From positions 117,001 to 181,000 of the forward strand of contig NC_079240.1 in NCBI RefSeq assembly GCF_027921745.1: a stretch of DNA of 64,000 nucleotides, read 5' to 3'. Positions 1 to 64,000 of the stretch are shown here, piece by piece (position 1 is the stretch's first letter; each line of letters starts with the position of its first letter). A program made the position numbers and the translations under genes. This DNA is from Schizosaccharomyces osmophilus. Taxonomy: Eukaryota; Ascomycota; Schizosaccharomycetes; Schizosaccharomycetales; Schizosaccharomycetaceae. The notes beneath the pieces were generated by a model, which saw only the letters and a list, made by a program, of their open reading frames with translations, was not told the origin of the DNA and did not search any database.

Positions 1-89
1 ACGGCTTCTTTATAATGAAGTAAAGCTTCCTTAAGGATGTCACTATCTGGACATTCTTTAAGATCGTTTAATAAACGTTTTTCTTCCAT
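1..89 (-). CDS. 5' end of an unidentified gene (cut by window edge)
   Basis: An ATG at 89..87 on the minus strand opens a frame that runs without a stop to the window edge (29 codons, beginning MEEKRLLNDLKECPDSD). The stretch is charged and helix-prone, rich in Glu, Lys and Leu. It lies head-to-tail with utp25, whose stop is about 1 kb away. I do not recognise the protein; too little is visible to assign a function. A chance frame is possible, but the codon pattern looks like coding sequence. Confidence 0.5.
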   Translation of the reverse strand, partial: MEEKRLLNDLKECPDSDILKEALLHYKEA

Positions 90-1115
90 TTAGACAAAAA
101 CAAAAATAAGATTTAAAACTTCAAAAATATAATCAAGTTACCCGTTTCTCAACTATGCGCAAATCGAAAATAATACAACTTTTTTAATTATTTAAGCAAT
201 GTTATAGGACTCCATTCCAGGAAAAATCATTTAATGAAATTTTTTTTAACTTCAGGTTAGTTCATGTTAAAAAGGTTGCTTGCAATAACTCTTGGAATGC
301 AAAATTTGAAATATTGGGGTATATACAATGAGAAGGAATAAGAGTGGCGCCCAAGAATGTGAAGGTCGAGGTTTTAAGCTAATGAATGTTCGGCTTACTG
401 AATTCTGTTATATTCCTGTTTTCATTCAAACATAGAGGCTATAACTCTTGTTAAATGGGTGATTAAATTGGTTGCATTCGAAACCGACTTTAAGAAGTGA
501 CACCAAATACACTAATTAAAATTCATATTTTAATGCTAGTTTAATTAATTTACTTGAATGGTTAGAATAAAGCTAGAGTAATCATGAATGAAGACTCGTC
601 GACTTTGCAATATTCGTTCTTTTAGTTAGGCCCGTGCTTCGCCTCCGCGACTTGATTTGAAACAATAGTAGCTATATATAATCATATGAAACATATTCTA
701 CTGCCTGTTACTATTATTATAAACGAAAAAGAGAAACCTCCAAAGCAGACGTAACTAAGTATAGATATTCACCTTCGTTTACATAGTAATTCATTCTAAT
801 GCAGAGTGTCATCCTTTATAGATCAGTATATATACTACCACTGCGAAATGTTAGCGGAAAATGTTCATAAACTTCTAAACAGTTTGTAATTATATTGCTA
901 AAACCATTCCTTTCCCTAGTTAATATACACTCTATATGATATAGGAACTTTACGAATCAAGCCGGTTCGCTAACATTTCCAAGTGGTCTCATTTTTAAAA
1001 AAAACCAACTTTTTATTTCATTCTTTTACTTAGTGAGTGCGACTTGTCAATTTAGACCCATAAATCTAACGTTTAGTTTTTTCCTTTCAGCTTCCCTTTT
1101 TTATCCTATTCAAAT
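90..1115. other. Intergenic, 1 kb, nothing recognised
   Basis: Upstream region of the edge gene and 3' flank of utp25. It is AT-rich with many stops in all frames. I found no tRNA, 5S, LTR or long open frame in it. Confidence 0.6.
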
Positions 1116-3056
1116 TTAAACAAATTCGAAAACCTCATGTCTTCCATGACACATATTAGGAACTCTTTGGAAACCAACAATGCCTTCAAGGCTAATGGAA
1201 TCGTATTTTGAAAATAGGATTCTACACTTTGCAGCGTCCTGATCCAACTTTCCTTCGGTAATTGAACGCATTGGCATTCTGGCTAGCTCCACATAATACT
1301 GAGGATTTGTTGGAGGAGCATACATAACAACAGCCTTTACTCCACGGATATCAAAGCGACGGAAATGATGAGCACGCTCAGTATACAATATAATCTTAGT
1401 TTTTCCCTGTTGGAATAAAGTACGGGCTCTAGTTAGATCGGATGTACTAGAGTATTCAGAAATGGCGCTGTAACTAATTGCTTCGTCATCCATATGATTT
1501 CGTATTCTCACAAAATCAAAATAAGAAGGAACATACACCAAGATACCACCTTGGGGACTCTTAACAAGTTGGGGCAAGACTGAGTTGACAAAATAGGAGA
1601 AGCGAGCATCCGGTAATTTGATGATGGAGTCACTAGATACACGAACGTACGTCTGTTTAATTTTGTAACCTAATTGATTCAAAATTCCACGGTTTAATGT
1701 ACGGAACTTGATTTTTCCTGCAACATTCAACATGTAATGCGAAAAAAAAGAATTAATATCCAAAGCATTGTACTGAGAAAATAAAACGGTTTGTCGCATG
1801 TACTTAGCTTGCTGGTCCAAATACCACGGACGTACACGGCTAAAGTCACAATCATGAGCTTCTTTTGGTAAGCTATTGATTTCATCAAAGATAGCTTCAA
1901 TATGCTCCCAGTTTTGCATGTATAAAGAATCGGCTTGATCAATAATCGAAACCTCAATGGAACTCAAGAAATCCAAATCCCTTTTCTTATCACCTTTATT
2001 TCCAATTGCCAATCGTAAGCCTAATGGACTAGCAACTATGATATCAGAGTTGTAGAATTGAGAAAACAGTTTGACGGTTTTTCTGGTAAACTTGATGCCA
2101 ATACGAAACATATCATCAGTATTACCCGCAAACAAATAACGGAAATCTTCGGGCTTCTTTTCAGAGATAACTTCCTTCTCAATGGAAAAATCATCCTCGA
2201 AGCGGTTACGATTAGCCACCTGATCAGCTCCTGAGTAAGATATAAGAGTATTAATAAACTCGTAACAACTATTTCTTGTTGGTAAAAGGACCAAGACTTT
2301 TGGCCGAGTGTATCCTTGATCTCGAAACTCTAGCTCGGGGTTTTGAGATAACCTGGCACTGTTCTTTAAAATACGATCTCTTGTCTTAAACACGTGATTA
2401 AGAGCATGCAATGCATACAAAGAGCTTATTAGTTTATGGCTTTTAATGTTCATGTTGGTAAAAAACACATCTTGATAATTGAACATGTGTTTGGCAATCT
2501 CCATTTGCATAGTCGTCAAATGCCCCGATGGCTTTTGTGATTTATAAGCTTCTAAGATCCGTTGCTTTAAACCCAAATCAGAAACGTTATCGCTCTTAGG
2601 TATGCAATTGTATGAAACTTTCTCTTCTGTATCTGGCGTGAAAATTTGGGAAATTCCTAGCTTGGTTTCCTCAGACGATTGAGACAAATTCATAGCCTTT
2701 ACACAAGAAATTGCTTCGCTAATGGCCTGCATATTCTCACTATCAAAGTGACGATTAAAAGGGTCTTGAGATGTCTCGTTTTCCTTTTCATCTAAATTAT
2801 CCAGATCCTCACGAACAAGAGCATCAATTAATTCGTTTTCTTCATTGGTTTCATTTTCCTCTTCGTTTGTGTCCGGTTCATCTAACTTCTCAATGACTTT
2901 ATTCTTTTTTTCTTTATGCTTTGGCAAATCTTCGCTTTCCGATTTCTTCTCTGGTTTTCTCTTTTTTTTGCTATTCATCAAGTATAATAAAGCTTCATAT
3001 GACTTTCCAGCTAATTCATCTTTTGACATCTCATTGATGTTGCCAAACCCTGCCAT
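1116..3056 (-). CDS. utp25: U3 snoRNP / SSU processome protein Utp25
   Basis: Single-exon 646-aa protein from an ATG at 3056..3054. Utp25-family proteins (DUF1253) act in the nucleolus in early 18S rRNA processing within the small-subunit processome. The first ~100 residues are lysine- and acid-rich (KKKRKPEKK, EENETNEENE), typical of nucleolar assembly factors. The remainder resembles a DEAD-box helicase fold that has lost its ATPase signatures: LVLLPTRNSCYEFI occupies the place of motif Ia and a degenerate SIIDQADSLYMQNW sits where DEAD would be, followed by a helicase-C-like half (GGILVYVPSYFDFVRIRNHM) and a conserved C-terminal segment (CRILFSKYDSISLEG). It is the ortholog of S. pombe SPCC1827.01c by content and neighbours. 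Confidence 0.92.
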   Translation of the reverse strand: MAGFGNINEMSKDELAGKSYEALLYLMNSKKKRKPEKKSESEDLPKHKEKKNKVIEKLDEPDTNEEENETNEENELIDALVREDLDNLDEKENETSQDPFNRHFDSENMQAISEAISCVKAMNLSQSSEETKLGISQIFTPDTEEKVSYNCIPKSDNVSDLGLKQRILEAYKSQKPSGHLTTMQMEIAKHMFNYQDVFFTNMNIKSHKLISSLYALHALNHVFKTRDRILKNSARLSQNPELEFRDQGYTRPKVLVLLPTRNSCYEFINTLISYSGADQVANRNRFEDDFSIEKEVISEKKPEDFRYLFAGNTDDMFRIGIKFTRKTVKLFSQFYNSDIIVASPLGLRLAIGNKGDKKRDLDFLSSIEVSIIDQADSLYMQNWEHIEAIFDEINSLPKEAHDCDFSRVRPWYLDQQAKYMRQTVLFSQYNALDINSFFSHYMLNVAGKIKFRTLNRGILNQLGYKIKQTYVRVSSDSIIKLPDARFSYFVNSVLPQLVKSPQGGILVYVPSYFDFVRIRNHMDDEAISYSAISEYSSTSDLTRARTLFQQGKTKIILYTERAHHFRRFDIRGVKAVVMYAPPTNPQYYVELARMPMRSITEGKLDQDAAKCRILFSKYDSISLEGIVGFQRVPNMCHGRHEVFEFV

Positions 3057-3910
3057 TGTGATGATTTATTTATGATTTTAACTATGTCCTTCAAGTTTTC
3101 TATCCTTTTAAACACAATTCCAATAAATGCGAGTCTTGGTAAGTTAATAGAGAATTCGTTTTTATAGAATCCCTATTGTCTACCTTTTTACAAGGTTAGT
3201 TAAGCTGTAGGTATTGGTTAAATTGACAAGTTTACTTGAGGTTCGTTAATGAGAAGGTCAGCATTCGTAACTTCTATTTTTTTCATAAAATGTAAGTAGG
3301 AAATATATATATATATATATAAAAAAAAGGAATATTTAATAAAATTAAAAAGTAACTAAGTGCTACACGAGACACTAGAAATAACAACAAGAAAACTACT
3401 TATGAGACACTCTAATGAAAGACGCTATATTTAGAAGAGTGAAAAAATGAACTTTTAACATTAAAGTTGTGAATCCAAGCGTAGAAAAAACCCCTCCATT
3501 AACTACACAAAAAGACAACAACCACGATAGGGCTGCTGTATTAAACAAAACATGAATGAGAGGAAAAGCCAACAGTGGGTATTAAGTGAGACTAAAGATC
3601 ACTAGAATGCATAAGGATTAATATTCGGTGGCCATATAAAACGTAAGCAAATTATGGAATGTCTCATAGATGATAGTATTAGCATGAATCAAACAATCGT
3701 TATATAGTCTTCAGACTATTGGGAAAATTAGAACAGGAGTTATGAACAATGAAGTTAAATATTAACAAGTCCGTTCCGTACTGTTGCCACATCCCAATTT
3801 AACAGATGGTAATAGTTATAAAAAGGTGAGGGTAAGTTTTATCGTCTTATTAAATTTTTCGGATATATCAAGGAATTGTCGAGCCATCAATCACTAAAGC
3901 AATCCAAGTT
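3057..3910. other. Intergenic; (AT)n microsatellite
   Basis: Promoter of utp25 plus 3' flank of the cytidylyltransferase gene. It holds an (AT)9-type run at about 3303-3320 followed by an A8 tract. No gene is visible. Confidence 0.6.
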
Positions 3911-5032
3911 TTATTGGTGATGCTTAAGAGTTACTGCATCATCATTTTCACTAGGCTGGTTGGACAAATTGGCTTTCATCCCAAGTAGGTCATATTGGCT
4001 GCTTGAGCGACGTTGCATCCAACGATTTAAGCCGCCTAAAAAGCTATTTTGGTGGTTTCCAGGGCCAGGGCTAGGAGGTGCGCTTGAACCATGCAAAGGA
4101 GTGTATTGTAGTTGGTAGTCCGTTGTAGCCATCGATAGGAAAGATTTTATGTCCGCCTTCAGATCACGGCTAGTAGATACCCAGTGGTTACGAATCGTGT
4201 CGCGTAGCATTTTAATATGATGGCGAAAATCCAGTTCATTCTTTTTGAACAAAGACACATTCAAAACCTTTCTGTCAACCCCTCTGGCTAGATTACGCAT
4301 GACATATTGATCGTAATCACGAATGATTCGCGTTAATAAGTCAGAGGTGGATACACCTTCCGTTCGTTTTGTAGGTATAAATTTGCCCACCTTTTTAACG
4401 GGAAGATAAATGTCACCACTATCATCTGAAGCATAAGGAATATCATCATGAGCGACAAAATCAATTTTGTGCTCTTCCAAAAAGTCCGGAGTAATGACCC
4501 AAGGTGCGCTTTCTACGACTTCGTCTACCCATTTGCAATGGCGAAGTGCCTCAGCTCGTTCTTTGTCATTCATAACAGTCAACCCCTTTAAACGATGAGT
4601 CAGCTTATCGTTGGGAAGGCCAACAATTAGATGGACGTTGGAAAACACTTTTTTTGCTTGCTCCAATTGTCTCATATGACCAATGTGAAATAAATCAAAA
4701 ACACCGTCTGCATAAACACGTACGGCTCGATCACTCGGAGGTTCATTAATAGGATAGTTAAATTCAGAATATTGCTCTTTAAATTTTACTTCAGTATGAG
4801 CTTCATCTTCATCCGTATCAGAGGTTGGATAGGAAGGAGTCGTTTGGTCCTCGTTGGATTCGTCAGTTAAATTTTGATCTTCATTATTACTTTCCGACTT
4901 TTCTTCTTCTTCCGAGGTGTCTATCGTGACCTTTTTAGCTTGTTGCTTCACCGAGTCTTCATCCTCTGAAAAATTTACATTCTCGATAGGTCGCTTCGCA
5001 TTCTGATCCTTTCTCGATTCTATTTCTCCCAT
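3911..5032 (-). CDS. pct1: Choline-phosphate cytidylyltransferase
   Basis: 373 aa, single exon, ATG at 5032..5030. It makes CDP-choline from CTP and phosphocholine, the rate-setting step of the CDP-choline (Kennedy) route to phosphatidylcholine. Residues 1-100 are an acidic Ser/Glu-rich tail; the catalytic nucleotidyltransferase domain spans about 103-240, with the HIGH signature at 116-119 (RVYADGVFDLFHIGHMRQ) and RTEGVSTS at 223-230. Residues ~250-300 carry the amphipathic, membrane-sensing helix type region, followed by a Ser/Pro-rich tail (SAPPSPGPG, RRSSS) likely to be phosphorylated. The symbol is the S. cerevisiae name; the S. pombe counterpart is SPCC1827.02c. Confidence 0.94.
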   Translation of the reverse strand: MGEIESRKDQNAKRPIENVNFSEDEDSVKQQAKKVTIDTSEEEEKSESNNEDQNLTDESNEDQTTPSYPTSDTDEDEAHTEVKFKEQYSEFNYPINEPPSDRAVRVYADGVFDLFHIGHMRQLEQAKKVFSNVHLIVGLPNDKLTHRLKGLTVMNDKERAEALRHCKWVDEVVESAPWVITPDFLEEHKIDFVAHDDIPYASDDSGDIYLPVKKVGKFIPTKRTEGVSTSDLLTRIIRDYDQYVMRNLARGVDRKVLNVSLFKKNELDFRHHIKMLRDTIRNHWVSTSRDLKADIKSFLSMATTDYQLQYTPLHGSSAPPSPGPGNHQNSFLGGLNRWMQRRSSSQYDLLGMKANLSNQPSENDDAVTLKHHQ

Positions 5033-5321
5033 AATATCAATAAATGAACCTCTAAAATGTACGATTTTACTGAAGACGGCTTTTTCGTTTCAATTCCACC
5101 TTAGCAGTGGTGACTGTGGTTAGGATGTTATCTTCAGCCATTAAATGGCCGAAAGAGTCTCTACATATAGTCTTAAATACAAAGGAAATAAATTGTACAG
5201 TTTATTACTAATTGAATGAAATATAGTAAGAGAATATTCTTAAGAAAAATTAGAGATACAAAATAAGGTAATTTGATCTAGCTAATGCACACGAAAATCA
5301 CACAACTGAAAATATAAGCAA

Positions 5322-6857
5322 TTACATCCTTGCCTTGGGGTGAAAGAAGGCATCAGCAACAAGGCGTCTTTGCACTTTTCCTGTAGCAGTCTTGGGGATC
5401 TGGTCAGTAAAATAAAACTTTTTCGGAATTTTGAATTCAGCCACTCTTTGTGCCAAGAAGCTTTGCAATTCCTTAACACTCACGGACTTTCCAGATGCAG
5501 TGTGGATTGCGCTTTGAATATCTTGTCCGTATTTCTCATCAGGAACAGCAAAGCACACGGCTTCTGCGACATTAGGATGCTGCATTAAGACAGCATCAAC
5601 CTCAGCTGGAGAAATTTTTTCACCACCACGGTTCACGAGTTCTTTAATGCGTCCTGTAATGAAAACAAATCCTTCGGCATCGACCTTACCTTGATCACCA
5701 GTACGGAAAAAGCGTTCCTCGGTGAAAGAAGATTTGTTCGCTTCTGCATTGTTAAGGTAACCCTTGGTTACATTGGCACCACGAACACAGATTTCACCTT
5801 CAGATCCCTGGGGAACTTCGTTACCTTTGGTATCAAGGATCTTTAAGTCAACCCCGAATGGTACACCAACAGACTTGGGTTTATGGTTAAGGGGAGGAAG
5901 TGGATTGGTAGTCATTTGATGTGAAGCTTCAGTCATGGCGTATGCCTCAAGAACGGGTGCTTTGAAAGTCTTTTCAAGCTTACGCAAAACAGGAGGGGCC
6001 AAAGGAGAGGAGCATGAACGGATAAAGCGAATAATAGGAAGTGGGTTGGGAACAGGACTGCGCAACAAAATCTGGTGAATCGTTGGTACGGCAGTGTACC
6101 AGGTTGCCCCATAATAAACAAATTCTTTCCAGAATGTTTTAGGAGAAAAGCGAGGAGGAACTACGGCAGCACCACCGGATGCAAGTGTGGCAAGAAGGCC
6201 ACAGAGGAGGCCATGGACGTGAAAAAGAGGCATCACCACATAAGAAGTATCACGTGAAGAGAGGCGATAAGAAGCACTGATGTTTTGAATGCTTCGGCAG
6301 AGGTTTCGATGGGTTAAAGGAACGACTTTGGGGCGTCCAGTGGTACCGCTAGTGTGCAAAACAAGTGTGGTATCGTCAGGATGAGGAAGACCAAGAGGTT
6401 GAGGTGAAGAAGGGTTAGATCCTTCAACACGAACAATCTTCACCAAACGAGATTCAGGACACCAGGCAAGTTCTGCGACAGCAACCGAAAGCTTTTTAGC
6501 GGCCCGAACAGCAGGAGTATTGGCTTCGATAGAGCCCTTGCTGACGAAAACGAGCTTGCTCTTTAGGTCATCGACGTAAAACTCAAACTCAGATTGCTTG
6601 TAGTTTGAGTTTAGCGGCCCACATACAGCTCTTTGCCAGGAGACGGCATAGAAGCTCACAACAAATTCCAAGCCATTAGGGACTGCAATGTTTACAGGAT
6701 CGTTTGTCTTGATGCCTAAACCGGCAGTTTGTCTTTGGAGATCCATAATAGCAATTCGGAGCTCACTATAAGACAACGCTGCCGAACTTGAAGGAGCAGC
6801 CAATGCTCTAGCATGAGCATCTCCTTGTAAAGCAGTGTACAGGGTAGCAATGGACAT
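5322..6857 (-). CDS. pcs60: Peroxisomal acyl-CoA synthetase-like AMP-binding enzyme Pcs60
   Basis: 511 aa from the ATG at 6857..6855 (an upstream in-frame TTG is not needed). Member of the ANL superfamily of adenylate-forming enzymes; the Pcs60 group is an oxalyl-CoA synthetase in plants and yeast. Core motifs are present in order: TSGTTGRPK (A3), YGATWYTAVPTIH, EAYAMTEASHQM (A5), FRTGDQGKVD (A7), GRIKELVNRGGEKISPAEV (A8) and PKTATGKVQRR with the A10 lysine. The protein ends ARM, a non-canonical match to a C-terminal peroxisomal targeting signal (SKL-like). No intron. The neighbour order (utp25, cytidylyltransferase, pcs60) matches S. pombe SPCC1827.01c-.03c. Confidence 0.93.
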   Translation of the reverse strand: MSIATLYTALQGDAHARALAAPSSSAALSYSELRIAIMDLQRQTAGLGIKTNDPVNIAVPNGLEFVVSFYAVSWQRAVCGPLNSNYKQSEFEFYVDDLKSKLVFVSKGSIEANTPAVRAAKKLSVAVAELAWCPESRLVKIVRVEGSNPSSPQPLGLPHPDDTTLVLHTSGTTGRPKVVPLTHRNLCRSIQNISASYRLSSRDTSYVVMPLFHVHGLLCGLLATLASGGAAVVPPRFSPKTFWKEFVYYGATWYTAVPTIHQILLRSPVPNPLPIIRFIRSCSSPLAPPVLRKLEKTFKAPVLEAYAMTEASHQMTTNPLPPLNHKPKSVGVPFGVDLKILDTKGNEVPQGSEGEICVRGANVTKGYLNNAEANKSSFTEERFFRTGDQGKVDAEGFVFITGRIKELVNRGGEKISPAEVDAVLMQHPNVAEAVCFAVPDEKYGQDIQSAIHTASGKSVSVKELQSFLAQRVAEFKIPKKFYFTDQIPKTATGKVQRRLVADAFFHPKARM

Positions 6858-7352
6858 CAAAAATCAATCAAAAATTATAAAAAACAACAAAAACACGTCA
6901 GTGCAATAGCGACTAACAAAAAAGTTTTAGAAAGCAAAAAAGAAAAGAAAGTAGAAGGATTATTCAGATATCAAAGGCTATAATAAGCGTTGAACTATGA
7001 AAATCCGTAACCGTTAAAAGCACTATGTATGCAAATGTACCGTAAAAAGTATAATAGATGGCAGGGGTTTTTCGTCCGAAAATTTAACTAAACTGAGTTG
7101 TTGTTGAAATACTTCCTCGCCGTTTAAGATATAAGGTGGTTGGGAAGACGAATATGAACGGATGAGGTTAAATCATGCCCATACGGTAAACCGTTCATTT
7201 CACTAAACTAGGATATTATTCAAATATATAATTTAATTTAATTGTAGTTCTTTTTTTTATTTTTTTACAAAGAGGATCCTGTAAATATTGGCTACAACTA
7301 ATCCGCTGAGTGAAGGTAACTTGTATCATGTATTATTAAGACTAATCTATTC
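6858..7352. other. pcs60 upstream region and 5' flank of LTR element
   Basis: No open frame or RNA gene. The last five bases (7348-7352, TATTC) are the likely target-site duplication of the element that follows. Confidence 0.6.
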
Positions 7353-7658
7353 TGTCAAGGCCGAGATATTGTATAATAATAATACAAGAGAGTTTGTATA
7401 ATCTTATTAGAAAAGAAACAATGTTACCTCGTAGAGGATACAAATATACCAAACTTGAAAAGTACGAATCTTCAGATAGGAGGATTCGACGGATCTAGCC
7501 TAATAAAATTAGTGTCGTTTATTTAGCTAGTCCGTGGGCTTTGAAAATCCTGAATTATAAACTAAGTAGAGCCCAATATATACACATTCAACTTTTTGCA
7601 ACCCTTAAACCATACACTCAGTATTATAAATATACAGCGTAAAATTTCAGCTGTGACA
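7353..7658 (+). repeat. 5' LTR
   Basis: Begins TGTCAAGGCCGAGATATT and ends GCTGTGACA. It is about 95% identical to the copy at 9032-9336. The TGTCA/TGACA ends are inverted repeats of each other, as in integrase-inserted LTR elements. Confidence 0.88.
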
Positions 7659-9031
7659 AAATCTTCCTATCTCGCCTGAGTGGTGTTGAATCAAGATTCA
7701 AGGAAGCTTTCTTGATTATGAATTCATTTAAGAATGTCATTTATGAGATGCAAGCACAACTAGACGCCTTAAATTCCAAGATGGAACAGAACGATCATAT
7801 GGAAGTCGACGAAGGACTTAAGCTAGATGAACCCTTCGATTTAATAGAGCTTGTGTGCGCAGCCTACGGTTCAAGAAGCGTCGCATATTTAAATATGATT
7901 TCGAACATTCATCCAGGGGAATTTGACCCATCAGAAATTTCGGCGAAGTCTTTCAGAAGGAAACTTGAAAGCATATTCAAATATTTACCAAAAGTTTTCA
8001 ACGATGAAAGAACAAAAATTGCCTTTCTTAATTCCAATTCTCCAGGGAGCTATCAAAGACAGATCAAGGAAATTTTAAAAACTCCAGGATCTCAAGAGAC
8101 CTTTACGAATGTGTTTAATCAAGTTTTCCTAAATGAAAGAGAAAAATCATGGTTTAGTCCGGTCCCCAAATTTTTAAACAAAGGAGCTCGCGGCGAACTT
8201 GATGTTGATCAAATACATAAATGGATGGATACACTCGATAAAGAAGCGACTAGAAAGGCAATGATATTTGCTTTACACTCTGATTATTATAGAAATGAGC
8301 TTCTAAATCATAATTATGAACGTGGAAACCTTGAAGCAATCGTCAATACAGTAAATAATCAGGTCCAATATAGAACAACGAGAAAACCATTTAAAGGATA
8401 CTCTCCCAACAATCAGTATCAATCTAGGTCGAGAAAATTTCCTAAAGGAAATGAACGTACTAAGAGTTATCAAAAGTCGAAACCTAAAAATAATTCTCAT
8501 GATGACTAGTCACCGAAAGAAAAGAGAGCGATAGGGACGAACATACCTCTATACGCAAAGTTCAAAGGGGAAATTCATCAGAATTCTCTCAGAAGGAAAG
8601 AATGCCTCTTCAAGAACTTGAAATAGCAGATCTGCCAATTACAACTTTTATAGATACCGGCGCAGCCGTATCCCTCATCAGAGAGGATTTAGCAAAACAA
8701 ATTACGCCTAGATTCAATCCAGAATATCGCAAATTTGCGGGCATAACAAAAGACCTTGTTAAAGTTACTGGAAATCTAACATTACCAGTGAAGGTTGGCA
8801 ATCAAAAGCTTTACGAAACATTTATTATCACTCCATCTCTCTACTATTGTCTATACCAGTCAACTCTCCCGGATCACGACTTCCTCTCAGCGACATGGTT
8901 ACCTCAACAGATGGTAAGAAAACGAAATTTTTCATTAGTTCGTAATTTTCACCTACGCGCTTCTACATGATAGAACCGCACGATTTTAAGATTCTTCAAT
9001 TCAAGAAATGACAGAATCTTAGGCCGGGAGG

Positions 9032-9336
9032 TGTCAAGGCCGAGATATTGTTTAATAATAATACAAGAGAGTTTGTATAATCTTATTAGAAAAGAAACAA
9101 TGTTACCTTGTAGAGGAAATAAATATACCAAACTTGAAAAGTACGAATCTTCATATAGGAGGATTCGACGGATCTGGCCTAATAAAATTAGTGTCGTTTA
9201 TTTAGCTAGTCCGTGGGCTTTGAAAATCCTGAAGTATAAACTAAGTAGAGCCCAATATATCCAAATACAACTTTCTACAACCCTTAAACCATGCACTCAG
9301 CATTATAAATATACAGCGTAAAATTTCAGCTGTGAT
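9032..9336 (+). repeat. 3' LTR
   Basis: Direct repeat of 7353-7656, preceded by the purine-rich GGCCGGGAGG and followed by the TATTC duplication. Confidence 0.88.
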
Positions 9337-9341
9337 TATTC

Positions 9342-9960
9342 ATCTTTTGTCTCCTTTATTACAATTCTTAGTTACAGTTGATAAGTCTCGAAAAAGAGAA
9401 CTGACTCAATCGATGGTTTATTTCAAGCGAAGCTACGAACTTACAAATCAAAGAATTGTAACAAACTTATGAAAACCATCCTAAGAGAACAGCAATGAAG
9501 GACTTTTTGTATTTATATATGTACTTCTCAAGTGGCATTTATTTATTTTGCTTTTTTTTTGTTTATGCTCTGGAAATTTCAAATGTAAACAAACAGATAA
9601 CTGCACTACCCTTCCTCATTCATGACATATATCGACATTGAATGTAGATCCAAACAAGGATCCACAAGATGATAAAGAAAAGAAAATCAGCTATTCATAA
9701 ACCCAGCAAAGACTCATTGATTACTATGCGATGAAAATTTTTCTTTAGTAGCAACTGGAAAGAAATGGATTATCATCTCTTGCTTGAGATGCGTCATCAG
9801 AACATATGGACTAGGATAACTAGTGACAAAAAATTGAGAAAGGAAAATTCAACCCAAGGTAAATCCTATAAAACACGCTCACAACGTAAAAGAAGGTCGT
9901 AGTCGTAGTAAATAAATTCCAAACATGTATAGAAATAATTTTTTGAAAAACAAAAAGTAA
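9342..9960. other. Intergenic between LTR element and tRNA-Lys
   Basis: No gene recognised. A forkhead-type GTAAACAAACA lies at 9585-9595. On the minus strand the T5 terminator of the tRNA-Lys gene lies just inside the right end. Confidence 0.55.
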
Positions 9961-10042
9961 CTCCCAAGGCGAGAATCGAACTCGCAACCTTCTGATAACC
10001 TTCGTAAGAGTCAGACGCTCTAACCGATTGAGCTACCCGGGA
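9961..10042 (-). tRNA. tRNA-Lys(CUU) with an 8-nt intron
   Basis: On the minus strand the sequence folds as a tRNA: acceptor TCCCGGG/CTTGGGA, D-arm TAGCTCAATCGGTTAGAGC, anticodon stem CTGA/TCAG, T-arm GCGAGTTCGATTCTCGC. The anticodon loop CTCTTA..A reads CUU (Lys). Eight extra bases, CGAAGGTT, sit one base 3' of the anticodon, the normal position of a nuclear tRNA intron. A T5 terminator follows on the minus strand. Internal A and B boxes (TAGCTCAATCGG, GAGTTCGATTC) are intact. Confidence 0.95.
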
Positions 10043-11321
10043 CTTGTTGTTACTATTTATAGTTAAATTATAATTGTTTTTTAAAAACAACTTTTAAAAG
10101 CAATTACTTTGCAATAACTCGAGCGAGAAAACAAGAAAGGAAACATAAAGTATTTTCCTCGTTCTCAGCACACATCTAAATGTGGGCAAGTCCAGCCTTT
10201 GATGAATCAACAGTTGTGAGCAACAACCATTTTCAACTGGAAAAGCAGTTAGCCATGGAGGGCGATATAGGCCTTAATGTGCTTTTAAAAAGGCTGCTAT
10301 AAGAACGTAAAAAAAGGGATTATGAATGATACTCACTGTTTGATTTTTGCTTCACTCGCTCATCCAAGGAGAAAAGTCAATAGGTGTTCATTCATATCTG
10401 CACAACGGCCACAGGGTATATAAAAGAGAAATATAATTTTAAAATGAAATGATCGAGTTGGAGGGGAAGAGAGCTCGAATATTCACTTTTTATAAAAGGT
10501 AAAAGGTAAGAATGTGACCAAACTGTTTCTTAATTAGGAGAAGTACCTTTGAGCTGAAAGAAATCCTTCATTTCTTCCAATTGAATAAAAGGAAAGACAA
10601 GAGCTTTAAAAAATTTCAATGTAGATGCATACCTCAATTCCGTATAATGATGGTAACCAAAGAAAAATATTGGGATAAGAAAATCAACCTAATCGGCTAA
10701 AAAGAACGAGTACACTCTCTTGTGTGTCTATTATGACCCAAAATTTTCCTTCATGGTCAGTTTTCGTAACTAGAGTGCTCGTTTCCTGCTCCTTAATCAT
10801 CCAAGTCATGGGCGGTATTTAGTGATGAATTAATAAGACAGGAATTCAAGAAATCATCGAAAGACAAGAGCTACTCCTAGAACTGGAGTATCATGGAGAA
10901 GAACATTTCACAAGAGCATCAAATCATACAAGTCTACTTATCCCTAATTCATTTATGCACATGAATTTCAAAGCCTGTGGACGTTTGTCTCTTTATTAAA
11001 AAATTCTACCATTTATCATTTCTAGTGGATAGTATTTAATTGTCCATGTCAGTTTAAGGTATTCCTCCAATTCTCACTCTCCGCTTTGCTTTTCTTTTTT
11101 ATTTGTTTACTTGTTCTTGTTTTATTTTGAAGAAATAAAAGATATTAAAGGTATACACTATTTTTTATGTTTGTCTAAACCATACGTACATGTTCCGTAC
11201 CATCTCATCCTTCCACGAGCATACTTTATTCCTTGCGTTGATCGGTTAGCAATCGAATTGGACTAAGAGAATACAGATTATACCTAAACTATAGAAAACA
11301 ATAGCTCTCGGAAACTTCATT
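10043..11321. other. Intergenic 1.3 kb, nothing recognised
   Basis: 5' flank of tRNA-Lys and upstream region of the reductase gene. No long frame, LTR or RNA gene was recognised. The length suggests a long leader or an unrecognised non-coding transcript. Confidence 0.5.
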
Positions 11322-12065
11322 ATGAGTCAAATTGCAGAAAAGGTTGTATTATTGACAGGCGCTTCTAAAGGTATAGGCCTCGCGACTGCTCAGGCACTTC
11401 GTACCAAGTCTAAAGTGGTTGCCGTTAGCAGAAGCTTGACGAAGGAATTAGAGACTTTACTTGTACAACATCCAGGTTCCTTCGTGCATGTGCAGGGTGA
11501 TGTTTCAAAGACAGCCAAGTCTAGTGTAGAAACGGCTATTACAAAGTTTGGGCGTCTTGATGCCATTGTTCTAAACGCCGGTCTTGTTGAACCAATTTCG
11601 AAAATTGAAGAGGCAGATGTGAATCAATGGCGCAGGTTGTTTGATGTTAATTTCTTTAGCGTAGTCGAGACTATCAAGCAAGCAATCCCCCATTTACGCA
11701 AAACAAAAGGCTCAATAGTTGTCGTATCCTCTGGGGCCGCTGTTCGTGCTTACCCTGCTTGGACTGCCTACAGCACCTCAAAAGCCGCTGTCAATATGCT
11801 TGTTACGAGCCTTGGCAGTGAGGAACCAGACATTATGAGCGTTGCAGTACGACCAGGCGTCGTTGACACTCCCATGCAAGATCTTATTCGCGACGAGCAA
11901 AACAAGCCAGCCATGGGAGATATGCATAATTACTTTAAAGAACTCAAGTCTTCTGGTAAGCTGGTATCCCCTCACGACGTTGCCAAAGCTCTTACTTACT
12001 TGGCTTTAAACCCAAACGAAAAGATTACTGGTCAATTTGTTGAATGGAAGTCCTTTGTTGAGTAA
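11322..12065 (+). CDS. Short-chain dehydrogenase/reductase (sepiapterin/benzil-reductase type)
   Basis: 247 aa, classical SDR. The NAD(P)-binding TGASKGIG is at residues 12-19, LNAG at 85-88, and the catalytic Ser-Tyr-Lys set is S136/S137, Y150 and K154 (YSTSK). VAVRPGVVDTPM is the usual post-catalytic loop, and VEWKSFVE closes the protein. The basic residues after the first strand (SRSLTKE) suggest NADP(H). It closely resembles, from memory, S. pombe SPBC30D10.05c (predicted sepiapterin reductase, 247 aa), which lies on chromosome II, so its place here beside a tRNA and an LTR element, between pcs60 and vms1, looks like a relocation. The physiological substrate is not knowable from sequence. 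Confidence 0.88.
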   Translation: MSQIAEKVVLLTGASKGIGLATAQALRTKSKVVAVSRSLTKELETLLVQHPGSFVHVQGDVSKTAKSSVETAITKFGRLDAIVLNAGLVEPISKIEEADVNQWRRLFDVNFFSVVETIKQAIPHLRKTKGSIVVVSSGAAVRAYPAWTAYSTSKAAVNMLVTSLGSEEPDIMSVAVRPGVVDTPMQDLIRDEQNKPAMGDMHNYFKELKSSGKLVSPHDVAKALTYLALNPNEKITGQFVEWKSFVE

Positions 12066-12652
12066 AGACTTCCAACGCCTTATTTATAATTACATTAGAG
12101 TGAATGACTATGAATTTTTGTTTTATATCTATCTCACGCATTCTTTGGATGGAAATTGTTTTGCTTCTTTTCATCACTCACTTACTGGCTTATGAGAATA
12201 GAGCGATCTTTTACAAAAACCAATTTACATATGTGCCTTTGAATTCTTAAATTTTCTTTTTCAATAAAAACATAAAAAAATGAAATGAGGAGCTTTGCAA
12301 GGCTTTGCATGGCCTACCCTCACTTAAAGTCGGTTTTTTAGCTACTCATTCTACAATTTGAAACTTTATGATCAAATTCACGAATTCAAAAAACTTCAAG
12401 CAGAAGGTCGGGTTCCTTCAACTACGAAATTACGCTTTTGTCTATTCACGAAATTTTTCTATTCGCATATGACGACGACCTGGCAGTGTCAAACGTTTAC
12501 ATAACACTTTCTTGAGGCAAACAGTCAAAAAATAAGTCAAATTCAACGAAATTAACAAGTATTGCTGATTATTGAAATCTTATTGGAATTTAACACATAA
12601 GTGTTTCTTTTTGTTCGGTCTTTTACTGTAAATAAAAACTATCGGTTAAGAA
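12066..12652. other. Intergenic; vms1 upstream region
   Basis: 3' flank of the reductase gene and promoter of vms1, both on the plus strand. No gene or recognisable motif. Confidence 0.55.
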
Positions 12653-14482
12653 ATGCAAGACATCCAAAAGTCTACCGTTTTCACCCTTCCGGACGATTTA
12701 CTGGAGTCTATCGAATTAAAACCGGATCTTTCAAGTCATATTTCAACCCCCGAAGCAAGTGAAGTTACAGAAAACGCAAGAGAGTCTCGAATAACAGATC
12801 CTACCCAAAAAAATATTTTATCATGTACCGTATGCGGAATTAATGATCTAAGTGATTTAGAGAATCGGAAGCAACATGTAAAATCGGATTGGCACCGGTT
12901 TAATGCGAAACGCACAGGAGCAGTTCTTCCTTCCGTATCGCTGGATGAATTTGAGCAAATCTTAGACAATTTAACAGAATCCATATCAGGTTCAGAAAGC
13001 GATGATGGCTCAGACAAGGAAGAAGCTAGCAAAGGGCAGTTGGAAAAGGCTTTTCAAAACTCGCTTCGAATTAGTGAGAACCCTCAGCAAGAAAACGAAG
13101 AGTCGACAAATCACAAAAAGTCGCCGATTGTTTGGTTTAAAATAAAACATCAAGACCTATTAAGTCCGTTATTTCTGGGTATATACCGACACCTATTCCC
13201 ATTGGATTCCGTTATAACAAAGGATCAACTTTTAGAGTATCAAACTGGAAACCAAAAGAAACCACTTCAAATAGCCATGTTTATGCTCGGAGGTGGTCAT
13301 TTCGCAGCAATGGTAGCTACCAATGAGGTTTCTGGAAAGCCACCTCAGTCTTCTGCTACTCCTAAAGTTGTGGCTCAAAAAACTATCCACCGATATACGA
13401 CGAGAAGGAAACAAGGTGGTTCTCAAGGTGCCGCCGATAATTCAAAAGGGGGAATCCATTCAGCTGGTAGTAGCCTTCGTCGATACAACGAATTGGCATT
13501 GATTCGGGACATACAACAACTGTTCAATGACTGGAAATATCTACTGGACAAATGTGATTTGATATTTATCCGGGCAATCGGTGCATCAAATCGATCAATT
13601 TTCTTTTCACAAACAGATCCTTTAGTTGATCCTAAAGACACAAGGTTAAGAACATTTCCTTTTACTACAAAGCGTGCTACACATTCTGAGTTACTTCGAT
13701 GCTATAAAGAGTTAGTTACACCCAAAGTCAGTAATATCGATACTCAAAGTTTGGATACCCAACAACAGGAACTTAGAAAAGAGAATGAAGCAAAAAAAGG
13801 TGCTGAACGAGAACTTAGGGAAAAGCAGGAAAACGAGAGAAAGCTATTGACAAAGCATACTGATGCATTACTTGCTAGTTTAAAAGCAAATAAATTAGAG
13901 GAAGCTCTAAAGTATCTACAAACAAATGCTCTATCTATCAATTTCCGATTTCACCCATTAAATGTTCATACTCACACTTCTTCGCCTTTACATTATGCTG
14001 TTGCTCAAGGAAACACAAAATTAGTAGCAAGGCTGCTTCGTGAAGGAGCAGACCCTACTGTACAAAATGGAAACAGTAAAACTCCTTACGAAATCAGCTC
14101 GAGCAATCGAGAAGTGCGAGACGAATTTTCGATTGCTCGATATGAGCTAGGTGAAGAGACTTATGACTGGGAAATGGCCAAAGTTGGTTCAGCAAAGTCA
14201 CGAGATCAAATTGAAAAACTGAAACAAAAAGCAAAGGCTCGCTCGGAAAGTCAAAAAGAAGAGCGTGAACAACAAGAGGCACAACGACGTCAAGAAGCCA
14301 TAAAGAAGATTAAGGAACAAGAGAAGAAAGATTATGATGCCAATAATGGTAAAGGTTATTCCTTGGGTATTAATCCATTGCGCAAACAAGATGATCTAAA
14401 GTCTTTAAGTCCAGAAATGAGACAAAGAATTGAACGTGAAAAACGTGCAACGGCAGCTATGAAGCGTTTGCAAAAGCAATAA
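12653..14482 (+). CDS. vms1: Vms1, ribosome-quality-control peptidyl-tRNA hydrolase (ANKZF1 family)
   Basis: 609 aa, single exon. Vms1/ANKZF1 releases stalled nascent chains from peptidyl-tRNA on 60S subunits and protects mitochondria during ribosome-associated quality control. Domains in order: a C2H2-like zinc finger (C58, C61, H75/H81); acidic linker; the VLRF1 release-factor-like domain with GGGHFAAM at 213-220 and the conserved loop RRKQGGSQG at 251-259, where Q258 is the likely catalytic glutamine; an ankyrin repeat around 435-490 (SPLHYAVAQGNTKLVARLLREGADPT); and a long basic coiled coil ending RIEREKRATAAMKRLQKQ, the type of tail that carries the Cdc48-binding VIM. Length and order match the family; S. 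pombe counterpart SPCC1827.04. Confidence 0.94.
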   Translation: MQDIQKSTVFTLPDDLLESIELKPDLSSHISTPEASEVTENARESRITDPTQKNILSCTVCGINDLSDLENRKQHVKSDWHRFNAKRTGAVLPSVSLDEFEQILDNLTESISGSESDDGSDKEEASKGQLEKAFQNSLRISENPQQENEESTNHKKSPIVWFKIKHQDLLSPLFLGIYRHLFPLDSVITKDQLLEYQTGNQKKPLQIAMFMLGGGHFAAMVATNEVSGKPPQSSATPKVVAQKTIHRYTTRRKQGGSQGAADNSKGGIHSAGSSLRRYNELALIRDIQQLFNDWKYLLDKCDLIFIRAIGASNRSIFFSQTDPLVDPKDTRLRTFPFTTKRATHSELLRCYKELVTPKVSNIDTQSLDTQQQELRKENEAKKGAERELREKQENERKLLTKHTDALLASLKANKLEEALKYLQTNALSINFRFHPLNVHTHTSSPLHYAVAQGNTKLVARLLREGADPTVQNGNSKTPYEISSSNREVRDEFSIARYELGEETYDWEMAKVGSAKSRDQIEKLKQKAKARSESQKEEREQQEAQRRQEAIKKIKEQEKKDYDANNGKGYSLGINPLRKQDDLKSLSPEMRQRIEREKRATAAMKRLQKQ

Positions 14483-14654
14483 AAGCAAGATAAAAGTATC
14501 TGAATGAATGACGAGTTTATGAAAAACATACTGTTTTATGCTATAAATAGATATATAGAAAGTAATTGAAAAAATAAAAATTTAAATTTCTATTATAGGG
14601 AGAGAGAAAGCACAAAAATTATAAACCTCAAAAAACCCAAATACATTATTTTAC

Positions 14655-15613
14655 CTAAACCTGTTTATTTTGTTTCTTTTTCTTGTTAGACTTCTTGGAA
14701 GGAGCAGCCTTTTTAACAGCCTCGGCATTAGCTTGTGTTACATCCGAATCGAGAGTTATGCCAAGTTGCTCAAGCTTTCGCTTCTTCAATTGTAACTTGC
14801 GGTTATGGCGAGAAACCAGCTTCTTAACCTTCTCACCACTCAAAGGCTTCTGATGTTCTAAACGAGCGATGGTAGCACGGGGAATACGTTTAAATGGTTG
14901 GGAAGCACCTTTGAACAATTCATCATGAATTTGATCCTTTGGAATCACCTTACATTGCAATAACCGGCCATATAAAAGATAATTGTGCATAGTCTCAGCG
15001 ACAACGTTAGCAACATCAACGGATTCAAACTCTATGAAAGCATAATGTTTGCTATTGCCGGTCTATTATGGTTAGCAATTATTCAACATTTTATCACCGT
15101 GCGTAAACGCCAAACTTACCTTTTTACTACGAGATAACCGGAGACGGAGAACGGTACCAAATTGAGAGAAGTAACCTTGCAATTGTTTTTCGTGGAATCC
15201 GTGAGGAAGGCGACCGACATACAAGACACCTGGTTGGTTGTTCAAAACCTTCTTCTCTGAAACCTTCTTTTTTATTTTCTTCTCCTTGTCGTCTTCTAAC
15301 GCCATAATTGGCTTGGAAGCGCCTTTTGAACTATCTAATTCCACGCCGTTCTCCTCGTCTTCATCACCAGAAGATTCAAAGCCCTTTAAGGCTTCTTCAT
15401 TTTCGTTTCCATTGTTTATGGGTTCCTGTCCAGCATTTTCTTGAGGAGCAGTGGGCTCGGTCTTCTCAACATCATTCACTTTCTTGTCGCGAAGCGTTGC
15501 TTTTGGCTCTTTCTGTTGCTCTATTTCATCAATTGCATTAATATCGTTAAACGTCCACAAACGTCCTTTTACTTACTCTTCGTAGCCCTTGTAGGCTGCT
15601 TTGTTTTCGACAT
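14655..15613 (-). CDS. nop15: Nop15-like RRM protein for 60S ribosome biogenesis
   Basis: Three exons: 15613..15577, 15520..15120, 15062..14655 (281 aa). I chose the ATG at 15613 because splicing GTAAGT (15576) to ATAG (15521) joins [12 protein letters not shown] in frame to the conserved body; the only upstream start in the second exon's own frame is a TTG. The second intron uses GTAAGT, GCTAAC and ATAG and interrupts the RRM. The N-terminus is acidic ([10 protein letters not shown]); the single RRM covers ~108-190 with RNP2 VLYVGRLP and RNP1 split across the junction as YAFIEFE; the C-terminus is a basic tail ([12 protein letters not shown]). S. cerevisiae Nop15 is needed for pre-60S ITS2 processing. 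Order matches S. pombe SPCC1827.05c. Confidence 0.92.
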
Positions 15614-16082
15614 TTCTTCTTCTAATGGTGTTGGTTGTAAACTGAATTTTTCAGCAAGAATATACTCTCTTTCAAATAAAATAACTCATAAAAATGCGCA
15701 ACACTACACTACGTATCACTAAAACTCGGTTCCGATGCACTCCAATGCACTACACCACACCCTTACTCAATGACATTCTCAACGTGGAAAGCATTGAAAG
15801 AATGCCTTTTTCTCGATTTCCTCAAAAACCGGGTTCCTCGTCTAGTGGGTTCTTATAAAAATACATTGAAAGTAATTTATCATTGTTAACCGATATTTAT
15901 CTACATGTTCATTCAACGCTAAAATTTTTTTATAACCAAAAGGACAAGACGGGAATCAAAGATTTAGCAGTAATAAAAAAACCCAACCTTTTTTCTATTT
16001 AAAAAGGAAGCAAAAAAGCAAAAACAATAAAAAAAGAGAATGAATACTTTTAAAAATATAACGGAAAGGGAAGTAAAGCAGA
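15614..16082. other. Intergenic; nop15 promoter and hom2 3' flank
   Basis: No gene recognised; poly(A/T)-rich near the hom2 stop. Confidence 0.55.
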
Positions 16083-17374
16083 TTACAAAAGACCCTTTTT
16101 GACAGCAACTTCAGCATTCAAAATACCAGCACCGGCGGCACCCAAAACAGTGTTGTGAACAAGAGAGACAAATTTAACGTCAAAAATAGAATCAGGTCGG
16201 ATACGACCAACAGAAACAGCGTATCCATTTTGGTTTTCACGGTCTAAACGGGGTTGAGGACGGTCGGGACAAGATTCATCAAAGACAACAATAGCTTGCT
16301 TGGGAGCGCTGTGGCAGTCAAGCTTTTGAGCTTCACATACATAATCATTAAGAGCCTTATGAACATCGGAAACAGAAGGATTCGCCTTTGCAAATTTGAC
16401 AGAGATGCACATTAAGTGACCGTCAATAACAGGCACCCGGTTACATTGAGCAGAAACAACGGTGTCGTTTAATTCAAAAGCAGATTGGCTTTCATTCACA
16501 CCACCCAAAATCTTACGGGTTTCCCATTCAATCTTGTCTTCCTCGCCACTGATATAAGGGACAACGTTGTCCAACATATCGAGACAAGGAACACCAGGGT
16601 AGCCAGCACCAGAAATAGCTTGCATACTAACAACCGATACCTTGTCAATAGGACCAAAGGCATCTTGAAGGGCTTTAAGGGGTACGACAACGGCTGCAGT
16701 AGAGCAATTGGAGTTGGTAATAATGCAACCACGATCTAGGTTGTTCTCTTTGCGTTGAGATTTGAGGACATCCAGATGCTCAGTGTTGACAGTGGGAACG
16801 ACTAAAGGAACATTTGGAGTTCTACGATAGTTCTTGGCATTGGAAAGAACAGGAATGTTTGCATCACGAAGGTTCTTTTCAATTTCACCAGCGAAATCAG
16901 AATCCAAACCGCTAAAGACAATGTCACATTGAGCGAATTCTTTAGCATCGCAGGACTTGACAATCATGTCGGTAACCTTCTTGGACATGGGGACGGATTG
17001 CTTCCATTTGGTTGCCTCCTTGTAAGACTTGCCGGCAGAGCGGGCAGAAGCACCAAGGACGGCAACCTCAAAGTTGGGATGATCAGAAAGAAGAGTTAAA
17101 AATCTTTGACCAACAGTACCTATAACAGTTAGCTATTGGATCTTCCTAACAGTGAAGAAACTTTAAGTGGCCTTTTTTGGATATGTACAGATTGAACGGG
17201 AACTATTATTCTTATTCAATAGACTTGCTTTCTTGCCATAGTACGTATTTGTTCAATTCTTTATTCTTAACGCGGGTTAAGAATCACTTTCAACCATAAA
17301 GCACCCAGCTTTCTTCAAAATGACCAATTGTACTTACCGGTAGCACCAAGAATACCTACTTTCTTAACAACCAT
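16083..17374 (-). CDS. hom2: Aspartate-semialdehyde dehydrogenase
   Basis: Two exons, 17374..17338 and 17119..16083, giving 357 aa. The 218-nt intron (GTAAGT, branch AGCTAAC, TATAG) splits the nucleotide-binding loop so that GILGATG joins TVGQRFL. The enzyme reduces aspartyl-4-phosphate to aspartate semialdehyde with NADPH, the branch point toward threonine, methionine and homoserine. The catalytic cysteine lies in TNSNCSTAAVVVP (about C151), and the conserved RVPVIDGHLMCISV carries the substrate-binding arginine and histidine. The short first exon is typical of the fungal gene. An 18-bp palindrome sits about 100 bp upstream and a hairpin lies in the intron (listed separately). S. pombe counterpart SPCC1827.06c. 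Confidence 0.95.
17265..17284. repeat. Hairpin inside the hom2 intron
   Basis: TTCTTAACGCGGGTTAAGAA is an inverted repeat around a GCGG loop; with the next base on each side (17263-17284) the stem is 9 perfect pairs. It lies in the first third of the 218-nt intron. Confidence 0.6.
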
Positions 17375-17465
17375 TTTTTCCGTGAACGTCTAATGGAATA
17401 TATGTTCTGAGTAAGATTGCCATGACCTGTGAAATTCTATGAATATTAAGATGGAAATAGAGATC

Positions 17466-17483
17466 AATTAACGATCGTTAATT
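17466..17483. promoter_or_regulatory. 18-bp perfect palindrome upstream of hom2
   Basis: AATTAACGATCGTTAATT reads the same on both strands and lies 92-109 bp before the hom2 ATG. A further half-site TTTAACGAT is at 17498-17506. A dimeric transcription-factor site is the simplest reading; the factor is unknown. Confidence 0.5.
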
Positions 17484-17506
17484 TGTGGTAAGGAGCATTT
17501 AACGAT

Positions 17507-17919
17507 ATGAAAGAAAATCTCATTAGTAAATATCAACATTTTTAGCAAGAATACATCAAGGTAAACAATGAAACGAAATTATCATAGTCAGTCTATCATA
17601 ATCATCAACAACAAAAAAAAAGGATTAAGGGGTATTCTAATTGGTAATCGTAAGGATGGTTTTTGAAGGAAGGAGAATAAATCGCTTTTCTGTGATTAGG
17701 GTAATCTATACGGTCCTTTCAATGAAGAAACTGTAAATAGGTTTCCTTCCAACTACCACTTTAACAGGACTTTTTCAAGTAATTCCCGCTCTCCGATCAA
17801 GGATGGGAGCTTTAAGATACCATCGTATTAAATAATTCCTTGGTACATAAATAGAATAACTGATGAACATTCCGTTCGATATACAGTAAACGGATATATA
17901 AAGGGAAAGAAGGATGTAT
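17507..17919. other. Intergenic between hom2 promoter and SPX/EXS gene
   Basis: 3' flank of the SPX/EXS gene merging into the hom2 upstream region. No gene recognised. Confidence 0.55.
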
Positions 17920-20350
17920 TTATTCTTCAAGTCCCATTTCTGAGCGTGGATCATAAGACATATCCATGTTAGTATGAGCATCTATTGGTTCATCTCCGGA
18001 ATCGTCATCATCACTAGCCTGGGTTTCCCTTCCAGATACGGGCTGTGGAAACCTGTCCGCAGGTGACCGAATAAAATCTATCTTCAATTCTCGAGCTGCA
18101 CGCAGATTCTCCTACAGAAAAGCTGTTAGTCACAAAACAATGCGCTCGATAACACCTACCCTATTGTATATTTCTTCGTTCTCGACTCGCAAAACATTCC
18201 ATAGGCACCGGCGAAAAAGTTCGGAAAGTGTAATGAAGAAACTAATACCAGAGGAATGCTGAATGTGGTTAGGAAAGATAGTGTAGAAGATAAATGCTAT
18301 TCGAATCACGAAGTTGAATATCATTGCCAATGCGTAAGGCCATATCCTCTTTAGTAAACGATGTTTACGAAACTCCCAGCGGTCGTCTTTGCGTATAAAT
18401 AAAGACCAATCCATGGTTATATCCCATGTGTATGAAAACATAGCATTAATTCCAGCAAATATTGTATAGCAAATACGATATTTTAAACCAACTTTTCGTC
18501 TATATAAACTTAGTAGCATTTGTGTACAGACTGTAAACATATACTTTAAAGCATTGACTAAATGCGGAAACATCTGCAGGGAGTCGGCATATCTTCGAAA
18601 GCACTGAAAAATACGTAAAATTGCTGGTAACGTTGTAAAAAACCCAAGAAGAGGAGAATTTGACGAGTTGCAAAGATGAGGTTCGTTCCAGTGTCTACTA
18701 TACAAGCAGAAAAAAAGAGAAACATTACCCGCGACATAAATTAAGCTTACCATCTGGTCAGCGAAAAAGAAATCTTGAAAATGAACTGAAGAAAATCCAG
18801 AAAGAAAGACCCGGATAAGTTGAAGAAGAAAATATTTTCTTGACCGCCAATACGGAAGAAATCGAGGAAAGATGCAAATTACGCCTGCCACTCCTAAAAA
18901 AAGGGCTGGAAAATAATTTGTAAATCCAGGGAAAAAATCTCGCATACAAAGCCAAAAGAAGAGTGAAAAGATAAAAAACATGAGTGAATAAATCTCCATA
19001 TGCTGTCTCCAATTCAAGGTTTCTCTTTGGTTGAATTCAAAAATTAGGATATAGTTCACTCTAGTTTTTTCCCAGTAATAACAATCTAATGAAAACAAAA
19101 CAAATACCAAAATAAGTAACAAAAAGCCACCCCAAACTTGAAGAAGATACCGATGTTGCTCATCACCATTATAATAACAAATACCTTCTATAGCAAGAGG
19201 GATTCCTGCCCCATAAAGAAGGCCAAATCGCATTGTATTAAACGAATAATCCTGAAAACCGTTAGTATACAATAGTATTATGAAAATCCTTTGTACCTGC
19301 TTGTGACGTAAAGAACGTAACTGTTCAAGAGCAAGCTTTCTGTCTCCTTTTGTAAAAACGTTGGCAAACGCATCTTCAATCCTTGTTTGCCATTGGCCGG
19401 TTATAGCAGTATTTGTAAAAGAAAAATTAGATAGGTAATTCATCCATCTTGTTTGCAACTGTGTGTGAAAAATCTTATCATATTTTTTAATAATCTTCCG
19501 GAATGCCTGTTCATTCAAGCTTTGGTACTGTAGAATAAGTTTTAAGTAATCATAGAATTCCATCATCACCTACACAGTTAGCAGAAGTAGTAAACTGTTT
19601 AACTCAGTTATCTTACCACTTTCAGTTTCGACTTTAATTTACGGTAACTAACGTCAGGAGTGTATGCATCTGTCGGTACACCCTTTCGGGCAGGAATACG
19701 AAAGACTGGTTGAAAATTAGTCGTAAGAGACTTAAAATATTGTCGGACCCTCGAGGGGTACTTTTGCTTTATTGTATGTGTCACATCTTCTTTCTCTTTC
19801 TTCTTGTCTTTTAGCTTTTCGTAGATATGTATTTGATCGTAAATCATATCTAGGCGTTCCCCGGCCTCATTAGTCAACTTTTCAAAGAAGCTTTGAATTT
19901 TCGCTAACTGTTGATCAAGAAATTCTTGAAAAATGGGATGAAATCGAAAATTAACCGCTAAGGCTGGTTAGAATGAATATTCATATAGGCAAAGCACTAT
20001 GTGCATACCAAGTCTGCACAATTAGTTAGTAAATAATAAAGCGGAATTGCTTTGGATACCTTTGAATCGTCTTTCCGTAATAGTTGGTGCTGTCTGCTGA
20101 GGAAAGGAAAGATGCTTCACTCAATTGTTTGGGCAATCCTTCACCAGGGTTCTTTTGAATTGCCCCTATAATTTTTTTTGCTTTCTTGTAATCAAAGTAA
20201 GTAGACGCCCATTCTCAAATATTGGTTAGATTTCAGTTGGATTTCCATTATAAAGCAATTACCTTCTACTAATTCTCCTTCAATAACCCTGTTGTCGTTA
20301 ATAATGGTTCCGTACTAATACTTTCAATTTATTTACTTTCCAAATTTCAT
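17920..20350 (-). CDS. xpr1: SPX-EXS phosphate exporter (Xpr1/Syg1 family), eight exons
   Basis: My model has exons 20350..20337, 20288..20263, 20213..20060, 20009-20013 (5 nt), 19957..19617, 19569..19297, 19251..18160 and 18111..17920; the sum is 2097 nt, 698 aa. The SPX domain starts MKFGKVIEGELVEEW, assembled from the first three exons, continues STYFDYKKAKKII and ends with KIIKKYDK; its lysines sense inositol pyrophosphates. After several membrane helices the EXS domain (FRRYADSLQMFPHLVNALKY, CTQMLLSLYRRK) mediates phosphate efflux. The tail is acidic (ASDDDDSGDE). All junctions use GT..AG with CTAAC-like branch sites. The fourth exon, ACTTG, is required to keep frame. The sixth intron is 45 nt and stop-free. 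S. pombe counterpart SPCC1827.07c. Confidence 0.88.
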
Positions 20351-21425
20351 TCTGCTAAGGCTTCGACGACATTAGGCAAATGAGTAAAACAGGGAAGAGA
20401 CTAGTCCTTGACTTGGTCAGAATGAACGTTTCGACGATAGCAGATGGTTCTTAGCAATTGCATAAACGTTTGGATGCAAAAAACAAATAAAGCTTGGAAC
20501 CTGAATTTGGGAATACTAAGTTTTCTACACAGTCTTGGAGTAGTCAAGCGCAGACCATGAAAGGGTAAATTCTAAAAAACATATTATTCTATATTTTGCA
20601 GGTAGAAGAATATAAAAGCAATTGATTAAGGTAGATAAATTCTTATTTAATATTGCCAAAAAACATTAATTATGTGTATTCTTACCAGATGAACATACTC
20701 ACGAACTTAAATGCTAGGCGTTTAGAAGAAACTAGAGGAAAAGAAGAAGAAAATAATGGTTTGTAAAATATTTTTCACGTTTCTTTGTATATCCTTTTGA
20801 TAGAATGGAAACTCTTCCGAGGTCATCTTTGCTGTCCCGAGAATTGGAACATGGAAAGAAGGTGAACTCTTCAAAGAAAGAGTAGCTTGATTCTAAAACG
20901 CTATAGTTGTATGCTTACCTGATTGATGATATGAACGCTATGCTATGCCTACAATATCATCAAAGCTCGACCTTCAAAAGTCCTATTGTTGCCTTCACTT
21001 AAACTTGACGAAAAAAGCATTCTTCCCTGTTGAATTGTAATCTTATAATCATGCAAGATGTTGTTCATGTAATGAATGTGTTTCAACGAGACAACCATTT
21101 GATGCATAGAGTACTCGCATCTAGCAAAACTCAAGGAAGAGGCCAGTATAATTCGTCTTCTAAAATTAATCCTTATGACAATAGCTCGGTAGTTATACAA
21201 GAGAAACCTCAGAAGCAATTCAAAGTTGATGCGAATGTTTGTGATATCATGGAACTTTACGAAATCATCCTTTTCATTAAATAGTTTCTAAAAAATAGTT
21301 TAATAGGTATAAACAAGGATTGATACTTCCCGTCTAATGCTTGCTATCATAGCGATGGATTCCACCTTCCGCGAACCACGAATCGGCTGGTGTACACAAA
21401 AGGCCGATTTCTGTTAAATTTTACG
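20351..21425. other. Divergent intergenic region between SPX/EXS gene and ppk38
   Basis: Upstream region of both genes, 1.1 kb. Two short overlapping frames near 20949-21284 lie antisense to each other and show no family signature. No tRNA or repeat seen. This is a junction between two S. pombe synteny blocks. Confidence 0.5.
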
Positions 21426-23512
21426 ATGGATGCATCATGGGATCCTTCTTTTCTCCCTAAGACGCCTCTTCCTGCAGGCTTATTGCCTTCTGGCTATAAC
21501 TTTCAAGTTGAGAAGTTCGATGTTACTATAGTACGATACATCGCTGAAGGTAATAATTGACCTTAAACCCAGATTTGTTCCTTCTAACCATAATTACCAG
21601 GTGGTTTCTCCCATGTTTATCTCGTAAAGGTGCGCGCGCCCGGTGAGGCTACTCGAGAAGCTGTGCTGAAACGCATATTTGCTACGGATGCTCTTGCTCT
21701 TAAGGCTGTCTATGAAGAAGTGAATACTATGGTACGTTTTTTGAAACAATCAATAGTAGCTTACCCTTCCTTATGTAGAAACTGGTTTCAAATCACAAAC
21801 GATGTGTTTCTTACTACGGATCTGAATTCTTTTCCGCCGGAAAGAGTCGATTTGAATCCCTCGTATTATTAGAATACTGCTCTGGGGGTGGTTTAATTGA
21901 CTTTATGAACAGCAGATTGCAAATTCGATTAACCGAGTCAGAAATACTAAAAATTGCTTCTCATGTTACAGAAGCTGTGGCTTCAATGCATTATCTCCGT
22001 CCTCCACTTATTCACAGAGATCTGAAAATAGAAAATGTTTTGCTGGCAGCTCCTAACTTTTATAAACTTTGTGATTTTGGCAGTGCTTGCCATCCAATTC
22101 CGAGTCCGAAAACACCGGTTGAAATTCAACAAGTTGAATATAATGTTGAGAAATTTACAACTTGGCAATACAGATGTCCTGAAATGCTTGAGTTGCGTCG
22201 GGGTTATGGAATTGATGAGAAAAGTGGTAAGTAACACAAAGCTTAGAATCATCCCGCTAAATTTCTAATGCTTATTTTAGATATATGGGCTTTGGGTATT
22301 TTGTTTTACAAATTATGCTATTATACTACTCCTTTTGAACAGCAAGGTCCTCTTGCTATTTTGAACGTGAACTACGTGTTTCCCCCGTTGCCTTCCTACT
22401 CTAGTCGCCTAAAACGCTTAATATCTGCTTTACTGCAGCCTAATCCATGGCAGCGGCCAAACATTTATCAAACCTTGACAGAAATTTGTCATATGCAAAA
22501 TGTACCTGTACCGATAAAGGATATATACGACGGCAGAAATTCGTCAAGTTGTAATCCTTCTGGTTCTGAGTATTTACAAATAGCCTCAAATGTGGAAAAT
22601 AGTAGGCTGCATCCTAGTCAGTCAATCGGAGCAATACACACAAACTTACCGCGTATGTCTCGTCAAGGTGTCCCCGCTGCCGCAGCTATCCCAATGTCTT
22701 CTAACTCGGGACTTAATCCGGGGAAGCCGCCTTTTCCTTTGACAAAGCCGAAACAGCATGGCTCATTGGCTGCAAAGGTTCCACCTAAACCATTTCCATC
22801 CGCTCTTGGTAGAAATGTTTCATCATCTCCTTTTGATAAAAATGCACAGCCATCACCTGCAAAGGCCAAAACACCGGAACTCACTAGTATAAAAGCAGCC
22901 AATCCTCCTAAAGCGACTTTGGATATAGCAGATAACGTTTTTTCTTCCACCTACCGTAACCCTCCAGGAAAGGAAGAAAGGGACTCAGACAAATCGACAT
23001 TTGCGAACGCGGTAATGACTCAAAAGTCTTCTGAGTCGGCGTCTTCGTTACCGGTCTTAACAGCGCCTAGATCCGAGTCTCCGCCCAAGGTGAATTCACT
23101 TATCAGTAAATGGAATAATGTTGCACGCCCACAATCATTACCAAATTTAGAGAATCGTCGATCTGTACCACAGATTCCTCGTAAACCCGGTTATTTATCT
23201 GGAAATAGTCAATCTTCAATGAGCTCGCCGTTTCCTCAAGCCTCTATATCAGTAAACCACCTTCCTGAACCCAAGAAACCAAACAAACCATCTTTTGAAT
23301 CGTGTCCGGAAAAGCGAAAAATAGATGCTCATTCAATCCCACCAATTGAGTCGGATGAAAAGGTTGATTCTATAGGAAATGTTAAAGAAGGTGATCCACC
23401 ATTCGTAAGTATCACAGAAAGAATGAATCAATTGTTATCAGGAAAGGAGTATCAAAAGGCATCAGTCGAAGGATATGGAAAATATACGGATCGCAATACA
23501 ATTACTAAATAA
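21426..23512 (+). CDS. ppk38: Ark1/Prk1 (NAK)-family protein kinase Ppk38
   Basis: Four exons: 21426-21549, 21601-21731, 21779-22226, 22281-23512 (1935 nt, 644 aa), joined by GTAATA/CCAG, GTACGT/GTAG and GTAAGT/TTAG sites. The N-terminal kinase domain has the glycine-rich loop [11 protein letters not shown] at ~41-51, the lysine in [25 protein letters not shown], and a [10 protein letters not shown] activation segment, with [15 protein letters not shown], a hallmark of the Ark1/Prk1/AAK1 family. These kinases phosphorylate Pan1- and Sla-type endocytic coat proteins and control actin patches. The C-terminal ~350 residues are Pro/Ser-rich and disordered, with possible SH3 ligands. Neighbours mug170, pal1 and are2 match S. 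pombe SPCP1E11.02-.05c. Confidence 0.92.
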
Positions 23513-23717
23513 TGAATTTTGTCATGATTTTTTATTAGAAAGGAAAGAAAAAAGTAGATATATTATCATTGCTTTATGAATAAAATGGTTTGTATTTATA
23601 TGTTGGCGCGGAATTTATTATAGTGCTCATCATTGTTTATTTACTTCTGTTTTGCCTGTTTATGTTTCTCAAGTACACAAAAAGGACCTGTAATTAGCCT
23701 GATACCACGTTAATAAA

Positions 23718-25143
23718 ATGAAGATTTTAAAGAGATTGCCTTCATGTTTTACAAATAAAAGCCCGCCATTGTTATACGAGAAGGAAAGCAACAGTGAAAC
23801 TTGTTCGTTGCAAAGTTCGAAATCTCACTGGGGACTATCTGAAGCAGAAACGCTCACAGACGGGCTTTATGATTGTGAATTGAATGGGGATTTCGGAAAA
23901 ACGAAGCATCTCTCACCAGCATTAGAATGGAGAGATCCTCTTTACTCCGGTCAAAGAGAAAAAACACTGTTTCCAGTAACTAAGAGTCCGATCAGGAAGT
24001 CAAAACTTCAACTTCTAGACTTATCAAAGAACAAATTCATAGACACAAAGAACTTAAAGCTTGCAATCACTCTACCAGAAGGACCACTGTATGCCGGCAC
24101 ACTTATCAAAGGACACATTTGGTTGTCCTATGATCCTCTTCTCGATCAAGATGATTCCATCTGTATGACACAACTCTATATTGATTTCTTTGGCGCCTTG
24201 AACTTGAAAACCGCAACAGAGCCCTTCTTTTCGGTGTCAGAAAAGTATTCCCTCCAGCATGCTTTGCCTGCAAACCAAACAAAGCCAGGAGCATTTTCTT
24301 CCAACGAATTTGGTTTCCTACTTAAAGAGCCTTGCAAATTTAGCTTTCCATTTGCGTTTGTTGTTCCTTTAGATCTCGGACCGGGAACGCTGAAAACGCA
24401 AAAATTGCAACTTTCATATTCCTTCTCTGCGTATGAAAGCTCTCTGCCTAATTATATACTAACTTAAAAATAGAACTATATTTTTCTCTTCCCTTTCAGG
24501 CGAAGCTCGGTTTACCAGAACATCCATTGAGAAAACAATACTTCCATCTATGAACGAGAATATCGCTTCGATCACAAACAAAATCGATTGTGAAAATAGG
24601 ATCGACTCAAAAAGGCTTGAAACCCCAAAACTTTCACTCAGAATATCCATATCCCGATCATTGTTTTTAAGTGGTGAAGACGTTGGGCTAAGTATTAGTT
24701 ATAACAGCAAATCTCAATCCGTAGTATGTCTCTCTTAAACTTCACTCTTCCTTTGCTAACGAACCTCCAGGTCCGTTCTATTAACGTCTACTTGTTAGAG
24801 TATATTCAGTTGTTGAAAATCGACTCACGCCTAAATCAAGCTTTGAAAGCACCACCAAAAAAGACAGGAAAGGTCATTTTGAAACGAAAAGTAACATCTC
24901 AAGATGCTAGTCATTACAATATTTCTCCTCAACCAGGGCAATTATACATCTCCTTGAGGTTACCAGAATCCTGTAGATCCATAGAAACAAACGCCCAGAT
25001 TCGCATATCCTACACAATAAAGGTCTCTTTAAAAACAGTCTTACATTCGAAGTGAGTATCAAAACTATTCCGTGATATTGGCAAACTAACAAACGTTTAG
25101 ACTGACAGAAGCCTATCTTCCTATAACAATCTTGCATGCGTAA
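23718..25143 (+). CDS. mug170: Arrestin-like protein Mug170
   Basis: Four exons: 23718-24430, 24474-24723, 24771-25051, 25101-25143 (1287 nt, 428 aa). Introns of 43-49 nt use GTATGA, GTATGT and GTGAGT donors. After a Cys/Ser-rich start (MKILKRLPSCFTNKSPP) an arrestin N-domain runs from about 100 (LKLAITLPEGPLYAGTLIKG), with SFPFAFVVPLDLGPGTL; the C-domain follows (SLRISISRSLFLSGEDVGL, VRSINVYLLEYIQ). Alpha-arrestins recruit ubiquitin ligases to membrane cargo; I see no PPxY in this protein. S. pombe mug170 is upregulated in meiosis (SPCP1E11.03). The last exon codes for only ~14 residues, LTEAYLPITILHA. Confidence 0.85.
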
Positions 25144-25534
25144 ACATGATTTGGAGATTAAAGCATATTTTACTTCATGGAATCACTTTTATGAAATAAC
25201 TGAACCTATTTGGCTTAATTAGACTGGAAACCAGAGGAAATCAAATCAGAAAGTGATTACAGGGGACTCTACTGAAATCGTTTCCTAAATGCATCAAGTA
25301 CTTTAGGTTCAAAACCATAATATAAGAACTTCATACGGAAAACCAAATATAATAGAAAATAAAAGCATCACGAATAGATTATAGAACGAAAAAAAGATAC
25401 TTGCAGGAAATAAGAATAAAAATGCAACCACAAAAAATAAACGAAAACAACACGTGTTTAAAATAAGATAAATCAAGGATAATAAAATAGATAATAACTT
25501 AAAAAATGCCCTGAGGAACAGATGTATTAGGTCT
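25144..25534. other. Convergent intergenic region, mug170/pal1 3' ends
   Basis: Two 3' ends face each other; the sequence is A-rich. No gene recognised. Confidence 0.6.
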
Positions 25535-27102
25535 TTAAGACTTTCGTCTGCTGAATAGTCTTCGGAACAAGTTCATTTTTTTGGGTTTCGATTGTTCTTT
25601 GGCAGTCAAGGGAAGAGATGTTTGTGACTGGGTATGAACTGGGTAAGGGCGTGTGTTTAAGCCACCATTTCTTCTCTTTGGTGGGGGAGGTGCCTTCTTC
25701 GATGAGGGTGTTATCTGAGAGTCTCGTGATTGGGAAATACTATCATCACTTCCATACTCGTCAACATTGGATATAGGTTTCAAAGCTTGAGGCGACGCTA
25801 GCGGGGATTTACGGACATCCAGAGCAGACCTTGAACGGTAATTACTGGGTAAAGTAGAGGAACGAGAGAGGTTGCCGGTACGCCCGAGATTGAGTCGTCG
25901 CATTAAAGAATTCTTTCTGTGGAGACCAGCTCTTTCCATGGCCTGCAATTCTTCATTGCGAGCTATTGCGCGTTTAGAAGCAAGGGCACCTTCAATTCGA
26001 GTTGAATCTGTTAAACCGGGAGCATCAGTGCTACCGGCAGGAACCGGATTTTCTTCGTCATAAGTCATAGTACTAAACGGAGATTGAAGAATGGCTTTCG
26101 TACGAAGGTTATCGTGGATAGCCTTTCTACTGAAATCCTTTGGAGCAGAGGGGTCATGAAAGTTATTACCCACTTTTGGAATAGAGTTAGCAATACTGTC
26201 TTTTGGAAAAGCAGCCACTGGAGCTTTTTTCACGTTACGATTGCGGTGAGGTCGGCAAGCATCAAAAGGACCGTCATGATGGAAACTTCCTGAACCGTAT
26301 ATTCCTGTTACATCTAAACGATCAATTTGATCTAACGGTTCCTTCGTGATATTCTTATTTCGCTGACCTTCACGAACCGTCTTGTGTCGACGAATTTTAC
26401 CCTTGACAGGGGAGTAACCGGATTGATTAGATGGAGAGGAGTCAGTTTTGGAAGGAGACCGGTAGCGGCCACTGGAGGATCCTACATGAGTGCTACGAGC
26501 ACGTGATAATCGGTATGACGGAGGTCGGTCAGTACTCATAGAAGATAGAGGTCGAGCTGTGCTCAGAGATGAATTAGGACGAAATTCTAAAAGATCATGG
26601 CTTGTTTTAACGGGGCTAGAGGATTCGGTAGATACCGGTGAACGCACCGAATTTTTTTGCAAACTACTGAACTAATAAATAGTTAGTATACATAATGTAA
26701 CACGGAACGAGAGAAGGCCGAGTTTAATAGTAGCTAGTTAATTCTGATAAATTAACACAATATGCTTTCGGATTCATTGAGTTTAACAAAATGTCTGTTT
26801 TCTTCTTCTTCTCTTGCTTATTCTAGCAATCACATTCGGCCATAGTACTCTTCCTTGTCTATCTCACTCCACAAATTTTACCGCAGAATTATTCTAGTCT
26901 ACAATTCGTCGCCTAAACAAAGACTTACCAAATCATCTGCCAAAGACTCCATATAAGGATCATTCGTTCTAACCAAGTTTGGCGACAAGAAAGGATTCTT
27001 GCTGTTGTAAGTATCCATGTTTGATGAACCAGCAGGCACCTCTTCAGCGGACGATTGTCCCACATTTGCATTCCTTAAGAACGGATTCTCAGTCGCCATC
27101 AT
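25535..27102 (-). CDS. pal1: Membrane-associated cell-morphology protein Pal1
   Basis: Two exons, 27102..26929 and 26671..25535, 436 aa; the 257-nt intron has GTAAGT, ACTAAC and TTAG. Pal1 is a fission-yeast cortical protein at cell ends and the septum that links endocytic adaptors and cell shape. Two NPF motifs lie near the start (ENPFLRN, KNPFLSP), ligands for EH-domain proteins such as Ede1/Pan1. The conserved Pal1 core includes ITKEPLDQIDRLDVTGIYG and FHHDGPFDACRPHRNRN; the rest is Ser/Pro-rich and ends in a basic KKMNLFRRLFSRRKS, a plausible membrane-binding tail. Length is close to S. pombe Pal1 (SPCP1E11.04c). Confidence 0.95.
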
Positions 27103-27719
27103 CCCGTACTCTCCTCCCAGGAAAAATAGAAAAGTATAATTAAAAGATTGACGACAAAATGAGCGTACGACTTATGCTGTTATTGAAAATTCTCCCGATT
27201 CTAGGATATATGTTCTTGTCAAATTCACCATACGTGGTAGTGAGAGTCTGCTCAAGAATTATCGTTAATTCGTGTTAATTATCATACCAATCTGTAAGGA
27301 TGTCACTAACCAACCCTGTACATTACGAGGGTTGGTCTTCGTAGAATCATTACTTCGGTATCGTTAGTAAACAATCCATAGATGAAAAAAGATTTTGATG
27401 TTTAACCTGTGAATAAAATGATTGTTCGTACGTTTTACTACAATCAGAATAATTTTAGCAGGGTTTTTTGGAGAAGCATGGCATTTTACTACTAAAGCAT
27501 CGTAGAGCAATGAAAGCAGTGCGAAGGAACAGGAACAATAATATCAGTATAGTCGTCTATTTAAATAATTATTAACATTTTCTTTCAAATAAATAAACTA
27601 AAAAGCAAGTTTTATGGAGCATCGTGATCCACGTAAAAGAGCATACAAGACAAGGTGGTTGATGCACACCTCAATCTGATTTCCATCCTTATAAAACCCG
27701 TCACTCAAATTACGTCTCT
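27103..27719. other. Intergenic pal1 promoter / are2 3' flank with hairpin
   Basis: Holds a 9-bp perfect inverted repeat, ACCAACCCT (27309-27317) and AGGGTTGGT (27328-27336), around a 10-nt loop. Nothing else recognised. Confidence 0.55.
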
Positions 27720-29135
27720 TTAGTACAAAATGTAGAGTACACCGATCAACGCAATCCCAATGAGGATAGAAACCCAGAAGGAAACGTTTCCAAGCAATCG
27801 ATGCTTACGAATGAATTTCTGGCGTTGAATCAATATGGATGGTATTTGAGTCATTTGAAAAAATAAGCCGTAACCTCGAATTTTCTTTGTAATGCATGCC
27901 ATTACTAGTTCATGCAATACAGAAGAAACAAAAAATGTTAGTGTAGTAGACGTCAATTTGGAAAAGATGATGTTAAAAGGGCAATAAACATGTCGAAACA
28001 AAAAGTAGTGAACTGGCTTGTTCCAGGTTCTAGCAAATTGGTCCCAAGTCCAACAGTTCCACCAATCATCGTAAAAATTCCTGTCAGCGAAGCGAGTGAT
28101 TTCAGCGCTGAAATTACAGATGCCTTCAAAAATGACCCAAAATACTAGTAGGAAACTCAACATGAAAGGAAACATAAGATAGGTGACAGTCTTACCTAAT
28201 TGAAGTACAAAGTAATAGGTAGATGCGTCTTCTGGAGCTTCCAAAACCCATCTAATAGCACGAAGTAAAATGGGAATCATGTAGTTTTCCGATATAATCA
28301 CTAGCAAGAATATACAGCCAAATGTCCCAAGAGCACACTCAAGTAAGTACATAAAGCGAATGTGAGACGTCCTGGGAAAATAGAGCTGATAACATACGGT
28401 TGGCATAAACAAAAATGTTAGAGCATTGACAAACGTCAAATTCGCAGGGTATCGTTTACCGTGTTCATATATTGATTCTTCAAAAATCTTGAAATTTCTC
28501 TTTTCGGGCTCAGAGAGAGACATGGACTTTGCATGAAGCCTGCGTGCTTCATGGTAGCAGTACGAAAACCAACCGTTCACTGCGTTATAAGAATGGATTT
28601 TCATTAAAATGAGGAGAGAATGAAGGATAAAAAAAGAACGATGAGTCCAGGACCAGTCACTTAAGCAGCATCGCAATATACTGTGCACAAGAAAAGCCAA
28701 AATGGAAGCACTGTATAGATAAATACCTGAGCCATACCAGCGGAGAGTGCCTGAAGCAAACAGTTTTTGAAATGGAAAAGAAAGAAAAAACAGAGAAGAC
28801 GTAAATAAGTCTGCCCTTGCGAGATCCAACAAATTCGTCTTAAAAAATTGAAAGATATTGTTTCCAAATAATTCTCCAGTTTTTTCTAAATTGTCCAAAG
28901 AATTAATTAGAATCATTGCGCCAACAGATACCCAGAAGAGAACAAAGAATCCCGTGAAGTCTATATTGTTTCGTTGATGAGTGCGAGTAAAAATGGAAGG
29001 AGTAGAAGTGTATTCTAGAGGGCGATACATCCTTTTTGGGTGTTTGTAGTCGACTTTTGGAGTTTCAGACATCCCAAAGTCCTTCTCGAGGTGACTCGAG
29101 GAAGACTCGCTTCTTGCTGGTGTTGCAGAAATCAT
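27720..29135 (-). CDS. are2: Sterol O-acyltransferase (ACAT/ARE type)
   Basis: 471 aa, single exon. MBOAT-family ER membrane enzyme that esterifies ergosterol with acyl-CoA for storage in lipid droplets. The polar N-terminus is followed by about eight hydrophobic segments. The substrate-binding FYDDWWN is at 354-360 and the catalytic histidine at ~408 in VSSVLHELVMA, both diagnostic for the ACAT subgroup. HSYNAVNGWF corresponds to the conserved MK.HSY motif region. Closest S. pombe counterpart SPCP1E11.05c by order and length. Confidence 0.95.
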   Translation of the reverse strand: MISATPARSESSSSHLEKDFGMSETPKVDYKHPKRMYRPLEYTSTPSIFTRTHQRNNIDFTGFFVLFWVSVGAMILINSLDNLEKTGELFGNNIFQFFKTNLLDLARADLFTSSLFFLSFPFQKLFASGTLRWYGSGIYLYSASILAFLVHSILRCCLSDWSWTHRSFFILHSLLILMKIHSYNAVNGWFSYCYHEARRLHAKSMSLSEPEKRNFKIFEESIYEHGKRYPANLTFVNALTFLFMPTVCYQLYFPRTSHIRFMYLLECALGTFGCIFLLVIISENYMIPILLRAIRWVLEAPEDASTYYFVLQLGKTVTYLMFPFMLSFLLVFWVIFEGICNFSAEITRFADRNFYDDWWNCWTWDQFARTWNKPVHYFLFRHVYCPFNIIFSKLTSTTLTFFVSSVLHELVMACITKKIRGYGLFFQMTQIPSILIQRQKFIRKHRLLGNVSFWVSILIGIALIGVLYILY

Positions 29136-29973
29136 TAGAAGGAATCCGCGAAATAGTCAGAAAGGATAAGTTTAAAACAGAAGAAGGAAATGCTTTACAC
29201 TTGGAAATGGACGTTGTTTGTGAAATGGATTTTCAAAGTCGTAAGATCAATGAGAATAGTATAGTGCTGACGTTATTCTTAAAAGGCAAGAAGGATCCCG
29301 AAACTTCTCGATCCGAAGAAACGCCTGGACAATTGAAGATGTTTGAACTTTCTTCAAATTTTTTTTTTCTTTTTTTGTGAGCTTCGTTTGAAGGAAACGA
29401 GTTTTCCACAGAAAATTGAGGAATAAGACCACTACCGGGCGAAGTACTTTTGAATCTTCAAACGAAAATAGAAAGGAATAGATCACAAAAAAAGCCACTT
29501 TAAAGTACCCTTTAGCATAGAATAAAGGAAAAAAAAAAAACCAAGTTAAGGATGATAGTTAGAGGGAAAGTGTGAGAGATGCGTTGCCGACGCTCGCTCT
29601 GTACGTAGTACCCATGAACATCGGTATGACATTTTCAACGAAGTGTCATAGAGACAGCGCTCATTTCAGTATGGCATTTGTAAAAGAAGGATCCATCAAA
29701 GCTATCATTTATGAAAGGATATTTTTTCGTTAAAAAATTTGAAGTACCATGGCATACCTACTATGTTCTTACCTTATCGTAGAACCAAGAAAGCGGAAAC
29801 CTCTTCAATGTGAAAAATGATCCTTTTGTAATTAAATAAATAAAAAAAAAAAGAAAAAAAAAAAAAGAGAGAATTCAAAGCAATCGTGGAAACAAAAGAA
29901 ACCACTCATCGTAGCGCTTCAAGGGGTTCCTTTTTACTATATAAATTGTTCAATAATATAATATTGTATCTTC
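29136..29973. other. are2 upstream region
   Basis: A frame over the are2 start continues into this region on the plus strand but is antisense and unsupported. A short inverted pair, ATGACA / TGTCAT near 29626-29650, encloses 12 nt. Poly-A tracts at 29528-29540 and around 29846-29870. Confidence 0.5.
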
Positions 29974-30047
29974 GGGCATGTGGTGTAGATGGTTATCACG
30001 CTTCCTTAGCATGGAAGAGGTCCCAGATTCGAGTTCTGGCTTGTCCA
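29974..30047 (+). tRNA. tRNA-Ala(AGC)
   Basis: 74 nt. Acceptor GGGCATG pairs with CTTGTCC and includes the G3:U70 wobble that defines alanine tRNAs; pair 6:67 is a T-T mismatch. Anticodon stem CTTCC/GGAAG holds the loop TTAGCAT, anticodon AGC. T-arm is CCAGA TTCGAGT TCTGG. A T6 terminator follows two bases after the 3' end. No intron. Confidence 0.94.
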
Positions 30048-30495
30048 AATTTTTTCAGTCCATTTTCAAATTGAAATTGATTTTTATTATTATTGTTATT
30101 ATAACTATTATTATAAGGATAAACAACATGGGTTGGAAACATGAACAACTGTGGGTCCCAACATGCATAGATAGTCTTTCAATACACGAGAGCAGTTTGT
30201 TTAATGGCTTGTCAGGATAAAAACAAATGTCGTAAATAAGTTTAAATTATTGAAATTCAATTCTTCATGAGAACGTTTAAAGGTCGAAAAAAGAAAAGTC
30301 ACCTACTTTGTTTACAAAAATGTAAGCAAACGCAAGGCATCTATGACGCTGTATATATCTTGCAAATTCCCTAGTCAATAGGTAGGATTAATTTGCGTGG
30401 TCGATTTTTTATGTTAAATCAGTCAGGGTGTGATTGCTTTCATGCTTATTACCGACTCTAATTAGAAACCAGTGGTTAAATGAGTAAAAATTATA
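30048..30495. other. Spacer between tRNA-Ala and 5S rRNA
   Basis: TTA-rich stretch around 30081-30118 (low complexity). The right end holds an A5 run that is the T5 terminator of the 5S gene on the minus strand. No other gene. Confidence 0.6.
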
Positions 30496-30615
30496 AAGCC
30501 TACAGCATTCCGGATTCCCATGTTGTCTCCAACCATAGTACTAACGAAACCCTCAGACGCTTAACTGCAGTGATCGGACGGGAACTGGTGTTTTCGCCTA
30601 GGTATGGCCGTAGAC
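30496..30615 (-). rRNA. rrn5: 5S ribosomal RNA
   Basis: 120 nt. On the minus strand it begins GTCTACGGCCATACCTAGGC and ends GCTGTAGGCTT, with 5' and 3' ends complementary, as in fission yeast 5S. The internal control region includes GATCACTGCAGTTAAGCGTC. It is nearly identical to the S. pombe 5S sequence as I remember it. 5S genes in this genus are dispersed, not part of the rDNA repeat. A T5 terminator follows downstream on the minus strand. Confidence 0.97.
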
Positions 30616-30747
30616 GACTGTTACTTTGTATGTGCTTATTTTTCCCCCTAAATTACTGGTTGAATAGTGCTAAATAAGAGTGAAACCATAAGGATGGGGA
30701 TTTGTCATCGCCAAATTTTTTGGAACGAAGAGCCAAAAAGGAAAACT

Positions 30748-30818
30748 TGCTTCGGCCGGGAATCGAACCCGGGTCGCTTCGATGGCAACGAAGCATTATA
30801 CCACTAAACCACCAAAGC
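30748..30818 (-). tRNA. tRNA-Gly(GCC)
   Basis: 71 nt on the minus strand. Acceptor GCTTTGG/CCGAAGC, discriminator A, D-arm GTTTAGTGGTATAAT, anticodon stem CTTCG/CGAAG with loop TTGCCAT (GCC, Gly), T-arm CCGGGTTCGATTCCCGG. No intron. T5 terminator downstream on the minus strand. Confidence 0.96.
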
Positions 30819-31377
30819 AGCATTGTTGTTTTATGGCAAGCGAGGATTATGAAACGATGAAACATCATTATCATGATCGCAATCCTGAGTACTGATGGGA
30901 CTAAAAAAAAAAAAAACATAAATTAATGTTTTATTAACAATGACTGATTCTGAACGCATTCACTTACAAAATCATCAGGTTTGCCAGAGTTTGTATCATA
31001 AACTGGCGGTTACCTATATTAGACGGATTGGAACAAAAAAGTGGAATTTTACACTATGGTAATGGGGGTCGAATTAACTAGAGAGTTTTTTTTGGTGGAA
31101 TTTCTGTCACAACCGTTGATACTACAATACTTTCAAACAAACATCATACTAGCATACAAATCGTATTATATGAATTGTGCACTTCGTTATTACATGTTGG
31201 TTAGAAATACAGTATACGACACCAAATGTCGTTAAACTCCATGGATTGCTTCTACATTTTAGCCTTGTAAACTCCAATTTTCTCAAAGCAAAACACATTT
31301 GCAAAAAGAAGGGTAAAGAGGAGTAAGGGGGCTGTATCTTTATAAATTTACCAAGTCTTCATAAAAAAGAAGAAACA
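30819..31377. other. tRNA-Gly 5' flank and enp2 promoter
   Basis: No gene recognised. An A13 tract lies at about 30904-30916. The enp2 leader is A-rich just before the ATG. Confidence 0.55.
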
Positions 31378-33285
31378 ATGTCTCTTAAAGTACAGAATCC
31401 AAACAATGTGCGTGTCTATACAGTGTCAGGCGAAGGCGTGACCCAAAAATTGCCGGACTGGATTAGCAAAAAAAAGTTGAAAAAGGATTATGCCTTATCA
31501 CATAGAATTGAGCTTCTTCAAGAGTTCGATTATCCAGAGGCTAGCAACCGCATCAAAGTTACACGAGATGGTAAATATGCCATGTCCACGGGCGTTTACA
31601 AGCCTCACATAAAAGTTTTTGATTTTGCTGAAATGTCGTTAAAATTTGAACGTCATACGGACACAGAGAATGTTCAATTTGAAATTCTTTCGGATGATTG
31701 GACAAAGAGTGTGCATCTACAAGCTGACCGTACGGTGGATTTTCACAGTCAGGGTGGTATTCATTATTCCACAAGAATTCCCAGATACGGTAGAGACCTG
31801 AAGTATCATTTTCCCAGCTGCGATCTCTACCTTGCGGCTGCTGGAGATGAAGTTTATCGTTTGAATTTGGAACAGGGTCGATTCTTAAACCCGTTTAAGA
31901 TCGAAAGTGCTACCAGCGAAGAACCGACTGCTGGTGTGAATGTATTGGACATTAATCCATTGCATCAATTGTTGGCATTTGGTACCGATGCTGGTACTGT
32001 CGAATTTTGGGATCCTCGCGATCGTTCTCGAGTCGGCATTTTGGAAATGCCCTCTACTGTGCCTTCTTCTCCCTACACAAGTGCCAATCGTGCAGTCACT
32101 GCTTTGAGTTTTCGTAATGATGGTCTTAATCTCGCCGCTGGTTTATCTGACGGTGTATCTCTCTTATATGATTTGCGTTCTCCAAATCCCTACATGACTA
32201 AAGACCAAGGTTACAGCTTGCCTGTCAAAAACGTAAGCTGGCTTGACAGTGCTTTGGATGGCAGTGCCCGTGTTCTTACTGCAGATGCCAAAATTATCAA
32301 GATTTGGGAGAAGGATACGGGAAAACCATTTACCGCTATTGAACCTTCTGTAGATTTGAACGATGTGTGCCCGGTTCCTAATTCTGGCCTAATTTTCACT
32401 GCCAACGAGGGATCTCCTATGCATGCCTTTTATGTCCCTTCACTAAATCCCGCTCCTCGCTGGTGTTCCTTCCTTGACAATATTACAGAAGAAATGGAAG
32501 AAAACCCTACTCCCACAATTTATGACAACTATAAGTTTGTTACCAAAAAGGAACTTCTTAGTCTTGGTTTGGATCATCTTGTTGGAACGGGCGTTATTCG
32601 TGCTTACATGCACGGATTTTTCATCGACTCGCGTTTGTATGAAAAGGCTCGTTTGATTGCAAATCCCTTCTCTTACGAAGAGCATAGAAAGAAAGCCGTT
32701 AAAGAACGTCTTGAGAAGAAGCGTAGCAGTAAGATTCGTGCCCAGAATCGTCCCAAGGTTAATGCTACCTTGGCAACTCGTCTTGCTCACCAAGAAGCCA
32801 AGCTACGTAAGAAGGTTGGAGAAGAGAATGCACCCAGTATTCTTGAGGATGATCGTTTCAAGAATGCTTTCACTAATAGGGACTTTGAAGTTAATGAAGA
32901 TACACTTGAATTTAAACAACTAAACCCCACCAAATCGACTAAACCTCAACTCACTGCTGCTGAAGAATCGGATGAAGAACACGAGCACACAAAAGGTGTA
33001 CAATTAAGTTCAGATGAAAGTATTATGTCTGACGAAGATGTGGAAGAGCATGAAACATTTGATAATATATTGTCGAAGAGACAAACCGATCATGACAATA
33101 AGAAGCAAAAGGGAACCGAACAAACTATTCGCAGTACACCTTCTGGAATGGAAATGTCGTTCCAAGTTGAGAAGAAGAAGAAGAATAAACCAAGAGGTCA
33201 AAATGAAGAAGCTCTCAGCGGGAAAAAGAGGCAGAATACCGAAGGCCGTCGTTCTGCTAGCAAAAACGTTTTCCGGCAAATTTAG
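31378..33285 (+). CDS. enp2: SSU processome WD-repeat protein Enp2 (NOL10 family)
   Basis: 635 aa, single exon. Enp2/NOL10 is a nucleolar factor bound in the 90S pre-ribosome, needed for 40S production. The N-terminal ~370 residues form a WD-repeat propeller (for example LHQLLAFGTDAGTVEFWDPR and TALSFRNDGLNLAAGLSDG). The NUC153 signature lies at about 485-515 (ILEDDRFKNAFTNRDFEVN). The C-terminus is acidic (SDEEHEHTKG) then strongly basic (KKKKNKPRGQ), typical for nucleolar factors. S. pombe counterpart SPCC330.09 from memory. Confidence 0.95.
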   Translation: MSLKVQNPNNVRVYTVSGEGVTQKLPDWISKKKLKKDYALSHRIELLQEFDYPEASNRIKVTRDGKYAMSTGVYKPHIKVFDFAEMSLKFERHTDTENVQFEILSDDWTKSVHLQADRTVDFHSQGGIHYSTRIPRYGRDLKYHFPSCDLYLAAAGDEVYRLNLEQGRFLNPFKIESATSEEPTAGVNVLDINPLHQLLAFGTDAGTVEFWDPRDRSRVGILEMPSTVPSSPYTSANRAVTALSFRNDGLNLAAGLSDGVSLLYDLRSPNPYMTKDQGYSLPVKNVSWLDSALDGSARVLTADAKIIKIWEKDTGKPFTAIEPSVDLNDVCPVPNSGLIFTANEGSPMHAFYVPSLNPAPRWCSFLDNITEEMEENPTPTIYDNYKFVTKKELLSLGLDHLVGTGVIRAYMHGFFIDSRLYEKARLIANPFSYEEHRKKAVKERLEKKRSSKIRAQNRPKVNATLATRLAHQEAKLRKKVGEENAPSILEDDRFKNAFTNRDFEVNEDTLEFKQLNPTKSTKPQLTAAEESDEEHEHTKGVQLSSDESIMSDEDVEEHETFDNILSKRQTDHDNKKQKGTEQTIRSTPSGMEMSFQVEKKKKNKPRGQNEEALSGKKRQNTEGRRSASKNVFRQI

Positions 33286-33896
33286 ACAAATAATTGGGTT
33301 TATGTTAAATATGTAGCTTTTAAAAAGCTTTTTTTGGTTCAATAATTAAAATGGATATTTGGGATAATTGGTGTTTGGTGTTTTGTGTGCGGATATTTAG
33401 TGTATGAAACAAATTTAATAGATTTCAATAGAGAATAATATTATTTATGCTTTTAAGGATTGTTCTCAAAATAAGCAAGATATCTGACGTTTGATCACTG
33501 TCAGTCATTGTCGTTCAAAGAAGATAGCTACTAGTGACTATGAAAAAGAACGATAGACGAGCATCTAAATGGTATAACGTATATCTATCATCCTTTGTAT
33601 ATTAGCATACTTGTTGAAACCATAGTGGCTTTATTATCAGTAGTTGGAGCATTTCACGGAATTGTACGCTCTTGGAATTAACCAACCAACGACTCCATTT
33701 TTGATACTTTTCATTCTTCTCCTTGTACAACAATTAAAGGGGATTTTATATTGTATATTATATATTTGATTTAAACGTCAAATGCACTTTCTATAGAGAG
33801 GTATATTCAAAGGTATAGTTGCGTTTCTTTATGAAAGAGTTCTAATGTATAATTCAAGGGTTGGATAGCTCGTACTCTTTTGAAAATAAATCAATA
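33286..33896. other. Intergenic; pcm1 upstream region
   Basis: Nothing recognised. The open frame of pcm1 extends a little 5' of the first ATG but only through a TTG. Confidence 0.55.
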
Positions 33897-34997
33897 ATGA
33901 ACGAAGATAACTTATTAAGGAATCAAAATACCATCACAGACAGGAAAAAAAGCATTGAAGGACCGGAGATGTCCAACCGAAAACAAATACAACCTAATAT
34001 TAGAGAAGAGAGGAAATCAGGCCAATACAGAAGAAGAGACTACTACACAAGCAATGAAGAAGAGAATTATTCAAGGAACAGAGATGATTTTTCCAATCGA
34101 GATGTTGTTCGAACTCATTATAATGCACGACCTGATATGGGTACAAGGAAGCGACAGTTTTCCCCTATTATCCAGTTAAAGCGTTTCAATAATTGGATCA
34201 AGTCTGTACTTATTCAAAAATTCACCCCAAAGGTGGATGATAAGCCGTTACTCGTGCTCGATTTAGGCTGTGGGAAAGGCGGTGACTTAATTAAATGGGA
34301 TAAAGCTGGTATCGAAGGATACATAGGTATTGATATCGCTGAGAATTCAATCGACCAGGCGAAAAGACGGTACCGTGAACTTCAGCCATGCTTTGATGCT
34401 CTATTTTATGCAGGAGATTGTTTTTCTCGCTCCATTGGCGAGTTTCTACCTCCAGATCAACGACAGTTTGATATAGTGTCTCTACAGTTTTGTTTGCATT
34501 ATGCTTTTGAAAGTGAACAGAAGGCTAGAATACTTTTGGAAAATGTCTCGAAATGTTTGCCTCGCGGTGGTATTATGCTTGGTACAATTCCAAACTCGGA
34601 TATAATTTCTCAACGCTTGAAAGAGTTACCCCCTTCTGCGGATTCTTGGGGGAATGGTATCTACAAAGTACGTTTTACACAGCGACCGTCTCACACCTTC
34701 CGCCCTCCTTTTGGTATTCAATATTTTTTTTATTTAGAAGATGCCGTAACCGATGTTCCTGAATACGTTGTTCCGTTTGAGGCATTTCGTGCAATCGCAG
34801 AGACGTACGATTTAGAATTGTTATGGCAAAAACCGTTTGTGGACATCTTCAATGAGGAAAAAAATTCGGAAACATTTGGTAATTTGATGGATCGCATGAA
34901 GGTAGTTGACAGTAATGGAAAGAGAGGAATTGATCCCAAAGAGCTAGAAGCTGCCAGCTTTTACTTGGCGTTTGCTTTCGAAAAACGAGGGATCTGA
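33897..34997 (+). CDS. pcm1: mRNA cap (guanine-N7) methyltransferase
   Basis: 366 aa from the first in-frame ATG at 33897. It adds the N7 methyl group to the GpppN cap; in S. pombe Pcm1 travels with P-TEFb (Cdk9). A basic, Arg/Asn-rich N-tail of ~85 residues is followed by the Abd1-type catalytic domain: RKRQFSPIIQLKRFNNWIK, then the AdoMet motif I LVLDLGCGKGGDLIKW at ~116-131, IGIDIAENSIDQAKRRY, the FDIVSLQFCLHYAFES segment with the cap-binding contacts, and LPRGGIMLGTIPNSD. The end, ASFYLAFAFEKRG, matches the family C-terminus. S. pombe counterpart SPCC330.10. Confidence 0.95.
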   Translation: MNEDNLLRNQNTITDRKKSIEGPEMSNRKQIQPNIREERKSGQYRRRDYYTSNEEENYSRNRDDFSNRDVVRTHYNARPDMGTRKRQFSPIIQLKRFNNWIKSVLIQKFTPKVDDKPLLVLDLGCGKGGDLIKWDKAGIEGYIGIDIAENSIDQAKRRYRELQPCFDALFYAGDCFSRSIGEFLPPDQRQFDIVSLQFCLHYAFESEQKARILLENVSKCLPRGGIMLGTIPNSDIISQRLKELPPSADSWGNGIYKVRFTQRPSHTFRPPFGIQYFFYLEDAVTDVPEYVVPFEAFRAIAETYDLELLWQKPFVDIFNEEKNSETFGNLMDRMKVVDSNGKRGIDPKELEAASFYLAFAFEKRGI

Positions 34998-35332
34998 ATA
35001 AAACCGTACTTTAATTTACAAAAACAAGAAGCTATTAAACTTTTTTTTGAGGTTTTTATACCAACTATTAGCGCTGTTTATGTTCAGCAACTTCTTTTAT
35101 AATTTTCCTGTAATATAAGCGAAAGCTTATTTCGAGCTTGTCGCGAGCTCAGTCGAAGTGCCTTTCCTCTGGGATACAATAGACTCAGTATCCTTTTGCC
35201 ATATCCTTTACGGACAGATCAGTAAGAAAACACGAGTGGCAAGTTGAAATTGAGCATATATATTTTGTAAATTGTATTATAGATGAATACTGAATTGCTT
35301 CCGTGTAACTTCAATCGAATTTCGTTAATTCA
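34998..35332. other. pcm1-btb1 spacer with two adjacent hairpins
   Basis: Two stems lie side by side at 35115-35130 and 35134-35150 (see repeat entry). Otherwise unremarkable. Confidence 0.55.
35115..35150. repeat. Tandem hairpins between pcm1 and btb1
   Basis: ATAAGC-GAAA-GCTTAT (35115-35130) is a perfect 6-bp stem capped by a GNRA-type GAAA loop. Three bases on, GAGCTTG-TCG-CGAGCTC (35134-35150) is a 7-bp stem with one G-T pair. Could be a structured RNA or a 3'-end signal; function unknown. Confidence 0.5.
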
Positions 35333-38300
35333 ATGAGTCTTTTGCTTTTCGCTTACTATTTTTGCAACGACATACGCTCTTTTCAGACGCTATTAAGACA
35401 AAATGATATAAAACCACGAGAGCCAAGAAAGGGCTTGTCGGAAAAAAGCCCTTCAACCTTGAATGTAAATACTAAAGATCGTTATGGACGCACCGTTCTT
35501 CATATAGCCGCATTCGAGAAGAAAAACAATTTTGTTCGAGCCTTGTTGCAACATAAAAATATAGACGTGCTCATTCAAGATGAAGAATCCGGTTATACTG
35601 CTTTACACCGTGCTATTTATGCAGGAAATCTTGAAGCTGCTTCCTTATTACTCACAAAAGAGCCTTCTATTCTTTTAAAAGTGAAGGATCATGAAGGACT
35701 ATCTCCTTTTCAATTACTGTATAGAGTATATTCTTGGACTCATCCGCAAAATAGTTTTCCAATTTTAGGAAACGAGCTTTACAGTCTTGGGAACAATGAA
35801 AATAGTATTCTCGGCTTTACGGTTTCAGGAAGTCAAGATATGGCTAAAAGAGTGTTTCTGTACCGTAAGCAAACACCCAACTCATCAGCTGGTCAACTCT
35901 TTCATCCAGACAAAATAATTGACATTCAGTCTTCAAAATTTCATACTCTGGTTGCCACAGATGAGCCGAGTCCAAATGTATATTCTTGTGGTATTGGAGC
36001 CGGTGGTAGACTCGGTTTTAGAAAAGATGCCCAATACACTTTTACTCCTGTGTCAGACTTACCGTACAAAGTGGTGCAAATATCTGTAAGTCAAAATCAT
36101 TCTCTCGCCTTAACAGATTTTGGAAATGTCTATGCTTGGGGATTGAATACCTTTTCTGCTCTAGGATGTAACGTGGATAGTTCGAAGAAAGAAGATTTTA
36201 TTCAAGTGTCCCCCAAACGAATCTCTGCATTTAAGGACTTGAACATTGTTGGGGTTGTCGCAGGTGACACTTATAGTGCTGCCTGGACGCATTCTGATTT
36301 ATATACTTGGGGCCAAAATGAAGGACAGCTTGGCCATCCGGACGATTCTTTTATAATATCTACTCCACGTCGAGTAGCCGGTATAACTTCCCCTGTGGTT
36401 AAGGCGACTTGTAATTCACATAGTCTTATATTATTGTTGGACAACAACACAGTGTTAATTCTGTCAAACTATGTGCAAATGAAGGTGCCCGTGGCTATAG
36501 ATATAGAAAGTCCACTTACCTTTACTAAACACCCTTTATCTCTATCACGCTTTAATATTAGAAAAGTCGAGGCTTGCGAGGATAATTTGGCAATACTTAC
36601 TGAACAAGGAGAGGTGTTTGTTGTTGATCTAATGCCTTTGCGATCCATTAGAGAACAAAAGCAAGGTTCCTTATCTACAAAAATAAATAGCAAGAGTTCT
36701 TTTAAAATCACTTCATTTTGGTCGGTATTGTCACCAGAGAATGCAGCAATTGATGTTGCTTGGGCTGATAGTAATAGTCTTTTGTTATGCCTGAAAAACG
36801 GCACGTGTTGGATTCGTCAAATTCGTTCTAAGAAACGTGAAAAGGCATCTTTAAAGCAGAGTACTAAGGGAATCTACAAATACTCTTGTATCGAAAATAT
36901 ACAAATGATAACGAATGTTCGAACGAACGGTTCCGGAGGAATTTTTACAATTAGAAATGATTATCGTCCTCCCCATATCCTTTTTACCATCCCCGAGCTG
37001 AATGATGTATTCACTTCTCTTCTTCCATATAGAAATATCTTGCATAAAAGGAATCCCACTCTTAAAGCAGCAGAAGACGAAGATAGCCCACCATATTATG
37101 ATGACGACCGTGATCCCACGGAAGATGAGATGCGAATTCTTTTTTTTAATCCAGGAATAATAGTCAATAGTTATAGCAACTATAAGAGTTCGTCAGCTGA
37201 TGTGTGTTTACGATGCGTTAATGAGATTTTCTGGTGTCATGAATTTCTTTTATCGGCCCGTTCTCCTGTTCTTCGACAAATACTTTGTACTAATAGAAAC
37301 GCCAAAAAGGCATATTTGGAATATCGAGTTGATGAAAAAGGGGAACCTACTCTGGTTATTAATGATGTATCTGCTTTGAGCGTCGCTGTGCTTTTGCATT
37401 ATCTTTATTCAGATTCTCTTCTTCAACCCTGGAAGTGTGACTCAAGATTAATGTATCTTAAAGAAGAGTTACTAAAACTTAGCAGGATTTTAGACTTACC
37501 TCACTTGCATGAGGTTTTACCATTTACAGCTCCTCGTCAGCCTGTAATGTCATTAGCCAAAGACATAAATTCTCTCTTTATGAACAAGACTGCCTTCGAA
37601 CATTCATGTGATACGATTGTAAAATTAGAGGATGGAGAACTAAAAGCGAATAGTTTATTGTTGAGAATTCACAGTGATTTCTTTGATTCATTTTTCTTGT
37701 TTTTGGACGGACAAGTGCATTCCAAATCTGAATATTATATAGTCAATTTACCTGATAAGAGTCTTTTCCATTTTGGACTCATTCTTCGTCATATATATGG
37801 AAGTGGAGACTTGGAGATTCTCAATGATATTAAGGACTATGATTTCTACAGTTGGCTGGAGACGATGACAGTTATGCTGAGTATATCTGATGAGCTTCTA
37901 TTTTTTCGACTGAAGGAAATATGTGAGCAATCTTTGCTTCGATTTTTGAATTTGAAAACACTGAATGATATGTTTGAGTTGTCTTCTTGTTACCATGCAG
38001 ATTCGCTTTATAACCGATGCGTTGACTATGCGTGTCATAACATAGGTTATTTTTTGGAAAAAAATCGATTAAACGAATGGGAAGCTAAACATCTCGGCAA
38101 GGTTTCAAAACGCTTAGAATTGGCTTTACAAGAGCAAAGTTCCCACACTCAACCCAATAAGGTACTCAATAAGCTGCTATTTAGAAATGCAAAGTATTTA
38201 GAAGAAAAAGCATATGAATTAAAAGTTCTGCGAGAGTTCCTCTTTTCAGGTGAATCGACAGAGTTTTGGGATAAATCTCCTTATCGGATAATCAAAGAAA

Positions 38301-39358
38301 ATGATGTTGCTTTTTCCCAAAGCCGGCCACCGACAGTGGCTAACGACTTGTCTGAGCAAATAGTTGGACCAGCCAGAATTACTGAAGCTGAAACGAAGCA
38401 GGAGAAGAAAGATGGTTTTGCAAGAAGAGAAAGCCCAGAAGTATTGGAACAATCCCAAGGGTTGTTGTCGTTTAAAGATAAAAGCTTCACATCACCAGGG
38501 ACACCTATTACCGAAAACACTAATGGAGAACCTATTATCAAAGAGGAGGGTATAAAAAGCTTCTTGAACACTGAACGAAAAGGTCCCTGGAACAGTACGC
38601 TAAATATAGTTGAAAATGCTAAGAAACCTACGAATCGTGCGAATTTGAGAGAATTACTTGATGAAGCTAACGGTGTGGGTCAGTCTATGCCAAACAACGA
38701 GTTTCGTGGTATGAAGGGCGTAATGAAAAAGTCGCAGAAAGAAAAGAAAAAGGAGTTATCTAAGCAGCAACAGCCAATTCGCAAGGGTGGTGTACACGGA
38801 TCAAACCCGGAACTCGTTGAAACAGCAGCGAACGCGTGGTCAATGAGAAAACCTACGGCTCCTCCATCTAAAAAACCATTCAATGGAATTCTTCGAGAAG
38901 TAGCTAGCAATGAAGCACCTTCCCAAATATTTTACAAAGAACCGAAAAGACGTATATCGAGTGGATCTCCGTCTAGTTGGAATACATCAGGAAAACCTCC
39001 CAGTCAACCTTCATCATTGCCTAAGAGTGGAGCACAAACGAATTCGTTGATGGCGATTATGTATGAGCAACAAGAAGAAATAGAAGAGCGAAAAAAAAGG
39101 CTGGCAAACAGAAAACCGATAGAGGAAATACAACAGGAAGAAGAGTTTCAAAAATGGTGGGAGGAAGAAAGTCGTAAAGTTCAGAAGGGACTAGGAATCA
39201 AAAAAACAGAGGAGGAAGCGAATGAAAACCCTTCTCGGAGACGAAGGCCAAAGAAAAACGACAAAAAGAACGTTTCGTCCACGAATGAATCAAAGTCTCA
39301 ACCTATAGATATTCCTCCGGCGAGTTTCAAAAAGGGTAAAAGCCGAGTATATCGGTGA
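35333..39358 (+). CDS. btb1: Btb1: ankyrin-RCC1-double BTB protein, Cul3 adaptor (IBTK-like)
   Basis: 1341 aa, single exon. Domain order matches animal IBTK: ankyrin repeats at ~50-140 (RYGRTVLHIAAFEKKNNFV, GYTALHRAIYAGNLEAASLL); RCC1-type repeats at ~180-430 (VYSCGIGAGGRLGF, VYAWGLNTFSALG, YTWGQNEGQLGHP); a first BTB at about 605-725 (DVCLRCVNEIFWCHEFLLSA); a second BTB at about 745-890 (DTIVKLEDGELKANSLLL). A long disordered Lys/Glu-rich tail follows from ~960. The protein is a substrate adaptor for Cullin-3 ubiquitin ligases in S. pombe (SPCC330.11); the substrate is not evident. Length is within a few residues of the S. pombe protein as I recall it. Confidence 0.94.
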   Translation: MSLLLFAYYFCNDIRSFQTLLRQNDIKPREPRKGLSEKSPSTLNVNTKDRYGRTVLHIAAFEKKNNFVRALLQHKNIDVLIQDEESGYTALHRAIYAGNLEAASLLLTKEPSILLKVKDHEGLSPFQLLYRVYSWTHPQNSFPILGNELYSLGNNENSILGFTVSGSQDMAKRVFLYRKQTPNSSAGQLFHPDKIIDIQSSKFHTLVATDEPSPNVYSCGIGAGGRLGFRKDAQYTFTPVSDLPYKVVQISVSQNHSLALTDFGNVYAWGLNTFSALGCNVDSSKKEDFIQVSPKRISAFKDLNIVGVVAGDTYSAAWTHSDLYTWGQNEGQLGHPDDSFIISTPRRVAGITSPVVKATCNSHSLILLLDNNTVLILSNYVQMKVPVAIDIESPLTFTKHPLSLSRFNIRKVEACEDNLAILTEQGEVFVVDLMPLRSIREQKQGSLSTKINSKSSFKITSFWSVLSPENAAIDVAWADSNSLLLCLKNGTCWIRQIRSKKREKASLKQSTKGIYKYSCIENIQMITNVRTNGSGGIFTIRNDYRPPHILFTIPELNDVFTSLLPYRNILHKRNPTLKAAEDEDSPPYYDDDRDPTEDEMRILFFNPGIIVNSYSNYKSSSADVCLRCVNEIFWCHEFLLSARSPVLRQILCTNRNAKKAYLEYRVDEKGEPTLVINDVSALSVAVLLHYLYSDSLLQPWKCDSRLMYLKEELLKLSRILDLPHLHEVLPFTAPRQPVMSLAKDINSLFMNKTAFEHSCDTIVKLEDGELKANSLLLRIHSDFFDSFFLFLDGQVHSKSEYYIVNLPDKSLFHFGLILRHIYGSGDLEILNDIKDYDFYSWLETMTVMLSISDELLFFRLKEICEQSLLRFLNLKTLNDMFELSSCYHADSLYNRCVDYACHNIGYFLEKNRLNEWEAKHLGKVSKRLELALQEQSSHTQPNKVLNKLLFRNAKYLEEKAYELKVLREFLFSGESTEFWDKSPYRIIKENDVAFSQSRPPTVANDLSEQIVGPARITEAETKQEKKDGFARRESPEVLEQSQGLLSFKDKSFTSPGTPITENTNGEPIIKEEGIKSFLNTERKGPWNSTLNIVENAKKPTNRANLRELLDEANGVGQSMPNNEFRGMKGVMKKSQKEKKKELSKQQQPIRKGGVHGSNPELVETAANAWSMRKPTAPPSKKPFNGILREVASNEAPSQIFYKEPKRRISSGSPSSWNTSGKPPSQPSSLPKSGAQTNSLMAIMYEQQEEIEERKKRLANRKPIEEIQQEEEFQKWWEEESRKVQKGLGIKKTEEEANENPSRRRRPKKNDKKNVSSTNESKSQPIDIPPASFKKGKSRVYR

Positions 39359-39781
39359 ATTCGTTTGTAGATTATACATAAAAAAGACACAAGTCTTATA
39401 AAATGACATACATGATGTGTGAAATTACTTATTTATTACTGTGCTATATATTCCGGCGATTACTTAATGGACATAGAATGAAATTTACTTAATTAACTAT
39501 CAAGTAATATCGGCCGTAATTCAAAGCTTCTTTTTCGTAAATTACTTGCTCTCGAAGAATTGGGCATAGTATTTACTAAAAAATTGGAGTGGATATTCAT
39601 CACCACAAGACTGAAGCATGTATAAAAAAGAAAAAAAAAATTAGAAAATATAGAGGGGGTGGGCAACTTAAGCAATTAAACATTTGACGTGAAAAGGAAC
39701 TTACGAACTTGAAATAGCAAGTTAAGAGAACGCAAGTACGAATAATATGTTTATTTTCCAACCAGCATGGCATGGATGAAC
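39359..39781. other. Convergent 3' ends of btb1 and sdh3
   Basis: 3' flanks of two converging genes; poly-A tract near 39631-39641. Nothing else recognised. Confidence 0.55.
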
Positions 39782-40339
39782 TTAAACAAAAGAAAGGTAG
39801 CCAGAAGTTAACACAGATGCGATGAGAACAGCATAACCAGTACGGTAGACACCTTTAAGAGTTAATTCTTTGGCGGTGTCCCAAATCAAATGACGAAGTC
39901 CGTTAAAAATGTGGAAAGTAAAAGGATAGGAGACGGCGAATTTGGCAGGAACCTTTATCCATGTAGGAATTTGTTGAAGAAGACTAGAGATGGTTTCAGT
40001 ATCAAGAGAATAGCCAGCCAAAGGAGCAACTAAGTATCCAGTAGCAAAAAGATAAAGAGTACCAGCCAAGGCAACACCAGTGACACGGTGGAGACTGGAC
40101 AAGTACCAAGTTAGTTGAGGTTCATAGATGCTCAAATGGGGAGAATTGGGACGATGAAGACGCTGGTCAGCAAGGCGGGAACGGCCCTCCATGTCCGTCA
40201 TGTGTTCAGTAACGACGGAGCGTTTCCAAACATTATTCAACAAAGAAGAGGAAGCCAAAGAGTTGGAGGGACGCAACAATTGAGAGGCAGAACGGAAGAA
40301 TCCGGGAGAAAGAGAATGAAATGTACGGGTAGCAAGCAT
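39782..40339 (-). CDS. sdh3: Succinate dehydrogenase cytochrome b subunit
   Basis: 185 aa from the ATG at 40339..40337; the frame continues 5' only to a TTG. Membrane anchor of mitochondrial complex II. The N-terminus is an arginine-rich, acid-free targeting peptide (MLATRTFHSLSPGFFRSASQ). SPHLSIYEPQLTWYLSSLHR and the following helix (VTGVALAGTLYLFATGYL) give the ubiquinone-site signature; FHIFNGLRHLIWD carries the heme-b ligand histidine. Three membrane segments are visible. S. pombe counterpart SPCC330.12c; it is divergent to rpc37 across 523 bp. Confidence 0.95.
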   Translation of the reverse strand: MLATRTFHSLSPGFFRSASQLLRPSNSLASSSLLNNVWKRSVVTEHMTDMEGRSRLADQRLHRPNSPHLSIYEPQLTWYLSSLHRVTGVALAGTLYLFATGYLVAPLAGYSLDTETISSLLQQIPTWIKVPAKFAVSYPFTFHIFNGLRHLIWDTAKELTLKGVYRTGYAVLIASVLTSGYLSFV

Positions 40340-40862
40340 GGTTGAGTAGTTTCGCTGAAGACAGAAGGTAGGGTAAAGAACTTCGAAAAGTTTGTTTTTC
40401 ACTCTTAAAATAATCAAAAAATAAGTCTTAAACCGTGGATCGTGTCCCGTCTAATCCTCAAACTCACAAAAACAAATTAAACAGTGGTTTGTAGCGAATG
40501 GAATTGTAATCCTAGCTATTGGAGGGCATAACGACAATATCGGGACTTGCTAAAGAAGCGAGATGGTGCGCACTGCAACGAGGAAATGATGTAGTCGAGG
40601 GTTCGAATCCCAAGGAGACCTTCTTTTTTGTTTGAATTTTACCATTCGCCTTTACTGAGTGTTTGTAAAGAGTGTGTGGTTTCTTGAGGATACCTTAGAT
40701 GAAACTGAGATCTTGAAATAAATTATCATTTTTTGAGTTATCTTTGGAATTTTTGCTTAAAATCAACCGTGTTTGAACGAACGGAAATCATTGTGCTTTT
40801 TGTCTGGCAGAAGAGATAATTACTAGTCATTGGATTAAAGAAGCGCTTTCATAAGGTAAAGA
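40340..40862. other. Divergent sdh3/rpc37 promoter region with a TFIIIC B-box
   Basis: 523 bp with no coding sequence. It contains a perfect B-box and a T6 tract (listed separately). No complete tRNA can be folded here by eye. Confidence 0.6.
40600..40629 (+). promoter_or_regulatory. Perfect TFIIIC B-box followed by a T6 tract
   Basis: GGTTCGAATCC at 40600-40610 matches the Pol III B-box consensus GGTTCRANNCC at every position and is followed 13 bases later by TTTTTT (40624-40629). The flanks do not fold as a tRNA: the would-be T-stem keeps only its three inner pairs and no 5' acceptor partner for GGAGACC is present. It may be an extra-TFIIIC site, an eroded tRNA, or the promoter of an unknown Pol III RNA. 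Confidence 0.65.

Positions 40863-64000: not shown

Follow-up and report, generated by a model that had tools for sequence, protein, structure and literature searches.

Why does a perfect TFIIIC B-box stand, with no tRNA folded around it, upstream of a gene that encodes a subunit of RNA polymerase III (Pol III)? The site lies between sdh3 and rpc37 in a 64,000-nucleotide stretch of the Schizosaccharomyces osmophilus genome, the whole of which was analyzed and is here called the window. The B-box consensus is quoted in the available part of PMC4228148 as GWTCRANNC, the C being needed by TFIIIC. The original prediction described an exact B-box followed by a run of six T residues between sdh3 and rpc37. 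This was upheld: exact GGTTCGAATCC and the T6 tract were found at the coordinates below, Pfam matches identified both flanking genes, and the B-box lies the predicted 253-263 bp upstream of the rpc37 ATG. The features of the locus are:

39782..40339, minus strand: sdh3, succinate dehydrogenase cytochrome b subunit (Pfam Sdh_cyt), the divergent neighbor, ATG at 40339
40501..40620: 120 bp rich in GC, ending at the B-box, perhaps the body of a Pol III RNA gene or of a relic
40600-40610, plus strand: B-box GGTTCGAATCC, an exact match that fits GWTCRANNC as quoted in PMC4228148
40624-40629, plus strand: T6 tract, Pol III terminator-like, starting 13 nt past the B-box
40863..41582, plus strand: rpc37, Pol III subunit C37, RPC5/POLR3E family, 239 aa, ATG at 40863

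A 13-base perfect inverted repeat, GGGTTCGAATCCC, at 40599-40611 encloses the B-box and is followed by CAAGGAGACCTTC and then by the T6 tract. The identity of rpc37 is given by the Pfam RPC5 match (E 3.5e-36) and by sequence matches to PDB RPC5 chains, and the only ORFs found upstream of it are short. No second copy of the sdh3-rpc37 intergenic DNA was found in the genome at E≤1. Within the window GGTTCGAATCC occurs exactly once, with two further copies that carry one mismatch, one of them in tRNA-Gly. The word GGTTCGAATAC, at 55974-55984 on the minus strand of the window, differs from the B-box by one mismatch.

Taken singly, the rpc37 site is not beyond chance, about one non-coding copy being expected per genome. 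We therefore carried out a census of the word and three sister variants across the whole S. osmophilus genome, using the pattern GGTTCGANTCC and counting distinct sites (an earlier count of 63 included overlapping loci). The degenerate pattern GGTTCGANNCC has at least 100 forward and at least 100 reverse matches in the genome. There are 37 exact copies of GGTTCGAATCC, 27 in tRNA genes and 10 orphans, eight of which were judged non-coding; its reversed word is absent from the genome. Of the 61 copies of the sister variant GGTTCGATTCC, 56 lie in tRNA genes and 5 are orphans, each of them judged coding; the 39 copies of GGTTCGACTCC comprise 37 tRNA-gene sites and 2 orphans, of which no more than one is non-coding; and the 18 copies of GGTTCGAGTCC comprise 16 tRNA-gene sites and 2 coding orphans. 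Pooled, the three sister variants account for 109 tRNA sites and 9 orphans, at most one of which is non-coding. Some of these assignments were made by eye from coordinates, namely 14 GGTTCGACTCC, 6 GGTTCGAGTCC, and 2 GGTTCGATTCC sites placed in tRNA genes. The orphans L147, L156, and L190 were judged from 151-156 bases only, L147 being ambiguous, and the least certain GGTTCGATTCC orphan is L103, where the open frame is 110 codons long and looks like an exon of a proteasome-subunit gene (Pfam E 0.026).

As a control, the TFIIIC-critical C was replaced with A, G, or T, which gave 15 sites over the three patterns (1, 5, and 9), 3 of them non-coding, or approximately one per pattern. The Poisson probability of the eight non-coding GGTTCGAATCC orphans is 1e-5 if one is expected and 0.012 if three are expected, and their share of the orphans (8/10) exceeds that in the control (3/15; Fisher p = 0.005). 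The ratio of non-coding orphans to tRNA copies is 8:27 for GGTTCGAATCC versus 0:109 for the sister variants (Fisher p = 6e-6), and this comparison stays at p = 5e-4 if three sister-variant orphans were non-coding. When all GGTTCGAATCC orphans are counted, coding ones included, the excess is mild (10 versus 5 per control pattern, P = 0.03). A site was called coding from the open frame running through it, in flanks of about 1 kb or less and with a cut set after the data had been seen. The frames through the eight non-coding orphans are 32-111 codons long, and those through the two coding ones, in a Vps16-family gene and in a protein-kinase gene with a MEKK4-type N-terminal match, are 250 and 257 codons long. 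For three of the eight, whose frames have 91, 99, and 111 codons, Pfam searches gave nothing above the cut-off; a short exon is still conceivable at L048, L052, and L055, where 91-111 codons are open. Since eight non-coding copies were found where about one was expected, and the sister variants have at most one such copy, there is an excess over chance that general tRNA decay does not explain. The census supports the existence of a real class of non-coding B-box sites, about eight in S. osmophilus, as judged from these word counts. The eight are:

L047: beyond the 3' end of a TAF4-family gene
L048: about 65 bp before the first ATG of a gene for a JmjC/PLU-1 demethylase
L050: upstream of a Sec16-family gene
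L051, 4996-5006 (contig 1: 5457742-5457752): 19 bp upstream of a tRNA-Met gene
L052: between protein kinase and glycosyl hydrolase genes
L053: between bromodomain-BET and Utp12-family genes
L055: between oxidoreductase and 3-beta-HSD-family genes
L056: the rpc37 site

In four of the eight (L047, L048, L050, and L056) the B-box is followed by T5 or T6, which begins 5-13 nt past it. The non-coding background for T5-6 within 20 nt is 8.6%, which gives a binomial probability of 0.002, a post hoc figure. Among the neighbors identified, rpc37 is the only gene for a Pol III subunit or factor beside any of the eight. The tRNA-Met gene next to L051 is presumably the initiator. Comparison of L051 with the tRNAs of the genome that were compared gave no significant similarity. 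In S. pombe, tRNA-Met is made from a dimeric pre-tRNA-Ser-Met (PMC4234475, in the portion of its text available), and the box at L051 may therefore be what is left of an upstream tRNA, still acting as a promoter. At L054 (about 4995-5050, minus strand), inside the kinase gene, a perfect B-box and a word resembling an A-box are spaced as in a tRNA gene; the A-box score is 11.3, with a p of 0.02 that is uncorrected for ten sites.

Such boxes could belong to Pol III transcription units. At rpc37 the unit would be either a decayed tRNA gene or an unrecognized gene for a small RNA, about 100 nt long, with the B-box at its 3' end and T6 as terminator, and its transcription toward rpc37 could disturb the rpc37 promoter or protect it, in the manner of the mammalian POLR3E MIR unit. 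The parts of a type-2 Pol III gene are incompletely represented: the B-box and T6 are present, the T-tract 13 nt past the box being near its position in tRNA genes, and an A-box and a stable fold were not found. Scanning 160-170 nt upstream of the B-box revealed no convincing A-box, the best score, 6.5, being lower than that of any of the 21 tRNA A-boxes used for comparison (7.0-16.0; p = 0.29), and folding around the box is no better than that of shuffled sequence (z -1.2 to 0.1). ARAGORN, with introns of up to 116 nt allowed in one run, placed no tRNA over 40600-40610, and the Rfam tRNA family, searched with permissive filters, gave no match at E≤10 around the B-box, in agreement with the prediction that no tRNA folds there. 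A decayed tRNA, for which a covariance-model search had been proposed, is not shown by the Rfam model, and the site has neither a detectable cloverleaf nor the covariance-model score of a tRNA gene or pseudogene. No known RNA family was recognized by Rfam around the box, the sole tRNA-like match being a 13-nt T-arm match to tmRNA, at 6 bits.

Base composition favors a transcribed unit. The GC content of 40501..40620, an interval picked by eye, is 48.3%, compared with a median of 33.3% for non-coding 120-nt windows, and is equaled by 8 of 1734 overlapping non-coding windows (0.46%), its own windows counted in, which places it in the top 0.5%. Its fold z is about 0. The top of the GC-rich list also takes in the tRNA and 5S region near 30 kb. 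Other top GC-rich non-coding 120-nt stretches of the window lie near 15700, 21300, 35100, 46400, and 46900, and could be unannotated RNAs or exons.

The best tRNA match of the rpc37 site is to tRNA-Asn(GTT), over 47 nt that take in GTGCGCA and the T-arm, and end-to-end alignment adds the GACC acceptor end. In favor of a Pol III unit, this likeness was equaled by only 1 of 100 shuffles and by 15 of 979 genomic stretches into which the 11-mer had been pasted, the most favorable of the genomic nulls. Stricter nulls tell against it: once they carried the 13-base repeat, 59 of 996 stretches from the genome and 131 of 1000 shuffles did as well. The end-to-end alignment was equaled by 108 of 596 null stretches, a null that still contained real tRNA genes. 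The tRNAs of the genome used for alignment numbered 37 distinct sequences in one list and 54 at the nulls of 979, 996, 1000, and 596, part of the full set. The tRNA-likeness score of the rpc37 site is the highest among the ten orphans, and so is the best of ten tried. L048, L050, and the coding orphan L054 have shuffle p values of 0.01-0.02, and their likeness was equaled by 61, 98, and 35 of the 979 genomic stretches, respectively; the figures for L048 and L050 weigh against the reading as Pol III units. The apparent likeness to tRNA-Asn is borderline and depends on the null chosen, 1% to 18% of null stretches equaling it.

If the orphans were relics of tRNA genes, the commoner B-box variants would be expected among them too, yet one variant accounts for nearly all the non-coding orphans. 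A Pol III unit or relic nonetheless stays a live rival, unlikely but deserving to be kept in view, because of the T5-6 runs after half of the eight, the GC-rich stretch, and the tRNA-Asn likeness.

That the rpc37 box is a fortuitous 11-base intergenic match, unbound or bound without effect, we consider improbable. The control predicts about one non-coding copy per genome, and the excess over all orphans is mild; eight non-coding copies were found against about one expected, so that each has a prior of about one in eight of being the chance copy, and the rpc37 site moreover has both T6, for which the background within 20 nt is 3.5%, and the GC-rich stretch. It is still less probable, and indeed doubtful, that GGTTCGAATCC, whose TTCGAA core is palindromic, serves some other DNA-binding protein of Pol II promoters: the enrichment of one exact variant, whereas tRNA genes here take A, T, C, or G at that position, and the mixed neighbors (TAF4-family, JmjC/PLU-1 demethylase, Sec16-family, bromodomain-BET, and others) would suit such a protein, but the word is the B-box of 27 tRNA genes here and so should be recognized by TFIIIC, and we know of no factor with this motif.

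The explanation that we prefer, at a little under an even chance, is that the rpc37 site, in the divergent sdh3-rpc37 promoter region, is one of about eight ETC/COC-type elements in which a B-box alone binds TFIIIC. The B-box-binding half of TFIIIC would contact GGTTCGAATCC, with no A-box to place TFIIIB, and the bound TFIIIC would act on nearby Pol II initiation or on chromatin. As a result, rpc37 might be repressed or its start site fixed, as proposed for ETC6 at TFC6, or sdh3 might be insulated from rpc37. We infer the binding of TFIIIC from the use of this very word as B-box in 27 tRNA genes, and we also infer the absence of Pol III, an effect on rpc37, and feedback at the site. Lack of an A-box at workable spacing is a feature of extra-TFIIIC sites. 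The rpc37 site has a GWTCRANNC B-box outside known Pol III genes and no workable A-box upstream, and by these sequence features it is a candidate member of the ETC/COC group. Against a bare TFIIIC site, the T5-6 runs after four of the eight orphans and the GC-rich stretch fit a transcribed Pol III unit better, and about one of the eight would be expected by chance. In the open literature that was searched we found no report of a TFIIIC site at fission yeast rpc37.

The closest parallel is in S. cerevisiae, where the ETC6 site in the TFC6 promoter, to which the original prediction appealed, is confirmed by the accessible text of PMC4228148. Like the rpc37 site, ETC6 is a lone B-box in the promoter of a Pol III apparatus gene; it differs in that TFC6 is a TFIIIC gene, whereas rpc37 encodes a polymerase subunit and T6 follows its box. 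ETC sites are few per genome, eight in yeast according to the part of PMC12409998 available, compared with the eight non-coding orphans here. In S. pombe, of the same genus, COC sites bind TFIIIC outside Pol III genes and without Pol III, as stated in the available sections of PMC4370569 and PMC8046420. The COC sites at S. pombe sfc3 and sfc6, to which the original prediction also appealed, find no mention in the texts consulted. COC sites are defined by occupancy, and ETC sites by TFIIIC occupancy without TFIIIB or Pol III, whereas the rpc37 candidate is known from its sequence.

A second comparison is with mammalian POLR3E, the ortholog of rpc37 (Rpc37 = POLR3E/RPC5), which has a type-2 Pol III element. 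This is a MIR in intron 1, antisense to the gene and transcribed by Pol III, that lowers POLR3E expression, and the authors propose a possible negative feedback (PMC5358760, as far as its available text goes); a later preprint calls POLR3E-MIR a known autoregulatory module (PMC10896340, in the excerpt available). According to the same portion of PMC5358760, the mouse has in addition a tRNA-Leu gene upstream of the Polr3e start site. Feedback that reaches the polymerase itself is already reported in mammals, at POLR3E, within that portion of PMC5358760. The MIR is an intronic antisense SINE with A and B boxes and active Pol III, whereas the rpc37 box lies ahead of the ORF, in the sense orientation, and without an A-box, so the active antisense Pol III unit inside the gene that characterizes the mammalian module is not present. 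Because strand, place, and anatomy all differ, the resemblance would be convergence at best and not homology. Fission yeasts and mammals might independently have put a Pol III/TFIIIC element at the C37/POLR3E gene as a local sensor of Pol III/TFIIIC activity, in S. osmophilus as a lone B-box and terminator ahead of rpc37, taken from a limited group of stereotyped extra-TFIIIC sites; we regard this proposal as a long shot.

The original prediction fared differently in its two parts. The extra-TFIIIC reading gains from the anatomy of the site (B-box only, with no A-box and no tRNA) and from the census; the proposed autoregulation of Pol III does not, as only one orphan of the eight lies at a recognized subunit gene. 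Since the remaining orphans, as far as their neighbors were identified, are not found at genes for Pol III subunits, autoregulation is at most a surmise. The neighbors tell against the class existing for this purpose; the rpc37 locus alone may still serve it.

The observation is real and, as one of a class, non-random, and its reading as a TFIIIC site is plausible. The box may let the Pol III machinery sense or set its own level, and the site would bear on how cells balance the many Pol III subunits. If the reading is true, a TFIIIC site at rpc37 would give yeast genetics direct access to a feedback loop such as has been proposed for TFC6 and reported for POLR3E. From the census comes a short list of candidate extra-TFIIIC sites that can be tested in a fission yeast besides S. 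pombe, together with a simple mark of the class (one exact B-box variant, non-coding, followed by T5-6 in half of the cases) that could be compared with existing TFIIIC maps of S. pombe.

Among the other apparatus genes, sfc3 and rpc53 were examined for B-boxes. The 9-base core GTTCGAGTC lies about 7 nt upstream of the first in-frame ATG of sfc3 (Pfam B-block_TFIIIC), at L107:2068-2076 on the minus strand; this match is weak and could be due to chance, because about 0.2 are expected per 500 bp. Upstream of rpc53, which encodes the partner of Rpc37, there is a tRNA-Ser(GCT) gene. The DNA between the two genes holds no open frame as long as 80 codons, and the distance from the B-box to the ATG is about 840 bp (L108:56-910, contig 3 at about 1916328-1917182).
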